From Aliiroseovarius sp. PrR006 (GTDB taxonomy: Bacteria; Pseudomonadota; Alphaproteobacteria; Rhodobacterales; Rhodobacteraceae), in NCBI RefSeq assembly GCF_010500215.1, contig NZ_JAAGOY010000007.1, positions 962,501 through 1,026,500 of the forward strand: a stretch of 64,000 nucleotides of DNA. The letters run 5' to 3'. The notes below the pieces were generated by a model. That model worked only from the letters and a program-made list of their open reading frames with translations. It searched no databases and had not been told where the DNA came from. The translations under genes were made by a program, and so were the position numbers. Positions 1 to 64,000 of the stretch are shown here, piece by piece (position 1 is the stretch's first letter; the number at the start of each line of letters is the position of its first letter).

Positions 1-685
1 TGCCGACCAAATAGCGGCTTTCGGATAGGATGGTTTCAACACGATCCAGCGCCTCGAAAAGCGCGTCGAACGCCTGCTCATACGCCTCTTGTGTGGTGGC
101 AAATCCGCAGCGATAGACACCATTATTGATGTTTCGATAGACATCGTCGTTGATCGCGTCGATTTGATCGCGCAGCAGTTCGGGGTAGAAATCCAGCGTG
201 TTCCCAGTCAGCCCGTTGAAGGCTAAGTTGAACATGCGGATGATTTCCGAGCTTTCGTTGCTGGCAATCCGATTTTGCGCTTTGTCCCACAGAACAGGTA
301 CGGTCACGCGACCAGAGTAGTCGGCCTTATCTGTCGTATAGACCTGATGCATGAAGCTGTGCCCGAACAGCGGCTCGGGATCCTTGGCGTCAAACTCCCA
401 TCCGTTGGACAACATATGCGGATGCACGGCGGTCACACCGATCAGATCTTCCAGCCCTTTCAGCTTGCGAAAGATCAGGGTGCGGTGCGCCCACGGGCAG
501 GCGAGCGAAACGTAAAGGTGATACCGGCCGGGCTCGGCCTTGAACCCGTCATCGCCCGTCGGGCCCGCCGCACCATCCGCCGTGACCCAATTGCGAAACC
601 GCGCATCCTCGCGCTTGAATTTGCCGCCGGTTTTTTTGGTATCGTACCAAACGTCTTGCCAGACGCCATCCACAAGCTGACCCAT
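1..685 (-). CDS. yqjG: Glutathionyl-hydroquinone reductase (YqjG/EcfG-like GST), 3' end off window
   Basis: Partial gene of 228 visible codons, with its C-terminus beyond base 1. It belongs to the omega-like glutathione transferases that use a catalytic cysteine to reduce glutathionyl-hydroquinones in the cytoplasm. The product begins MGQLVDGVWQDVWYDT, and the active-site motif CPWAHR is at residues 63-68 with Cys63 as the expected nucleophile. Further on, a VTPVLWD-like thioredoxin-fold segment and NESSEIIRMFN (glutathione-contact region) match the family. The ATG at 685 follows GGAGA at a good distance. It lies downstream of maeB on the same strand, but a terminator at 784-815 separates them. 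The truncation is only the window edge. Confidence 0.9.
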   Translation of the reverse strand, partial: MGQLVDGVWQDVWYDTKKTGGKFKREDARFRNWVTADGAAGPTGDDGFKAEPGRYHLYVSLACPWAHRTLIFRKLKGLEDLIGVTAVHPHMLSNGWEFDAKDPEPLFGHSFMHQVYTTDKADYSGRVTVPVLWDKAQNRIASNESSEIIRMFNLAFNGLTGNTLDFYPELLRDQIDAINDDVYRNINNGVYRCGFATTQEAYEQAFDALFEALDRVETILSESRYLVG

Positions 686-783
686 TGGTGTCTCCTATCT
701 TCATCAGAAAAGATAACACCGCTCAGCCACCGAACAACTCAGCGAGATACGCATCCTATCTGTTCAAACCTGCACAGAACGAA

Positions 784-815
784 AAACGGCCCGCGGGATG
801 TCCTACGGGCCGTTT
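784..815 (-). terminator. Rho-independent terminator of maeB
   Basis: Read on the minus strand, an AACGGCCCG / CGGGCCGTT stem with a 12-nt loop is followed by TTTTT (bases 786-782). It begins about 20 bp after the maeB stop codon and before the yqjG start. Confidence 0.8.
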
Positions 816-835
816 CAGTCTCTAACTTGGCGGAA

Positions 836-3097
836 TTAGCGCTTACCCAAGCGGGTCGCAGCCAGCATCGCCATGTTCAGAATGTCGTTCGAGGTCGAGT
901 TGGTCGAACAGATCTGGATCGGCTGATCGATGCCCGACAGGATCGGACCGATGACGGTTGCCCCTGCCAGTTCCTGCATCATCTTGACCGAGATCGACGC
1001 CGAGTGTCTGGCCGGAACCACCAAAATGTTAGCTGGGCCAGACAGGCGGCAGAACGGATACTGCGCCATCACGTCCGCGTTCAACGCCACATCAGCAGTC
1101 ATTTCGCCTTCGAATTCGAAATCCACGCCGCGTGCTTCCAAAATAGCTGGCGCTTCATGCAGTTTCGAGGCGCGTTCCGATATCGGATAGCCGAAGGTCG
1201 AGAAACTGACGAAAGCCACGCGCGGCTCAAGCCCCAGACCGCGTGCAACGGCGGCAGCACGCTCGGCGATATTGGCCAGATCTTCGGTTTCGGGCCATTC
1301 ATGCACCAAGGTATCCGCCATCAGAACGATGCGGCCCTTGTGCAGAACGGCGGTCACACCAACGGCGCCATCCGAGGCGCGCGCATCAAACACATGGTTG
1401 ATCCGGTCCAGAACGTAAGCCGATTTGCGGGTCGCGCCGGTGATCAGACCGTCGCCATGCCCATGTGCCAGCATCAGCGATGCGAACACGTGACGGTCGC
1501 GCGCAGCCAGACGGTGAATGTCGTGACGGTCGAAACCCTGACGCTGAAGGCGTTCGTACAGGAAATCTTTGTAGGTCTCCAAGTGTTCGGTATTCGCGGC
1601 GTTCACAATGCGCAGCTCGCGCACAGCGTCGCCCAGACCATCGGCGGTCAGCTTGGCTTTCACGTCGTCTTCACGGCCAACAACCAGCGCCTGACCATAG
1701 CCATTGCGTTGATACTGAACGGCGGCACGCAGCACTTGCGAGTTGTCGCCCTCGGCAAAAATCATCGTTGCCTGGTTCTTGCGCGCACGCGCCGTGATGC
1801 CGCGCAGGATCGAGGCTGTCGGGTCCATCCGTGCTTTCAGGCTTTGCTCGTACCCATCCATGTCGATGATCGGACGGCGTGCAACGCCCGTGTCCATCCC
1901 AGCTTTGGCAACCGCCGGCGGGATCACGTGGATCAGACGCGGGTCGAACGGCGTCGGAATGATATAGTCGCGACCAAAGGTCAGCTTCTTACCGTACGCC
2001 ATGGCAACTTCGTCCGGCACGTCCTCGCGGGCCAGTTCTGCCAGCGCTTGCGCACAGGCGATCTTCATCTCGTCATTGATGGCGCGGGCGTTGATGTCCA
2101 GCGCACCACGGAACAGGTACGGGAAGCCCAGCACGTTGTTCACCTGGTTCGGATAGTCCGAACGCCCGGTCGCCACGATCGCATCGTTACGCACTTCGTG
2201 GGCCTCTTCCGGAGTGATTTCCGGATCCGGGTTTGCCATGGCAAAGATAACCGGGTTATCGGCCATCGAGGCCACCATGTCCTGTGTCACGGCACCTTTG
2301 ACCGACACACCAAGGAACACGTCTGCCCCATCCATCGCCTCTTCCAGCGTGCGGAGTTCTGTGTTGGCGGCGTGGGCCGATTTCCACTGGTTCATGCCGT
2401 CTTTACGGCCCTGATAGATGACGCCCTTGGTGTCGCAGACAATGCAGTTGTCATGCTTCGCGCCCATCGCCTTGATCAGCTCGATACAAGCAATACCAGC
2501 CGCGCCAGCGCCGTTCAGAACGATGCGGCAATCCTCGATTTTCTTGCCCGACAGATGCAACGCGTTCAGAAGACCCGCCGCGCAGATCACCGCCGTGCCG
2601 TGTTGGTCGTCGTGGAAGACGGGGATGTCCATTTCTTCCTTCAAGCGCTGCTCGATGATGAAACACTCGGGCGCTTTGATGTCTTCAAGGTTGATGCCGC
2701 CGAAAGTCGGGCCCATCAGCTTCACCGCGTTGATGAAGGCTTCGGGGTCTTCGGTGTCCAGCTCGATGTCGATCGAGTTCACATCAGCAAATCGCTTGAA
2801 CAGAACCGCCTTGCCTTCCATCACAGGCTTCGATGCCAACGCACCTAGATTGCCCAGCCCAAGAACAGCCGTCCCGTTTGAAATCACCGCCACAAGGTTG
2901 CCCTTGTTGGTATAGTCATAGGCCGTCTGCGGGTTCTCGGCGATTGCCTCACAGGGGACCGCAACACCCGGCGAATAGGCCAGGGACAGGTCGCGCTGCG
3001 TGGTCATCGGGACCGACGGCGTGACCTCGAATTTGCCCGGCGTGGGGTCAATGTGGAAGGCAAGCGCCTCTTCATCTGTGATCTTGGCTTTGGGCAT
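836..3097 (-). CDS. maeB: NADP-dependent malic enzyme, MaeB type with phosphotransacetylase-like C-terminus
   Basis: 753-residue product that oxidatively decarboxylates malate to pyruvate with NADP+, linking the TCA cycle to pyruvate. Residues 1 to about 430 form the malic-enzyme part. YSPGVAVPC, the KGNLVAVISNGTAVLGLGN segment, the metal-binding FHDDQHGTA and the nucleotide-binding LNGAGAAGIAC are all present. Residues about 430-753 are the PTA/PTB domain typical of MaeB (for example ATRKSAYVLDRI and LSGPANILVVP); in this family that domain is usually regulatory rather than catalytic. I chose the ATG at 3097 because AAAGG lies 8 nt upstream. An in-frame ATG at 3115 adds six residues but has no spaced ribosome site. 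The gene diverges from galE. Confidence 0.94.
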   Translation of the reverse strand: MPKAKITDEEALAFHIDPTPGKFEVTPSVPMTTQRDLSLAYSPGVAVPCEAIAENPQTAYDYTNKGNLVAVISNGTAVLGLGNLGALASKPVMEGKAVLFKRFADVNSIDIELDTEDPEAFINAVKLMGPTFGGINLEDIKAPECFIIEQRLKEEMDIPVFHDDQHGTAVICAAGLLNALHLSGKKIEDCRIVLNGAGAAGIACIELIKAMGAKHDNCIVCDTKGVIYQGRKDGMNQWKSAHAANTELRTLEEAMDGADVFLGVSVKGAVTQDMVASMADNPVIFAMANPDPEITPEEAHEVRNDAIVATGRSDYPNQVNNVLGFPYLFRGALDINARAINDEMKIACAQALAELAREDVPDEVAMAYGKKLTFGRDYIIPTPFDPRLIHVIPPAVAKAGMDTGVARRPIIDMDGYEQSLKARMDPTASILRGITARARKNQATMIFAEGDNSQVLRAAVQYQRNGYGQALVVGREDDVKAKLTADGLGDAVRELRIVNAANTEHLETYKDFLYERLQRQGFDRHDIHRLAARDRHVFASLMLAHGHGDGLITGATRKSAYVLDRINHVFDARASDGAVGVTAVLHKGRIVLMADTLVHEWPETEDLANIAERAAAVARGLGLEPRVAFVSFSTFGYPISERASKLHEAPAILEARGVDFEFEGEMTADVALNADVMAQYPFCRLSGPANILVVPARHSASISVKMMQELAGATVIGPILSGIDQPIQICSTNSTSNDILNMAMLAATRLGKR

Positions 3098-3329
3098 ATC
3101 GGGGGCCTTTGTCATCTTCTGTCGAAGTCAAACCCTTACAGGGGGAAAATCCGGGCCTCAACCAGTATTCAGCTATTAATCTGTCTTTTATTGGGGGTTT
3201 TTGGGTAATTCTTGAAAAATATTTCCAAAGATTGCCGCAACAATCGCAATTTTCCACCCAAAATTCATTCCCGCGTGCCTTTCGACCCGATCCATCCTAT
3301 ATCTCGATCAATAGATTTGGAGGTTTCAC
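3098..3329. promoter_or_regulatory. maeB-galE divergent intergenic region
   Basis: An AT-rich spacer between divergent genes that must hold the promoters of both. No confident -35/-10 pair was found. Bases 3230-3259 carry a motif (CAACAATCGCAATTTTCCAC core) that recurs at 43331-43362 in the ppiC-secA divergent spacer. The galE ribosome site GGAGG is at 3319-3323. Confidence 0.5.
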
Positions 3330-4340
3330 GTGGCACAAAAAGTCCTTTTGACCGGCGGCGCAGGGTTCATTGGCTCGCATACCTTCGTTGAGCTGACCAA
3401 AGCCGGGTATCAAGTTGTGATCCTTGATAATTTCTCGAATTCGGATCGTGGCGTGCTGGACCGGCTCGAGGTCATCAGCGGTGAAAAAGTCTTCCACGTG
3501 GACGGAGATGTGCTGGACCAAGACCTGCTGACCCACGTATTTGCCGAGCACGAGTTTGACGCCGTCATCCACTTCGCCGCACTGAAAGCTGTGGGTGAAA
3601 GCACCGAAAAGCCGCTGGACTATCTGACAACCAACATCTCGGGCCTGTATACGCTTCTGAACGTGATGAAGGCGGCGGGCGTGTTCCGGCTGGTCTTCTC
3701 CTCCTCGGCCACCGTCTATGGACAGCCCGATCAGCTGCCCGTACCGGAAACCGCCCCGCGCAGCTTCAACAATCCGTACGGCTATACCAAGCTGGTTTGC
3801 GAACAATCGCTCGAACAGGTCGCCGCCGCCGATGACCGCTGGGCCTTTGGCATCCTGCGCTATTTCAACCCCGCTGGCGCGCATGAAACCGGGCTGATCG
3901 GCGAAGATCCGAACGACATCCCCAACAACCTAATGCCGTATATTGCAAAGGTCGCGACGGGCGAGTTGGAGGAGCTTTCCGTCTTTGGCAACGACTACGA
4001 CACGCCCGACGGCACCGGCGTGCGCGACTATATCCATGTGATGGATCTGGCGCGCGGGCATGTGCAGTCGGTGGATGCGCTTTTGAAAACGGGCGAAGGT
4101 CACACTGTGAACCTTGGCACAGGCACCGGGTATTCCGTTATGGACATGCTGCACGCCTATGAAAAAGCTGCTGGGAAAGAGCTTCCCTATCAAATGTCTC
4201 CACGCCGCACGGGCGATGTGGCCAGTGTGTACGGAGATCCGACCAAGGCCCGCGATGTGCTGGGGTTTGAAGCCGAGCGTGGGCTGGATGAGATGTGCGA
4301 AAGCAGCTGGAATTGGGTCTCGCGCCGCAAAAATAGCTGA
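3330..4340 (+). CDS. galE: UDP-glucose 4-epimerase
   Basis: 336-residue short-chain dehydrogenase of the GalE family. It interconverts UDP-glucose and UDP-galactose and so supplies sugar nucleotides for surface polysaccharide. The N-terminal Rossmann motif GGAGFIGSH (residues 9-17), the catalytic SSSATVYG and the YGYTK (Tyr-x3-Lys) motif are intact, and DNFSNSD matches the GalE NAD-contact region. The start is GTG at 3330 with GGAGG just upstream. It is a single gene that diverges from maeB; mutS follows 65 bp later on the same strand. Confidence 0.95.
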   Translation: MAQKVLLTGGAGFIGSHTFVELTKAGYQVVILDNFSNSDRGVLDRLEVISGEKVFHVDGDVLDQDLLTHVFAEHEFDAVIHFAALKAVGESTEKPLDYLTTNISGLYTLLNVMKAAGVFRLVFSSSATVYGQPDQLPVPETAPRSFNNPYGYTKLVCEQSLEQVAAADDRWAFGILRYFNPAGAHETGLIGEDPNDIPNNLMPYIAKVATGELEELSVFGNDYDTPDGTGVRDYIHVMDLARGHVQSVDALLKTGEGHTVNLGTGTGYSVMDMLHAYEKAAGKELPYQMSPRRTGDVASVYGDPTKARDVLGFEAERGLDEMCESSWNWVSRRKNS

Positions 4341-4405
4341 CCCCTCTTTCACCCCGACGCACGACATTCTAGTCTGTCGCAAAGCAAAACGCCGGGGGGC
4401 AGCAG

Positions 4406-7057
4406 GTGAGCGATAAACCAGCCAAGATCACGCCAATGATGGCGCAGTTTCTTGAGATCAAACAGGGCTATCAGGACGCCCTTTTGTTCTATCGCATGGG
4501 CGATTTTTACGAGCTGTTCTTTGACGATGCCGTCGCGGCGGCTGCAGCTTTGGACATTGCCCTGACCAAGCGCGGCAAGCATCTGGGCGAAGACATCCCC
4601 ATGTGCGGCGTGCCATTTCACGCGGCCGAAGGTTACTTGCTGACACTGATCCGCAAGGGTTTTCGCGTGGCGGTCTGCGAACAGATGGAGTCACCCGCCG
4701 AAGCAAAACAGCGCGGTTCGAAATCCGTTGTGAAGCGTGACGTGGTGCGGCTGGTCACGCCGGGCACACTGACGGAAGAAAGCCTGCTGGACGCGCGCCG
4801 CCACAACTTCCTAGCGGCCTATAATGTGGTGCGCAACGAGGCGGCGTTGGCCTGGGTCGACATTTCGACCGGTGCCTTCCGTGTGATGCCCTGTCCGCCC
4901 GTCCGCTTCGGACCGGAACTCGCCCGTCTTGCCCCACGCGAGGTTGTGTTGTCAGAGGCCAGTTATCAGGATTGCGCCGAAATAGTGACTGATTCCGGTG
5001 CCTCTCCGACCGAATTGGGCCGTGCGGCCTTTGACAGTACCGGGGCAGAAAAAAGACTTCTAGACCTGTATAAAATCGGATCGCTCGACGCGTTCGGCAG
5101 CTTCTCGCGCGCTGAACTGGGCGCGATGGGGGCCATCGTCGAATATCTGGACATCACCCAGAAGGGCAAATTGCCCCTTCTGCGACCGCCCGTGAAGGAA
5201 CTCGCGCAGGGCACGATGCAAATCGACGCCGCCACCCGCCGCAATTTGGAGCTGACCCACAGCCTGTCCGGCGGACGCGAGGGATCGCTTCTCTCCATCA
5301 TTGATCGCACCGTAACCGCAGGTGGTGGACGACTGCTGGAACGACGCATCTCTAGCCCGTCGCGCACCCTATCGGAAATCAACGCGCGATTGGATGCGGT
5401 GAATTTTCTGGTGGAACAGAGACTAATTTGCGAGAGTACGCGCGATTTCCTCCGAAACGTCCCCGATATTGATCGCGCCTTGTCACGCCTTGGGTTGGAT
5501 CGCGGCGGCCCCCGCGATCTGGGCGCTATTCGCAACGGACTTGCGGCGGCAAATGATCTTGCTGACAGCCTCTCGCGGTCTGATTTGCCCGCCAAACTGG
5601 CGGAAGCTTCACAAAGCCTGCGCGGACATGACGATCTGGTCGATCTCTTGGATCAGGCGCTGGTCGCCGAACCACCCCTTCTGGCCCGCGACGGAGGCTT
5701 CATCGCCCCCGACTATGACGAAGAGCTAGACGAAGCGCGCCAGCTGCGCGACGAAGGCCGCGGTGTGATCGCCGCTATGCAGGCGCAATATGCCGAGCAT
5801 ACGGGGATCGGATCGTTGAAAGTGAAGCACAACAATGTGCTGGGCTATTTCATCGAGACGACCGCCACCCATGCCGAAAAGATGCTGAACCCGCCGCTGT
5901 CGGAAACCTATATCCACCGCCAAACAACGGCAAATGCGGTGCGGTTCACGACCGTTGCCCTCAGCGATATGGAAACCAAGATCCTGAACGCAGGCAACCG
6001 GGCGCTTGAGATCGAAAAACGTCTCTATTCCAGCCTAACTTCAGCGATTTTGGATCAAGTGGGCGCCGTGTCTGACACTGCCCGCGCCCTGTCCGAGATC
6101 GACGTTGCCACCGGTTTTGCCGATCTGGCGCGGTCCGACAACTGGTCCGCGCCGACCGTCGATGACAGCCGCGTGTTTCACGTGGAGGCCGGGCGTCACC
6201 CCGTGGTCGAAGCGGCCCTGCGCAAGACGGGCGACGCGTTCGTGGCCAATGATTGCGACCTTGCGGATGGTGCAAAAGCCGCCGATGTGTGGCTTCTGAC
6301 TGGCCCGAACATGGCCGGTAAGTCGACCTTCCTACGCCAAAACGCCCTGATCGCGCTGCTGGCGCAGGCGGGTAGCTTTGTTCCGGCAAAATCTGCGTAT
6401 ATCGGTTTGGTTTCGCAATTGTTCAGCCGCGTAGGGGCTTCGGACGATCTGGCGCGGGGACGATCCACATTTATGGTCGAAATGGTCGAAACCGCCGCCA
6501 TTTTGAACCAAGCCGACGACCGCGCGCTTGTCATTCTGGACGAAATCGGGCGCGGAACGGCGACATATGACGGTTTGTCCATCGCTTGGGCGACGCTGGA
6601 ACACCTTCACGACGTCAACAAGTCCCGCGCGCTGTTCGCCACCCACTATCACGAGATGACCCAGCTGTCTGAGAAGTTGGACGGTGTCGAAAACGCCACG
6701 ATCGCGGTGAAAGAGTGGGAAGGCGAGGTGATCTTCCTGCACGAAGTGCGCAAAGGCGCCGCCGATCGGTCCTATGGTGTGCAGGTCGCCAAGTTGGCCG
6801 GACTCCCAGACAGTGTCGTTGCCCGTGCAAACGTGGTTCTTGAGGCTTTGGAGAAGGGCGAACGTGAAGGGTCGGGCCAGAAAGCCATCATCGACGATCT
6901 TCCGCTGTTTTCCGCCGTTGCCGAGCCGGCACAAGCCACACCTGCTGGCCCCAGTGACCTTGATCGCGCGCTAAAGGATATCCACCCCGATGACCTGAAA
7001 CCAATCGAGGCGCTGAACCTGCTGTATGAGCTGAAAGAGCTGGCAGCAGAAAAGTAA
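4406..7057 (+). CDS. mutS: DNA mismatch repair protein MutS
   Basis: 883-residue ATPase that recognises mismatches and recruits MutL. The N-terminal mismatch-binding wedge motif FYELF is in the first 40 residues (GDFYELFFDDA), followed by the connector, core and clamp domains. The C-terminal ATPase has Walker A GPNMAGKST near residue 633, the Walker B region VILDEIGRGT and the TH-Y-HE motif (ATHYHEM). Length is normal for the family. It starts at GTG 4406 after a GGGGGGC tract. It converges on grpE, and a hairpin at 7057-7082 separates the two genes. Confidence 0.96.
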   Translation: MSDKPAKITPMMAQFLEIKQGYQDALLFYRMGDFYELFFDDAVAAAAALDIALTKRGKHLGEDIPMCGVPFHAAEGYLLTLIRKGFRVAVCEQMESPAEAKQRGSKSVVKRDVVRLVTPGTLTEESLLDARRHNFLAAYNVVRNEAALAWVDISTGAFRVMPCPPVRFGPELARLAPREVVLSEASYQDCAEIVTDSGASPTELGRAAFDSTGAEKRLLDLYKIGSLDAFGSFSRAELGAMGAIVEYLDITQKGKLPLLRPPVKELAQGTMQIDAATRRNLELTHSLSGGREGSLLSIIDRTVTAGGGRLLERRISSPSRTLSEINARLDAVNFLVEQRLICESTRDFLRNVPDIDRALSRLGLDRGGPRDLGAIRNGLAAANDLADSLSRSDLPAKLAEASQSLRGHDDLVDLLDQALVAEPPLLARDGGFIAPDYDEELDEARQLRDEGRGVIAAMQAQYAEHTGIGSLKVKHNNVLGYFIETTATHAEKMLNPPLSETYIHRQTTANAVRFTTVALSDMETKILNAGNRALEIEKRLYSSLTSAILDQVGAVSDTARALSEIDVATGFADLARSDNWSAPTVDDSRVFHVEAGRHPVVEAALRKTGDAFVANDCDLADGAKAADVWLLTGPNMAGKSTFLRQNALIALLAQAGSFVPAKSAYIGLVSQLFSRVGASDDLARGRSTFMVEMVETAAILNQADDRALVILDEIGRGTATYDGLSIAWATLEHLHDVNKSRALFATHYHEMTQLSEKLDGVENATIAVKEWEGEVIFLHEVRKGAADRSYGVQVAKLAGLPDSVVARANVVLEALEKGEREGSGQKAIIDDLPLFSAVAEPAQATPAGPSDLDRALKDIHPDDLKPIEALNLLYELKELAAEK

Positions 7058-7082
7058 ACGCCCCCGGAAATCCGAGGGCGTT
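7057..7082. terminator. Bidirectional hairpin between convergent mutS and grpE
   Basis: The inverted repeat AACGCCC...GGGCGTT, with an inner CGGA/TCCG stem, begins at the mutS stop codon. U-tracts are weak on both sides, so terminator strength is uncertain, but its position between convergent genes fits. Confidence 0.6.
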
Positions 7083-7110
7083 CTAAGCGTTTTCCGGTGA
7101 ATTAGAGCCG

Positions 7111-7671
7111 TTATTTGGGTGTCGACGACACGCCAACCTGTGCCGGACGTAGCAGTCGGTCATGTAGCATGAAACCTTCAGCCATAACCTGAATGATGTC
7201 GCCAGCCTTGGTGCCCGGTACCGGGGCTTCGAACATGGCTTCGTGAACTTCCGGGTCAAACTTGTCGCCGATCTCGGGCGACAGCAGGTGAATGCCGTGC
7301 TTGTCGAAAATGCCCAGCAGCGCGCGCATGGTAAGCTGAACGCCTTCCAACAATGCCTTATCTGCTTCGCCTGCCTCACCAGCGGCCTCAAGCGCACGCT
7401 TCATGTTGTCGTATACCGGCAGCATGTCGCGTGCCAGCTTGGAACCACCATAGTTCTCAGCCTCGCGACGATCGCGTTCGCCACGTTTGCGGGAATTCTC
7501 AGCATCCGCCAGCGCACGCATGAAACGATCTTTCATCTCGTCACGCTCGGCACGTGCGGCGATCAGCTCGTCTTCCAGGCTAGCCTCGTCTTCCATGGAC
7601 ACTTCTTCGGTCATCAGTTTATCGATGCCCGGTTCCAGATCTTCTGCGCGTTCGGTTTTCGCGTCCGTCAT
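7111..7671 (-). CDS. grpE: Nucleotide exchange factor GrpE
   Basis: 186-residue cochaperone that releases ADP from DnaK. Residues about 30-90 form the long charged coiled-coil dimerisation helix (LEDELIAARAERDEMKDRFM), and the C-terminal beta-domain has the family VPGTKAGDIIQVMAEGF pattern. It follows hrcA by 24 bp on the same strand, an hrcA-grpE arrangement seen in many bacteria. Its partners dnaK and dnaJ lie 43 kb away at 50816-53936. Confidence 0.95.
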   Translation of the reverse strand: MTDAKTERAEDLEPGIDKLMTEEVSMEDEASLEDELIAARAERDEMKDRFMRALADAENSRKRGERDRREAENYGGSKLARDMLPVYDNMKRALEAAGEAGEADKALLEGVQLTMRALLGIFDKHGIHLLSPEIGDKFDPEVHEAMFEAPVPGTKAGDIIQVMAEGFMLHDRLLRPAQVGVSSTPK

Positions 7672-7695
7672 AGTCTTCGCCTCTATCCTCGGCCT

Positions 7696-8757
7696 TTATC
7701 CTCGATCCGAGATCATTTTGCCGATCAGTTGCGCGGTATAGTCCACAACGGGAACAATCCGCCCATAGTTCAGCCGCGTTGGGCCAATCACACCCACAGC
7801 ACCAATGATCTTTCGATCAGCGTTCATATAAGGGGAAACCACCAAAGAGGAACCCGAAAGTGAGAAAAGTTTGTTCTCAGACCCAATAAAAATGCGCACG
7901 CCTTCGCCCTGATCCGCCAGATCAAGGAATTCGGCAATATCACGCTTACGTTCAAGGTCGTCAAATAACGTGCGAATACGCTCTAGATCGACCTCGGGCC
8001 CGTCTTCCATCAGCAGATTCGAGCGTCCGCGCACGATCAGGCGCTCGTAATTCTGCCCCTCGTTCTCCCAAATCGCGGCGCCGCTTTCGATTAGGGCCTG
8101 CGCCAGTGTATTGAGCTCTTGCCGACGATTTGCAACTTCGGTCGCGATAATGTGCTGAAGTTCGGAAATCGTGCGGCCCTCGGCCAAAGCATTCAAGAAA
8201 TTCGCCGCTTCCCGCATCGAGCTTGGGGTTTGCCCGACGGGCGGTTCAAACACGCGGTTTTCCACGTGGCCGTCCGCAAAGACCAACACAGCAAGCGCGC
8301 GATCCGGACCGAGCGACACAAATTCGATGTGCTTGATCGGCGCTTCGTGCTTGGGCGTCAGAACCAAGCTGGCCCCCGCAGTAATCCCCGACAAGGCCGC
8401 ACCCACGCGGTCCATCATCGAGTTGATATTGCTTTCATTTCCGACAGTTGCGTCAATTTTCTGGCGATCATCGGTGGTCAAATCCGACACTTCAAGCAGC
8501 CCATCCACGAACATGCGCAGGCCAAGTTCCGTCGGGATCCGCCCGGCCGAGACATGCGGGCTGTCCAGTAGCCCCATATACTCGAGGTCTTGCATCACGT
8601 TGCGAATGGTCGCTGCGCTGACGTTCTCGGTCAGGCTGCGGGTCAGGCTGCGCGAACCAACCGGCGCGCCCGTTTCCAGATAGCTTTCAACGATGCAGCG
8701 GAAGACCTCGCGCGAGCGATCGTTCATGTCTTCCATCAAATCAGAAGCGTCTGCCAT
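7696..8757 (-). CDS. hrcA: Heat-inducible transcription repressor HrcA
   Basis: 353-residue repressor that binds CIRCE operators in front of groESL-type operons when GroEL is available. The N-terminal winged-helix segment contains GAPVGSRSL and the recognition region [16 protein letters not shown], followed by [16 protein letters not shown], which is diagnostic for HrcA. The C-terminal part is the GAF-like HrcA domain. It is co-transcribed with grpE and diverges from rph across only 70 bp. I could not find a CIRCE element in that spacer, so this operon is probably not autoregulated through CIRCE there. Confidence 0.95.
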
Positions 8758-8827
8758 CAGCTTAGCCTTGCCTTTTTGCCGGACCCATGGCTATCACGCT
8801 TTCAAAGCGGAAACAAAGGAAGAAGCC

Positions 8828-9538
8828 ATGCGTCCCTCTGGTCGAGATTTAGATCAAATGCGCCCGATTTCAATCGAAACCGGGGTAACAAAACACGCCG
8901 AGGGATCCTGCATGATCCGCGTGGGCGACACGCATGTGCTGTGCACCGCATCGCTTGAAGCGCGCGTTCCCCCATTTCTGCGCAACACCGGCAAGGGCTG
9001 GGTGACCGCTGAATACGGCATGCTGCCGCGTTCGACCGGATCGCGGATGCGTCGCGAGGCTGCCGCTGGCAAACAAGGTGGTCGTACCGTCGAAATTCAG
9101 CGCCTGATCGGCCGTTCGCTGCGTGCGGGCATTGATCTGGTTGCTCTGGGAGAACGTCAGATCACCGTGGATTGCGACGTAATCCAAGCAGACGGCGGAA
9201 CCCGTTGTGCTGCGATCACCGGCGGTTGGGTTGCGCTGCGTCTGGCGGTGAACAAACTGCTGAAAGCTGGCGACATTACCACCGACCCGCTGATGGATCC
9301 GGTCGCTGCCGTGTCCTGTGGCATCTATGCCGGTCAGCCGGTGCTGGATCTGGACTATCCGGAAGACAGCGAAGCGGGCGTGGACGGCAACTTTGTCATG
9401 TGTGGCCCGAAACTGATCGAAGTACAGATGTCTGCCGAGGGTTCGACCTTTACCCGTGATCAAATGAACCAGCTGATGGATCTGGCCGACAAAGGCGTGT
9501 CCGAGCTGGACGCTGCCCAGATTAAGGCCACATCGTAA
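8828..9538 (+). CDS. rph: Ribonuclease PH
   Basis: 236-residue phosphorolytic 3'-exoribonuclease that trims tRNA 3' ends. The product starts [17 protein letters not shown], and the conserved [25 protein letters not shown], and [25 protein letters not shown] segments are present. The ATG at 8828 follows AAAGGAAGAAG. The stop codon overlaps the rdgB start as TAATG, so rph-rdgB-hemW form one translationally coupled operon. Confidence 0.97.
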
Positions 9539-10146
9539 TGCGGAAGTTTGACGGCGATAAACTGGTGGTCGCGACCCACAATGCGGGCAAATTACGCGAG
9601 ATTTCCGCCTTGTTAGAGCCTTTTGGCATCGCCGTCACCTCGGCTGGCGAGCTGGGACTGGAAGAACCGGAAGAGACCGAAGACACCTTCGTCGGCAACG
9701 CCCGGATCAAGGCACACTTCGCCGCCAAAGAAAGCGGTCTGCCAGCGCTGTCGGATGACAGTGGCATTATGGTTGACGCTTTGGACGGCGCGCCGGGTGT
9801 TTACACCGCAGACTGGGCCGAAACGCCGAACGGGCGCGATTTTCCCATGGCGATGGAGAAAACCTGGACGCTTTTGGAAGAAAAATCCGCCCCCCTGCCC
9901 CGCACCGCACGCTTTTGCTGCACCCTGTGTCTGGCCTGGCCTGACGGACATGATGAAGTCTTTGAGGGCAAAGTCGAAGGTTCGCTGACTTGGCCGATGC
10001 GCGGAGATCAAGGCTTTGGTTATGACCCGATTTTCGTGCCCGAAGGCTTTGACATCACCTTTGGCGAAATGGACCCCGACAAGAAGCACCAGATGAGCCA
10101 CCGCGCCGACGCGTTTGCCAAGCTGGTGAAGGGCGCTTTTGCTTGA
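9538..10146 (+). CDS. rdgB: RdgB/HAM1 non-canonical purine NTP pyrophosphatase
   Basis: 202-residue enzyme that hydrolyses dITP, XTP and similar deaminated nucleotides to monophosphates and so cleans the nucleotide pool. The N-terminal [13 protein letters not shown] motif, the substrate-binding [17 protein letters not shown], the [10 protein letters not shown] segment and the C-terminal SHRADAF motif are all present. It overlaps rph by one base and hemW by eight bases. Confidence 0.96.
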
Positions 10147-11296
10147 GAATTGGCAAATCGGGGGCTTTGGGCTGTATGTCCACTGGCCCTTCTGCGCCGC
10201 CAAATGCCCCTATTGCGATTTCAACAGCCACGTCTCGGCAACCATTAACCAAGATGAATGGGCGGCGGCCTATCTGAAGGATCTGGCGCGTTACGGGGCC
10301 GAGACGCCGGGACGCACGCTGTCCTCGATTTATTTCGGCGGCGGCACGCCCAGCCTGATGAACCCCGCAACGGTCGGCGCGATCATCGATAAGGCGGCTG
10401 ATCTGTGGACGTTCGCCAACGACATCGAGATCACGCTGGAAGCCAACCCAACTTCGATCGAGGCACAAAACTTCGCGGGCTATCGTGAGGCTGGCGTAAA
10501 TCGCGTGTCGATGGGGTTTCAAGCGCTGAATGACGCCGACCTGCGAAAACTCGGTCGCATGCATTCGGTCGACGAAGGCCTGCGCGCGCTCGACATTGCC
10601 CGCACCCATTTCGACCGCGTGAATTTCGACCTGATCTATGCGCGGCAGGATCAAAGCCTATCCGACTGGCAAGCCGAGCTTGACCGCGCGCTCAGCTTTG
10701 CGCCGGATCACCTGTCGCTTTACCAATTGACCATCGAACCCGGCACCGCCTTCGGCGCACGCTTCGAGGCCGGAAAACTATCCGGCCTACCCGAAGAAGA
10801 ACTGGCCGTCGACATGTTCTTCCACACGCAGGAAACCACCGAAGCCGCCGGCCTGCCCGCCTACGAAGTGTCGAACCACGCGCGCTCTGGCGAAGAAAGT
10901 CGGCACAATTTGATCTATTGGCGCAGCGGCGACTGGATCGGGATCGGTCCCGGCGCACATGGACGTCTGTCCTTTGGGGGGAACAGGTGGGGAACGGAAA
11001 CCCCTCTCTCACCGAGCAAATGGTTAGAGAACGCACTGGGGGACGCTGACCGACGCGAGAGAGCACCTCTTCCCCCGTCGGAACAGGTAACAGAATACCT
11101 TTTGATGGGTTTGCGTACCGTCGAAGGGATCGACCTAGAGCGGCTAAAGACCCAGTTCGATACCCAACTAAATACAAATAAAATCAAAGACTTAATCGAA
11201 CTGGATCTGGTTTCTATCGATCAGAAAATACTTAGGGCGACCAAAAATGGCCGCCCCGTTTTGAATGGTATTTTGCGAGAGCTTTTGCCGGACTAA
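10139..11296 (+). CDS. hemW: Radical SAM heme chaperone HemW (HemN-like)
   Basis: 385-residue radical SAM protein. It carries the cluster-binding motif C-x3-C-x2-C at Cys19, Cys23 and Cys26 (CAAKCPYC), followed by FGGGTPSLM and the family's [12 protein letters not shown] segment. The arrangement matches HemW, a heme-trafficking chaperone, rather than true coproporphyrinogen dehydrogenase HemN. The start is TTG at 10139, inside the end of rdgB, with GAAGGG upstream. It converges on parB, and the two stop codons share bases 11293-11296. Confidence 0.9.
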
Positions 11297-12180
11297 ACGG
11301 ACAGTTTTCCGCAGATATCGTCCAGCTGATCCAGGTTTTGGTAGCGGATTGTGACTGTCCCGGCCTCGCCCCCGGCTTTGTGGTCAATCTGAACTTTCAT
11401 GCCCATCGTCGCCGACAGGTCGCCTTCCAGCGCTTTGGTGTCGGCGTCTTTCTCGGCCTTCGGGCTTGCCGCGCGAGGTTTGCTTTGGGTGGGCCCCTTC
11501 GCCAGCTTCTCTGCCGCGCGCACCGACAAGCCTTTGTTGATGATCTCGCGCGCCAAGGCCGAGGGATTGTCCGCCGTAACCAAGGTTCGCGCGTGGCCAG
11601 CTGTCAGCTGTCCGTCCCGCACAAAGGCCTGTACATCATCAGGCAGGTTCAGAAGACGCAGAAGGTTCGCAATGTGCGAACGGCTTTTCCCCAGCGCTTC
11701 CGAGACTTTCTCTTGCGTGTGGCCAAACCGATCCATCAGATCGCGATATCCAGCCGCCTCTTCAATCGCGTTCAGGTCAGCGCGCTGAATATTTTCGATA
11801 ATCGCGACTTCCAGCGCCTCGGTATCGGAGTATTCTCGAATGACCACAGGAAGTTGATGCAGCTTCGCCATCTGCGAGGCGCGCCAGCGGCGTTCGCCAG
11901 CGACGATCTCGTATTCGTCTTCCACACCGGGGCGCGGACGCACAATCAGGGGCTGGATAACCCCTTTTTCCTTCACCGAGGCCGCCAGATCATCCAGCTG
12001 TTCCTGCGTAAAGGTACGGCGCGGCTGTTCGGGGTTCGGTTTGATCTTTTCAATCGGAACCATCATGTCGGCGCGGCGCGGTTCGGACGTGGCCCCCTTG
12101 GGCGTTTCCTCGACAACAACATCCGCCATCAGGGCCGACAAGCCACGGCCCAGGCCGCGATTTTTGGTTGGTTTGCTCAT
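11293..12180 (-). CDS. parB: Chromosome-partitioning protein ParB
   Basis: 295-residue CTP-dependent clamp that loads at parS and bridges DNA around the origin. Residues about 35-125 are the ParB/Srx CTPase domain, with KIKPNPEQPRRTF and GERRWRASQMA. Next is the helix-turn-helix parS-binding domain (RFGHTQEKVSEALGKSRSHIANLLRLL). A lysine/alanine-rich linker leads to the C-terminal dimerisation domain ending in ICGKLSV. It sits 13 bp downstream of parA. Two perfect parS sites lie at 13551-13566 and 15456-15471. Confidence 0.97.
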   Translation of the reverse strand: MSKPTKNRGLGRGLSALMADVVVEETPKGATSEPRRADMMVPIEKIKPNPEQPRRTFTQEQLDDLAASVKEKGVIQPLIVRPRPGVEDEYEIVAGERRWRASQMAKLHQLPVVIREYSDTEALEVAIIENIQRADLNAIEEAAGYRDLMDRFGHTQEKVSEALGKSRSHIANLLRLLNLPDDVQAFVRDGQLTAGHARTLVTADNPSALAREIINKGLSVRAAEKLAKGPTQSKPRAASPKAEKDADTKALEGDLSATMGMKVQIDHKAGGEAGTVTIRYQNLDQLDDICGKLSV

Positions 12181-12193
12181 TACTCGCCTCCGA

Positions 12194-12985
12194 TTATCGT
12201 TTGATCAGTTCCGCGGCCAGATTGCGATAGGCGCGGCTGCCCTTGGACGTCGGATCATACATCAACACAGGAAGCGCGAAAGAGGGCGCCTCGCTGACGC
12301 GGACATTGCGCGGAATCATGGTCTCGAAAACCAGTTCGCCAAGATTCTCGCGCGCATCCGCCTCAACCTGACGGGACAAGTTGTTGCGGCTGTCATACAT
12401 GGTCAACACAACACCTTCGATTCGCAGGTCAGGATTCGCTGCTTGGCGCACTTCGCGCACCGTCAAAAGAAGCTGTGACAAACCTTCCAACGCGAAGAAT
12501 TCGCTTTGCAGCGGGATCAGAACACTGTCGGCCGCGACCAGCGCATTGACGGTCAGAAGGTTCAAAGAAGGCGGGCAATCGATCAAGATATAGTCGATGT
12601 TCAACTGCGCCAACGCTACATCTCGCAATGCATCGCGTAGAAGATGGCTGCGCTTTTCGTTCGAGACCAGCTCGATATCTGCCGACGACAGGTCCGTCGT
12701 CGCGGGCGAGATCAGCAGATTGTCGATGGTGGTTTCTTGGATGACATCCAAAACTGACGCCTCTTCCAAAAGAAGATCATAGGTGCTCATATCGCGGTCA
12801 TCGGCGGAAACGCCCAAACCGGTCGACGCGTTGCCCTGAGGATCCAAATCAATCAGAAGAACGCGCTTTCCAGTTTCCGCCAGCGCTGCGCCCAGATTGA
12901 TTGTTGTGGTTGTCTTTCCAACCCCGCCTTTCTGGTTGGTGATGGCAATAATCTTCGGCCCGCGTACTTGGAATGGGTCAGACAC
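12194..12985 (-). CDS. parA: Chromosome-partitioning ATPase ParA
   Basis: 263-residue deviant Walker ATPase that drives segregation of ParB-parS complexes on the nucleoid. The deviant Walker A motif KGGVGKTTT is near residue 20, Walker A' LLIDLDPQGNASTG follows, and IDYILIDCPPSLN is Walker B. It lies between rsmG, which overlaps its start by 8 bp, and parB, forming the mnmE-mnmG-rsmG-parA-parB cluster common near bacterial origins. Confidence 0.97.
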   Translation of the reverse strand: MSDPFQVRGPKIIAITNQKGGVGKTTTTINLGAALAETGKRVLLIDLDPQGNASTGLGVSADDRDMSTYDLLLEEASVLDVIQETTIDNLLISPATTDLSSADIELVSNEKRSHLLRDALRDVALAQLNIDYILIDCPPSLNLLTVNALVAADSVLIPLQSEFFALEGLSQLLLTVREVRQAANPDLRIEGVVLTMYDSRNNLSRQVEADARENLGELVFETMIPRNVRVSEAPSFALPVLMYDPTSKGSRAYRNLAAELIKR

Positions 12986-13598
12986 GTGAGATTTCCTTAA
13001 TCTTCAGAATAACGGCGTGTGGATGGGTCTTGCTGGAATATGTATCAAGCTGAAACGACCAGTTTTCAAGGGCTTCGTCGATTTCTTGCTGATAGTTTTC
13101 ACCCTTGGGGAAAATGGCAACGCCTCCCGGCTTCAAGTGGCGCTCAGCAAAGCCACAAAGTGCATCAAGAGACGCCAAAGCACGGGCTGAAAGCACATCC
13201 GCGTCTTGTGGCTCGGTTTTTTCGATTCGCTCAGACCGGACAGATAAGTTCAGATCCAGCTCGCGTGCGGCGGTCCGCAAAAAGGTCGCCTTACGCAAAT
13301 CGCTTTCGATGCAGATTACAGAAAGATCCGGATTAGCTTCCTTCGCCATGATCGCGACGACCAAAGCCGGAAGCCCCCCGCCCGATCCCAGATCACACCA
13401 TATATTGGGATTCTCTGGCGCAAGGCCATATATCTGCGCCGAATCAAGAATATGGCGCGTCCAGATTTCAGAGATCGTACTGGGCGAAACCAGATTAATC
13501 GCCGAATTCCACTTCTTCATCAGAGCGACATAGGCCTCGAGTCGCTCGAATGTTTCACGTGAAACATCGATGTGACGCTGAAATTCGGCGTGATTCAT
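12978..13598 (-). CDS. rsmG: 16S rRNA (guanine527-N7)-methyltransferase RsmG (GidB)
   Basis: 206-residue SAM-dependent methyltransferase for G527 of 16S rRNA. The SAM-binding motif is [14 protein letters not shown], and the family motif [19 protein letters not shown] precedes it. The N-terminal stretch [11 protein letters not shown] is partly dictated by a perfect parS site (13551-13566) read through this frame. It overlaps mnmG and parA by a few bases at either end. Confidence 0.96.
13551..13566. promoter_or_regulatory. parS: parS centromere site 1
   Basis: TGTTTCACGTGAAACA is a perfect 16-bp palindrome identical to the canonical bacterial ParB loading site. It is embedded in the fifth to sixteenth codons of rsmG, where it reads VSRET. 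It lies about 5.1 kb from oriC. Confidence 0.97.
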
Positions 13599-15463
13599 GC
13601 TGTGCGCTTCCGCTCGAACTGGCGAATCTTCGACAAAAGCAGAGTCAGGGCGGCCGGAGTTATTCCCTCGACACGGCTAGCGTGGGCCAAAGTGCGCGGG
13701 CGCGCGGCCTGAAGCTTCGAAGCAAGCTCGTTCGACAGACCGCTGAGCGCAGAATAATCGAAATCTTCGGGAATCACGTGTGCCTCGTCCCGCTTCAGGG
13801 CCTCAACATCCTTTTGCTGACGCTCGATATAGTTCGCATAAAGCGCATCGCGTGCGACCTGAAGCTTCACTTCATCGTCAATCTGATCCAATGCGGCGTC
13901 CAGTTGAACCAGCTTTTCAAAGCTCATATCGGGGAAGGCCAAAAGCTCGTAAGCGGTGCGGCGGGTACCATCCTTACGTACGTTTAGATCAAGACCCACA
14001 AGATCTTGTGGGGTGTACGTAGTCTCCCTCAGCTGCTCTTTCGCACGCGACAGGGCGTCACGCTTGGCCTCGAACGCCGATTTTCGCGCGTCTTTTACCA
14101 AGCCAAGCTCGATCCCCAAAGGCGTCAGGCGCTGATCCGCATTGTCCGCACGCAGCGACAAGCGATACTCGGCGCGCGAGGTGAACATGCGATAGGGCTC
14201 GGTCACGCCACGCGTGATCAGATCGTCGATCATCACACCGATATACGAATTCGAGCGCGAGAAAACTACGGGGTCCCTGCCCTGCACCGCCAGCGCAGCA
14301 TTGGTGCCAGCGACCAAACCTTGCGCAGCAGCTTCTTCATAGCCGGTGGTTCCGTTGATTTGACCTGCCAGATACAGCCCCGGAACATCGCGCAGAGACA
14401 GCGTTTCCGTCAAAGACCGTGGATCGACGTAGTCATATTCGATGGCATAGCCGGGCTGAAGAATCTCAACATTCTCAAGCCCGACGATGGAGCGCACATA
14501 GTCCTCCTGCACTTCAACCGGCAGAGAGGTGCTGATCCCGTTCGGATAGACCGTGTCATCGTCCAGACCTTCCGGCTCGAGGAACACCTGATGGCTTTCC
14601 TTGTCCGCAAAGCGCACGATTTTATCTTCAATCGACGGGCAATAGCGCGGGCCAACACCGTCGATATGCCCGCCATACATGGCCGAGCGGTCCAGATTAG
14701 CCCGAATGATTTCGTGCGTTTGCGCGTTTGTATGGGTGATCCCGCAGGAAATCTGCCGCGCAATGGGCGCCCTATTCATAAAGGAAAACATCGCAGGATC
14801 ATCATCGCCGGGCTGCGACGCCAGAATGTCCCAATTAATGGTTTTCCCATTCAGACGCGGCGGAGTGCCAGTTTTCAGGCGACCGAGCGGAAGACCAAAG
14901 GAATCGATGCGTTCAGCAAGTTTGACCGATGGACGATCCCCCATCCGGCCACCCTGACTTTGCTTGTCGCCGATATGGATAATTCCGCGCAGAAACGTTC
15001 CTGTGGTCAGCACGACAGCGCCCGCATGCAACTGCGATCCATCTTGGAGTACGACACCACTGACGCGGTTGCCATCCATGATCAGGTCCGTCGTTTCGCC
15101 TTCGATCAGGGTCAGGCCTTCGGTTGATAGGATCTCGGCAGACATGGCTTTGCGATAGATTGCACGGTCTGCTTGCGCACGGGGGCCCTGAACAGCGGGG
15201 CCTTTGCGCCGATTGAGCAGGCGGAACTGGATGCCAGCCTGATCCGCGACACGGCCCATCAAGCCGTCAAGCGCATCGATCTCGCGCACCAAGTGGCCTT
15301 TACCAAGCCCACCGATAGCGGGGTTGCAGGACATCACGCCAAGGTCTTCCTTGCGCAAAGTGATCAGCGCGGTCCTCGCGCCCATACGCGCAGAAGCATG
15401 GGCGGCGTCGGCACCCGCGTGCCCGCCCCCAACAACAATTACATCGAAATCCAGATGTTTCAC
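13595..15463 (-). CDS. mnmG: tRNA uridine-5-carboxymethylaminomethyl modification enzyme MnmG (GidA)
   Basis: FAD enzyme that, with MnmE, makes the cmnm5 modification at wobble U34 of tRNA. The FAD-binding [10 protein letters not shown] is at the N-terminus, followed by the MnmG signatures [33 protein letters not shown] and the [15 protein letters not shown]-like region. I place the start at GTG 15463, giving 622 residues, because AAGGAG lies 8 nt upstream. That GTG is the centre of the second parS palindrome. An upstream in-frame GTG at 15487 (adding eight residues, RSEGVFH) is possible but has no clear ribosome site. It overlaps rsmG by 4 bp. Confidence 0.95.
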
Positions 15464-15471
15464 GTGAAACA
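15456..15471. promoter_or_regulatory. parS: parS centromere site 2, overlapping the mnmG start
   Basis: A second perfect copy of TGTTTCACGTGAAACA, 1.9 kb from site 1 and 3.2 kb from oriC. The central GTG on the minus strand is the best-placed start codon of mnmG. If translation begins upstream instead, the site reads FHVKH. Confidence 0.97.
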
Positions 15472-15490
15472 CTCCTTCGCTACGCACACG

Positions 15491-16780
15491 CTATTTTCCC
15501 AGACAGAAGCTGGAAAAGATCTCGTCCAGCAGATGCTCTACATCGACATGGCCGACAAGACTATCAAGGGCCCGGATGGCAGTTCTGATTTCTTCTGCGG
15601 CAAATTCGGCGCGTTCGGGGCCGTGTTGTACCTCGATTCGCGCATCTTCCAAAGAGAACAGCGCACGCTCCATCGCGATGCGATGCCGTTCGCGTGTGGC
15701 GATCCCTGCCCCTTGAACACGAGTTTCCAACACGGACGAGATCTTTTGCACCAGCAAGTCCATCCCCTGCCCGGTCTTTCCCGAGACAAGCAGATCACCA
15801 GAGGCGCCCAGATCGGCTTTTCCATGCACCACAAGGTCGTCATTCAGCGGGTCCATCGCGGGCTGATCATCGGCCCCTTCCAGCAGGAAGACCCTCAGGT
15901 CAGCCGCCTGTGCACGCTCAAGCGCACGGGCGACGCCGATGGCTTCAACTTGATCTTCAGTATCCCGAACCCCGGCCGTATCCAGCACGGTCACAGGAAG
16001 CCCTGCAAGCTCCATATGGACCTCGATGACGTCGCGGGTGGTGCCCGCAATGTCCGAAGTGATTGCCGCCTCACGCCCCGCCAGAGCGTTCAGAAGAGTG
16101 GACTTCCCGGCGTTGGGACGGCCGACGATGGCGACTTCAAATCCTTCACGGATACGCTCGGCAATTCGGGTGCCAGCGGTCTCGCGCTCGAGGCTTTCCA
16201 GCGTGGTGTCCAGCAGCGCGTTCACCTCGGGCGAGACGTCGACGGGCACGTCTTCATCTGCAAAATCGATGGTGGCTTCCAGTAAAGCCGCAGCGCGGAT
16301 CAGGTCGGTGCGCCATGCCTCTGCAAGGTCGCCCAGAGCGCCAGAGAGGACGCCCACGGCCTGCTTGCGCTGTGCCTCGGTCTCGGCGTCCAGAAGGTCC
16401 GCCAAGCCCTCTACCTGCGCCAGGTCGAGGCATTCGTTTTCCAGCGCGCGTCGGGTGAATTCTCCGGGCTCTGCCGGGCGTGCCCCATCCTGCTTGGACA
16501 GCTCGGCCAACACCGCGCGGACGACGGCGGTGGACCCGTGCAACTGAAGCTCAACCACGTCTTCGCCCGTGAAGCTGGAACCCGCTTCAAACACCAGCAC
16601 CAAGGCCTCGTCCAACAGCGCTCCGTCCGCGTTTGTCAGGCGGCGCAATCCGGCACGGCGCGGCGCAGGAAGGTCTCCGCCCAACGCACGGGCCGCCGAA
16701 AACGCATGTGGCCCGGAAATCCGGACCACTGCGACACCCGCTTTCCCGCGGGAACTGGCAAGAGCATAGATTGTGTCCAT
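15491..16780 (-). CDS. mnmE: tRNA modification GTPase MnmE (TrmE)
   Basis: 429-residue GTPase partner of MnmG. It has an N-terminal tetrahydrofolate-binding domain ([22 protein letters not shown] and the [25 protein letters not shown] segment). A helical domain carries an inserted G domain with G1 [14 protein letters not shown] and DIAGTTRD. The C-terminal tail ends IFSSFCLGK, matching the conserved Cys-x-Gly-Lys end. Spacing to mnmG is minimal, so the two subunits of the enzyme are co-expressed. Confidence 0.96.
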
Positions 16781-16808
16781 TGGACTAACCTATTGTTTTA
16801 GTTATATA

Positions 16809-18080
16809 TTACGTATTCATCGAGTCGAAGAATTCCGAATTCGACTTGGTCTGCTTCAGCTTCGACAGCAAGAACTCGACGGCATCCGTGGTGCCCATTG
16901 GGTTCAGAATGCGGCGCAGGACATAGGTTTTCTGCAGGTCCTTCGGATCGACCAGCAGATCCTCTTTCCGGGTACCGGATTTCAGAATGTCGATGGCCGG
17001 GAAAACGCGCTTGTCGGCGATCTTACGATCCAGCACGATCTCGCTGTTGCCGGTACCTTTGAACTCTTCAAAGATCACTTCGTCCATGCGCGATCCGGTA
17101 TCGATCAGCGCGGTTGCGATGATGGTCAACGAACCGCCCTCTTCGATGTTACGGGCGGCCCCGAAGAAACGTTTGGGGCGCTGCAGCGCGTTGGCATCCA
17201 CACCACCGGTCAGAACCTTACCCGAGGACGGGACGGTCGTGTTGAACGCGCGACCCAGACGGGTGATCGAGTCCAGCAAGATCACAACGTCGCGTTTGTG
17301 TTCGACCAAGCGTTTGGCTTTCTCGATCACCATCTCGGACACAGCAACGTGACGGGTCGCGGGTTCATCAAAGGTCGAGGACACAACCTCGCCTTTCACC
17401 GACCGCTGCATGTCCGTCACCTCTTCCGGGCGTTCATCGATCAGCAGCACGATCAGATAGCATTCCGGGTGGTTCTTTTCGATCGAGTGGGCGATGTTTT
17501 GCAGGATCACCGTCTTACCCGTACGCGGTGGGGCCACGATCAGCGAACGCTGGCCTTTCCCGATCGGGGCGACCAGATCGATCACGCGGGCCGAACGGTC
17601 TTTGATGGTGGGATCTTCGATCTCCATCTTCAGACGCTCGTCCGGGTAAAGCGGCGTCAGGTTGTCGAACGCAACCTTATGCTTGGCATCTTCTGGGTTG
17701 CCGAAGTTGATCTTTTCGACCTTGGTGATCGCGAAATAGTTTTCGTTCTCGCCGGGGGCCTGAATGACGCCCTCTACCGTGTCACCGGTGCGCAGCGAAT
17801 ACTGGCGGATCATGTCAGGCGAAACATAGATGTCATCGGGACCGGGCAGATAGTTTGCCTCGGGCGAGCGCAGGAAGCCAAAGCCGTCTTGCAGCACTTC
17901 CAGCACCCCGTCCCCGCCGATGATCCACTCTTCATCCGCACGTTCACGCAGGATCGAGAACATGATGTCCCCTTTACGCATGGTCGAGGCGTTCTCGATC
18001 TCGAGCTCTTCAGCGATCGTCACCAGCTCTTTCGGGCTTTTGGCTTTCAGATCGGACAGGTTCAGACGGTTTTCAGACAT
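16809..18080 (-). CDS. rho: Transcription termination factor Rho
   Basis: 423-residue hexameric RNA helicase that terminates transcription. The N-terminal RNA-binding domain contains [22 protein letters not shown]. The ATPase core has the P-loop [18 protein letters not shown], with Walker A around APPRTGKT, and [13 protein letters not shown]. It is the first gene after hemJ in the leftward-transcribed origin block. A small hairpin-prone spacer (18081-18205) precedes it. Confidence 0.97.
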
Positions 18081-18205
18081 GGAATATCTCGGAAATAGAT
18101 CACGACGGCGTTTACACGCGGTCTATGTCAAGTTGGGAAAAACACATGGCCGGACGGCCTGCTTGGCAGGTCAGATACGCGCTGGACGCCCGCGAGTCAA
18201 CAAAA

Positions 18206-18655
18206 TCAGTATTTGAACACGACCGAGAAGACGATGACGATCATCAAAAGCGTCGGCAACTCGTTCATCATGCGATAGCGCCGACCAGTCAGCGTATTGG
18301 TACCCGACATGAAATCCTTGCGTCGCGCAGCCAGCCACATGTGAAACCATGTCATGCCGATGATCGAGATCCCCTTGGTCCAGGGCCAGATCAGCGACCA
18401 GTCCACTACGCCGGGCGTTGCCACAAGGCACAGACCGAAGATCCACGAACTGATCATGGCTGGATTCATGATGGCTTTCAGAAGCCGGCGCTCCATCGTT
18501 TGGAACAGATCATCCGTTTCATTGCCCGATCCCACGACCTCGACATGATAGACGAACAGGCGCGGCAGATAGAACAGGCCCGCCATCCATGCGATCACCG
18601 ATACGATGTGCAGCGATTTCGTCCAGAAATACGCGTCTGACAGAAAGTCACCCAT
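18206..18655 (-). CDS. hemJ: Protoporphyrinogen oxidase HemJ (membrane protein)
   Basis: 149-residue polytopic membrane protein of the HemJ/UPF0093 family. It oxidises protoporphyrinogen IX to protoporphyrin IX in heme synthesis and uses a bound heme. Conserved histidine-containing segments SLHIVSVIAWMAGLFYLPRLFVYH and TWFHMWLAARRKDF are present, with four hydrophobic spans. In many alphaproteobacteria hemE lies beside oriC; here hemJ occupies that side and hemE is not in the window. Confidence 0.92.
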   Translation of the reverse strand: MGDFLSDAYFWTKSLHIVSVIAWMAGLFYLPRLFVYHVEVVGSGNETDDLFQTMERRLLKAIMNPAMISSWIFGLCLVATPGVVDWSLIWPWTKGISIIGMTWFHMWLAARRKDFMSGTNTLTGRRYRMMNELPTLLMIVIVFSVVFKY

Positions 18656-19048
18656 TCTAAGCCCCTTACATGCGATGCCGCTTCGATCTTCATAATTAAT
18701 ATAAAGAAGAAGAAAAGATGTAGTTGTTGTTAGGCCTGTGGATAACGGGGATTATTGATCTGTCCCGTGACTTGTCCACAGGTGGACAATTGGGGACTGG
18801 GATTCTGGATGGAATCTTCTCGCCTTTGTTTCAGGGGTCTCTGCGCATTTTCCATCTGGGGATAAGTGCAGGGATGAAATAGCGCGTGGAGGATTCGCCC
18901 ACGGGGTGCGTTTGGCAAAAACCAACAGTGGAAGAACTGTGAAAATCACCTTAGTAAAGGTGGGACTTATCCAGCTGTTCTGGCGAGAGCCGAGTTATCT
19001 GCCGATTCCAGAACAGGATTACACAGAGTTTTTCCACAGGGTTATCAC
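18656..19048. other. oriC: Chromosomal replication origin (oriC)
   Basis: A 393-bp gene-free region between the divergently oriented hemJ and maf, the only gap over 300 bp in the window. It has a perfect DnaA box on the minus strand at 18737-18745 (TGTGGATAA). Next is an 18-bp inverted pair TTGTCCACAGGTGGACAA at 18772-18789. Weaker boxes are TGGGGATAA at 18857-18865, TTATCCAGC at 18967-18975 and TTTTCCACA at 19030-19038. An AT-rich purine tract at about 18690-18722 could be the unwinding element. maf is the known origin neighbour in alphaproteobacteria, parS sites lie within 5.5 kb, and transcription diverges from this point. dnaA itself is not in the window. Confidence 0.88.
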
Positions 19049-19648
19049 ATGACCGCTTCCCTGATCCTGGCGTCCGCCTCGCAAATCCGCGCCGATCTGT
19101 TGCGAAACGCAGGTATCGACTTCGCCATCATCCCCGCCCGCATCGACGAAGAAATGATCCGCGCCTCATTAGAGGCCGAAGGCGCCAGCCCGCGGGATCT
19201 GGCCGATGCGCTGGCCGAGTTCAAAGCCCGCAAGATCAGCGAGAAACATTTTGGGTCTCTGGTCTTGGGCTGTGATCAGGTGGCTGAGTTGGAGCAGAAC
19301 GTGCTGTCCAAGCCGAAAGACAAAGAAGAGGCCCGCGCTCAGCTGGTCGCGATGTCCGGCAAAGTGCATCGGCTGCTGTCCGCCGCTGTGCTCTATGAAG
19401 ACGGCAAGCCGATTTGGCGTCATGTGGGTTTGGTGCGCCTGAAAATGCGCGACCTGTCTACCGACTACATCGAGGATTATGTGAACCGAAACTGGGACAG
19501 CATCCGCCACTCGGTCGGCGCCTATAAGCTGGAAGAAGAAGGCGTGCGTTTGTTTGCCAAAGTGGACGGCGACTATTTCAACGTGTTGGGTTTGCCCCTG
19601 ACCGAGCTTCTGTCATATCTGATCGTGCGAGGAGATCTGAAGATATGA
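19049..19648 (+). CDS. maf: Maf family nucleotide pyrophosphatase
   Basis: 199-residue Maf/YceF-type house-cleaning nucleotide pyrophosphatase acting on modified pyrimidine or dTTP/UTP-like substrates. The N-terminal signature is LILASASQIRADLLRNAG, a variant of the usual S-x-S-P-R-R. The LGCDQVAEL and the SVGAYKLEEEG segments match the family. First gene of the operon maf-aroE-coaE-dnaQ directly beside oriC; its stop overlaps the aroE start. Confidence 0.92.
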   Translation: MTASLILASASQIRADLLRNAGIDFAIIPARIDEEMIRASLEAEGASPRDLADALAEFKARKISEKHFGSLVLGCDQVAELEQNVLSKPKDKEEARAQLVAMSGKVHRLLSAAVLYEDGKPIWRHVGLVRLKMRDLSTDYIEDYVNRNWDSIRHSVGAYKLEEEGVRLFAKVDGDYFNVLGLPLTELLSYLIVRGDLKI

Positions 19649-20481
19649 GCGACACACGAATTCCCCTGGCGGGCGTCATTGGAAACCCGATCGAGCACTC
19701 TCTGTCCCCCCGGTTGCACGGCCACTGGTTGCGCACGATGGGGATCGCGGGTCACTATATCCCGATGCGGGTCGAACAGGATGACTTGGAAACGGTCATT
19801 CGGACGCTGCCAAAGGCCGGGTTTGTCGGTCTGAACGTCACGATCCCCCACAAAGAAGCCGTGTTGAAGCTGGCTGACATCGTCACCGACCGCGCGGCGC
19901 TGATCGGGGCAGCGAATACGCTTATTTTCCGCGAAGATGGAAAAATCCATGCAGATAATACGGATGGTTATGGGTTTACGCAGAACCTGCGCCAATCTGC
20001 ACCGGACTGGGCACCGGAAACCGGACCCGCCGCTGTTTTCGGAGCAGGCGGCGCCGCGCGCGCTATTTTGGCGTCGCTCATTGAACTGGGTGTGCCCGAA
20101 ATCCGCCTGTCCAATCGTACCCGCGCCCGCGCGGATGCGTTGCGCGCGGAATTTGGCGCCCGGATCGTGGTGTATGACTGGGTTCAGGCGGGCAACATGC
20201 TGGACGATGCGGTTACCGTGGTGAACACCTCGTCGTTGGGCATGACCGGCAAACCCGAGTTTCGCGTGCCGCTGGATGGGCTGAAGCCCGGCGCGGTCGT
20301 GAACGATCTGGTTTACTCGCCGCTGAAAACCGATTTCCTGCAACAGGCCGAGGATGCCGGCTGTCACGTTGTCGATGGGCTTGGAATGTTGTTGCACCAA
20401 GCCGTTCCCGGCTTCGAACGCTGGTTCGGCACACGCCCCATCGTCGATTACGCCCTCCGCCACGCGGTTCTGAGCGTATGA
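19645..20481 (+). CDS. aroE: Shikimate dehydrogenase
   Basis: 278-residue NADPH-dependent enzyme of the shikimate pathway. N-terminal substrate motif GNPIEHSLSPRLHGHWL, catalytic Lys in VTIPHKEAVL, GAANTL and NTDGYGF, and the Rossmann motif GAGGAARAIL are all intact. The C-terminal GLGMLLHQAVPGFERW is also typical. The start overlaps maf by 4 bp (ATGA), as does its stop with coaE. Confidence 0.97.
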   Translation: MSDTRIPLAGVIGNPIEHSLSPRLHGHWLRTMGIAGHYIPMRVEQDDLETVIRTLPKAGFVGLNVTIPHKEAVLKLADIVTDRAALIGAANTLIFREDGKIHADNTDGYGFTQNLRQSAPDWAPETGPAAVFGAGGAARAILASLIELGVPEIRLSNRTRARADALRAEFGARIVVYDWVQAGNMLDDAVTVVNTSSLGMTGKPEFRVPLDGLKPGAVVNDLVYSPLKTDFLQQAEDAGCHVVDGLGMLLHQAVPGFERWFGTRPIVDYALRHAVLSV

Positions 20482-21074
20482 GCGGGCCGTTTATCATCGG
20501 GCTGACTGGCTCGATCGGGATGGGGAAATCCACCACCGCGAAAATGTTTGCCGATGCTGGCGTTCCGATCTGGGACGCGGATGCAGCGGTGCATCGGATT
20601 TATGACGTTGGCGGCGCAGCGGTCGAGCCGATCCGCGACGTCTGTCCCGACGCGATCATCGACGGAGCAGTCAGCCGCGATGCGCTGAAAGACTGGATGT
20701 CGAAAGAAACAGGTGCCTTAAAAAAACTGGAAGAGATCGTGCATCCACTGGTCGCACAGGATCGCGCCGAATTTCTGACCAACAGCACTTCCCCCATCGT
20801 TCTTCTGGACATGCCGCTTCTGTTTGAAATCGGCGCGCATGAACATGTGGATCTGGTCGTCGTTGTCTCGGCCCCCGCTGAATTGCAGCGCGAACGCGTC
20901 TTGGCGCGCGGCACCATGACGGAAGCACAATTCGAGACTATTCTGGCCAAACAGGTCCCAGATGCCGACAAACGCGCCCGCGCAGATGTGATCATTCCGA
21001 CCGAAACACTGGACGGCGCGCGCGCCGCAGTGGACGAGGTTATCGCCCATGTGAAGGAGCAGTTGGATGCGTGA
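20478..21074 (+). CDS. coaE: Dephospho-CoA kinase
   Basis: 198-residue P-loop kinase catalysing the last step of coenzyme A synthesis. Walker [18 protein letters not shown] begins at residue 6, followed by the CoaE signatures [11 protein letters not shown] and [12 protein letters not shown]. It is coupled to aroE (4-bp overlap) and dnaQ (8-bp overlap). Confidence 0.97.
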
Positions 21075-21798
21075 GATCGTCCTCGACACCGAAACCACCG
21101 GCTTTGATCCTCAAAGCGGCGACCGGATTGTGGAAATTGGGTGCCTCGAGCTGATGAACCACATGCCGACCGGGCGGACGTATCACCAATACATCAACCC
21201 AGAACGCGGCATGCCGGACGAGGCGTTTGGCGTGCACGGTATTGGCCCCGACCTGTTGGCCAGCCCCCGCCCTGCCGAACCGGGCGAGGTGATCCTGAAA
21301 GACAAGCCGATCTTCAAAGAGGTCGGACAGGCCTTTCTCGATTTCATCGGCGACGCCCGGCTGGTGATCCACAACGCCAGCTTCGACATGAAATTCCTGA
21401 ATGCCGAGCTGAAATGGATGGGCCTGCCGCTGATCCCGTGGGAGCGCGCTTTGGATACGCTGGCGATGGCCCGCAGCAAATTTCCCGGCTCGCCCGCGTC
21501 ACTGGATGCACTCTGCCGCCGTTATGCAATCGACAACACGTCCCGGACGCTGCACGGCGCACTTTTGGACAGTGAAATTCTGGCCGAGGTCTATCTGGAG
21601 CTGATCGGGGGTCGTCAGCCTGACCTTGTTCTGGCGGGAAATCAGGCGACCTCGGGTTCTGGTGGTGCGAATGACGATTGGCGCCCGCGCCCGCGTCCGG
21701 AACCGCTGCCACCTCGAATCCATGAAAAAGAAACCGCCGCCCATGATGCTTTTGTGGAAAAGCTGGGCGACGGCGCAATTTGGAAGAAGTTTCAGTAA
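21067..21798 (+). CDS. dnaQ: DNA polymerase III epsilon subunit (proofreading exonuclease)
   Basis: 243-residue 3'-5' exonuclease. Exo I is [21 protein letters not shown], Exo II is [15 protein letters not shown], and Exo III-epsilon is [14 protein letters not shown]. All catalytic acidic residues and the final histidine are present. The C-terminal tail with [12 protein letters not shown] is probably the polymerase-binding tail. It is the last gene of the oriC-proximal operon and converges on secB. Confidence 0.96.
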
Positions 21799-21810
21799 CT
21801 TCTTGGCAGC

Positions 21811-22302
21811 TTAGCTAACGGGAGCTTCAGCCGCCTCGGCCGCAGCGCGGCGCTCGATTTCTTGACGGTACAGGGCCAGGAAGTCGACGGTATCCAAGTT
21901 CAGCGGCGGGAAGCCACCATCACGGGTGACGTCCGACACGATGCGACGCACGAACGGGAACAGCATGCGCGGGCACTCGATCATAAGGAACGGGTGCAGC
22001 TGCTCTTCCGGTACGTTTTCCACGTGGAAAATGCCCGAATATTCCAGCTCCATCAGGAACAGCTGTTCGCCGCTTGCCTTGTTTTTCGAGCCGATTGTGT
22101 ATTTCGTGATCACTTCAAACTGGTGATCCGTCGGGCGTTTTTTGGCGTCCAGCGCAACTTCGACGCTGATGTCGGGCTGTACTTCGCCCTGAATGCCTTT
22201 TTGCGCCAGAATGTTTTCAAACGACATATCGCGAATGAACTGACCCAGAACCTGCATCTTAGGCGGAGTGGGGGGAGTCTGTGGGGTGGCTTCGTCGGCC
22301 AT
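21811..22302 (-). CDS. secB: Protein-export chaperone SecB
   Basis: 163-residue tetrameric chaperone that keeps preproteins unfolded and delivers them to SecA. Core segments FIRDMSFENILAQKG, YSGIFHVENVPEEQLHPFLMIECPRMLFPFVRRIVSDVTRDGGFPP are characteristic. It stands alone, convergent with dnaQ. secA is also in this window (43485-46157). Confidence 0.96.
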   Translation of the reverse strand: MADEATPQTPPTPPKMQVLGQFIRDMSFENILAQKGIQGEVQPDISVEVALDAKKRPTDHQFEVITKYTIGSKNKASGEQLFLMELEYSGIFHVENVPEEQLHPFLMIECPRMLFPFVRRIVSDVTRDGGFPPLNLDTVDFLALYRQEIERRAAAEAAEAPVS

Positions 22303-22406
22303 GGTTATCTCCTTCAGGAAAATCTGTCGGAAATGTCCTTATCAGGTTGGGAGGGGACCCTCAACAAAGGGTTTCGTCAGAGCGAATTTGACGCTATCAG
22401 CGCCCC

Positions 22407-22928
22407 ATGACGACAATGATCCCCACTTGGGTGGACGGCACCCTGACCCCGGTCGAAAAGCTTGAAGCACATGTGAAAGGGCTTCGGCACAAAGCCGTGT
22501 CCGTGTTTCTGATCTGCGATGGTCAGGTGCTGATCCAGCAGCGCGCGGCGGGGAAGTATCACACTCCGAACCTGTGGGCGAACACCTGCTGCACCCATCC
22601 ATACTGGGGGGAAGACCCGCGTTTCTGTGCGATCCGCCGTTTGGAGGAAGAGTTGGGGATCAAAGGCGTTGATCCGGTCTGGGTCGAGAACCTTGAATAT
22701 CGCGCCGATGTGGGCGGAGGCCTGATCGAACACGAGGTCGTCGACCTGTTCGTCATTCACTGCTACACCCGCCCCGGTATGGACCTGAACCCGGACGAGG
22801 TTCAGGCGGTGGATTGGCTTGATCGCGCAGAGTTAGAGACGAAAATCGCAGAAACTCCCGATCAGTTCACCCCGTGGCTACAGATTTATATGTCGAAGCA
22901 TTCGACCTCAGTGTTTGGTCCAGCCTGA
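22407..22928 (+). CDS. idi: Isopentenyl-diphosphate delta-isomerase, type 1
   Basis: 173-residue Nudix-fold isomerase that interconverts IPP and DMAPP for isoprenoid synthesis. The catalytic cysteine region is NTCCTHPYWGE (Cys61/Cys62), with RRLEEELGI as the metal-binding part and the family YRADVGGGLIEHEVVDLFV. In phototrophic Rhodobacterales idi is often in the photosynthesis cluster; here it stands alone beside secB. The 3' end overlaps the convergent fxsA-like gene by 21 bp. Confidence 0.94.
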   Translation: MTTMIPTWVDGTLTPVEKLEAHVKGLRHKAVSVFLICDGQVLIQQRAAGKYHTPNLWANTCCTHPYWGEDPRFCAIRRLEEELGIKGVDPVWVENLEYRADVGGGLIEHEVVDLFVIHCYTRPGMDLNPDEVQAVDWLDRAELETKIAETPDQFTPWLQIYMSKHSTSVFGPA

Positions 22929-23411
22929 CGGGCCTTCAACACTGCGATGGTTCGGGCGTTTCTCGGGGGCCACGTCGGTGAAATCCCCGTCGATCACGTC
23001 TTCATCCGGACGCGGCTGGCGGTGCATTTCTTCACCCGCCACTCCCCCCATCGAGAACGTCTGAACCTTCACCCGCGACCGGGCCCAGTTGAACACGGCG
23101 CTGCGAACACCGGGAACCAGAAGCGCAAAGCCCACGAAATCGGTAAAAAAGCCGGGCGTCAGCAGAAGCGCACCGGAGAACAGGATCATGGCACCGTGGG
23201 CCAAAGGCTCGGTCGGATCATTCAACTGCCCGAAGCTGTCACGCAGTTGAGACATCGCAAGTGCCCCCTGTGCGCGCATCAATTGGGTGCCGACAATCGC
23301 GGTCAAAACAACAATACCAAGGGTCCACCACAACCCGATCGCACCGCCAACTTGAATGAACAGGGCGATTTCAATCAGCGGAACGGCGATGAACAGTGCA
23401 AAAAGCCACAT
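22908..23411 (-). CDS. fxsA: FxsA family cytoplasmic membrane protein
   Basis: 167-residue membrane protein of the FxsA family, whose E. coli member counteracts F-exclusion of phage T7; the cellular role is unknown. The product begins MWLFALFIAVPLIEIALFIQVGG, the usual FxsA first helix, with further spans near WTLGIVVLTAIVGTQLM and FVGFALLVPGVR. I chose ATG 23411 because AGGAG lies upstream and the family begins there. An in-frame ATG further upstream adds only an atypical basic extension. It overlaps the convergent idi by 21 bp. Confidence 0.85.
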   Translation of the reverse strand: MWLFALFIAVPLIEIALFIQVGGAIGLWWTLGIVVLTAIVGTQLMRAQGALAMSQLRDSFGQLNDPTEPLAHGAMILFSGALLLTPGFFTDFVGFALLVPGVRSAVFNWARSRVKVQTFSMGGVAGEEMHRQPRPDEDVIDGDFTDVAPEKRPNHRSVEGPSGWTKH

Positions 23412-23516
23412 GGCAAGCGATCTCCTTTTCGTGTGACCGGTGGACTTGGCCCGGTACTGCACCTACATATGTCACCGATGAACGCGTTTCCATATGGCGC
23501 TTGAAAAGAGGTATCC

Positions 23517-24176
23517 ATGAGCTCTTCCCTGATCCAGCTTCTTGTACTGGCCGGTATTGCCCTGTTTTTGATTTTGCGCCTGCGCGATGTGCTTGGCACG
23601 CGCGAGGGGTTCGAGAAGCCCGTTGTGCCGCGTCAGGACAATCGGCGACTGGACCGCAGCAACCTTGAAGTGATCGAGGGTGGCCCGGATCGGGATATTC
23701 TAGATCACGCCGAAGAGGGCAGCCCCTCGGCGCTGGCGCTTGCTGCGATGAAAACCAACGAGCCCAGCTTTAATGTTGGTGAGTTTCTGGGCGGCGCGCG
23801 CGGTGCTTATGAAATGATCCTGATGGGGTTCGAGGCGGGCGAGATGTCCAAAATCCAGCCCTTCCTGTCCGAAGAGGTGTACGAAACCTTCGCCAGTGTT
23901 GTTGAAGCACGTGAAGCACAAGGCTTGTCGGTCGAGGCCAATTTTGTTGGTGTCCGCGAGCTGAAGCTGGAAGAAGCCGCGTTTGACACCACCACTCGCG
24001 AAGGTGAGATCACGGTGAAATTCGTGGGCGAGCTGACCTCGGTTGTACGTGACAAAGGCGGCGACATCATCGAGGGTAATCCGAACGAGGTGAAACGTCA
24101 GAAAGACGTTTGGACCTTCGCCCGCATCATGGGCTCGGACAACCCGAACTGGCAACTTGTCGCCACGGGTGGCTGA
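23517..24176 (+). CDS. Tim44/TimA family inner-membrane protein
   Basis: 219-residue protein with an N-terminal membrane helix (LIQLLVLAGIALFLILRLRDVLG) and a C-terminal Tim44-like domain (about residues 75-219). The latter includes FLGGARGAYEMILMGFEAGEM and the DVWTFARIMGSDNPNWQLVATGG end. Bacterial members (TimA) are relatives of the mitochondrial import motor subunit Tim44, but their function in bacteria is not settled. The stop overlaps the mltA start (TGATG), linking it to cell-wall remodelling or envelope traffic. Confidence 0.9.
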   Translation: MSSSLIQLLVLAGIALFLILRLRDVLGTREGFEKPVVPRQDNRRLDRSNLEVIEGGPDRDILDHAEEGSPSALALAAMKTNEPSFNVGEFLGGARGAYEMILMGFEAGEMSKIQPFLSEEVYETFASVVEAREAQGLSVEANFVGVRELKLEEAAFDTTTREGEITVKFVGELTSVVRDKGGDIIEGNPNEVKRQKDVWTFARIMGSDNPNWQLVATGG

Positions 24177-25204
24177 TGCTTCGGGGGCTGGCATGTGCGC
24201 TGGCCCTTTTGGCCATGCCTGCCTATGCGGGTCTGGATGACGCGCGCGTAACTCTTGTTCCTTTTGAAGAACTTGATGGTTGGAACGACGACAACCATCA
24301 AGACGCGCTGCGCGTGTTTCTGGACACCTGCCGCGATCTGGACGACCCGCAATGGCGTCCGATCTGTGCCTTGGCAAAAACGCAGGACGACGGAAAAGCC
24401 TTTTTCGAGCTGTTCTTTCGTCCCCTGCTGATCGAGGACGGCAACACCCCCCTGTTTACTGCATATTTCGAACCCGAGCTGAAAGGCTCGCGGGTTCAGA
24501 CCTCGGTCTATCGCTATCCAGTTTATGCTAAGCCGCGCGAGGCCACGGGGCGGGTGTGGCTACCGCGTCGAAGCATCGAAGAAGGTGGCGCCCTAAGGGG
24601 GCGCGGGCTGGAAATCGCGTGGGTTGCGGACCCTGTAGACCTTCAATTCCTGCAAATCCAAGGCTCGGGCCGTATTCGTCTACCAGATGGCGGCAGTATC
24701 CGGCTGGGCTACGGCGGATCGAACGGGCACAGTTTCATGTCGCTGGGGAAAGAGCTGGTCCGGCGCGGTGTTTATAACGAACATCAAGTCTCGCAGGCGG
24801 TGATCAAGAACTGGGTGCGGCGCAATCCTGAAGCAGGGCATGACCTGTTGATGTCCAACCCGTCCTATGTGTTCTTTCGCAAGATCGGAGATGTTTCCGC
24901 CAGCAAAGGTCCGCTTGGCGCGATGAACCGATCCATCACGGCGCACCGGTCGCTGGCGGTTGACCCGAAATACACGCCGCTGGGTGCGCCGATCTGGCTC
25001 GAAAAAGACGGGGCCGAGCCATTTCGCCGGTTGATGGTCGCGCAGGACACCGGGTCTCGGGTCAAGGGCGCGCAGCGGGCGGACATCTTCTGGGGCACTG
25101 GCGATCAGGCCGGAAAGTTGGCGGGCAAAATCAAAGATGACGGGCGCATGTATGTGCTGCTTCCCATCCAACGCGCCTATGCACTGTTGCCCGAGGATCA
25201 GTGA
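24176..25204 (+). CDS. mltA: Membrane-bound lytic murein transglycosylase A
   Basis: 342-residue lytic transglycosylase that cleaves peptidoglycan glycan strands. The N-terminus is a signal peptide, MLRGLACALALLAMPAYAG. The MltA domain follows (FTAYFEPELKGS, LQIQGSGRIRLPDG) and the C-terminal 3D domain has LAVDPKYTPLGAP and the VAQDTGSRVKGAQRADIFWG segment with conserved Asp residues. I see no lipobox cysteine at the cleavage site, so it may be periplasmic rather than lipid-anchored. It is coupled to timA and followed two bases later by the Smr gene. Confidence 0.95.
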   Translation: MLRGLACALALLAMPAYAGLDDARVTLVPFEELDGWNDDNHQDALRVFLDTCRDLDDPQWRPICALAKTQDDGKAFFELFFRPLLIEDGNTPLFTAYFEPELKGSRVQTSVYRYPVYAKPREATGRVWLPRRSIEEGGALRGRGLEIAWVADPVDLQFLQIQGSGRIRLPDGGSIRLGYGGSNGHSFMSLGKELVRRGVYNEHQVSQAVIKNWVRRNPEAGHDLLMSNPSYVFFRKIGDVSASKGPLGAMNRSITAHRSLAVDPKYTPLGAPIWLEKDGAEPFRRLMVAQDTGSRVKGAQRADIFWGTGDQAGKLAGKIKDDGRMYVLLPIQRAYALLPEDQ

Positions 25205-25205
25205 C

Positions 25206-25808
25206 ATGGCGAAGCGACCCAAAAAGCTGAGCGATGATGATAAGGTGCTGTGGCAGAAGGTGGCGGACAGCACGATCCGGCTGCGCCAACCCAAGCCGTC
25301 GCGTGAGAAAACAGAGACTATTCCCGCCGAACCCATCCAACAGCCGCCCAAACCGGTCAAGGTAAAGCACCCGAGGTTCCGCGTGGGCGAGCGGGCAAAA
25401 AAACCCGGAAACCCGAACGATTTGGCGCCATCCATGCGCGATCACCTTGCCACGCATCCGGTGGCGATGGATCGCAAAACTTTTGGTAAGATGAAGAAAG
25501 GCCGTCTGTCGCCCGAAGCCAAAATCGACCTGCACGGCATGACAATCGCGCAGGCGCATCCGATGCTGACGCGGTTTATTCTGAATGCGATTGACGCGGA
25601 TCGACGTTTGGTTCTGGTGATCACCGGCAAGGGAAAACACAAGGACGAGGGCGGCCCCATCCCGGTGCGCCACGGCGTGTTGCGCCACCAAGTGCCGCAT
25701 TGGCTGAACACCGCCCCTCTGCGCCAGCATGTCCTGCAAATCACCGAGGCCCATCTGAAGCATGGCGGACAAGGCGCCTATTATGTCTATCTGCGCAGAC
25801 AGCGTTAA
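25206..25808 (+). CDS. Smr domain protein (MutS2-type small MutS-related)
   Basis: 200-residue protein with a basic, low-complexity N-terminal half and a C-terminal Smr domain. The domain signatures are KIDLHGMTIAQAHPMLTRFI and LVLVITGKGKHKDEGG followed by VPHWLNT. Smr domains bind or nick nucleic acid, but stand-alone alphaproteobacterial members have no fixed role. The ATG at 25206 follows directly on mltA. The stop overlaps that of the convergent hydrolase (TTAA). Confidence 0.88.
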   Translation: MAKRPKKLSDDDKVLWQKVADSTIRLRQPKPSREKTETIPAEPIQQPPKPVKVKHPRFRVGERAKKPGNPNDLAPSMRDHLATHPVAMDRKTFGKMKKGRLSPEAKIDLHGMTIAQAHPMLTRFILNAIDADRRLVLVITGKGKHKDEGGPIPVRHGVLRHQVPHWLNTAPLRQHVLQITEAHLKHGGQGAYYVYLRRQR

Positions 25809-26896
25809 GGCGTGCCGTTCGGGATCACCAAGCGTGTTGCGTTCTGAACCACCAAGATCGTTCCCGGCAACAAGCCAGGCTGAACGGTTGGGCTGGAGCT
25901 GATCGCGGCCGAAAGGTTTGGTATGCTGTTGATCAACCGCAGAAACGCAGGCGAGGCAAAGGCCACGTTGTGATCCACCACGCCATCGGTAAAGGCCGAC
26001 AAGTCAACAAGCGTAACGTCCAGTTCGGCCAATTCCTCCACATCGGTATTGTTGCCAAGCCGTGTGGTCTGGCCCGTCAGTCGGGCAGACAGCTGCAACG
26101 CCCGATCACGGGAAGACGTGAAAATAAAGAACGGTTGCGGCAGTTTGCCGATGCGTTTTGCCTGCTGACGGAACAGGTCCAGATCAATATCTGGCGAGAT
26201 CAAGACGACGCCGCCGATCTTTGAAAGTCCTTTTTGTCCATCGGCAATGGCCATCTGGCGCAAGGCCTCCATCGACAGAAGGGCGCCCATCGAGTGGCCG
26301 ACCAACAAAACCTCGTCCGCGCCAGATTTAGATACGGATCGCAGCGTCGCCTCAAGCCCATCGCGGGCATACAGCATCGAGTCGCGGTCATACCCGTATC
26401 CAAGCGGATGCCCCGCGCTGGGCCAGGAGTAATGAACTGGCAGGAAAGGCAGATCCAGATCCGCGTTCAGCTGAGCAAAACGATACAGCCCTTCCGAAAA
26501 CCGGTTGTTGAAGCCATGCACAAATACAGTTGCCGTGCGCCCTTCCCCGCGTCGCCCGCGCAGGGCGCGCGACATTGCGGCCTCGAATGCCCGGCTAGAG
26601 GTGTACTGTTCGTAATTGTCGACAAGGAAGTGTTTCGCGGGATCGGGGGTTTGGCGTCCTGGCCAATTGACCTCGCCGGGTTCGCGGGTTTCGGGGATCG
26701 AAACTCCAACACGCCCAAACAAAAGCGCGCCACCTCGATTGCTCGTAGGTGCACCATCTTCATCAAGTTCGCGGGTGGAGGCGACGAAGATGCTTTGCAG
26801 ATCACCTATTTCTCCGGCGCCGGGAAAATAAGTGATGGTGCCGCGCGGGGCACAGGCTGAAAGGACTAAAACAACTGATAAAACTAAAAATCGCAC
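25805..26896 (-). CDS. Alpha/beta hydrolase of DUF900 family, putative lipoprotein
   Basis: 363-residue product with an N-terminal lipoprotein-type signal, MRFLVLSVVLVLSACAPRG, in which LSAC is the lipobox. A DUF900-like alpha/beta hydrolase fold follows: VFVHGFNNRFSEGLYRFAQ supplies the oxyanion-hole strand, and VLLVGHSMGALLS is the nucleophile elbow with serine. The catalytic acid and histidine lie downstream in PDIDLD and DGVVDHNV regions. Substrate unknown. Translation may be limited by an inverted repeat (26899-26947) covering its ribosome site. Confidence 0.82.
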   Translation of the reverse strand: MRFLVLSVVLVLSACAPRGTITYFPGAGEIGDLQSIFVASTRELDEDGAPTSNRGGALLFGRVGVSIPETREPGEVNWPGRQTPDPAKHFLVDNYEQYTSSRAFEAAMSRALRGRRGEGRTATVFVHGFNNRFSEGLYRFAQLNADLDLPFLPVHYSWPSAGHPLGYGYDRDSMLYARDGLEATLRSVSKSGADEVLLVGHSMGALLSMEALRQMAIADGQKGLSKIGGVVLISPDIDLDLFRQQAKRIGKLPQPFFIFTSSRDRALQLSARLTGQTTRLGNNTDVEELAELDVTLVDLSAFTDGVVDHNVAFASPAFLRLINSIPNLSAAISSSPTVQPGLLPGTILVVQNATRLVIPNGTP

Positions 26897-26898
26897 GG

Positions 26899-26947
26899 GG
26901 CAGTCTCCTCGGACACACCTATTGGATAGCCGACGGGACTGCCCCTG
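26899..26947. terminator. Long inverted repeat between hslU and the lipoprotein hydrolase
   Basis: The arms GGGGCAGTC (26899-26907) and GACTGCCCC (26939-26947) are extended inward by TCGG/CCGA. On the minus strand it follows the hslU stop and is succeeded by ATTTTTAG after a short gap. Its 3' arm also contains the GAGGAG ribosome site of the downstream hydrolase gene. It may be a terminator, a translation block, or both. Confidence 0.5.
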
Positions 26948-26953
26948 CCTAGA

Positions 26954-28261
26954 TTAAAGCACGTAGCGGCTGACGTCGGTCGAGGTCATCAGCGCGCCCA
27001 GATGTTTGTCGACGAACGCTTGGTCCACGACAACCTCTTCGCCACCACGATCCGGGGCCGAGAAGCTGAGTTCTTCGAACACACGTTCCAGCACGGTGTA
27101 AAGCCGCCGCGCACCGATATTTTCCACGCTTTGGTTCACCTCGGCAGCGATCTTGGCCAAGGCCGCGATGCCGTTATCGGTGAAGCTAACCGTCACATCC
27201 TCGGTCCCCATCAAGGCCGTGTATTGGCGGGTCAGCGCGTTGTCGGTTTCGGTCAGGATGCGGACGAAATCCTCTTCCGTCAGCGCGCGCAATTCAACGC
27301 GGATCGGCAGGCGACCCTGAAGTTCCGGCAGCAGATCCGAGGGCTTTGCCACGTGGAATGCGCCCGAGGCGATGAACAGAATGTGGTCCGTTTTCACTGC
27401 TCCGTGCTTAGTCGAAACGGTCGTGCCTTCGATCAACGGCAGCAGGTCACGCTGAACGCCCTCGCGGCTGACATCGCCGCCCCGGTTTTCGGTGCGCGCG
27501 CAGACCTTGTCGATCTCGTCCAGAAAGACGATTCCGTTCTGCTCGACCGCTTCTAGCGCTGATTTAGTGACTGTTTCGTCATCCAAAAGCTTGTCGGCTT
27601 CGTCGGAAATCAGCACCTCATAGCTGTCACGCACGGTCAGTTTTTTCGTCACGGTGCGCTGTCCGAATGCTTTGCCAAACATGTCGCCCAAGTTCAGCAT
27701 TCCCATGCCCTGCCCCGGCTGTCCTGGAATATCCATCATCGGTATCGGATTCGAGGTATCGGCAACCTCCAGCTCGATCTCGTGGTCGTCCAGCTCTCCG
27801 GTGCGCAGTTTCTTGCGGAACATCTCGCGGGTGGCGTCGCGGGCGTCGGTGCCGGCGATGGCCTCGATCACGCGATCTTCGGCGGCTTCTTCGGCGCGGG
27901 CCTTCACGTCTTCGCGCATATGCTCGCGGGTTTGGATGATGGCGGCGTCTACCAGATCGCGCACGATCTGTTCAACGTCACGGCCCACATAGCCGACTTC
28001 GGTGAATTTGGTGGCTTCAACCTTCAGAAACGGCGCGCGGGCGAGTTTTGCCAAGCGGCGGCTGATTTCGGTTTTTCCCACGCCAGTGGGTCCGATCATC
28101 AGGATGTTTTTCGGATAGACTTCATCGCGCAGGTCATCCGCCAGCTGTTTGCGGCGCCAGCGATTGCGCAGCGCCACGGCGACGGCGCGTTTGGCGTCGT
28201 TCTGGCCGATGATGAAACGGTCAAGTTCCGAGACAATCTCGCGCGGGGTCAGATCGGTCAT
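26954..28261 (-). CDS. hslU: HslUV protease ATPase subunit HslU
   Basis: 435-residue AAA+ unfoldase of the HslUV (ClpYQ) protease. Walker A is [16 protein letters not shown], Walker B is [11 protein letters not shown], the central pore loop GYVGRDVE is present, and the C-terminus ends DVSRYVL, the tail that inserts into HslV. It overlaps hslV by 4 bp. Confidence 0.97.
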
Positions 28262-28815
28262 TGGCTGATCTCCTCAACCGTCAGGTTTCCGTTGGTATAG
28301 ACACAAATATCGGCAGCAATCGCCATGGCTTTGCGGGCGATGGTTTCGGCGTCTAAGTCGCCCTCCATCAAGCCGCGTGCGGCGGCCAACGCGAAGTTTC
28401 CGCCCGACCCGATGGCGGCCACATCATGTTCCGGTTCCAGCACGTCGCCCGCGCCAGTGATCACGAACAGATCCTTGCCGTCGGTGACGATCAGCATCGC
28501 TTCCAGCTTTTGCAGATATTTGTCGGTGCGCCAGTCCTTTGCCAGCTCGACCGAGGCACGGGCCAGTTGGCCGGGTGTGGCTTCCAGCTTGGTTTCTAGA
28601 CGTTCCAGCAGCGTAAACGCATCCGCGGTCGATCCGGCAAATCCAGCCACGACATCAAACCCGCCGGGGGACAGCCTGCGCACTTTTCGCGCGGTGCCCT
28701 TGATCACGGTTTGACCCAAGCTGACCTGCCCGTCGCCTGCAATCACAACCTTGCCACCTTTGCGCACGCCAATAATCGTCGTGCCATGCCAGCCGGGAAA
28801 TTCGTTCTCTGCCAT
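28258..28815 (-). CDS. hslV: HslUV protease catalytic subunit HslV
   Basis: 185-residue proteasome-like threonine peptidase. The mature N-terminal threonine is in [25 protein letters not shown], and [20 protein letters not shown]-type family sequence and [14 protein letters not shown] follow. ATG 28815 has GGAGG upstream. It leads hslU in an operon and is preceded by an RpoH-like promoter at 28842-28870. Confidence 0.97.
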
Positions 28816-28841
28816 GTCGCCTCCAAATTCGGTTTCATCCT

Positions 28842-28870
28842 ATATGGACACGGGCGACACGGCGCACAAG
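28842..28870 (-). promoter_or_regulatory. Candidate RpoH (sigma-32) promoter of hslVU
   Basis: On the minus strand CTTGTGC (28870-28864) is followed by 14 nt and GTCCATAT (28849-28842). This is close to the heat-shock consensus CTTGAAA-N13/14-CCCCATNT. It is 27 bp upstream of the hslV ATG. Function is inferred. Confidence 0.6.
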
Positions 28871-28914
28871 CTTGGGCCTGCGCGAAGTAGATGTTCTTGC
28901 GGATTTACGGCTGA

Positions 28915-29949
28915 TTAGCCTAGCCAGCCGCCCAGATTGCGTTCGGCCACGCCGATCAGCGCGTCGATATGGGCGTCGTCGTCATTCAGGCAGGGAATAT
29001 AGGTGAAGCTTTCGCCACCAGCCTCGATAAAGGCCTCTTGGATTTCTTCCTGAATTTCTTCCAGCGTCTCGATGCAATCGGCCGAGAACGCAGGCGCGAT
29101 GACCGCGATGTTTTTTTTGCCGCTTTTGGCCAGACGCGCGACTTCCTCGACCGTGTAGGGTTTCAGCCATTCTTCCGGGCCAAAGACCGACTGGAAGGTC
29201 GTGGTGATTTCGCTTTCATCCCAGCCCAGACGCTCTTTCAGCAGACGAGTGCTTTTCTGGCATTGGCAGTGATAGGGATCGCCCTGCTGCAGATAGCGTT
29301 CCGGCATCCCGTGATAGGACACGACCAGCAGATCGGGTTTCTTGTCCATCGCGGTATAGCCCTTTTCCACCGACTGCGCCAAAGCGTCGACATAGGCGGG
29401 ATCATCGAAATAGGGCTCGATCGTGCGGGATGCGGGTTGCCAGGCTTCGTCCATTAAGGCGCGGAAGAACTGGTCGTTCGCGGTGCCCATCGTAGCGCCC
29501 GCATATTGCGGATAAAGTGGGAAAAACAGGATGCGGTCGCAGCCCGCCGCCACCATTTCTTGAACCTTCGACTTGGTCGACGGATTGCCATAGCGCATGC
29601 AGAAATCAACCATGACCTCAGCGCCGTATTTTGCTTCCAATGCGGCGCGAAGCTTGCCCACTTGCGCCTTTGTGATGGTCATCAACGGACTTTCACCCAG
29701 CTCTTCATTCCAGATCGACCTATACGCCTCGCCCGAGGATTTCGGGCGTTTGGTCAGAATGATGGTCTGAAGGATCGGCTGCCATTTCCATGCGGGATAG
29801 TCGATGACGCGCTTGTCCGACAGGAATTCATTCAGATATCGGCGCATCGGCCAATAGTCATACCCATCGGGCGTGCCAAGATTGGCGAACAGAACACCGA
29901 CTTTACGGGTAGGGAGTTTGGGATGATCCGTGGGCTTTTGCATAATCAT
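28915..29949 (-). CDS. hemH: Ferrochelatase
   Basis: 344-residue enzyme that inserts Fe2+ into protoporphyrin IX. Motifs are LFANLGTPD near the N-terminus, the catalytic histidine in VVSYHGMPERYLQQGDPY, a glutamate-rich helix near the C-terminus (APAFSADCIETLEEIQEE), and FQSVFGPEEWLKPY. ATG 29949 has AAGGA 8 nt upstream. Together with hemJ and hemW it is the third heme-related gene in the window. It is followed on the same strand by hslVU. Confidence 0.97.
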   Translation of the reverse strand: MIMQKPTDHPKLPTRKVGVLFANLGTPDGYDYWPMRRYLNEFLSDKRVIDYPAWKWQPILQTIILTKRPKSSGEAYRSIWNEELGESPLMTITKAQVGKLRAALEAKYGAEVMVDFCMRYGNPSTKSKVQEMVAAGCDRILFFPLYPQYAGATMGTANDQFFRALMDEAWQPASRTIEPYFDDPAYVDALAQSVEKGYTAMDKKPDLLVVSYHGMPERYLQQGDPYHCQCQKSTRLLKERLGWDESEITTTFQSVFGPEEWLKPYTVEEVARLAKSGKKNIAVIAPAFSADCIETLEEIQEEIQEAFIEAGGESFTYIPCLNDDDAHIDALIGVAERNLGGWLG

Positions 29950-30000
29950 GGCTACGTCCTTGTTCGCGTCTCAGATCACTTAAACAGAATATATTTCAGG

Positions 30001-30831
30001 TCAATCGGACAATTTGTTCTCGTCCGTGCCCAAGGCATCCGCCAGGCGGGCGGCAGCAGAGCCGGGGCGCAGCGGTTTTTGCTGACTTTCGTCGGGCGCC
30101 CAGCCGGTCAGAAAAATCATTTCGAAGCTGGCGGTGATGCGGGCGTCATCTGCGGGGAAGTGCTGGGCATAGCGAGTTTTGACGTCATCAAAGAAGGCGC
30201 GGCTCAGAGGCAAGTTTAGTCTCTGTTCCAGCGCATTTCGCTCGCCCATCGCTTTCAGATCGCACATGAGGGCGTAAGCGTCAGCGTATGTCACCTGCCG
30301 CACAGCGCTGTCCGCGACAGGCAGCGCAAGGCCCGCGCGTTGAAGTAGCGCGCCGAGGTCGCGGATCTCGCCCATCGGGACGACGCGCGGGGACAGGCCG
30401 CCGGTGCGGGCGACTTCGACCTCGGACAAAATAGCGCGGAGTTCGGACAGGGTTTGCCCACCAAACATCACCCCCATGAACAGCCCGTCATTGATCAGCG
30501 CGCGGCGGGATTGGATGATCTGCCCCACCGGGTCATTGGCCCAATGCAGCGACAACCCGTGGATCACCAGATCATGCGCGCCCGGCTCCAGCGACAGGAT
30601 GTCGTCATCGGGGACAATCACCGCATCTGGGAAGCTTTCGGCCCACACATCCGGGAAACCGGTGACAATCGCAGGCTTGGTAAACGTTCTGTTAACCTCT
30701 GTCAGGCGATCCTTCACCTCATCCGCGGCCAGTTCCTGCAAGAACATGCCGTCCGCCGTTGCGCGGCGGCGGTTTTGCGCCAGTTGGGCGCGGTTGGTCA
30801 GCTTGGGCGGTGTGTCGTCAGGCAGTCTCAT
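30001..30831 (-). CDS. BioC/NDUFAF5-like methyltransferase-fold protein
   Basis: 276-residue protein resembling the class I methyltransferase-like group that includes mitochondrial NDUFAF5 (C20orf7) and BioC. The N-terminal NRRRATADGMFLQELAADEV and the central VIHGLSLHWANDPVGQI and GGLSPRVVPMGEIRDLGALLQRAG are typical of that group. The place where the glycine-rich SAM motif (D-x-G-x-G-x-G) should be reads AIVTGFPDVWAESF, so canonical SAM binding looks degenerate. I chose ATG 30831 over an upstream in-frame ATG because family homology begins there. It diverges from comF. Confidence 0.75.
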   Translation of the reverse strand: MRLPDDTPPKLTNRAQLAQNRRRATADGMFLQELAADEVKDRLTEVNRTFTKPAIVTGFPDVWAESFPDAVIVPDDDILSLEPGAHDLVIHGLSLHWANDPVGQIIQSRRALINDGLFMGVMFGGQTLSELRAILSEVEVARTGGLSPRVVPMGEIRDLGALLQRAGLALPVADSAVRQVTYADAYALMCDLKAMGERNALEQRLNLPLSRAFFDDVKTRYAQHFPADDARITASFEMIFLTGWAPDESQQKPLRPGSAAARLADALGTDENKLSD

Positions 30832-30861
30832 GGCGGCGGACCATAGTTGGAAAGGGCGAAA

Positions 30862-31578
30862 ATGCAATCAGCGCTGCATCTGATCTATCCGCCGCAATGC
30901 GTCAGCTGCGATGCACCGACCGATACGGACTTTGCGCTGTGCCCGGAATGCTGGCGGGATACGCCGTTTATCAGTGGATTGTCCTGCGATCTGTGTGGCG
31001 AACCCCTGCCCGGTGAAGATGAGGACAGCATCGTGCATTGCGACGCCTGCATGACGCGGCAGCGTCCGTGGACACAGGGGCGCTCTGCCCTGCTCTATCG
31101 CGGCAATGCGCGCCGGATGATCCTTGCCCTGAAACATGGCGACCGGCCCGAGCTTGCCCGCAGTTTCGCCCCGTGGCTGGCACGCGCGGCGGCGGATATC
31201 CTGCACGATGACCTGCTGATCGTCCCCATCCCCATCCATTGGACCCGGCGCTTGAAGCGGCGCTATAACCAAGCGGCCGAGCTGTCGCGGGCCTTATCTC
31301 GTGAAACCGGGTTGGAGCACGCACCGCAAGCGCTGATCCGCCCGCGCCGCACTGCCATGCATGACGGGATGAGCGTCGAAGATCGCTTTGCTAATATGCA
31401 CCATGCCATCCTTCCTCACCCCAAATATGGCGCGCAGCTGATGGGCAGGGATGTATTGCTCTTGGACGACGTCATGACCTCGGGTGCGACATTTCATGCG
31501 GCGGCGCATGCGGCAATTCGTGCCGGTGCCGCATCTGTGAAGGTGCTATCCCTTGCACGCGTTGCCCGCGATGCCTAA
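30862..31578 (+). CDS. comF: ComF family phosphoribosyltransferase-like protein
   Basis: 238-residue protein with an N-terminal zinc-binding region (CVSCDAP, CPECW, CDLCGEPLPG, HCDACM) and a C-terminal type I phosphoribosyltransferase fold with the PRPP loop DVLLLDDVMTSGATF. Members act in natural transformation (DNA uptake processing) in competent species; in others the role is unknown. The start is ATG 30862 with GAAAGGGCG upstream. A TTG 15 bp upstream is possible. It precedes grxC by 43 bp. Confidence 0.9.
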   Translation: MQSALHLIYPPQCVSCDAPTDTDFALCPECWRDTPFISGLSCDLCGEPLPGEDEDSIVHCDACMTRQRPWTQGRSALLYRGNARRMILALKHGDRPELARSFAPWLARAAADILHDDLLIVPIPIHWTRRLKRRYNQAAELSRALSRETGLEHAPQALIRPRRTAMHDGMSVEDRFANMHHAILPHPKYGAQLMGRDVLLLDDVMTSGATFHAAAHAAIRAGAASVKVLSLARVARDA

Positions 31579-31621
31579 CTGGCTGTAAACCTATCCACAG
31601 ATACCTCGTACGGAGCCTCTG

Positions 31622-31879
31622 ATGCAGTCTGTCACCATCTATTCCTCGCCGCTCTGCGGGTTTTGCCATGCAGCCAAGCGCCTTTTGAACAGCAAGAACG
31701 TCGCGTTTGACGAGATTAACGTGCTGATGAAGCCAGAGCGCAAGCAAGAGATGATGTCGCGCGCCAATGGCCGCCACACCGTGCCGCAGATCTTTGTTGG
31801 CGACATCCACGTGGGTGGGTGCGATGACCTGTATGACCTTGAACGCAGCGGGAAACTTGATCCGCTGCTGGCGGGCTGA
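31622..31879 (+). CDS. grxC: Glutaredoxin 3 (CGFC active site)
   Basis: 85-residue thioredoxin-fold protein that reduces disulfides with glutathione. The dithiol active site is Cys12-Gly-Phe-Cys15, differing from the usual Cys-Pro-Tyr-Cys. The glutathione-contact segments HTVPQIFVGDIHVGGCDDLYDLE are standard. It is directly followed by the Nit1-type amidase gene, an apt partner in glutathione metabolism. Confidence 0.95.
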   Translation: MQSVTIYSSPLCGFCHAAKRLLNSKNVAFDEINVLMKPERKQEMMSRANGRHTVPQIFVGDIHVGGCDDLYDLERSGKLDPLLAG

Positions 31880-31882
31880 GCA

Positions 31883-32701
31883 ATGCGCGTCGCGCTGATC
31901 CAGTTTACGGCCGGGGATGATCCGGCCGCGAACCTTGGGCCATTGCGCGACATGATCCGGCAGGCTGCACAGGACGGGGCCGAGTTTGTCCTGACCCCCG
32001 AAGTGTCGAACATCATTTCGACCAGCCGCCGCCATCAGCAAGACGTTCTGCACCACGAACAAGATGACCCCACGCTCGCCGCCTTGCGATACGAGGCGCA
32101 CGAGTTGGGAATCTGGCTGTTGATTGGCTCGCTTGCGCTGAAGACCGACGACCCGGACGGGCGCTTTGCCAATCGGTCATTCATGATTTCTCCGCTTGGG
32201 GATATCGTCGCGCGCTATGATAAGATCCACATGTTTGATGTGCAGATCTCGGACACGGAAAGCTATCGCGAAAGCGCAGGCTATCGTCCCGGCGACCGCG
32301 CCACCGTTGCCCAGACCGAGTTCTGCCAAATTGGCATGACCATCTGTTATGACATGCGCTTTCCGCATCTCTATCGCGTGCTGGCCAAGGCCGGTGCGCA
32401 GATCATCACGGTTCCTGCCGCGTTTTCTCCGGTCACGGGGGCGGCCCATTGGGAAAGCCTGCTGCGCGCCCGCGCGATTGAAAACGGCGTGTTTATTTTG
32501 GCCCCGGCGATGTGCGGGCAGAACACCCCGAAGCGCGCGACATACGGACATTCTTTGGTTGTTTCGCCCTGGGGCGAGGTTTTGGCCGACGCTGGTGTCG
32601 CACCGGGCATCACAATGGTTGATCTTGACCTTGCAGACGTGGGAAGGTCGCGCCAACGCGTTCCATCCCTGACGCATGATCGAGAATTCAAAGGCCCCTG
32701 A
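31883..32701 (+). CDS. Carbon-nitrogen hydrolase, probable deaminated-glutathione amidase (Nit1-type)
   Basis: 272-residue nitrilase-superfamily enzyme with the full catalytic triad Glu40 (LTPEVSN), Lys114 (YDKIHMFDV) and Cys155 (GMTICYDMRFPHLYR). The KIHMFDV and DMRFPHLYR segments are those of Nit1-type amidases, which repair deaminated glutathione. Location immediately after glutaredoxin supports this reading. An omega-amidase (Nit2) cannot be excluded. The stop overlaps the marR-type start as TGATG. Confidence 0.85.
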   Translation: MRVALIQFTAGDDPAANLGPLRDMIRQAAQDGAEFVLTPEVSNIISTSRRHQQDVLHHEQDDPTLAALRYEAHELGIWLLIGSLALKTDDPDGRFANRSFMISPLGDIVARYDKIHMFDVQISDTESYRESAGYRPGDRATVAQTEFCQIGMTICYDMRFPHLYRVLAKAGAQIITVPAAFSPVTGAAHWESLLRARAIENGVFILAPAMCGQNTPKRATYGHSLVVSPWGEVLADAGVAPGITMVDLDLADVGRSRQRVPSLTHDREFKGP

Positions 32702-33147
32702 TGTCCGAAAGCTCTGCCGAAACTCTGTCTGTCGCCCTGTTCAGCGAGATGTTCATGGCCGACCAGCTGGCGCGCAACCGCCTGTCGAAAGCGCTGCCGA
32801 AGGGTATGGAGCTAAGCCATTTTTCGGTGTTGAATCACTTGGCCCGCGTGGGGGAAGAAAAAAGCCCCGCGCAATTGGCCAAGTCGTTTCATGTCACGCG
32901 TGGTGCGATGACGAATACGCTGAACAAATTGGAATGGGCTGGGCACGTGCATATTCGCCCTGACTGGGATGATGCCCGGCGCAAGTTTGTTACGATCTCG
33001 CCCTCTGGCAGGGCTGCGCGAGATGCGGCTTTGGCGGCGATCACGCCGATCATCTCGAACATGGTGAAGCAGATCGGGGCCGAGAACGTGCGCAACGTGC
33101 TGCCGGTCTTGCGAGAGATGCGCCAGATCCTAAGTGACGTTGAATGA
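32701..33147 (+). CDS. MarR family transcriptional regulator
   Basis: 148-residue winged-helix regulator. The wHTH reads PAQLAKSFHVTRGAMTNTLNKLEWAGHVHIRPDWDDARRKFVTISPSG, with the DD-R-K wing expected of MarR proteins. Target and ligand are not evident. It is the third gene of a grxC-nit1-marR run and could sense a thiol or oxidant stress, but no conserved sensor cysteine was identified. Confidence 0.88.
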   Translation: MSESSAETLSVALFSEMFMADQLARNRLSKALPKGMELSHFSVLNHLARVGEEKSPAQLAKSFHVTRGAMTNTLNKLEWAGHVHIRPDWDDARRKFVTISPSGRAARDAALAAITPIISNMVKQIGAENVRNVLPVLREMRQILSDVE

Positions 33148-33263
33148 AGGCGCATGAATTCACCACCGACCTGTTGATGCAGACGGGCAATACACGCTGG
33201 GTACCCACGCCGACCGCTTTGTGCCTGTCTGGATTGGGCCAAATCCACGGTTTCTGCCTATAA
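33144..33263 (+). other. Short open frame after marR, possible gene remnant
   Basis: A 39-codon frame opens at ATG 33144, sharing ATGA with the marR stop, and ends at TAA before the convergent ubiG. I do not recognise the peptide (MKAHEFTTDLLMQTGNTRW start). A different frame of the same bases reads protein-like sequence (GTHADRFVPVWIGPNPRF) without a start, so the region may be a decayed gene end. Confidence 0.25.
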
Positions 33264-33279
33264 ACCGCCGGAATAGAGC

Positions 33280-34029
33280 CTATTGCGGCTTAATCGAGGT
33301 CATGGCGTAGTTCACCGACAGGTCTTGGGAGGACAGCGACCAGCTCCAGCCCAGCGGGTTGAAGACCATACCCATGCGATCCACCACGTTCAGACCAGAA
33401 GCGGCGATCAGGTCGGATAGTTCATCAGGCGTGATGAATTTCGACCACTCATGGGTCCCCTTGGGCAGCCAGCGCATGATGTGCTCGGCGCCGATGATGG
33501 CGACCATATAACTTTTCGGATTGCGGTTCATGGTGGACGCCACCATCAATCCGCCCGGCTTCAACAGTTGCTGACAGGCGGTTAGATAGGCCAGCGGGTC
33601 GGCGACATGCTCGACCACTTCCATGTTCAGAACCACGTCGAACTGCTCGCCCGCGTCGGCAAGGCTTTCGGCGGTGCAATTGCGGTAATCAATATCCAAT
33701 CCCATCTGCTCGGCATGGACTTGCGCGACCGGAATGTTGCCCGCCGCCGCATCCGCGCCAATCACCGTGGCGCCAAGACGGGCCATCGGTTCGGACAGCA
33801 GCCCCCCACCACAGCCGATGTCCAACAGGCGCAGGCCTTTGAACGGCTCGACATCGTTCAGATCCCGGCCAAACTCGGCAGCGATCTGGTTTGTGATATA
33901 ATCCAGACGCACCGGGTTCATCATGTGAAGCGGTTTGAACTTGCCCGTGGGGTCCCACCATTCGGCGGCCATCGCCTCGAATTTGGCGACTTCGGCGGGG
34001 TCGACGGTGGTCTGGTTATCGGCAGTCAT
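33280..34029 (-). CDS. ubiG: Ubiquinone biosynthesis O-methyltransferase UbiG
   Basis: 249-residue SAM-dependent methyltransferase that carries out both O-methylations in ubiquinone synthesis. The N-terminal [30 protein letters not shown] is the UbiG signature, and the SAM site is [24 protein letters not shown] chose the ATG at 34029 ([14 protein letters not shown]) because AGAAGG lies upstream and the family begins nearby. An in-frame ATG 39 bp upstream is less likely. It diverges from pip. Confidence 0.95.
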
Positions 34030-34082
34030 CGGATACCTTCTTTCTGATGGCGGGCGCGTCATGGGCATTATATAGAGGTCTC

Positions 34083-35072
34083 ATGGATAAGGCCGCAGGA
34101 AAAAACAGCGCAGCCGCAAGGTTGTATCCTCCGATCGACCCGTTCGATCGGCATATGCTGGATGTCGGCGACGGCCACAAGATCTATGTGGAACAATCCG
34201 GCAATCCCGACGGAATTCCCGTGGTGGTTTTGCATGGCGGCCCGGGGGGCGGGTCTTCGCCTGCGATGCGGCGGTTCTTTAACCCGCGGCTCTATCACAT
34301 CATCCTGTTTGACCAGCGCGGCTGTGGACGCTCGCGTCCTCACGCCAGTATTGATCACAATACCACATGGCATCTGGTGCGCGATATTGAGCAGATCCGC
34401 ACCAAGCTGGGCATTGAGCGCTGGATCGTGTTTGGCGGAAGCTGGGGGGCAACGCTGTCCCTGATTTACGCGCAGGCGCACCCGTCCCGCGTGGCGCATC
34501 TGGTGTTGCGCGGTGTCTTCCTTGCCACCAAATCCGAGCTTGAGTGGTTTTACGGCGGCGGCGCTGGGCGGTTCTGGCCCGAGCTGTGGGACCGCTTTGA
34601 GCACCTGATCCCCGAGGCCGAGCGTCATGATATGATCTCGGCCTACCATCGTCGCCTGTTTTCCGGAAACTACGCGGAAGAAGCCCGCTTTGCTCGCGCA
34701 TGGACGGGATGGGAAAACGCGCTGGCTTCGATCCATAATATCGGCGTGACGATCGACAGCCCGGCGGAATATGCCCGCGCGTTTGCCCGGTTGGAGAACC
34801 ACTATTTCCGTCACGGCGCCTTTCTGGATGAAGACGGCAAGATCCTGCGTGACATGGAACGCATCGCGCATATTCCCGGCACCATCGTACAGGGCCGTCA
34901 CGATATGATCTGTCCCCCGAAAATGTCATGGGAACTGCACCGCCGCTGGCCCACGTCTGATCTGCGGATGATCCATCTGGCTGGGCACGCCCTGTCGGAA
35001 CGCGGTATCGCGGACGAGCTGGTGACGACGATGGAGAAGCTGTCGACCACGCGCGAGGCGCTGTCTCTTTGA
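34083..35072 (+). CDS. pip: Proline iminopeptidase
   Basis: 329-residue alpha/beta hydrolase of peptidase family S33 that removes N-terminal proline. It begins near LYPPIDPFDRHMLDVGDGHKIYVEQSGNP, has HGGPGGGSSP (oxyanion region) and the nucleophile Ser120 in GGSWGATLSL, with GRSRPHASIDHNTTWHLV typical of the family. ATG 34083 follows AGAGG. An upstream ATG at 34047 is open but lies in the ubiG leader. Confidence 0.94.
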   Translation: MDKAAGKNSAAARLYPPIDPFDRHMLDVGDGHKIYVEQSGNPDGIPVVVLHGGPGGGSSPAMRRFFNPRLYHIILFDQRGCGRSRPHASIDHNTTWHLVRDIEQIRTKLGIERWIVFGGSWGATLSLIYAQAHPSRVAHLVLRGVFLATKSELEWFYGGGAGRFWPELWDRFEHLIPEAERHDMISAYHRRLFSGNYAEEARFARAWTGWENALASIHNIGVTIDSPAEYARAFARLENHYFRHGAFLDEDGKILRDMERIAHIPGTIVQGRHDMICPPKMSWELHRRWPTSDLRMIHLAGHALSERGIADELVTTMEKLSTTREALSL

Positions 35073-35155
35073 TTTCTAACCGGCAACAAGCCACGCGCTC
35101 TTAAGGCAAAATCACGACTGTTTTCCCCGTCGCAAGGGTGCCAAACGCGTAAGGC

Positions 35156-35184
35156 TTGCAGACTCACCAGCTTTCCCCTATATC
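35156..35184 (+). promoter_or_regulatory. Candidate promoter of the rimP-nusA-infB operon
   Basis: TTGCAG (35156-35161), a 17-bp spacer and TATATC (35179-35184) would start RNA near 35191. That would give a leader of about 90 nt ending at the rimP start codon. Confidence 0.45.
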
Positions 35185-35200
35185 CCTTTTCAACAGCGGC

Positions 35201-35264
35201 GCTTCGGCCTCCACCCCCGAAGCTCCACCGGATAAATCCGACGGGCCCGCTGGCCCGTTTTTTT
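35201..35264 (+). promoter_or_regulatory. Candidate attenuator: three tandem hairpins before rimP
   Basis: GCTTCGG/CCGAAGC (35201-35207 with 35217-35223) forms hairpin 1. CGGAT/ATCCG with a two-base loop (35229-35240) forms hairpin 2. ACGGGCC-CGCT-GGCCCGT followed by seven T (35241-35264) is a textbook intrinsic terminator. It ends only 15 bp before the rimP start codon, with just four bases between the T-tract and TTGGAG. It could attenuate the operon or simply end pip transcription. Confidence 0.65.
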
Positions 35265-35279
35265 GTTTTGGAGATACGT

Positions 35280-35864
35280 GTGAGCAACCTTGTTGCAAAA
35301 TCCGCGATTGACCGTCGTCTGGCCGAGATCGTCAGCCCTGTGATCGAAGACATGGGGTTCGAATTGGTGCGCCTGCGCCTGATGGGCGGCAATACGCCCA
35401 CGTTGCAGATCATGGCCGAGCGTCCTGATGGCGGGATCGAAGTTGATGATTGTGCCCAGATCTCGACCGCGCTGAGCGCGATCTTGGATGTGGAAGATCC
35501 GATTGAAGAAAACTATGCGCTTGAGGTCGGCTCGCCCGGCATCGACCGTCCGCTTACCCGTCTGAAAGATTTCGACGCGTGGTCGGGTTATGTCGCCAAG
35601 ATCGAGACGTCTGAACTGATCGACGGGCGCAAACGCTTCAAGGGAAACCTTGCAGGCGTAGAAGGAAACGAGGTTCTGATCGAGATCGAGAACCAGGGCG
35701 AAGAGGTCATCATTGGCCTCGACTTTGACTGGCTGGCGGATGCCAAGCTGGTTCTGACCGACGACCTGATCCGCGAGGCGCTGCGTCAGCGCAAAAACGC
35801 GGGCCAGATCGACGAAGCCCAATTTGACGAAATTCAAGAAATCACCGGTTCCGAGGAGGACTGA
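35280..35864 (+). CDS. rimP: Ribosome maturation factor RimP
   Basis: 194-residue 30S assembly factor. [24 protein letters not shown] at the N-terminus and the domain signature [22 protein letters not shown] are diagnostic. The C-terminal SH3-like part extends to [14 protein letters not shown] chose GTG 35280 because TTGGAG lies 7 nt upstream; the earlier TTG is itself part of that ribosome site. It is the first gene of rimP-nusA-ylxR-infB, an order shared by most bacteria. Confidence 0.95.
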
Positions 35865-35866
35865 GA

Positions 35867-37492
35867 ATGGCAATTACCTCTGCTAACCAGCTTGAGCTTC
35901 TGCAAACCGCCGAGGCCGTCGCCCGCGAAAAGATGATCGACCCCGCGCTGGTCATCGAAGCGATGGAAGAAAGCCTGGCGCGTGCAGCCAAGTCGCGTTA
36001 CGGCGCGGAAATGGACATTCGCGTGTCCATCGACCGCAAGACCGGCCGCGCCACTTTCACTCGCGTGCGCACCGTCGTCGCCGATGAAGAGCTGGAAAAC
36101 TATCAGGCCGAGTTCACCGTCGAACAGGCCAAGCAGTACATGGAAAACCCCGAAGTGGGTGACGTGTACAGCGAAGAAGTTCCGCCGGTTGAAATGGGCC
36201 GTATTGCTGCTCAGTCCGCCAAGCAGGTGATCCTGCAGAAGGTGCGCGAAGCTGAACGTGATCGTCAGTACGAAGAGTTCAAGGATCGTGCCGGCACCAT
36301 CATCAACGGTCAGGTCAAGCGCGAAGAATACGGCAACGTCATCGTGGACGTGGGTGCTGGCGAAGCCATCCTGCGCCGTAATGAGAAGATCGGCCGCGAA
36401 AGCTATCGCCCGAACGACCGTATCCGCTGCTACATCAAAGATGTGCGCCGCGAAGCCCGCGGCCCGCAGATCTTCCTGTCGCGCACCGCGCCGGAATTCA
36501 TGGCCGAGCTGTTCAAGATGGAAGTGCCCGAGATCTATGACAACATCATCGAGATCAAAGCCGTGGCCCGTGATCCCGGATCGCGCGCGAAGATTGCCGT
36601 GATCTCGTATGACGGTTCGATCGATCCGGTTGGTGCCTGTGTTGGTATGCGTGGTTCGCGCGTGCAAGCCGTCGTGAACGAGCTTCAGGGCGAAAAGATC
36701 GACATCATTCCGTGGAACGAAGATCAGCCGACTTTCCTGGTGAACGCGCTTCAGCCCGCTGAAGTGTCCAAGGTTGTTCTGGACGAAGAAGCCGGCAAGA
36801 TCGAAGTGGTTGTGCCCGATGAACAGCTGTCGCTGGCCATTGGTCGCCGCGGTCAGAACGTGCGTCTGGCAAGCCAGCTGACGAACCTTGATATCGACAT
36901 CATGACCGAAGCTGAAGAAAGCGAACGTCGCCAGAAAGAATTCGCTGTGCGCACCGCTTTGTTCATGGAGACCCTTGATCTGGACGAGTTCTTTGCCCAG
37001 CTATTGGTCTCGGAAGGCTTCACCAATCTGGAAGAAGTCGCCTATGTCGAGGTGGACGAACTGCTGGTCATCGACGGTGTTGACGAAGGCACCGCCAACG
37101 AACTGCAGACCCGCGCCCGCGAATATCTGGAAGCTCAGGCCGCCAAGGCGCTGGAAAACGCCCGTGCTATGGGTGTCGAAGACAGCCTGATCGCGTTCGA
37201 AGGTCTGACCGCTCAGATGGTCGAAGCCTTGGCCGAAGATGGTGTGAAATCGCTGGAAGACTTCGCAACCTGCGCCGACTGGGAACTGGCTGGTGGCTGG
37301 ACCACCGTGGACGGCGAACGCATCAAGGATGACGGTTCGCTTGAGAAGTTCGGCATCTCGCTGGAAGAAGCTCAGGACATGGTCATGACGGCCCGTATCC
37401 TTTTGGGCTGGGTCGATCCTGAAGAACTGGAAGCGGAAGCTGCTGAAGGCGAAGAAGAAGCGGAAGCTGCTGAAGAAGGAGCTGAGGCCTGA
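35867..37492 (+). CDS. nusA: Transcription termination/antitermination protein NusA
   Basis: 541-residue RNA polymerase-binding factor. It has the N-terminal RNAP-binding domain, an S1 domain (EYGNVIVDVGAGEAILRRNE), KH domains with SRAKIAVISYDG, VGACVGMRGSRVQAVVNELQGEKIDI and the LAIGRRGQNVRLA repeat. Two C-terminal acidic helix-hairpin repeats (LVSEGFTNLEEVAYVEVDELL, ALAEDGVKSLEDFATC) follow. The tail is unusually rich in Glu/Ala. It follows rimP by two bases. Confidence 0.97.
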   Translation: MAITSANQLELLQTAEAVAREKMIDPALVIEAMEESLARAAKSRYGAEMDIRVSIDRKTGRATFTRVRTVVADEELENYQAEFTVEQAKQYMENPEVGDVYSEEVPPVEMGRIAAQSAKQVILQKVREAERDRQYEEFKDRAGTIINGQVKREEYGNVIVDVGAGEAILRRNEKIGRESYRPNDRIRCYIKDVRREARGPQIFLSRTAPEFMAELFKMEVPEIYDNIIEIKAVARDPGSRAKIAVISYDGSIDPVGACVGMRGSRVQAVVNELQGEKIDIIPWNEDQPTFLVNALQPAEVSKVVLDEEAGKIEVVVPDEQLSLAIGRRGQNVRLASQLTNLDIDIMTEAEESERRQKEFAVRTALFMETLDLDEFFAQLLVSEGFTNLEEVAYVEVDELLVIDGVDEGTANELQTRAREYLEAQAAKALENARAMGVEDSLIAFEGLTAQMVEALAEDGVKSLEDFATCADWELAGGWTTVDGERIKDDGSLEKFGISLEEAQDMVMTARILLGWVDPEELEAEAAEGEEEAEAAEEGAEA

Positions 37493-37515
37493 TTTCAGGT
37501 CTCAGAGGGCAACGC

Positions 37516-38157
37516 ATGACGCGCGGTGGACATAATAAGCGGCCGGAAGAGCCCGAACGGCGCTGCATCGCAACCGGGGAAACGCGGCCAAAGGCCGGGT
37601 TGATCCGCTTTGTGGTGGGGCCGGATGACATGGTGGTGCCCGATCTGTTGGGCAAGCTGCCGGGTCGTGGGATCTATGTCGCTGCGAACCGTGCGGCGAT
37701 TGCCACGGCGATCAAGAAAGGCCTGTTTTCGCGCGCTGCGCGTAAGCCGGTCACCGTGCCAGACGGGCTGCTCGATCTGCTTGAGCGTAGCTATGTAGAT
37801 CGGGTGACGCATCTGATCGCAATGGCGCGCAAAGCGGGTCAGGCGGTCGCCGGGTATGAGAAAGTTAAAGACTGGCTGATGAAAGATCAGGCCAAGGTTT
37901 TGATCCAAGCTTCGGATGGGTCCGAGCGCGGTAAATCGAAACTCAGACCGCCCCGCGAAGAGGGGCGGTTTATTGAATGTCTGACCGGCGACGAGCTGGG
38001 TTTGGCGTTTGGACGTGAAAATGTGATACATGGCGCGCTTGCGTCTGGCGGTTTGGCCTCTCGTGTTGTAGAGGAAGCCCAGAAACTGACAGCGATGCGT
38101 GTTGTGCAAGACAACGACGGCGGGAAGGCTCGCCGGAAAGGTACGAAGACCAGATGA
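37516..38157 (+). CDS. ylxR: YlxR (DUF448) - L7Ae fusion RNA-binding protein
   Basis: 213-residue protein with an N-terminal DUF448/YlxR domain ([28 protein letters not shown]) and a C-terminal L7Ae/ribosomal L7A-like RNA-binding domain ([32 protein letters not shown]). The fusion is common in alphaproteobacteria, while other groups carry the parts as ylxR and ylxQ. Function is not well defined, though YlxR has been linked to rnpB/RNase P and transcription. It overlaps infB by 4 bp. Confidence 0.9.
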
Positions 38158-40649
38158 GCGATAATGACGGCAAAAAGACCCTCGGCCTGCGCGGAAGCCG
38201 CCCCGGCCAGGTGAAGCAGAGCTTCAGCCACGGGCGCACCAAGAACGTCGTGGTCGAAACGAAACGCAAGCGCGTTGTCGTGCCCAAGCCGGGTGCGGCA
38301 GCTGGTGGTTCGGGCAAGTCGCCCGCTGGTGGGGATCCGCGCAAGCGTCCCGCCGGGATTTCGGATGCCGAAATGGAACGCCGCATGAAGGCGCTCAAGG
38401 CTGCCAAGGCTCGCGAAGCCGAGGAAGCCGAAAAGCGTGCTGCCGAAGAAAAGGCACGTGAAGAAGACCGTAAGCGTCGTCGCGAAGAAGCCGAAGCCAA
38501 GGAACGCGCCGAGCGCGAGCGTGAAGAAGCGCTGAAAGCCAAGGCCGAAGAAGAGGCCCGCAAAAAGCGCGAAGCTGAAGAAGCCAAGACCCGTGCGAAA
38601 GCGGCCCCTGCTGCCCCGGCAGCGGATCCGGCAGCGGCGCAGGCAGCTGAACAGCGTGGCCCCGGAAAGACGTCTTCTGCTCCGCGCAAGAAAGACGATC
38701 GCGGTGGCGCGAACGACCGCCAAAACCGTGGCAAGGGCCGCGATGATGGTCGCCGTTCGGGCAAGCTGACCGTGAACCAAGCAATGCGTGGTGGCGATGG
38801 TCGCCAGCGCTCGGTTGCGTCGATGCGCCGTAAGCAAGAACGTGCACGCCAGAAAGCCATGGGTGAGAATGTCGAGCGGGAAAAGATTATCCGCGACGTT
38901 CAGGTTCCCGAAGCCATTGTTGTTTCGGAACTGGCCAACCGTATGGCCGAACGTGTTGCTGACGTTGTGAAGTCGCTCATGAAAATGGGCATGATGGTGA
39001 CGCAGAACCAAGCCATCGACGCTGACACCGCGGAACTGATCATCGAAGAATTCGGCCACAAGATCGTCCGCGTTTCGGATGCTGACGTTGAAGACGTGAT
39101 CGATAGCGTAGAAGACAAAGAGGAAGACCTGGAAGATCGTGCCCCGATCATCACGATCATGGGCCACGTTGACCACGGTAAAACCTCGCTTCTGGATGCG
39201 ATCCGCGATGCGAAAGTAACCGCTGGCGAAGCTGGCGGCATCACCCAGCACATCGGCGCCTATCAGGTGAAAACCGACAGCGGTACTACGCTGAGCTTCC
39301 TGGATACGCCCGGCCACGCGGCGTTTACCTCGATGCGTGCCCGTGGTGCGCAGGTGACAGACATCGTTGTTCTGGTTGTGGCTGCTGACGACAGCGTCAT
39401 GCCGCAGACCATCGAAGCCATCAACCACGCCAAAGCGGCTGGGGTTCCGATGATCGTTGCGATCAACAAATGCGACAAGCCGACCGCAAACCCCGATCAG
39501 GTTCGCGCCGAGCTGCTTCAGCATGAAGTGATCGTCGAGAAGATGTCGGGTGACGTGCAGGACGTTGAAGTGTCCGCCATCACCGGCGCCGGTCTGGATG
39601 AACTGCTGGAAGCCATCGCGCTGCAGTCGGAAATTCTGGAACTGAAAGCCAACCCGACCCGCGCCGCTTCCGGTGCTGTGATCGAAGCCCAGCTTGATGT
39701 GGGCCGTGGTCCGGTTGCCACCGTTCTGGTTCAGAACGGGACGCTGAAACAGGGCGATATCTTCGTCGTGGGCGAGCAGTGGGGTAAGGTCCGTGCGCTG
39801 GTCAACGATCATGGCGATCGCGTGAAAGAAGCAGGCCCCTCGGTTCCGGTCGAGGTTCTGGGTCTGAACGGTACGCCCGAAGCTGGTGACGTTCTGAACG
39901 TGGTGGATACCGAAGCTCAGGCACGTGAGATTGCCGAGTATCGTGAACAAGCCGCCAAGGACAAACGTGCCGCTGCCGGTGCTGCGACCACGCTGGAACA
40001 GATGATGGCCAAAGCGAAAGCCGACAAGGATGTGGCCGAGCTGCCTATCCTGGTCAAAGCCGACGTACAGGGTTCTGCCGAAGCCATCGTTCAGGCGATG
40101 GAAAAGATTGGCAACGAAGAGGTCCGCGTGCGCGTGCTGCACTATGGTGTTGGCGCGATCACCGAAACCGATGTGGGTCTGGCGGAAGCCTCGGGCGCAC
40201 CGGTTATCGGCTTCAACGTCCGTGCGAACGCCTCGGCCCGTAACTCGGCCAACCAGAAGGGTGTCGAGATCCGCTACTACTCGGTCATCTATGACCTTGT
40301 GGACGACGTGAAAGCGGCGGCCTCGGGCCTGCTGTCGGCAGAAGTTCGCGAGAACTTCATCGGCTATGCAGAAATCCGCGAAGTCTTCAAAGTGTCGGGC
40401 GTTGGCAAGGTTGCCGGCTGTCTGGTCACCGAAGGTGTGGCCCGCCGTTCGGCGGGCGTGCGCCTGCTGCGCGACAACGTGGTGATCCACGAAGGCACGC
40501 TGAAGACCCTGAAGCGCTTCAAAGACGAAGTGAAAGAGGTTCTGTCCGGTCAGGAATGCGGTATGGCGTTTGAAAACTATGACGACATCCGTCCGAATGA
40601 CGTGATCGAGATCTTCGAACGCGAAGAAGTCGAGCGTACGCTGGACTAA
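38154..40649 (+). CDS. infB: Translation initiation factor IF-2
   Basis: 831-residue GTPase that brings initiator tRNA to the ribosome. The N-terminal third is a long highly charged Glu/Lys/Ala/Arg helix. IF2_N and the G domain follow: G1 [14 protein letters not shown] near residue 340, G3 DTPGHAAF, and G4 NKCD. Domains 2-4 are complete to [11 protein letters not shown]. It is the last gene of the nusA operon and is followed by a strong terminator. Confidence 0.97.
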
Positions 40650-40673
40650 TCGCACCGCCGATTGATGAATAAG

Positions 40674-40702
40674 AAAAGGGGACGGTTTTCCGTCCCCTTT
40701 TT
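40674..40702 (+). terminator. Rho-independent terminator after infB
   Basis: AAAAGGGGACGG, a TTTT loop and CCGTCCCCTTTTT make a 12-bp stem with a U-run. The sequence is symmetrical, so it also serves mutT transcription from the opposite side. Confidence 0.92.
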
Positions 40703-40726
40703 CATGTTTTGCCGTGGGTCAGTTGC

Positions 40727-41125
40727 CTACAGTAGTTCGCGCAGAACCGGGATCAGCGGGATGTCGGCGGGCGGCATCGGGAAGTCACGTAGCTGGTTCA
40801 CCCGCGCCCATTTTAGCACTTGGCCTTCTTGCGGTGTTGGCGTGCCGTTCCACTTGCGACAGGCGAATAGCGGCATCAGCAGGTGAAAGTCATCATAGCT
40901 GTGGCTGGCGAAGGACAAAGGCGCGAGGCAGGAGTTCCATGTCTCGATCCCCAGCTCTTCATGCAATTCGCGGACCAAGGCGGCCTCGGGCGTTTCACCT
41001 TGCTCGACCTTGCCGCCCGGAAACTCCCACAGGCCCGCCATGGACTTTCCTTCCGGGCGTTGCGCCAGCAGGATCCGCCCGTCCGGGTCGATCAGGGCGA
41101 CGGCAGAAACCAGAATTGTCTTCAC
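40727..41125 (-). CDS. mutT: 8-oxo-dGTP diphosphatase MutT (Nudix)
   Basis: 132-residue Nudix hydrolase that removes oxidised dGTP. The Nudix box is GGKVEQGETPEAALVRELHEELGIE, complete with the REx2EE core, and the N-terminus VKTILVSAVALIDPDGRILLAQRPEGK is typical. The start is GTG 41125, whose GTGA overlaps the argJ stop, so the gene is translationally coupled to argJ. A longer in-frame start inside argJ is open but unlikely. Confidence 0.93.
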   Translation of the reverse strand: MKTILVSAVALIDPDGRILLAQRPEGKSMAGLWEFPGGKVEQGETPEAALVRELHEELGIETWNSCLAPLSFASHSYDDFHLLMPLFACRKWNGTPTPQEGQVLKWARVNQLRDFPMPPADIPLIPVLRELL

Positions 41126-42423
41126 GAGCGATAGTCCGCGTTGATCTGGATGTACGCGTGGGTCAGGTCGCAGGTCCAAACGGTGGCCGTGCCCTCGCCC
41201 ACACCCAGATCGACGTCGATCAGCAGGTCGTCTTGCTTCATGTAATCCGCGCCATCTTCCTCGCGATAGGCGGGCGAGACCCAGCCTTTTTCCGCCACCA
41301 GAATATCCCCAAAGCGGATCGTCAGCAGATCGCGGTCGGCATAGGCGCCGGACTTGCCGATGGCCATGACCACGCGGCCCCAGTTGGGATCCTCGCCAGC
41401 CACAGCGGTTTTCACCAAGGGCGAGTTGGCGATGGCGAGCGCGTGCACCTTGGCGTCTGCATTCGATTTTGCGCCAGTCACACGGACCTCGACAAATTTC
41501 GTGGCGCCTTCGCCGTCGCGGACAACCTGATGGGCCAGATCCAGCATCACCTCGTTCAACGCGGTGCGGAAGGCGGCGTTGTCCTGATCGACCTCGACCC
41601 CCGACGCCCCCGTCGCCGCCAGCAGCAGCGTGTCCGAGGTCGATGTGTCGCTGTCCACGGTGATCGCGTTGAAGCTGTCTTCGTTCAGGTCCGACAGCAT
41701 CGCCTGCAGGTCGCCCTGCGCGATTTTCGCGTCGGTGAAGATGAACACCAGCATTGTCGCCATATCCGGCGCAATCATGCCCGAACCCTTGGCGATCCCT
41801 GCGATATGCACGATCCGGTCGCCGATCTTCACCTCGGCCTTGGCGCCTTTGGGGAAGGTGTCGGTGGTGCGGATGGCATGCGCCGCGTCCTGCATCGCAT
41901 CGGGGGTCAGAAGCCCCTTCAGCTCGTCAATTTTGGCGGTGATGCGGGTATGGGGCAGCGGCTCGCCAATCACGCCCGTCGAGGCGGTGAAGACGCGCTC
42001 TTGCGGTACATCCAAAGCCCCTGCAACGGCCGAGGTGATGGCCGCAACCGACCCGTCCCCGGTGGCGCCAGTGAACGCGTTCGAGTTGCCGGCGTTTACC
42101 AAGAAGGCCGCACCCCTATCGGACGCGCCGCCCAGCTTGGCCTGACAGTCCAGAACCGGCGCAGATCGCGTGGCGGATTTTGTGAACACGCCAGCCACAG
42201 TGGTCCCCGGCTGAAGTTCGGCCAGCATCACATCCAGCCGATCTTTGTATTTTACACCCGCCTTAACCGCCGAGAACTTGGCCCCGGCAATCACCGGCAG
42301 GTCGGGAAAGCTTGCGGGCGCAAGCGGCGAAACCTCGTGCGTGTGGTCCTGCGCCGCGGCCAGCTTGGCCTTCAGCTTGGAAACCTTCTTTTTCAGCTTT
42401 TTGATTTTCGCCGTCTTGCCCAT
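41122..42423 (-). CDS. argJ: Bifunctional glutamate N-acetyltransferase/amino-acid acetyltransferase ArgJ
   Basis: 433-residue enzyme of arginine synthesis that transfers acetyl from N-acetylornithine to glutamate. Autoproteolysis should occur before the threonine in GMIAPDMATMLVFIFTDA, as in the family, giving alpha and beta chains. NAGNSNAFTGATGDGS and SFNAITVDSDTSTSDT are also conserved. The first 25 residues (GKTAKIKKLKKKVSKLKAKL) are a basic helical extension not seen in typical ArgJ. It sits 16 bp after ppiC and overlaps mutT. Confidence 0.96.
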   Translation of the reverse strand: MGKTAKIKKLKKKVSKLKAKLAAAQDHTHEVSPLAPASFPDLPVIAGAKFSAVKAGVKYKDRLDVMLAELQPGTTVAGVFTKSATRSAPVLDCQAKLGGASDRGAAFLVNAGNSNAFTGATGDGSVAAITSAVAGALDVPQERVFTASTGVIGEPLPHTRITAKIDELKGLLTPDAMQDAAHAIRTTDTFPKGAKAEVKIGDRIVHIAGIAKGSGMIAPDMATMLVFIFTDAKIAQGDLQAMLSDLNEDSFNAITVDSDTSTSDTLLLAATGASGVEVDQDNAAFRTALNEVMLDLAHQVVRDGEGATKFVEVRVTGAKSNADAKVHALAIANSPLVKTAVAGEDPNWGRVVMAIGKSGAYADRDLLTIRFGDILVAEKGWVSPAYREEDGADYMKQDDLLIDVDLGVGEGTATVWTCDLTHAYIQINADYRS

Positions 42424-42439
42424 CTTTGTCCCCTAAAGA

Positions 42440-43306
42440 TCAGTTGTCCAACAGTGTCATATCACGCGAGACAGCGGGGTCGATCCCTTCCAGCGCTGTG
42501 CGTTCGATTGTTGCACCGTCCAGCAGTGCCTGAAGAGCCACATCAACGGCGTCGGCCTCGATCTGGGCGGCCAGTTCGGCGCGGACTTCGTCCAGTTCCG
42601 GTGCGCCAACCATGCGGGTCTCGTTAAGTTTGACCACGTGCCAGCCGAACTGGGTCTGAACGGGGGCGGACACTGCGCCGGTTTCAAGCGCGAATACCGC
42701 GTCTTCGAACGGCTTCACCATCATGCCGGGACCGAACCAGCCCAGATCACCGCCACCGGGGCCCGACGGGCCGGTCGAGAACTCTTTCGCCAGCTCGGCA
42801 AAATCTGCACCACCGTCCAGCTTGGTGATCAGCTCTTTCGCTTCGTCTTCGGTGGCCACCAGAATATGCGCGGCACTGAACTCTTTCGTCGGCTCTGCAT
42901 CCGCATACTGTGCATCATAGGCCTTCTGCAGGGCGTCCTCGGTCACGGCATCGGTCACGATCGCGTCGACGTGCTGGGCTGCGGCCATTTCACGACGGGT
43001 ATTTTCCAGAATGATTTCGTTCCGGCGGCTGATTTCGTCCGCAGCCTGCCCCAGAACGGTTTGTTGGATCAGCTGCTCGACCAGACCTGAAAATAGCACG
43101 TCATCAGGCAGCTGTTGATACTGCTGTGCCAAGGTCTGACGGGAGGCGATCACGTGCGCCACGGTGATATTTTCGCCGTTTACGGTCGCCAGAACGGTGT
43201 CGGCCTGAACCTCGACTGCGGGTGCTGCGTCGTCTTGGGCAAAGGCGGGCGCACCCAAAGTCAGCGAGAGGGCGAAGCCAAAGGCGGCCGCGTGGCGATA
43301 AATCAT
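42440..43306 (-). CDS. Periplasmic parvulin-type peptidyl-prolyl isomerase
   Basis: 288-residue protein with a signal peptide ([26 protein letters not shown], cleavage after AFA). An N-terminal chaperone-like helical region and one rotamase domain follow ([54 protein letters not shown]), then a C-terminal helix. It resembles SurA/PpiC-type folding factors of the envelope. I chose ATG 43306 over an upstream in-frame ATG because the signal peptide starts there. It diverges from secA. Confidence 0.9.
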
Positions 43307-43345
43307 GAAAATATCCTTCAAAACAGGCCGGATTCCCCGGCAACA

Positions 43346-43374
43346 TTGACAGTTTTCCACCCGACGCTTACATC
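43346..43374 (+). promoter_or_regulatory. Candidate secA promoter
   Basis: A perfect -35 TTGACA (43346-43351), a 17-bp spacer and a weak -10 TACATC (43369-43374) are in the ppiC-secA divergent spacer, about 110 bp before the secA ATG. Confidence 0.45.
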
Positions 43375-43484
43375 GCTAAGGGCTTAAGAGCGTGGGTTCT
43401 TGAGCACTTAGATAGGTGGCTGGATCGGGACGGGCAAGTTTCCTCTGGTCAAACCAGCGTTAAACCGCATTGAGGCACAAAAAT

Positions 43485-46157
43485 ATGCTTGGAAAAATCG
43501 CGCGTAAAGTCTTTGGCACACCGAATGATCGCAAGATCAAGGCCACGCGACCCATTGTCGAAAAGATCAACGCGCTCGAGGACGAATTCGCCGCCCTGAC
43601 GGATGACGGCATCGTCGCCAAGACCGAAGAATTGAAGCAACGTGTGGCGGACGGCGAAAAGCTGGACGCGATCCTGCCCGAGGCCTTCGCCAACTGTCGC
43701 GAAGCTGCCAAGCGTGCGCTGGGACTGCGGGCTTTTGACACGCAGTTGATGGGCGGGATCTTCTTGCACCAGGGCAACATTGCCGAAATGAAGACCGGCG
43801 AGGGGAAAACCCTTGTGGCAACCTTCCCGGCCTATCTGAACGCACTGTCGGGCAAAGGTGTGCACATCGTCACCGTGAACGACTATCTGGCCAAGCGTGA
43901 CGCGGAATGGATGGGCAAGGTTTACGGCGCTTTGGGTATGAAGACCGGCGTTGTCTATCCGCATCAGGCGGAAGACGAAAAGCGCGAGGCTTATGCTTGC
44001 GACGTCACCTACGCCACCAACAACGAGCTGGGCTTTGACTATCTGCGTGACAACATGAAGTCCGAGCTGAAGGATATGTCCCAGCGCGGCCATAACTTCG
44101 CGGTTGTGGACGAGGTCGACTCGATCCTGATCGACGAAGCGCGGACCCCGCTGATCATTTCGGGCCCGTCCGAGGACCGCTCGGAACTTTATGTCACCGT
44201 CGACGCGCTGATCCCCGAGCTGACCGAAGAGCACTACACCATCGACGAGAAAGCCCGCGGTGCAACCTTCACCGAAGAAGGCAACGAGTTCTTGGAAGAG
44301 CTGCTGCACGCCCGTGGCCTGCTGCCCGAGGGCCAGTCGCTCTATGATCCTGAAAGCACAACCATCGTGCACCACGTGAATCAGGGCCTGCGCGCGCACA
44401 AGCTGTTCACCCGCGACAAGGACTATATCGTCCGCGATGGCGAAGTGGTTCTGATCGACGAGTTCACCGGCCGTATGATGGCGGGTCGCCGTCTGTCGGA
44501 AGGTCTGCACCAGGCCATCGAAGCCAAGGAAGGCTGCAAAACCCAGCCGGAAAACGTCACGCTGGCCTCGGTCACGTTCCAGAACTATTTCCGCCTCTAT
44601 GGCACGCTGGGTGGCATGACCGGTACGGCCTTGACCGAAGCCGAGGAATTCGCCGAGATCTATGGCCTTGGTGTGGTCGAAGTCCCCACCAACCGCCCGA
44701 TTGCCCGTATCGATGACCATGATGCCGTCTACCGCACCGAGCGCGAGAAATTCGACGCCATCGTCAAGGAAATCCACGAGGCAAACGAAAAGGGTCAGCC
44801 GGTTCTGGTCGGCACAACCTCGATCGAGAAATCGGAACAGCTGTCGCAACTGTTGACCGATGCCAAGATCAAGCATGACGTTCTGAACGCCCGCCAGCAC
44901 GAGCGCGAGGCGCAAATCGTGGCCGATGCCGGCAAGCTGGGCGCGGTGACCATCGCCACCAACATGGCGGGTCGCGGGACCGATATTAAGCTGGGCGGCA
45001 ACGTTGAATTCAAGATCATGGAAGCGATCGCCGCCAACCCGGATGGGGATCACGAAGCACTGCGCGCTCAGATCGAAGACGCCCATGAGGCGGATGAACA
45101 AGCGGTGAAAGACGCAGGCGGCCTGTTCGTTCTGGCCACCGAACGCCACGAAAGCCGCCGGATCGATAACCAGCTGCGCGGCCGTTCGGGCCGTCAGGGT
45201 GACCCGGGCCGCTCGGCCTTCTTCCTGTCGCTGGATGATGACCTGATGCGCATCTTCGGGTCCGAGCGCTTGGAAAAAGTTCTGTCGACCCTCGGCATGC
45301 AGGAAGGCGAAGCCATTGTGCACCCGTGGGTGAACAAGTCGCTGGAGCGTGCGCAAGCCAAGGTCGAAGGTCGCAACTTTGACATTCGTAAACAGCTTCT
45401 GAAATTCGACGATGTGATGAACGATCAGCGTAAAGCGATCTTTGGTCAGCGTCTGGAAATCATGGAAGCCGAGGACCTGTCCGAAATCGCAGGCGATATG
45501 CGTCATCAGGTAATCGACGATCTGGTTGATCAATACATGCCGCCGAAATCCTATGCCGATCAGTGGGACACCCAAGGCTTGCAGGCCGACGTGATCGAGC
45601 ATCTGGGCTTTGAAGAGCCCGTCGTTGATTGGGCCGCCGAAGAAGGCGTCGATGACGACTCGATCCGCGAGCGTCTGTATGATGCCTCGGACGCGTTCAT
45701 GGCGAAAAAGGCGGCTGATTTCGGCCCCGAGACCATGCGCACGATCGAAAAGCAGCTGATCTTGCAGACGATCGATTCGAAATGGCGCGAGCACCTTCTG
45801 ACGCTGGATCACCTGCGCTCGGTTGTTGGGTTCCGTGGCTATGCACAGCGCGATCCGCTGAACGAATACAAGAACGAAGCCTTCCAGCTGTTCGAAAGTC
45901 TTCTGGACGGTCTGCGGTCTGACGTGACCAAGAAACTGTCTCAGATCCGCCCAATGACGGAAGATGAACAGCAGGCCATGATGCAGCAGATGCTTCAACA
46001 GCAGGCGGCAGCGGCGCAGGCTGCCGAGATGGCTGAAAACGCTGTGGAAGGCTTTGACGAGAGCGATCAGGCCACTTGGGGCAACCCGTCGCGCAACGAC
46101 CCCTGCCCCTGTGGATCAGGCAAAAAGTTCAAGCACTGCCACGGCCGACTGGCCTAA
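43485..46157 (+). CDS. secA: Preprotein translocase ATPase SecA
   Basis: 890-residue motor of Sec export. Walker A is [16 protein letters not shown], the DEAD-like motif is [19 protein letters not shown], and [21 protein letters not shown] is the conserved second-ATPase segment. A preprotein cross-linking domain lies between them. The C-terminus is the zinc-binding [14 protein letters not shown] that contacts SecB and lipid. ATG 43485 ([12 protein letters not shown]) is the family start. It diverges from the parvulin gene and is a single gene here. Confidence 0.97.
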
Positions 46158-46267
46158 TTCTGTCGCGTCGCAGGGCGGCGCGACCGCACCACATAACAAC
46201 AATTTTTTGCAGGACCGCCGATAGATGACCTGTCGTTAAGCGGTATTTGACAGGACTTTGTTGATTA

Positions 46268-48250
46268 ATGATTTATCGGCCAGAGATTGATGGCTTGCGA
46301 GCGGTTGCCGTTTTACCGGTCATTTTGTTCCATGCGGGCATTGGCCTGTTTGAAGGTGGCTTTGTTGGCGTCGACGTCTTTTTTGTTATCAGCGGCTACC
46401 TGATCACCTCGATCCTGATCGAAGACATCGTGCGTGGGCGCTTCAGCCTTCTGAAGTTCTATGAACGTCGCGCGCGCCGCATCCTGCCCGCGCTGTTCTT
46501 TGTTGTGGCCTGCACCATTCCCTTCGCGATCCTGTGGATGCTGCCCACACAATTGCGCGATTATGCGCAAAGCCTTGTGGCGGTCAGCCTGTTTTCCTCG
46601 AACTTCCTGTTCTGGATGGAAAGCGGGTATTTCGAGGAAGGCGTGGAGATGAAACCACTCCTCCATACTTGGAGCTTGGCCATCGAAGAGCAGTTTTATG
46701 TGATCTTCCCCGTCTTGCTGTTTACTTTGTGGAAACTGGGCAGGCGCGCGGTGATCTGGATCCTGGCCCTGATCGCGGTGATCAGCCTTGGCCTTACGGA
46801 ATGGGGCTGGCGCACCCACCCTGCCGCCAATTTCTTCCTCGCCCCCGGCCGCGTGTGGGAGCTGTTGGCCGGCTCTTTCGGCGCCTTCGCACTACACCGT
46901 CGCGCTCTGCCCGGAAATGACGCCGCCGCCGCGCTGGGCCTTTTGGCGATCGGGGTTGCGGTCTTTCTGTTTGACAACACGACCCCGTTCCCCAGCCTCT
47001 ATACCTTGCTGCCCGTGGTTGGCGTGCTCTTGATCATCCTGTTCGGGCAGCAGGGAACCTGGGTTGCAGCCCTTCTGTCCACAAAGCCCATCGTAGGGAT
47101 CGGGCTGATCAGCTACAGCGCCTATCTGTGGCACCAGCCTCTGTTCGCCTTCGCCCGCATTCGCAGCCTGACCGAACCCAACCTTGCCCTGATGCTGGGT
47201 CTGGCGGTGGTATCCCTGATCCTTGCCGCCTTCAGCTGGCGCTATGTCGAACAGCCGTTTCGTGCAGGACCAAACACATGGGTGAAATCCCGATCTTCTA
47301 TCTTTGCAACCAGTATTGCTGGACTGGTTCTGATTGCTGGGTTTGGCGCGTGGGGGCATGTGAACAGCGGCTTTCCAGACCGCTTTTCACCCGAAGCGCG
47401 CGCAATTCTGTCGATGCATACAGATCGGATCGACAGAACCTGCCATTTTGATGAGAACCGGTCAAAATTCGTACCGAAACAGGCCTGTTATCACACAGTT
47501 CCTGACGCATCAGGCGAAGTTCTTTTATTGGGGGACAGCCATGTGGCGGCTGTCTGGCAACAAGTGGTCGCGGCCCTGAACGCAAGCGGGCGGAATGTCT
47601 ATGTCGGGTCCTATGGCGGCTGCATCCCGCTGCCCAACATGGAGCACATACATAAGTCTTCCGCCCATGAATGCGCCGAGTTCGTGGACGCAATTCTGGC
47701 TTACGCGGATGAGGTTGGGATTGATACGCTGGTACTGGCTGCACGGTTCCCGGCCTATCTGCATGGTACGCGCTTTGATAATGGTGAAGGTGGGGTGGAG
47801 CATGGAACGCGCATGGATGTACGTGATCTGGGCGCAACACCTCACACCGGACAGTTCGATCTGCTTCGATCTAAATTGGAAGGTCTGGCACAGCGCTTCA
47901 ATCTGGTGTTGGTCGAACCGATCCCCGAGGCTGGGTGGAGCGTGCCCGAATTGATCGCGAAACGCATGCACTTCGCGGGAAACGACGATCAATCTTTGTC
48001 TACAGATTATAGCGTCTATGTCGCACGAACCGAGGCTGTGATCGCTGCGTTTGAAGCGGTTCAGGAGCAGTCACAGAATGTCATGATTGCGCCGATTCAT
48101 GCGGGGTTTTGCGATGTCGCGACAACCCGCTGTGTAAATGCAGATACTACCAATATCCTGTATCTGGACGGTGATCATCCCAGCCCGGCAGGGGCCGCCC
48201 TGATCGCGCCGGACATCGTTGAGGCGGTCGCGTCGCTTCCCCCAAGATAA
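46268..48250 (+). CDS. Acyltransferase-3 / SGNH two-domain O-acyltransferase (OafA/YrhL-like)
   Basis: 660-residue membrane protein. The N-terminal half (about residues 1-350) is an acyltransferase-3 domain with ten or so hydrophobic spans, starting YRPEIDGLRAVAVLPVILFHAG and containing HTWSLAIEEQFYVIFP. The C-terminal half is an SGNH hydrolase domain with GDSH near residue 422 and a final DGDHPSPAGA (Asp/His pair). Such fusions O-acetylate lipopolysaccharide or exopolysaccharide. The neighbouring genes do not reveal the acceptor. It follows secA by 110 bp. Confidence 0.9.
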   Translation: MIYRPEIDGLRAVAVLPVILFHAGIGLFEGGFVGVDVFFVISGYLITSILIEDIVRGRFSLLKFYERRARRILPALFFVVACTIPFAILWMLPTQLRDYAQSLVAVSLFSSNFLFWMESGYFEEGVEMKPLLHTWSLAIEEQFYVIFPVLLFTLWKLGRRAVIWILALIAVISLGLTEWGWRTHPAANFFLAPGRVWELLAGSFGAFALHRRALPGNDAAAALGLLAIGVAVFLFDNTTPFPSLYTLLPVVGVLLIILFGQQGTWVAALLSTKPIVGIGLISYSAYLWHQPLFAFARIRSLTEPNLALMLGLAVVSLILAAFSWRYVEQPFRAGPNTWVKSRSSIFATSIAGLVLIAGFGAWGHVNSGFPDRFSPEARAILSMHTDRIDRTCHFDENRSKFVPKQACYHTVPDASGEVLLLGDSHVAAVWQQVVAALNASGRNVYVGSYGGCIPLPNMEHIHKSSAHECAEFVDAILAYADEVGIDTLVLAARFPAYLHGTRFDNGEGGVEHGTRMDVRDLGATPHTGQFDLLRSKLEGLAQRFNLVLVEPIPEAGWSVPELIAKRMHFAGNDDQSLSTDYSVYVARTEAVIAAFEAVQEQSQNVMIAPIHAGFCDVATTRCVNADTTNILYLDGDHPSPAGAALIAPDIVEAVASLPPR

Positions 48251-48350
48251 CCTGCAAGGCATTGTCAGATCAGCCACGCCGCCCCTTGGAAAATCAACCT
48301 TCACGAACAGAGCCTCTGGCGTTGGGCGCGGAAATATCTATGGTCCCCGT

Positions 48351-49928
48351 GTGACTCGATTTCTACCTGATATCCTTGTGCGCCTTCTGGCTGCAATCTG
48401 CGCGATTACGCTGATCGGCAGTTCTGTGGCCCAAGCGCAGGACGTGACCCTGACCTCGCGCGATGGATCCATCGAGCTGACCGGCTATCTTTTGACCTTC
48501 GATGGCGAGTTCTATCGCGTCGATACCGAGTTCGGCATCCTGACCGTCGACAGCTCGGGCGTTAGCTGCGAAGGACCGGGCTGTCCCAGCCTTGGCCCGT
48601 TCGTGGCTGAATTGACGATATCGGGGGCACATAACATGGGTGCCGTCCTGTTCCCCGCGCTGGTCGAGGGCTTTGCCCTGCGCAACGGGTACGCCCTGAA
48701 ACGCGAGGATATTCAAGGGGTTGGCACGCTCTATACGCTTTTGGAAGGTGGCAGCGGGCAAGAGGTCGCGCGCTTTACCATCAAGCTGACCACCAGCTCG
48801 GAAGGCTTTGCTGACCTCCTCAGCCAGCAGGCCGATATGGTCCTGTCGATGCGCCAAGCCACCATCCGCGAGCGGACGCTGGCGCGGGATGCCGGGTTGG
48901 GTGATCTGCGGATGGCACGTCAAAGCCGGGTGGCGGCGCTGGATGCGTTGGTGCCCATCGTGGCGCCGGGTAATCCGGTAACCAGGATTTCGATCTCGCA
49001 ACTGGCGGCGATCTATGCGGGAAAGATCAAGAACTGGTCCGAGCTGGGGGGCGAGGATGCGCCAATCACGCCTTACATGATGGATGTGGAAGAGGGGTTC
49101 GGCCCCGTCTTCATGCAGGATGTCATTTCGGCGCAGGGGGTCACCCTGTCCGACCGCGTGGTGATCCATCCGACCAGCCGTACCCTTGCCGACGCGATTG
49201 CGCGTGATCCCTATGGCATCGCGATGACGACCTATACGCAGCGCGGCAGTGGGGAAGTGGTCGAGCTTTCGGGGCGTTGCGGCTTCTCGGTCCATGCGTC
49301 GCGCGCGTCGATCAAGTCCGAGGACTATCCCCTGACCATGCCGATGTTCCTGTACCTTCCGGAACGCCGCCTGCCCCAGATCGGGCGCGAGTTTATGAGC
49401 TATCTGCGCACTGATAGTGCGCAATTCGTGACCCGTCGTGCGGGCTTTGTGGATCAGGCACTGACCCGACAGCCGCTGCGTGCGCAGGGGGATCGGATGG
49501 CCAATGCGATCACTGCAGGCGGGGACGAGGTCGCGCTGGACGAGCTTCAGCGCATGATCACCACCCTGACCGGGTCCGAGCGGCTGTCGATCAGCTTCCG
49601 TTTCGAGGGCGGCTCGACCCATTTGGATGCGCCCTCGCGGTCGAACGTGGCCTTGCTCGCCGAGGCGCTGGAAAGCGGGTATTTTGACGGTAAGCGCTTG
49701 TCTTTCATCGGTTTTTCTGATGGGCAGGGCGCAGCCGAACAGAACCGAAAACTGTCCGAACGCCGCGCGCGTGCCGTGCGGGATCAGGTTCTGGCGCAGC
49801 TTGAGGCCTTCGACTTGTCTCGTGTCGAGATGCGGATCGACGCCTTTGGTGAAGCGATGCCGATGGCCTGTGACGACAGCGCGTGGGGCCGCAGTGTGAA
49901 CCGCCGGGTCGAGATCTGGGTGGACTGA
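48351..49928 (+). CDS. Phosphate-binding-like solute-binding protein fused to OmpA C-terminal domain
   Basis: About 525 residues if translation begins at GTG 48351 (VTRFLPDILVRLL then LIGSSVAQAQDV, a signal peptide). The body (about residues 90-350) resembles the PstS-type periplasmic binding fold (SQLAAIYAGKIKNWSELGGED, IARDPYGIAMTTYTQ). The last 110 residues are an OmpA-like peptidoglycan-binding domain (FIGFSDGQGAAEQNRKLSERRARAVRDQV, NRRVEIWVD). Such fusions occur in Rhodobacterales with unknown ligand. The upstream region is open further, so the start is uncertain. Confidence 0.82.
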   Translation: MTRFLPDILVRLLAAICAITLIGSSVAQAQDVTLTSRDGSIELTGYLLTFDGEFYRVDTEFGILTVDSSGVSCEGPGCPSLGPFVAELTISGAHNMGAVLFPALVEGFALRNGYALKREDIQGVGTLYTLLEGGSGQEVARFTIKLTTSSEGFADLLSQQADMVLSMRQATIRERTLARDAGLGDLRMARQSRVAALDALVPIVAPGNPVTRISISQLAAIYAGKIKNWSELGGEDAPITPYMMDVEEGFGPVFMQDVISAQGVTLSDRVVIHPTSRTLADAIARDPYGIAMTTYTQRGSGEVVELSGRCGFSVHASRASIKSEDYPLTMPMFLYLPERRLPQIGREFMSYLRTDSAQFVTRRAGFVDQALTRQPLRAQGDRMANAITAGGDEVALDELQRMITTLTGSERLSISFRFEGGSTHLDAPSRSNVALLAEALESGYFDGKRLSFIGFSDGQGAAEQNRKLSERRARAVRDQVLAQLEAFDLSRVEMRIDAFGEAMPMACDDSAWGRSVNRRVEIWVD

Positions 49929-49931
49929 GGG

Positions 49932-50705
49932 TTACAGATAGCCCTCGGACCGAAAGCTCAGCTCGGTTGATTTACCGATGATCAGATGATCGTGCAGCGA
50001 AATTCCCAACGCCTTCGCCGCGTCATTCACCTGTGCCGTCATCTGGATATCGCTTTCCGATGGCGTCGGATCCCCGGACGGGTGGTTGTGCACCAAGATC
50101 AACGCCGAGGCATTCAGTTCCAGCGCCCGTTTTACAACCTCGCGCGGGTATACAGGCACATGATCTACGGTGCCTTTCGCCTGTTCCTCATCCGCGATCA
50201 GCACGTTCTTACGGTCCAGAAACAGCACGCGGAATTGTTCTGTGTCGCGATGTGCCATGGTGGTGTGGCAATAGTCCAGCACCGCGTCCCAGCTGGAAAT
50301 AACCTGCCGCTGCATCACCTTAGAGCGCGCCATGCGATGCGCCGCAGCTTCGATGATCTTCAGGTCGGTGATGACGGATTCCCCGATGCCTGACACCGTG
50401 CGCAACCGATCGGCGGGTGCCGTAACCACGCGGTTGAAGTCGCCGAACGTGTCCAGAAGTTCCCGCGCGATGGGTTTCACGTCGCGCCGGGGGATTGAAC
50501 GGAACAGCAAGAGCTCCAACAGTTCGTAGTCCGGCATTGCTTGCGCCCCACCTTCGTTAAACCGCGCGCGCAGCCGTTGCCGATGGTCCTTGATATAGGA
50601 CGGCAGCTTCCCAGCCTTCATCGCAATGGGTGTCGCTGGTGCCTCGTCCGTGTCGAACAGGCTTTGCGGCATCTCTGCGAAGTGGAAGTCTCGCTGGTCG
50701 GTCAT
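49932..50705 (-). CDS. radC: RadC family JAB-domain protein
   Basis: 257-residue protein with a helix-hairpin-helix segment ([35 protein letters not shown]) and a C-terminal JAB/MPN domain with the metal motif [20 protein letters not shown]. It is annotated as a DNA-repair protein by tradition, but a direct repair role is doubtful. It is transcribed from its own position, as a terminator separates it from dnaJ, and converges with the OmpA-fusion gene. Confidence 0.95.
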
Positions 50706-50760
50706 TGGGACAGCTTGTCCCGAATCTGGTGAATGAACGGTTAACGCGCCTCAGAAACGA

Positions 50761-50802
50761 AAAGCGCCCCGGCGTTTGTGCAACACCGGGGCGCTTGGTT
50801 TT
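50761..50802. terminator. Terminator after dnaJ
   Basis: The stem AAGCGCCCCGG / CCGGGGCGCTT, with a loop of about 13 nt, lies 20 bp downstream of the dnaJ stop. On the minus strand it runs into TTTCG after the stem. Confidence 0.85.
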
Positions 50803-50815
50803 CTGATTAGGGCGA

Positions 50816-51955
50816 TTAGCCCTTCATGCTGTCCCAGAAGCTTCGGACCTTCGTAAAGAAGTTCGAGCTTTCAGGGTTGTTCTCTTCCGACAGTTTCTCG
50901 AACTCGCGCAGCAGCTCTTTCTGCTGCGAGGTCAGGTTGACCGGCGTTTCCACCGCAAGCTCGATATACATGTCACCGTTTGGCCCACCGCGCAGACCGG
51001 GCATGCCTTTCGAGCGCAGACGCATCTGACGGCCCGATTGGCTGCCTGCCGGGATTTTCACGCGAGAACGGCCGCCGTCGATGGTCGGAACCTCGATATC
51101 GCCGCCCAGCGAAGCAGCGGTCATCGAGACCGGAACGCGGCAGTGCAGATGCGTTCCTTCGCGGTCGAAAATGGCGTGGTCGGCCACTTCGATGAAGATG
51201 TACAGGTCGCCCGAAGGCCCACCGCGCATGCCAGCCTCGCCTTCGCCAGACAGACGAATTCGGGTGCCGGTCTCAACACCGGCAGGGATGTTTACCGACA
51301 GCGAGCGTTCCTTTTCCTTGCGCCCTGCCCCGTGGCAGGAATTGCAAGGGTTCTGGATCATCTGACCGGTGCCCTGACAGGTCGGACAGGCGCGCTCGAC
51401 AGTAAAGAAACCTTGCTGCGCACGCACTTTGCCCATGCCCTGACAGGTAGGACACATGGTCGGTTCGGACCCGGATTCTGATCCGGTGCCACTGCATTCA
51501 TCACAGGCGACCGAAGTCGGCACGTTGATGGTTTTCTGCAGTCCCGAGAATGCTTCTTCCAGCGTCACACGCAGGTTATAACGCAGGTCCGATCCACGTT
51601 GCGCGCGCGCGCGGCCACCGCCACGTCCGCCCATGAAGTCGCCGAACAGATCGTCAAACACATCCGAAAACGCGCTGGAGAAGTCGCCTTGGCCATGATG
51701 GCCGCCGCCGGGACGTCCGCCCATACCGCCCTCGAAAGCGGCGTGGCCAAAGCGGTCATAAGCGGCTTTCTTTTCGGCATCCTTCAGAACGTCGTAAGCC
51801 TCGTTCACTTCTTTGAACTGAGACTCGGCGTCGGGATTGTCGGAATTCCGGTCTGGATGAAGCTCTTTGGCTTTCTTGCGATAGGCTTTCTTCAGCTCGT
51901 CCGCCGAAGCACCTTTCGAAGCGCCAAGAACCTCATAGTAGTCACGTTTTGCCAT
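50816..51955 (-). CDS. dnaJ: Molecular chaperone DnaJ
   Basis: 379-residue type I J-protein. J domain with HPD in [11 protein letters not shown], a Gly/Phe-rich linker ([17 protein letters not shown]), four CxxCxGxG zinc repeats ([42 protein letters not shown]) and the C-terminal substrate-binding domain are all present. ATG 51955 begins [11 protein letters not shown]; a longer in-frame start adds 17 atypical residues. It lies 64 bp after dnaK on the same strand. Confidence 0.97.
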
Positions 51956-52019
51956 GGGGTCGTCTCCACTTGGGAGGGAGGCAGGGCAGCGTGGCCGCCC
52001 CGCCATTCACCTAAGCGAC

Positions 52020-53936
52020 TTAGCGTTTGCTATCGTCGAGGTCTTCGAAATCGGCATCGACGATGTCATCGTCCACGGCCGAGGGGCCGTCTGCTTCTTC
52101 CGGAGCTTCGCCAGCAGCTTCTTCCTGCTGCGACTTATAGATCGCTTCGCCCAGTTTCATGGCCGCTTCGGTCACGTTCTGAACGCCGCCTTTGATCTTG
52201 TCAGCCGACGCGTCGTCCTTGGCCAGATCGTCCTTCAGCGCGGCGATTGCCAGCTCGATGGCTTCGATCGTGGTCGGGTCGACCTTGTCGTTGTGCTCTT
52301 CCATCGACTTCTCGGTCGAGTGGATCAGGCTTTCGGCCTGGTTGCGGGCTTCGACAAGCTCTTTACGCTCTTTATCGGCCTCGGCGTTGGCTTCGGCGTC
52401 TTTCACCATGCTTTCGATGTCCTCATCCGAGAGGCCACCCGAAGCTTGGATGGTGATTTTCTGCTCTTTGCCGGTACCTTTGTCCTTGGCGCCCACTTCA
52501 ACGATGCCGTTGGCGTCGATGTCGAAGGTCACCTCGATCTGAGGCAGGCCACGCGGTGCGGGCGGAATGTCTTCCAGGTTGAACTGACCCAGGATCTTGT
52601 TGTCCGCAGCCATTTCACGTTCACCTTGGAACACGCGCAGGGTCACAGCGTTCTGGTTGTCTTCCGCGGTCGAGAAGATCTGCGACTTCTTGGTCGGGAT
52701 CGTCGTGTTGCGGTCGATCAGGCGGGTGAACACGCCACCCAGCGTTTCGATACCCAGCGACAGCGGGGTGACGTCCAGAAGAACAACGTCTTTGACGTCG
52801 CCCTGCAGAACACCGGCTTGAATGGCAGCACCCATGGCAACCACTTCGTCCGGGTTCACACCTTTGTGGGGCTCTTTACCGAAGAATTTGGTGACCTCTT
52901 CGATCACTTTCGGCATGCGGGTCATACCGCCAACCAGAACCACTTCGTCAATGTCGCCAGTCGACAGACCAGCGTCTTTCAGAGCAGCCTGACACGGTTT
53001 GATCGAACGTTTGATCAGGTCCGACACAAGGCTTTCCAGCTTGGCGCGGGTCAGCTTCATGACCATGTGCAGCGGTGCACCATCCGAACCCATCGAGATG
53101 AAGGGCTGGTTGATTTCGGTCTGCGAGGCGCTCGACAGTTCGATCTTGGCTTTCTCAGCGGCTTCTTTCAGGCGCTGCAGAGCCATCTTGTCTTTCGACA
53201 GATCGACCTGGTTTTCCTTTTTGAAGGTGTCGACCAGATACTGGACGATACGCATATCGAAGTCTTCACCACCAAGGAACGTGTCGCCGTTGGTCGATTT
53301 CACTTCGAACAGGCCGTCGTCGATTTCCAGAATGGTTACGTCGAAGGTACCGCCACCAAGGTCATAAACTGCGATGGTTTGGGTCTCTTCTTTGTCCAGA
53401 CCATAGGCCAGTGCGGCTGCGGTCGGCTCGTTGATGATGCGCAGCACTTCAAGGCCAGCAATCTTGCCGGCGTCTTTGGTGGCCTGACGCTGAGCGTCGT
53501 TGAAATACGCGGGCACGGTGATCACGGCCTGAGTGACGTCTTCACCCAGATAGCTTTCTGCCGTTTCTTTCATCTTGCCCAGAATGAAGGCCGAGATCTG
53601 CGAGGGCGAATACTTTTCGCCAGCAGCTTCAACCCATGCGTCGCCGTTGCCGCCATCTACGATTGCGTAGGGAACCAGCTTCTTGTCTTTTTCAACAGCC
53701 GGGTCGTTCATGTTGCGGCCGATCAGGCGCTTCACGGCGAAGACAGTGTTGTCGGGGTTGGTGACAGCCTGACGTTTGGCCGGCTGGCCTACCAGTCGCT
53801 CTTCATCTTTGAAGGCGACGATCGAAGGCGTGGTACGCGCACCTTCTGCGTTTTCGATGACTCGCGGCTGCGAGCCGTCCATGATGGCAACACACGAGTT
53901 GGTGGTGCCGAGGTCGATACCGATGACTTTGGCCAT
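52020..53936 (-). CDS. dnaK: Molecular chaperone DnaK (Hsp70)
   Basis: 638-residue Hsp70. The N-terminal ATPase begins [21 protein letters not shown] with [42 protein letters not shown]. The substrate domain follows ([20 protein letters not shown]), and the C-terminal lid ends in an acidic tail [18 protein letters not shown]. It leads dnaJ in an operon and is preceded by a perfect RpoH-type promoter at 54046-54077. Its exchange factor grpE is elsewhere in the window. Confidence 0.98.
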
Positions 53937-54045
53937 GCGTAATATCCTCTCTATAGGCGATGTTGTCAGGACCGACCTTGCAAAGCATCGGCCCCGGATC
54001 CCAAATTTTTACCGGTTCAGGAGCAATCCATCTCCGGCGTCTCGG

Positions 54046-54077
54046 CGTATATAAGTAGGCAAAATGGGGCCTGCAAG
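54046..54077 (-). promoter_or_regulatory. RpoH (sigma-32) heat-shock promoter of dnaKJ
   Basis: On the minus strand CTTG (54077-54074), exactly 18 nt, then CTTATATACG (54055-54046). This fits every fixed position of the alphaproteobacterial consensus CTTG-N17/18-CYTATNTNNG. It lies about 110 bp upstream of the dnaK start, in the spacer between dnaK and the export permease. Confidence 0.85.
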
Positions 54078-54172
54078 CGGTCGCGTGCCCCTATTGGGTC
54101 AAAAAAGCCGAGTCAATTTGAGGTTTCGCGTTCTTTTCGCCGATCAGACCCATAGAAAGCGTGTAATTGTGA

Positions 54173-54994
54173 TTACTGACGCGCCGCCCAGCTGGCGGAA
54201 ACATGTCGACGGGAATAGCTTTCGCCCATCAAGCCCACAAGGACAATCACAAGAGAGCATATCAACGGATACATCCAGTTGGTGTAGTGCGGATTGTAGT
54301 TCACAAACGTGAACCCGCGCGTCTGGTCGACGATATGGAACAGAGGGTTCCAGTTGAACATTGAAATCATGTAGAACGGAAGCGCGTTGGCCACGAACAT
54401 CTTGCCCGACGCGATCATGTTTGCGCGCATATAAACCGTTTTTGCAATGTTGGTGAACTGCGGGAACCACGGTTTCAGAGCAAGAAAAACCACACCAATC
54501 GACACACCGTTGAACCACGCCAACAGGAGCATAAGAACTGCTCCGACCGGCTGGTCAATCGTGATGGGTGTGAAGCCCATGTGATAGACTGCCAGAACAA
54601 GGCTGATCGTCAGAATTTGAAGGTAGAGCGACCCTAAAGCTGACGAGACCATGGCCACAAACGTATTCATTGGCGTGTGTTGCATCATCGGGTCTGTCGG
54701 GCTGGATGCTCCGGCCACGGCGCTCATCGCTTTGATGTTCGTAATGAAAACGAAGATGCCCGACAGAAGATACAGCAGGAAATCGCCCCTCAAAGCCGCC
54801 CCGCGCAGTCCGAGTACCGAGAACATAAGATAAAAAACAGCCAACATGATCATTATCTGAATCATGTTGATCGCAATCGCCATAAAGGCATTTGTATGCG
54901 TACTGCGAACGTTGTGCGCGGTCATGTGGAAGATGACCTCGAGCATGGAAAACGCTGCCGACAGCCGTGAATATCTCTTCTTTGCCTCGAACAT
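54173..54994 (-). CDS. ABC-2 type polysaccharide export permease (KpsM/Wzm-like)
   Basis: 273-residue integral membrane protein with about six hydrophobic spans, for example MIQIMIMLAVFYLMFSVLGL and VLMLLLAWFNGVSIGVVFLAL. It is of the ABC-2 permease type used to export capsule or O-antigen polysaccharide. It carries no ATP-binding domain, and no ATPase gene is adjacent or elsewhere in this window. The last 15 residues end RRHVSASWAARQ. It diverges from cysQ and sits at the edge of the glycan gene region. Confidence 0.85.
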   Translation of the reverse strand: MFEAKKRYSRLSAAFSMLEVIFHMTAHNVRSTHTNAFMAIAINMIQIMIMLAVFYLMFSVLGLRGAALRGDFLLYLLSGIFVFITNIKAMSAVAGASSPTDPMMQHTPMNTFVAMVSSALGSLYLQILTISLVLAVYHMGFTPITIDQPVGAVLMLLLAWFNGVSIGVVFLALKPWFPQFTNIAKTVYMRANMIASGKMFVANALPFYMISMFNWNPLFHIVDQTRGFTFVNYNPHYTNWMYPLICSLVIVLVGLMGESYSRRHVSASWAARQ

Positions 54995-55078
54995 GGCGCT
55001 ACCTTGAACGGTTATGCAGTGCTTTTAACAGGGATTTCTTGCTGATCCTTTACTGGTTGATCATAAGGGGGGTGCAAA

Positions 55079-55135
55079 ATGTTATCAACAAGGCCGTATC
55101 TGGCCGTATTTAAGGAGTTCCGTCTTGGATTTTGA
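55079..55135 (+). other. 18-codon upstream open frame overlapping the cysQ start
   Basis: ATG 55079, preceded by AAGGGGGGTGC, encodes MLSTRPYLAVFKEFRLGF and stops at TGA 55133-55135, eleven bases inside cysQ. It carries its own strong ribosome-site-like tract and contains the near-direct repeat GGCCGTATCT/GGCCGTATTT. It could be a leader peptide coupling cysQ translation, or chance. Confidence 0.35.
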
Positions 55136-55922
55136 GCGTCTGGAAACTGTTATGCGCACGCTGGCCTTGGAAGCGGGTGACGTGATCATGGAGATCTACA
55201 ACTCGGACGATTTCGATGTGCGCGCCAAGTCGGACGACAGCCCCGTAACGGCGGCTGATGAAGCTGCAGATGCCCTGATTTCAGCCGGTTTGCGTGCGGC
55301 CTTCCCGGATGTGTTGTTGGTGACTGAAGAACAAGCCGACAGCCACAGCGAACAGGCCAGCGAATTCCTGATCGTGGACCCTCTGGACGGCACGAAAGAG
55401 TTCATTCACCGCCGCGGCGATTTCACCGTAAACATCGCTTATGTCAAAGACGGAAGCCCTGTACGTGGCGTGGTCTACGCCCCCGCCAAGGGCCGCATGT
55501 TCTTCACCCGCGCGGGTGGCGAAAGCGTGGAGGAGCAAGGTCCGTTCGCAAAAGACACCGTGGGCGTGTTGTCGCCGATTAACGTCTCGACACCGGACAA
55601 TGACGCTCTGTTCATCGTCGCTTCGAAATCGCACCGCGATCAGGCGACCGAGGATTACATCAACAAGTACAGTGTGAAAGACAGTAAATCGGCGGGTAGC
55701 TCTTTGAAATTCTGTCTTGTCGCCACCGGCGAGGCGGATCTGTATCCCCGCGTGGGCCGCACGATGGAATGGGACACAGCTGCCGGACACGCCGTTCTGA
55801 AAGGTGCGGGTGGTGATGTGGTTCGGTTCGACGATCATACACCGCTGACCTATGGCAAACCGATCTATGAGAACCCGTTCTTCATCGCCTACGCGCCGGG
55901 TGTCGACCTGAAGAAAGCCTGA
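55125..55922 (+). CDS. cysQ: 3'(2'),5'-bisphosphate nucleotidase CysQ
   Basis: 265-residue inositol-monophosphatase-fold enzyme that hydrolyses PAP (3'-phosphoadenosine 5'-phosphate) to AMP, preventing toxic build-up from sulfotransferases and sulfate assimilation. The metal-binding motif DPLDGTKEF is at residues 85-93, and WDTAAGHAVLKGAGG is the second conserved motif. The start is TTG 55125 with AAGGAG upstream. It lies 7 bp before kdsB, and a sulfotransferase gene lies 6 kb downstream. Confidence 0.94.
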   Translation: MDFERLETVMRTLALEAGDVIMEIYNSDDFDVRAKSDDSPVTAADEAADALISAGLRAAFPDVLLVTEEQADSHSEQASEFLIVDPLDGTKEFIHRRGDFTVNIAYVKDGSPVRGVVYAPAKGRMFFTRAGGESVEEQGPFAKDTVGVLSPINVSTPDNDALFIVASKSHRDQATEDYINKYSVKDSKSAGSSLKFCLVATGEADLYPRVGRTMEWDTAAGHAVLKGAGGDVVRFDDHTPLTYGKPIYENPFFIAYAPGVDLKKA

Positions 55923-55928
55923 CCCCGC

Positions 55929-56732
55929 ATGGCGACGCTGATTGTCATCCCGGCGCGCTATGCCTCGACCCGATATCCGGGCAAGGCGCTTGCGCCGCTG
56001 CGGGGGGCAACCGGGCAAAATAAGACCCTAATCCACCGCAGTTGGGAGGCCGCAAAAGCCGTGTGCGGCGTGGATCGGGTTGTGGTGGCCACGGATGATG
56101 ACCGCATCCGGGACGAGGCGGAAGGCTTTGGGGCCGAGGTCGTGATGACCTCGGACACCTGCGAAAACGGGACCGAGCGCTGCGCCGAAGCCCTGACCGC
56201 GCTGGGCGAAGATTTCGATGTCATCGTCAATTTGCAGGGCGATGCCCCCCTGACGCCTCCATGGTTCGTGGAAGAGCTGGTTGCTGCGCTGGAAACCCAC
56301 CCGACTGCCGAGGTGGCAACGCCGGTTCTACGCTGCGATGGCCGTGCGCTGAACGGCTTTCTGGAAGACCGCAAGGCGGGACGTGTCGGCGGGACGACGG
56401 CGGTGTTCGGGGCGGAAGGGCACGCGCTCTATTTTTCGAAAGAGGTGATCCCGTATACGCAGGGCAATGGCTGGTCCGATCATGACCAGACGCCGGTGTT
56501 TCACCATGTCGGCGTCTATGCCTACCGCCCGTCAGCACTTGCCGCTTATCCGCTGTGGTCGGCGGGGCCATTGGAGCAGCTGGAAGGGTTGGAGCAGCTG
56601 CGCTTTCTAGAGCGCGAGAAACCCCTTCAGTGTGTTGAAGTCGACGCCCGTTCCCGCCAGTTCTGGGAGCTGAACAACCCCGAAGATGTCCCACGGATCG
56701 AGGCCATTTTGCAGGAGCTTGGCATTGCGTAA
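55929..56732 (+). CDS. kdsB: 3-deoxy-manno-octulosonate cytidylyltransferase KdsB
   Basis: 267-residue CMP-Kdo synthetase activating Kdo for lipopolysaccharide or capsule. It begins LIVIPARYASTRYPGKAL with the nucleotide-binding loop, followed by the QGDAPLTPPWFVEELV and HHVGVYAYRP segments. It lies 7 bp after cysQ, suggesting one transcript. It is transcribed in the same direction as galU, which follows after a 200-bp spacer. Confidence 0.95.
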   Translation: MATLIVIPARYASTRYPGKALAPLRGATGQNKTLIHRSWEAAKAVCGVDRVVVATDDDRIRDEAEGFGAEVVMTSDTCENGTERCAEALTALGEDFDVIVNLQGDAPLTPPWFVEELVAALETHPTAEVATPVLRCDGRALNGFLEDRKAGRVGGTTAVFGAEGHALYFSKEVIPYTQGNGWSDHDQTPVFHHVGVYAYRPSALAAYPLWSAGPLEQLEGLEQLRFLEREKPLQCVEVDARSRQFWELNNPEDVPRIEAILQELGIA

Positions 56733-56934
56733 TGCTTCGACCGCGCTGTGATTTTGGAATAGATTCGAGAAAAAATCCGCCTTGCTGTAAAATAGTTGGA
56801 GAAAGACATGATGTTTTCAAATTTATAAATTAGAGAATGAACAAGTAAGCGTAACTTTGACGTGATGCCGTCGACCACTCACCGGACGGTGGAAACTCGA
56901 AGAATTTACCGCGATTAGTACAAAGGTGAAGTTT
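56733..56934. promoter_or_regulatory. kdsB-galU intergenic region
   Basis: A 202-bp AT-rich spacer with no gene I can support. It contains several A/T runs (for example around 56772-56790 and 56816-56836). I could not assign a clear sigma-70 promoter, though transcription of galU and the sulfated-glycan genes probably starts here. Confidence 0.4.
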
Positions 56935-57828
56935 ATGCAGCGTAAGGTTACCAAAGCGGTTTTTCCCGTGGCTGGACTGGGAACCCGTTTCCTTCCCGCG
57001 ACGAAATCCATCCCGAAAGAGATCATGACGCTGGTTGACCGGCCCTTGATCCAATACGCTATTGACGAAGCCCGCGCTGCTGGCATCAAGGAGTTCATTT
57101 TTGTGACCTCGCGCGGCAAAGGCGCGCTGGAAGATTATTTCGACAACGCGCCCGTGCTGGAGCGCGAGCTGCGCAAGAAGGGCAAGGACCAGCTTCTTGA
57201 GATCCTGAAAGACACCAATATGAAATCTGGTGCTATCGCCTATATGCGCCAGCACAAGGCGCTGGGGCTGGGCCACGCGGTCTGGTGTGCCCGTCGCCTG
57301 ATCGCGGACGAACCCTTCGCCGTGATCCTGCCCGATGACGTGATTGCTGCCGAAAAGCCCTGCTTGCAGCAGATGGTCGAGGCTTATGAAAACACCGGCG
57401 GCTGCATGGTTGCCGCGATGGAAGTCCCGCCTGAAAAGGCCAGCGCTTATGGTGTGCTGGACGTGAAAGAGGACATGGGCGATCTGGTATCGACCCGCGG
57501 CATGGTCGAGAAACCCTCGATTGACGAAGCCCCGTCGAACCTTGCCGTGATTGGCCGCTACATCCTGACCCCGGATGTTCTGAAAAGTTTGGACCGCAAG
57601 CAAACCGGTGCCGGTGGGGAAATTCAGCTGACCGATGCCATCGCAAACGAACTGGAACAGGGACGTGATGTGTTTGGCTATCGCTTCCGCGGCCAACGCT
57701 TCGATTGTGGCTCGAAGGCCGGGTTCCTGCAGGCCACCGTGGCCTTCGGCATGGCCCGAGAAGAACTGCGGGACGAGTTTATCGGCTATCTGCACGATCT
57801 CGTGGCCCAGAACAAAGCTGCCGAGTAA
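56935..57828 (+). CDS. galU: UTP-glucose-1-phosphate uridylyltransferase
   Basis: 297-residue enzyme making UDP-glucose. It has the nucleotide-binding motif FPVAGLGTRFLPATKSIPKE at the N-terminus, followed by RGKGALEDYFD and GAIAYMRQHKALGLGHAVWCA. ATG 56935 has AAGG 8 nt upstream. A GTG nine bases earlier is possible. It supplies activated sugar to the glycosyltransferases directly downstream, starting six bases after its stop, and uses galE elsewhere for the UDP-galactose branch. Confidence 0.96.
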   Translation: MQRKVTKAVFPVAGLGTRFLPATKSIPKEIMTLVDRPLIQYAIDEARAAGIKEFIFVTSRGKGALEDYFDNAPVLERELRKKGKDQLLEILKDTNMKSGAIAYMRQHKALGLGHAVWCARRLIADEPFAVILPDDVIAAEKPCLQQMVEAYENTGGCMVAAMEVPPEKASAYGVLDVKEDMGDLVSTRGMVEKPSIDEAPSNLAVIGRYILTPDVLKSLDRKQTGAGGEIQLTDAIANELEQGRDVFGYRFRGQRFDCGSKAGFLQATVAFGMAREELRDEFIGYLHDLVAQNKAAE

Positions 57829-57834
57829 TCCTGC

Positions 57835-58869
57835 GTGACGAGGGGCGTGTCCGGTCTGATTTCGCGGTATCGGATGCGTTTGAAACGTCGACGTCTTTTG
57901 TGGCGGTCGATCCGGTCTCGGCGGCAGCTGACCCCAGTTAGTGACCATACGAACCTGATCCAGAAAGATCAGGTTCTGGCCTTTGTCGTGCTGCGTAACG
58001 AAATGCAGCGCCTGCCCTTCTTTCTGTCCCATTATCGCCGACTTGGGGTTGGGCACTTCCTGATTGTGGCGAATGATTGCACGGATGGCAGCGCCGAGTA
58101 TCTGACCCAGCAGCCCGATGTATCCCTGTGGAGCACCGATGCCAGTTACAAATCCGCGCGGTTCGGGGTGGATTGGCTGACGTGGCTGCAGTTTCGCTAT
58201 GGGCACGGGCATTGGTGCCTGACAGTCGATGTAGACGAGTTGTTGATCTATCCGCATCACGACAAACGCCCCCTGCCCGCTCTGGCGCAGAGGCTCGAGG
58301 CAAGGGGTGCACAGGCGCTGGGTGCGTTGATGCTGGACCTCTATTCCAAAGGGCCGCTGGGTGCGGCAGACGCAGTGGACGACCCCATCGCGGCGCTGCC
58401 GTGGTTCGATGATGGCCCCTATCGCGCGGTTCGGCAGGCGCCGATGCAAAATCTATGGCTTCAGGGTGGCGCGCGTGAACGGGTGTTCTTTCCAAAGAAC
58501 CCAACACGTGGCCCGACCCTGAACAAGCTGCCCTTGGTCAAGTGGTCGCGCCGCTATGCTTATGCAAACTCGACCCATTCGATCCTGCCGCCGCGTTTGA
58601 ACCACGAATGGGATGGCCCGCCCGCAGTCAACGGCGCAGACACCCTGTCTGGCGTTCTGCTTCATACCAAGTTTTTGCCCGGCGTTCTGGAACGGTCTGG
58701 GGAAGAAAAGTCCCGGCGCGAGCATTTCGGGCAGCCTGATCAGTTTGACGCCTACTACGACGCTATCGGAGATGCGCCCGATCTGTGGCACCCCGATGCG
58801 TGCCGTTTCGAAGACTGGCAGCAGCTGACCCGACTGGGTTTGATGTCGACAGGAGGCTGGACCGACTAA
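57835..58869 (+). CDS. Glycosyltransferase family 2-type protein (paralog 1)
   Basis: 344-residue cytoplasmic glycosyltransferase of the GT2/92-like family (Glyco_tranf_2_4). LRNEMQRLPFFLSHYRRLGVGHFLIVANDCTDGS contains the substrate-binding start, and the metal-binding DxD is Asp132/Asp134 in VDVDELL. The N-terminus is very basic (RMRLKRRRLLWRSIRSRR). The C-terminal part keeps KLPLVKWSRRYAYANSTHSI. GTG at 57847 is an equally possible start and aligns with the downstream paralog. No membrane helix is evident. Confidence 0.85.
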   Translation: MTRGVSGLISRYRMRLKRRRLLWRSIRSRRQLTPVSDHTNLIQKDQVLAFVVLRNEMQRLPFFLSHYRRLGVGHFLIVANDCTDGSAEYLTQQPDVSLWSTDASYKSARFGVDWLTWLQFRYGHGHWCLTVDVDELLIYPHHDKRPLPALAQRLEARGAQALGALMLDLYSKGPLGAADAVDDPIAALPWFDDGPYRAVRQAPMQNLWLQGGARERVFFPKNPTRGPTLNKLPLVKWSRRYAYANSTHSILPPRLNHEWDGPPAVNGADTLSGVLLHTKFLPGVLERSGEEKSRREHFGQPDQFDAYYDAIGDAPDLWHPDACRFEDWQQLTRLGLMSTGGWTD

Positions 58870-59008
58870 CACCATCGCGTGAAGGGATTTGCGCGATGTA
58901 TGGAAGACGTTTAGAAATTAGATATAAAAGCAAAGGTGGACCGCGCTTTGTGCCAGCCACGGGCAGAAGCGCGCCACCTGATACAGGCATTAACGGACAG
59001 GACAAGAT

Positions 59009-60019
59009 TTGGGCGCTTTGACGTCATATCGCCTTAGGCTCAAGCGCAAGCGCCACCTGATCCGTGGGTTTCGCAAACGGCACGAGCTGTCGGCGGTGAA
59101 GAACCGCACCGCACAGATTGCGCCCGCAGACATCCTTGTCTTCACAACCCTGCGCAACGAGCTGGTCCGCCTGCCCTATTTCCTGAAATATTACAGAGAC
59201 TTGGGTGTTAATCACTTTCTGATCGTGGATAACGGCTCGGATGATGGGTCGCGGGAATATCTGGCGCAGCAGGATGATGTGTCGCTGTGGACCACGCAGG
59301 CCAGCTATAAGCGTGCGAAGTTTGGCGTGGACTGGTTGAACTGGCTGCAGCGCAAGTACGGGCATGACCACTGGTGCCTGACCGTCGATACGGACGAGTT
59401 TTTTGTCTATCCGTTCTGCGACACGCGCCCCTTGCGCGCCCTGACCGATTGGCTGGACGCAAGCGAGATCAGAAGCTTCGGCGCGATGCTGATGGATATG
59501 TATCCCGAAGGACCGATTGGGGCCGAACCCTATCAGGCCGGTCAGAACCCGCTTGAGATCACGCGCTGGTTCGACAGCGGCAACTACACCATTCGCAAGA
59601 ATAGCCAGTTCCGGAACCTATGGATCCAAGGCGGCGTGCGCGCCCGCGTCTTCTTTGACGACAACCCAGAACGCGCCCCGGCCCTGAACAAGATCCCCTT
59701 GGTGAAATGGCGGCGGTCCTATGCCTATGTCAGCTCGACCCACACGCTTTTACCGCGCGGTTTGAACCTTGTTTACGACGCATCCGGGGGCGAGAAAGCC
59801 TCGGGCTGCTTGCTGCACGCCAAGTTTCTTGACACGTTCGAGGCAAAGTCGAAGGAAGAGCTGCAACGCCGCCAGCACTATGCCAACAGCCACGAATATC
59901 GCGCCTATAACACGCGAATGGCGGATGATCCGGTCCTTTGGTGTGAGTGGAGCGAAGAATACATCAACTGGCGACAGCTTGAGGTATTGGGCCTGATGTC
60001 TAAGGGGAACTGGGCATGA
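59009..60019 (+). CDS. Glycosyltransferase family 2-type protein (paralog 2)
   Basis: 336-residue paralog of the preceding gene. TLRNELVRLPYFLKYYRDLGVNHFLIVDNGSDDGS and the DxD pair Asp127/Asp129 in VDTDEFF are intact, as is WIQGGVRARVFFDDNPERAPALNKIPLVKWRRSYAYVSSTHTL. The start is TTG 59009. A 139-bp spacer separates it from paralog 1, suggesting tandem duplication with diversification rather than redundancy. It overlaps the next gene by 4 bp. Confidence 0.85.
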   Translation: MGALTSYRLRLKRKRHLIRGFRKRHELSAVKNRTAQIAPADILVFTTLRNELVRLPYFLKYYRDLGVNHFLIVDNGSDDGSREYLAQQDDVSLWTTQASYKRAKFGVDWLNWLQRKYGHDHWCLTVDTDEFFVYPFCDTRPLRALTDWLDASEIRSFGAMLMDMYPEGPIGAEPYQAGQNPLEITRWFDSGNYTIRKNSQFRNLWIQGGVRARVFFDDNPERAPALNKIPLVKWRRSYAYVSSTHTLLPRGLNLVYDASGGEKASGCLLHAKFLDTFEAKSKEELQRRQHYANSHEYRAYNTRMADDPVLWCEWSEEYINWRQLEVLGLMSKGNWA

Positions 60020-61716
60020 GCTTGGGCGTCGTCATGATCGTGCACGATGCTCTGCACCGCGCGACCCAACTGGCGCGCCATTGGTCCGATCACGGCTGCC
60101 CCGTGGTGCTGCATGTCGACCAACGCGTAGACCGCGACACCTATGACCGCTTCGTTAAAAGCTTGGCGGATAGGGACAATGTGCTGTTCTGCGATCGGCA
60201 CCGTTGCGAGTGGGGGACTTGGTCGCTTGTGGCCGCTAGTCAAGCCGCGGCCGAGCTGATGTTGGAACGGTTCCCCGATGTGCAGCACGTGCTTTTGGCC
60301 TCGGGCAGCTGTCTGCCTCTGCGTCCGGTGGCCGAGCTGACGGATTACCTGCGTGACCGGCCCACCACCGATTTCATCGAAAGCGTCACGACCGAGGATG
60401 TCCCCTGGGCCATCGGCGGATTGAACACCGAACGCTTCACGCTGCGGTTTCCGTTCTCGTGGAAGCGCCGGCGTCGTCTGTTTGATGGCTATGTGCGGTT
60501 TCAGCGCCGGGTTGGGTATAAGCGCCGCATTCCATTGGGGATCTCGCCGCATCTGGGCAGTCAGTGGTGGTGCCTGACGCGGCACACGCTGTTGGCCATC
60601 CTGAACGATCCACGGCGTTCGGTGAATGATGCCTATTTCCGCCGGGTCTGGATCCCGGATGAAAGCTATTATCAGACCCTATCCCGCCAGCATTCGAACA
60701 AAATCGAAAGCCGCTCCCTGACCCTGTCGAAGTTTGACTATCAGGGAAAACCGCATGTGTTCTATGATGATCACCTGCAGCTTCTCCGGCGTTCGGACTG
60801 CTTTTTGGCGCGGAAAATCTGGCCCCATGCGGATCGGCTTTACGACAGCTTCCTGTCGGACGCGCCCAGTTTTAGCGCTGGGGCCGAGCCCAACCCCGGC
60901 GAGATCGACCGAATCTTCGCCAAGGCGGTTGATCGCCGCACCAAGGGGCGGCCCGGTCTGTTGATGCAAAGCCGTTTTCCGCACCAGCGCTGGGGCAACA
61001 GGGTGACGGCAGAACCCTATGTCGTGTTGCAGGGCTTCACCGAGATGTTCCGTGGCTTCGAGCCTTGGCTGTCCAGCTTTGGCAAAGTGCGGGTGCATGG
61101 GCATCTGTTTGCGCCCGATAGCGCGCATTTTGCAGGTGGTGGGGCCGAGTATTTCGGGGCGCTGTCGTCCTCGGCGGCGTTGCGTGACTATGATAGCACG
61201 GCGTTTTTGACCAACCTGATCTGGAACACGCGGGGGGATCGGCAGTGTTTCCAGTTCGGCCCGGCAGACACGCAGGACATCACGTGGAACATCGCGCGCG
61301 ACGCCAATGCGCGGATCCATGTCATTTCGGGGGCGTGGGCGGTGCCGCTTTTCCTGTCCGAAGGCCGATTTGCCGACATTCGCCGCACGGCTGCGCGCCT
61401 GCAAAAGACGGAAAGCGCGTTTCTAAGCGTCCTTCGGTCTGATCACTGCCGCGCGCGCGTCAAAATCCAGACCCTGTCCAACTTTGTCCGAAACCCGATC
61501 GAACCGCTACAGGATGTTGTGGATCAGTTGGCCGCCCGCGACCGCCCCAAGCTGACTGCCCCGCCCGAGATGGTGCATCTGGGCGGGTTCGGAGAGTTTT
61601 TGCAAAATCTGAAGAACCAGGGGATGCATCTGCATCTTGCGGGTGATTTTCCAACCGACTATGCGCCCGAGCCCCCTCAGGCCGAGCGCGCCACGCCCTA
61701 TTTGGTGACTAAGTAA
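60016..61716 (+). CDS. GT14-like (core-2/I-branching type) glycosyltransferase with DUF5928 C-terminus
   Basis: 566-residue protein. The N-terminal 290 residues resemble the GT14 beta-1,6-N-acetylglucosaminyltransferase (Branch) fold: CPVVLHVDQRVDRDTYDRFVKSL, VLLASGSCLPLRPV (counterpart of the usual LSGQDYPL) and HLGSQWWCLTRHTLLAIL. The C-terminal half (about 300-566) is the DUF5928 region of Rhodobacterales with WGNRVTAEPYVVLQGFTEMF. Sugar donor and acceptor are unknown. It is coupled to the preceding GT by ATGA and to the sulfotransferase by one base. Confidence 0.84.
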   Translation: MSLGVVMIVHDALHRATQLARHWSDHGCPVVLHVDQRVDRDTYDRFVKSLADRDNVLFCDRHRCEWGTWSLVAASQAAAELMLERFPDVQHVLLASGSCLPLRPVAELTDYLRDRPTTDFIESVTTEDVPWAIGGLNTERFTLRFPFSWKRRRRLFDGYVRFQRRVGYKRRIPLGISPHLGSQWWCLTRHTLLAILNDPRRSVNDAYFRRVWIPDESYYQTLSRQHSNKIESRSLTLSKFDYQGKPHVFYDDHLQLLRRSDCFLARKIWPHADRLYDSFLSDAPSFSAGAEPNPGEIDRIFAKAVDRRTKGRPGLLMQSRFPHQRWGNRVTAEPYVVLQGFTEMFRGFEPWLSSFGKVRVHGHLFAPDSAHFAGGGAEYFGALSSSAALRDYDSTAFLTNLIWNTRGDRQCFQFGPADTQDITWNIARDANARIHVISGAWAVPLFLSEGRFADIRRTAARLQKTESAFLSVLRSDHCRARVKIQTLSNFVRNPIEPLQDVVDQLAARDRPKLTAPPEMVHLGGFGEFLQNLKNQGMHLHLAGDFPTDYAPEPPQAERATPYLVTK

Positions 61717-61717
61717 T

Positions 61718-63133
61718 ATGACCAAGAAATTCGACTGTTTCATCATCCTCGCCGAGATGCGCACGGGGTCCAACTTTCTGGAAAGCAATCTGGATCAGTT
61801 CGACGGGATCCAATGCTATGGCGAGGCGTTCAACCCCTATTTCATGGTGAAGCCCGATCTGGAAGAGCTGTTCGGTGTCACCGTAAACCAGCGGGACAAA
61901 AACCCGGTGAGGCTGCTGGAGCAGATGAAAGCGGGCACTGACGGCATTCCCGGTTTCCGGTTCTTCCACGACCACGACATGCGCATTTTCGAGCACGTCA
62001 TCGACGACCCGCGCTGCGCCAAGGTGGTCCTGACCCGCAATCAGGTGGAAAGCTATGTCAGCCGCCGAATTGCCTGGGCCACGCAGCAATGGGCGCTGAC
62101 CAACGGCAAGGATGCCAAGAAGTTCCGCGTGAGGTTTGATTCAAGCGAGTTCGAGAAATTCTTCTATGAATACAAGGCTTTCCAGCTAAATATCAAAGGT
62201 CGACTGCAGAAGACCGGCCAGACGGCGTTCTATATCGACTACGAAGACACGCAAAATATCGATGTTGTGAATGGGCTGGGCAAGTTTCTGGGGGCCGAGC
62301 ACGAGATCTCCAAGTTTTCGGGCAAGTACAAAAAGCAGAACCCCGAAACACTGGCCGACAAGGTCCGCAACATTGATGAGCTTGTCGAGACGGTCCGCAA
62401 CATCGACTTGTTCGACCTAGGTAAAGTGCCAAACTTCGAACCTGCGCGTGCGCCTGCCGTGCCGACCTATATCACCGCCGAAAATGCACCGCTGATGTTC
62501 CTACCGATCAAGGGCGGTCCGGTGGAGCGTGTGGTAGCCTGGATGGAAGGGTTCGGCGCGCTGTCCTCGGAGTTTAACCAGAAATCGCTGCGCCAGTGGA
62601 AGAACCGCAACAAAGGGCACCGCACCTTCACCGTGCTGCGCCACCCGGTTGCGCGCCTGCACGCCGCGTTCTGCACGCATTTCCTGCAAGATGGTCCCAA
62701 GACCTATTGGGACATCAAGAATGCCCTGCGCGAGAACTATGATGTTCCCCTGCCCGAGCATCTGCCCGATGACAGCTGGGATGAAGCCACCCATCGCACG
62801 GCATTCATCGCTTTCGCAGATTTCGTGCGGCGCAATCTTGCGGGTCAAACCGGGCTTCGTGTCGATGCGGTTTGGGCCACGCAATCCGCTGTAATAAAAG
62901 GGTTTTCAGAGTTCCAGTTGCCTGACCGTATTCTTCGAGAAGACGAGCTTGAGGACGGGCTGGCGGCGCTTGCGCATGACGTGGATCTTGGTGCGCCCAA
63001 ACCTCCCGCGCAACAAGATGATGCGCCGTTCACGCTGGCTCAGATCTATGATGAACGGGTCGAGGCCGCCGTGAAGGCGGCCTATCAGCGCGATTATATG
63101 ATGTTCGGCTTCAGGCCGTGGGGGAAGTCCTGA
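61718..63133 (+). CDS. Two-domain sulfotransferase (NodH-like)
   Basis: 471-residue protein that appears to contain two sulfotransferase-like domains. The first has a PAPS-binding loop RTGSN at residues 15-19, the beta-strand VVLTRNQVESYVS with Arg107 and Ser113 (3'-phosphate binding), and FYIDYEDTQNIDVV. The second (from about 255) has LPIKGGP near residue 265, resembling a degenerate PAPS loop, and VLRHPVARLHAAFCTHFL (Arg308, Pro310), a second 3'-phosphate-binding type strand. Database names for its relatives are often nodulation protein NodH. It follows the DUF5928 gene by one base. Confidence 0.8.
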   Translation: MTKKFDCFIILAEMRTGSNFLESNLDQFDGIQCYGEAFNPYFMVKPDLEELFGVTVNQRDKNPVRLLEQMKAGTDGIPGFRFFHDHDMRIFEHVIDDPRCAKVVLTRNQVESYVSRRIAWATQQWALTNGKDAKKFRVRFDSSEFEKFFYEYKAFQLNIKGRLQKTGQTAFYIDYEDTQNIDVVNGLGKFLGAEHEISKFSGKYKKQNPETLADKVRNIDELVETVRNIDLFDLGKVPNFEPARAPAVPTYITAENAPLMFLPIKGGPVERVVAWMEGFGALSSEFNQKSLRQWKNRNKGHRTFTVLRHPVARLHAAFCTHFLQDGPKTYWDIKNALRENYDVPLPEHLPDDSWDEATHRTAFIAFADFVRRNLAGQTGLRVDAVWATQSAVIKGFSEFQLPDRILREDELEDGLAALAHDVDLGAPKPPAQQDDAPFTLAQIYDERVEAAVKAAYQRDYMMFGFRPWGKS

Positions 63134-63143
63134 CGGACGGCGC

Positions 63144-63608
63144 TTAGGCCGCCTTGTTCGACAGGCTATCCGTCAACAGCGCATGCAGGGCAGCGGTGTC
63201 CGTATTGGCGCGCAGCTTTGCACAGATCGACGCATCACGCATCGAGCGAGACACCAGCGCCAGCGCTTTCAGGTGGTCCACACCGGAATCTTCCGGGGCA
63301 AACAGCGCAAAGATCAGGTCAACGGGCTGGCGATCCACGGCATCGAAATCAAACGGCTTTTCAACGCGCACGAAGCAGCCGGTGACCTCGGTCACACCAG
63401 CCAGACGAGCGTGCGGCAGGGCAACGCCGCGACCAACGCCAGTCGGGCCAAGGTTTTCACGCTCGGACAGGGCGGCAAACGCATTTTCTGCGTTGATGCC
63501 ATAGCAATCCGCAGCGATGTCGCCCAAGTCCTGAAAAAGACGCTTCTTGGACGACACCGTCGAAAGTACCTTTACGGCGGACGGTGCCAAAATGCTCGCA
63601 AGTTCCAT
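63144..63608 (-). CDS. ptsN: Nitrogen PTS regulatory protein EIIA-Ntr (PtsN)
   Basis: 154-residue EIIA domain, the output of the nitrogen phosphotransferase system (PtsP-PtsO-PtsN). The phosphorylatable histidine is His66 in GVGRGVALPHARLAG. The C-terminus holds PVDLIFALFAPEDSGVDHLKALALVSR. It follows hpf on the same strand with a 35-bp gap, in the rpoN-hpf-ptsN order known from many proteobacteria. Confidence 0.95.
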   Translation of the reverse strand: MELASILAPSAVKVLSTVSSKKRLFQDLGDIAADCYGINAENAFAALSERENLGPTGVGRGVALPHARLAGVTEVTGCFVRVEKPFDFDAVDRQPVDLIFALFAPEDSGVDHLKALALVSRSMRDASICAKLRANTDTAALHALLTDSLSNKAA

Positions 63609-63643
63609 TTTTGACCAATTTCCCGCCCGCCAAGGCGGGGGGC

Positions 63644-64000
63644 CTACGCTTCGTTGTTAACCGGGTCAATCCAGCCGACATTTCCGTCTTCACGACGGTA
63701 GACGACATTCATACCCTGAGTTTTCTCATTCTTGAAAACCAGTACGGGGGCGTGGGCCAGCTCCATCTGCATGACAGCTTCGCCAACGGAAAGCGACGGG
63801 ATGCGCGTTTCCATTTCGGCGATGATCATGGGCTGGAGTGTAGCGTCCTCTGCCTCGTCGTGGCCTTCTTCTTTGGCGAGGATATACGAGGATCCTCCGA
63901 AAACTTCAACCGGATCGACGCGGTCACGGTGATGGTCCTTCAACCTGCGCTTATAACGACGCAGTTGTTTTTCCATTTTCTCGGCACATTGGTCGAATGC
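63644..64000 (-). CDS. hpf: Ribosome hibernation-promoting factor, long form (5' end off window)
   Basis: C-terminal 118 codons of the long-type HPF (RaiA/YvyD-like), which joins two 70S ribosomes into inactive 100S dimers. The visible part has the end of the N-terminal HPF domain (AFDQCAEKMEKQLRRYKRRLKDHH), a linker, and the C-terminal dimerisation domain (VGEAVMQMELAHAPVLVFKNEKTQGMNVVYRREDGNVGWIDP). The frame is open to base 64000, so the start lies outside the window. Confidence 0.93.
   Translation of the reverse strand, partial: AFDQCAEKMEKQLRRYKRRLKDHHRDRVDPVEVFGGSSYILAKEEGHDEAEDATLQPMIIAEMETRIPSLSVGEAVMQMELAHAPVLVFKNEKTQGMNVVYRREDGNVGWIDPVNNEA

Follow-up and report, generated by a model that had tools for sequence, protein, structure and literature searches.

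A conserved Rhodobacteraceae operon that probably makes a sulfated capsule-type polysaccharide

Sulfated capsules exported by ABC transporters are already known in Vibrio and Cobetia. For Vibrio sp. KMM 8419, whose capsule is sulfated, the published account lists kpsT, kpsD, kpsM, kpsE and kpsS together with PAPS genes and sulfotransferases, tying ABC-transporter export genes and sulfotransferases to a capsule much as proposed here (PMC11641403). Cobetia marina KMM 1449, as its cluster is described, shares with the present system kpsSC, kps-type exporter genes and PAPS/sulfotransferase genes, and the same paper names CysQ as the remover of PAP (PMC11766843). E. coli-type ABC-dependent KpsC/KpsS capsules, in the outline given in PMC12220298, have counterparts of several of its components: KpsS/KpsC, KpsE-like, KpsT-like and KpsM-like proteins, a KpsD/VexA-like protein and CMP-Kdo supply. 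The capsule that serves as the GTA receptor of Rhodobacter capsulatus comes from the same order; we set it aside as the same locus because it is described with wza/wzb/wzc and rcc01081-86 (PMC10218006). Our literature search found no paper joining Rhodobacteraceae, sulfotransferase and capsule.

We analyzed a 64,000-nucleotide window from Aliiroseovarius sp. PrR006 containing an operon that probably makes, and helps export, a sulfated capsule-type polysaccharide (Table 1). Model matches confirmed the named genes from cysQ to the sulfotransferase, all on the plus strand and at the positions given by the initial annotation, with some corrections. The cysQ-kdsB gap, first put at 7 bp, is 6 bases, that between kdsB and galU is 193 bases, and the tight spacing claimed from galU to the sulfotransferase holds for the most part, the exception being 139 bases between GTa and GTb. 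Both members of the glycosyltransferase pair match PF13704, and the GTa translation contains a DVDE motif. The enzyme called GT14-like/DUF5928 is indeed a GT14 protein, but its appended domain is DUF5927 (454.1 bits, cut-off 27). A second kdsB model, TIGR00466, scored 143.4, under its cut-off of 155.2. Promoter and terminator scans gave site numbers not above those of shuffled sequence, and a tRNA scan found no tRNA. The divergent permease, absent from the earlier gene list, is conserved with the operon.

Table 1. Features of the operon and its divergent permease, with positions in the window and profile scores in bits.
Feature	Position	Strand	Model match or remark
ABC-2 type permease, KpsM/VexB-like	54173-54994	-	divergent from cysQ
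cysQ, PAP phosphatase	55125-55922	+	TIGR01331 259.9, cut-off 228.8
kdsB, CMP-Kdo synthetase	55929-56732	+	NF003950 341, cut-off 234
galU, UTP-glucose-1-phosphate uridylyltransferase	56926-57828	+	TIGR01099 332.7, cut-off 326.8
GTa, PF13704 glycosyltransferase, type-B middle cassette	57835-58869	+	PF13704 112.1, cut-off 27.5, E 1.8e-32
GTb, constant PF13704 glycosyltransferase	59009-60019	+	PF13704 118.9, cut-off 27.5, E 1.5e-34
GT14 (Branch) glycosyltransferase fused to DUF5927	60016-61716	+	PF02485 61.4, cut-off 23.4; PF19349 over cut-off
PAPS-sulfotransferase-like protein, two domains	61718-63133	+	PF03567 23.3, cut-off 22

Across 59 loci from relatives, chosen by their sulfotransferase and each with at least 9.5 kb of upstream sequence, the permease lies divergent from cysQ in 55, cysQ is present in 55, galU in 51, and GTb and GT14 in 58 each, while kdsB falls within the locus in 34. 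Genomes spanning many genus codes, as well as named relatives, show this gene order again, which makes the arrangement more than chance. Co-occurrence followed the same lines: 121 of 149 Rhodobacteraceae genomes, some of them partial, gave a strong sulfotransferase match, and these 121 also carry GT14 (118), the permease (119), a 562-residue KpsE (119) and KpsC/KpsS (all 121), with Fisher p values of 6e-22 to 2e-14 that are uncorrected for relatedness. KpsC/KpsS also occur in 12 genomes without the sulfotransferase, and two genomes (L282 and L283) keep the operon and cysQ where the sulfotransferase is absent, so cysQ is not tied to that enzyme alone. The neighborhood is thus strongly conserved within the family, and the putative sulfated surface-glycan pathway first read from this DNA gains support from that conservation, from the co-conserved permease and KpsC/KpsS, and from an APS kinase in the genome. 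In most sampled Rhodobacteraceae genomes, then, there is a single conserved set of genes whose probable role is the synthesis, sulfation and export of a sugar coat.

The exporter genes are split over three places, two on contig C4 and one on C7, rather than forming the one kps locus that is usual, though not universal, in such systems. NCBIfam links the permease only to VexB (E 1.2e-10) and KpsM (E 1.4e-7), with scores that fall far short of either cut-off, and its PF01061 score of 18.2 bits is likewise under the cut-off of 26.9. Elsewhere in the genome lie a kpsT-kpsE-kdsA group and a kpsS-VexA/KpsD-kpsC group. The orphan KpsT-type ATPase (C4:1070975-1071616) best matches VexC, at 107.2 bits against a cut-off of 313; the KpsE-type protein matches TIGR01010 with E 4.5e-57, but at 193.8 bits against a cut-off of 437.5. 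kpsT and kpsE are adjacent in the 11 best-scoring relatives, with kdsA beside them in 7. KpsC and KpsS, the putative beta-Kdo transferases, both exceed the PF05159 cut-off; KpsS scores 226.8 bits against NF050054 (cut-off 600), and for KpsC the NCBIfam models gave no match at E 1e-8. Between their genes, at C4:772181, is encoded a KpsD/VexA-type protein that passes PF02563 (63.3 bits) and matches the VexA model under cut-off (E 8e-34). Another capsule-type locus in the genome encodes a KpsM, a KpsT and two KpsE proteins of its own, and KpsC/KpsS could act there instead.

The co-conserved permease, the KpsC/KpsS-type proteins and the APS kinase point to an exported capsule-type polymer. The kdsA, kdsB and galU genes are shared with LPS synthesis and so are not specific to capsule, and Wzm and KpsM permeases are both of the ABC-2 type. 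The product might be a sulfated O-polysaccharide or another part of LPS, exported by Wzm/Wzt-like use of the permease, instead of a Kdo-primed capsule; a sulfated O-polysaccharide has reportedly been found in Poseidonocella pacifica, whose genus belongs to Rhodobacterales. We consider this unlikely. The permease and orphan ATPase matches, although under cut-off, fall on VexB, KpsM and VexC; KpsC/KpsS-type proteins accompany every sulfotransferase genome; and a KpsE-family protein co-occurs and a VexA-like protein is present, neither of which Wzm/Wzt systems are known to need. The best reading of the product is an ABC-exported, probably Kdo-primed, sulfated capsule.

The annotated two-domain sulfotransferase does have two sulfotransferase-like domains, but only one has intact PAPS motifs. 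In the N-terminal domain, RTGSN, R107 and S115, which we take to be the PAPS-binding motifs (the 5' phosphosulfate loop, and the arginine and serine that bind the 3' phosphate), are invariant in 62 of 62 sequences. In the C-terminal domain, to which the PF03567 match is confined, the 5' loop is not conserved and R308 is found in 53 of the 62; it looks degenerate, leaving the N-terminal domain alone with the motifs. Residues 4-241 adopt a sulfotransferase fold (Z 13.4, rmsd 3.5, 204 aligned; residues 246-471 were barely covered). Profile comparison did not favor a recent duplication as the origin of the two halves (30% probability across 45 columns). A search of PLSDB returned one weak match in 72,556 records; the full-length sulfotransferase is thus not seen on PLSDB plasmids.

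For PAPS supply, the genome encodes an ATP sulfurylase-APS kinase (1027.7 bits against a cut-off of 669). A PAPS synthase-MarR_EPS fusion gained no support as a wider feature, as 10 plasmid records (at least 80% coverage) match only from residue 100-129 onward. The CysH sequence contains the cysteines CC, CxxC and ECGIH and passes both NF002537 (PAPS reductase) and TIGR00434 (cysH), and the APS reductase model TIGR02055 outscores the PAPS reductase model TIGR02057, both under cut-off. The models thus disagree on CysH type, and an argument from an APS-type CysH that PAPS serves sulfation alone would be tentative.

The sulfotransferase might instead decorate a lipid, a small glycoside or a protein glycan and be a mere neighbor of a neutral capsule operon. 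Its top two Foldseek matches, a bacterial sulfotransferase and Stf0, which was solved with trehalose, and the operon copies in L282 and L283 that lack it would fit such a role; however, carbohydrate sulfotransferases also rank among its best folds and GT14 is linked to it in 58 of the 59 loci (themselves chosen by the sulfotransferase), and we regard this alternative as improbable. That the protein is no active sulfotransferase and the cluster an ordinary unsulfated capsule operon is highly improbable: the degenerate C-terminal loop, a Pfam match barely over cut-off and just 2 of 957 Foldseek matches reaching E 0.001 are set against the invariant N-terminal motifs and a family-profile match to a solved NodH-type sulfotransferase (E 1.7e-10, residues 7-153). 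An anti-phage defense role was also considered, and the five proteins tried gave no PADLOC match.

Over residues 1-287 the GT14 protein resembles C2GnT-L in fold (Z 26.8), as it does human xylosyltransferase 1 (Z 23.9), the latter also matched by profile (E 1.9e-6). D215 and E216 are invariant in 48 of 48 sequences and align with the xylosyltransferase PAES; the glutamate of the GT14 PDE/PAE motif is presumably catalytic. Branch domain, fold and acidic residue together place the enzyme in GT14. DUF5927 does not appear to be a hidden sulfotransferase domain, given 0.3 to 4.3% probability in profile comparison (the fold lists cover residues 1-290), and our literature search found no paper on DUF5927 or DUF5928.

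The middle of the operon takes two nearly mutually exclusive forms: a GT2+GT4 pair (type A, 64 of 110) or, replacing that pair, an extra PF13704 enzyme of the GTa type (type B, 36 of 110). Cassette type is nearly unlinked to a phylogeny built on a short marker, and both types are found under single genus names, which suggests that the middle cassette has been exchanged behind a constant sulfation end; this two-form middle is new here. We put at about even the chance that one ancestral sulfated capsule in Rhodobacteraceae kept its permease/cysQ and GTb-GT14-DUF5927-sulfotransferase ends fixed while intergenus recombination repeatedly swapped the backbone cassette, producing two capsule chemotypes that share a sulfated outer part. 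Such swaps would most likely be driven by phages or grazers.

Beyond the observed gene content, synteny, co-occurrence, conserved motifs and existence of two cassettes, we infer the polymer, its acceptor and sulfation itself. KdsA and KdsB would supply CMP-Kdo, from which KpsS and KpsC may build a Kdo primer on lipid, and GalU would supply UDP-glucose. Chain assembly would be the task of the middle cassette (GTa in this genome) and of two constant enzymes, GTb and GT14-DUF5927, in an order and with sugars that can only be proposed. The N-terminal sulfotransferase domain would then transfer sulfate from PAPS to the glycan, the degenerate C-terminal domain perhaps holding the acceptor, and CysQ would clear PAP. 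Export would fall to the orphan KpsM-like permease, the unlinked KpsT-KpsE and the VexA/KpsD-like outer-membrane protein, a pairing of permease with KpsT/KpsE suggested by co-occurrence. Across the family the middle cassette would swap between its two versions and the GTb-GT14-sulfotransferase end would stay.

Marine sulfated glycans are usually credited to algae. If our reading is correct, sulfated surface polymers are widespread in a family common in the sea (121 of the 149 genomes sampled); the trait would be testable through a single deletable operon and would bear on roseobacter attachment to algae, phage adsorption and marine sulfated glycans. The two cassettes offer a clean natural experiment in which export and sulfation are the same and the backbone differs, and GT14-DUF5927 and the half-degenerate sulfotransferase are candidates for direct expression.

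Set beside known enzymes, the N-terminal sulfotransferase domain resembles the NodH-type LPS sulfotransferase (PDB 9vki) and Stf0 by sequence profile and fold, whereas here a second, degenerate sulfotransferase-like domain is appended; the GT14 fold is that of the core-2 GlcNAc-transferase and xylosyltransferase 1, but in a bacterial protein with DUF5927 appended. Relative to E. coli-type capsules as outlined (PMC12220298), the parts lie in several loci, the permease and ATPase are only distantly similar, and a sulfation enzyme sits in the operon. Cobetia marina KMM 1449 is described with one cluster of ~70 genes that includes a wcb operon, is assigned to group III and differs in its sugar genes (PMC11766843). 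The Vibrio sp. KMM 8419 capsule is described as a single 80-gene cluster from which kpsC is absent (PMC11641403), whereas here a compact operon carries GT14-DUF5927, the exporter is in three places and the PAPS-making genes lie outside the operon.

The placing of the seven genes from cysQ to the sulfotransferase and their family matches agree with the initial annotation, except that the GT14 protein carries DUF5927, not DUF5928, as its additional domain. The tight spacing it had noted from galU to the sulfotransferase holds for the run overall but is interrupted by one 139-base gap between GTa and GTb, the two PF13704 glycosyltransferases. An ABC-2 permease gene lies upstream, its top named relatives among profile models being VexB and KpsM, with scores far below their cut-offs. 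About 6 kb ahead of the permease is an AT3 acyltransferase-SGNH fusion; proteins of this type are commonly involved in polysaccharide O-acylation.

Sulfotransferase matches, of which the nearest named are from Aliiroseovarius spp. (92-93% identical), were found in 122 of 149 family genomes (an even draw, one genus code apiece): 121 strong, a few of them partial, for instance in G148 (residues 191-469), G133 (227-467) and G056 (9-223), and one weak (G074). Only 5 of 240 class-wide genomes matched, three being family members at full length, our own genome among them, and two others having weak N-terminal matches. We examined 122 relative loci, from the 120 other strong-match genomes plus G057 and G074, which have GT14 without the sulfotransferase. 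At least 9.5 kb of upstream sequence was available in 61 loci, 59 of these picked by the sulfotransferase; the remaining 61 were shorter upstream owing to contig ends or the extent of the stretch taken. Conservation of the neighbourhood, which the initial annotation had proposed as a check on the pathway, was borne out in these 59 loci: the divergent permease and cysQ were each present in 55, galU in 51, kdsB in 34, and GTb and GT14 in 58 each, sulfotransferase presence being by selection and no independent count. Four loci (L227, L268, L277 and L281) lack permease and cysQ within the stretch, and the permease lies elsewhere in each genome, in L277 some 4 kb outside the stretch examined and still on that contig. 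Across 80 named loci, some ending at contig ends, permease and cysQ were each found in 70, in identical gene order.

Two loci, L282 (G057) and L283 (G074), retain the operon without the sulfotransferase. In L277 (G148:C3:677400-690400), GTb and GT14 are absent, with transposase-like ORFs (judged by eye) in their place, and the sulfotransferase match is cut on its N-terminal side. Because of these three exceptions, sulfation may be a separable last step, with cysQ retained even where the sulfotransferase is missing.

Co-occurrence in the 149 family genomes was scored at cut-offs set after the lists were seen (sulfotransferase E<1e-25; GT14 and KpsE E<1e-70; permease E<1e-40; PF05159 E<1e-20). 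Among the 121 sulfotransferase-positive genomes, 118 have GT14, 119 the permease, 119 the 562-residue KpsE and all 121 PF05159 (KpsC/KpsS); these partners occur without the sulfotransferase in 3, 5, 8 and 12 genomes, and neither is present in 25, 23, 20 and 16, respectively. Fisher p values run from 6e-22 to 2e-14, ignoring relatedness, and the all-negative genomes may represent few clades. Most of the 128 GT14-positive genomes carry a second GT14 match, about 33-42% identical among the matches listed and mostly across the first 275-310 residues.

The sulfotransferase likely comprises one active and one degenerate domain, its activity being predicted. Across 62 aligned sequences, R15-T-G-S-N19, R107 and S115, the motifs of the N-terminal domain, never vary, and the C-terminal 5' loop is variable (position 265 is K in 25, R in 25 and other residues in 12); in the C-terminal half, all sequences have H309, P310 and R313, and 53 retain R308. 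Residues 4-241 of the predicted structure (mean pLDDT 87, pTM 0.54) align with known sulfotransferases (4gox, Z 13.4, rmsd 3.5, 204 residues aligned; Stf0, Z 13.1), and the family profile matches a NodH-type sulfotransferase in the PDB (E 1.7e-10); Foldseek alone was weaker (top E 4e-4; 2 of 957 matches at or below 0.001). For the GT14 protein (mean pLDDT 76), residues 1-287 of the model align with C2GnT-L (Z 26.8, rmsd 2.7, 267 aligned) and human xylosyltransferase 1 (Z 23.9), which its profile also matches (E 1.9e-6).

The middle of the operon comes in two forms. In many relatives, kdsB and galU flank a GT2-type gene, and galU and GTb flank one of GT4 type that is often accompanied by galE. 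Among the 110 loci that extend 7 kb or more upstream, 64 are type A (GT2 and GT4 with one PF13704 gene) and 36 share the window's arrangement, type B (no GT2 or GT4, two or three PF13704 genes); two are mixed (L039, L247) and eight not assignable. A cysQ-ptsN-hpf tree of 85 type-labelled genomes requires a minimum of 21 A/B changes, and 1000 label shuffles (also run with 200) averaged 24.4 (18 to 29), 74 of the 1000 being as low; the nearest marker relative was of the opposite type in 41 of 85, with 38.7 expected by chance. Type is thus nearly unlinked to phylogeny on these markers, which are short and whose poor resolution also inflates the change count. In single-gene trees (200 shuffles each), GTb tracks type best (15 changes versus 30.0; no shuffle as low), galU, GT14, permease, sulfotransferase and cysQ weakly (1, 1, 3, 7 and 12 shuffles as low), and kdsB, ptsN, hpf and galE little or not at all (19, 35, 59 and 88). 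Both types occur under the titles Aliiroseovarius, Oceaniglobus, Roseobacter and Marinosulfonomonas, although several are MAGs or uncultured and the genus names may be loose. Type-A Aliiroseovarius L116 and type-B L115 share 73-94% identity over nine constant proteins; type-A L120 is 58-90% identical to its congeners, more distant than two type-B pairs are mutually (65-94%). We infer that the middle cassette was exchanged, its right border lying near GTb.

Export and PAPS genes lie elsewhere in the genome. In the best-scoring 11 relatives, the sole ones examined, kpsT and kpsE are adjacent, with kdsA beside them in 7, a minimum since the loci are short. KpsC and KpsS could serve the second capsule-type locus on C8 instead of, or besides, the window operon, because that locus itself encodes a KpsD-like protein, KpsM, KpsT and two KpsE-family proteins. 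For sulfation of the window operon's predicted capsule, PAPS can, as judged from gene content, be made via an ATP sulfurylase-APS kinase fusion. This single open frame bears an N-terminal MarR-type domain, which exceeds the cut-off for the EPS-associated regulator TIGR04176 (90.5 vs 88 bits) and is unmatched in the 10 plasmid records whose coverage of the protein is 80% or more. A PAPS synthase of this kind lies amid polysaccharide genes in Roseobacter denitrificans pTB2 (L284) and a Sulfitobacter pontiacus plasmid (L285), where a sulfotransferase is the fourth gene past it, unlike in a Paracoccus plasmid (L286), where transposases surround it. Of three further sulfotransferases in our genome, one has fused TPR repeats and one adjoins ORFs resembling, by eye, respiratory-chain subunits.

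Features of the Aliiroseovarius sp. PrR006 genome (3.2-Mb assembly, 15 contigs; window, C7:962501-1026500; C, contigs; L, loci)
Feature	Position	Remarks
AT3 acyltransferase-SGNH fusion	window 46268-48250	
ABC-2 permease	window 54173-54994	divergently transcribed, between dnaK and cysQ
kpsS, VexA/KpsD-like gene, kpsC	C4:770.5-775.2 kb	clustered
Orphan KpsT, KpsE, kdsA	C4:1068.4-1071.6 kb	clustered
ATP sulfurylase-APS kinase	L102:6431-8506 (C4:1081430-1083505)	
Second capsule-type locus L192	C8:98000-117900	KpsD-like, KpsM, KpsT; two KpsE-family proteins flanking KpsT on either side
Further sulfotransferase	L103:5050-7209	
Further sulfotransferase	L104:5273-6196	
Further sulfotransferase	L105:4772-5758	

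Our literature search, with subscription journals mostly outside it, returned no account of the window operon, its family-wide spread or its two cassettes. Within Rhodobacterales, the genus Poseidonocella reportedly has a sulfated O-polysaccharide, according to a reference-list entry. ABC-exported sulfated capsules as such are already known: they are described together with PAPS genes in Vibrio sp. KMM 8419 (PMC11641403) and Cobetia marina (PMC11766843).
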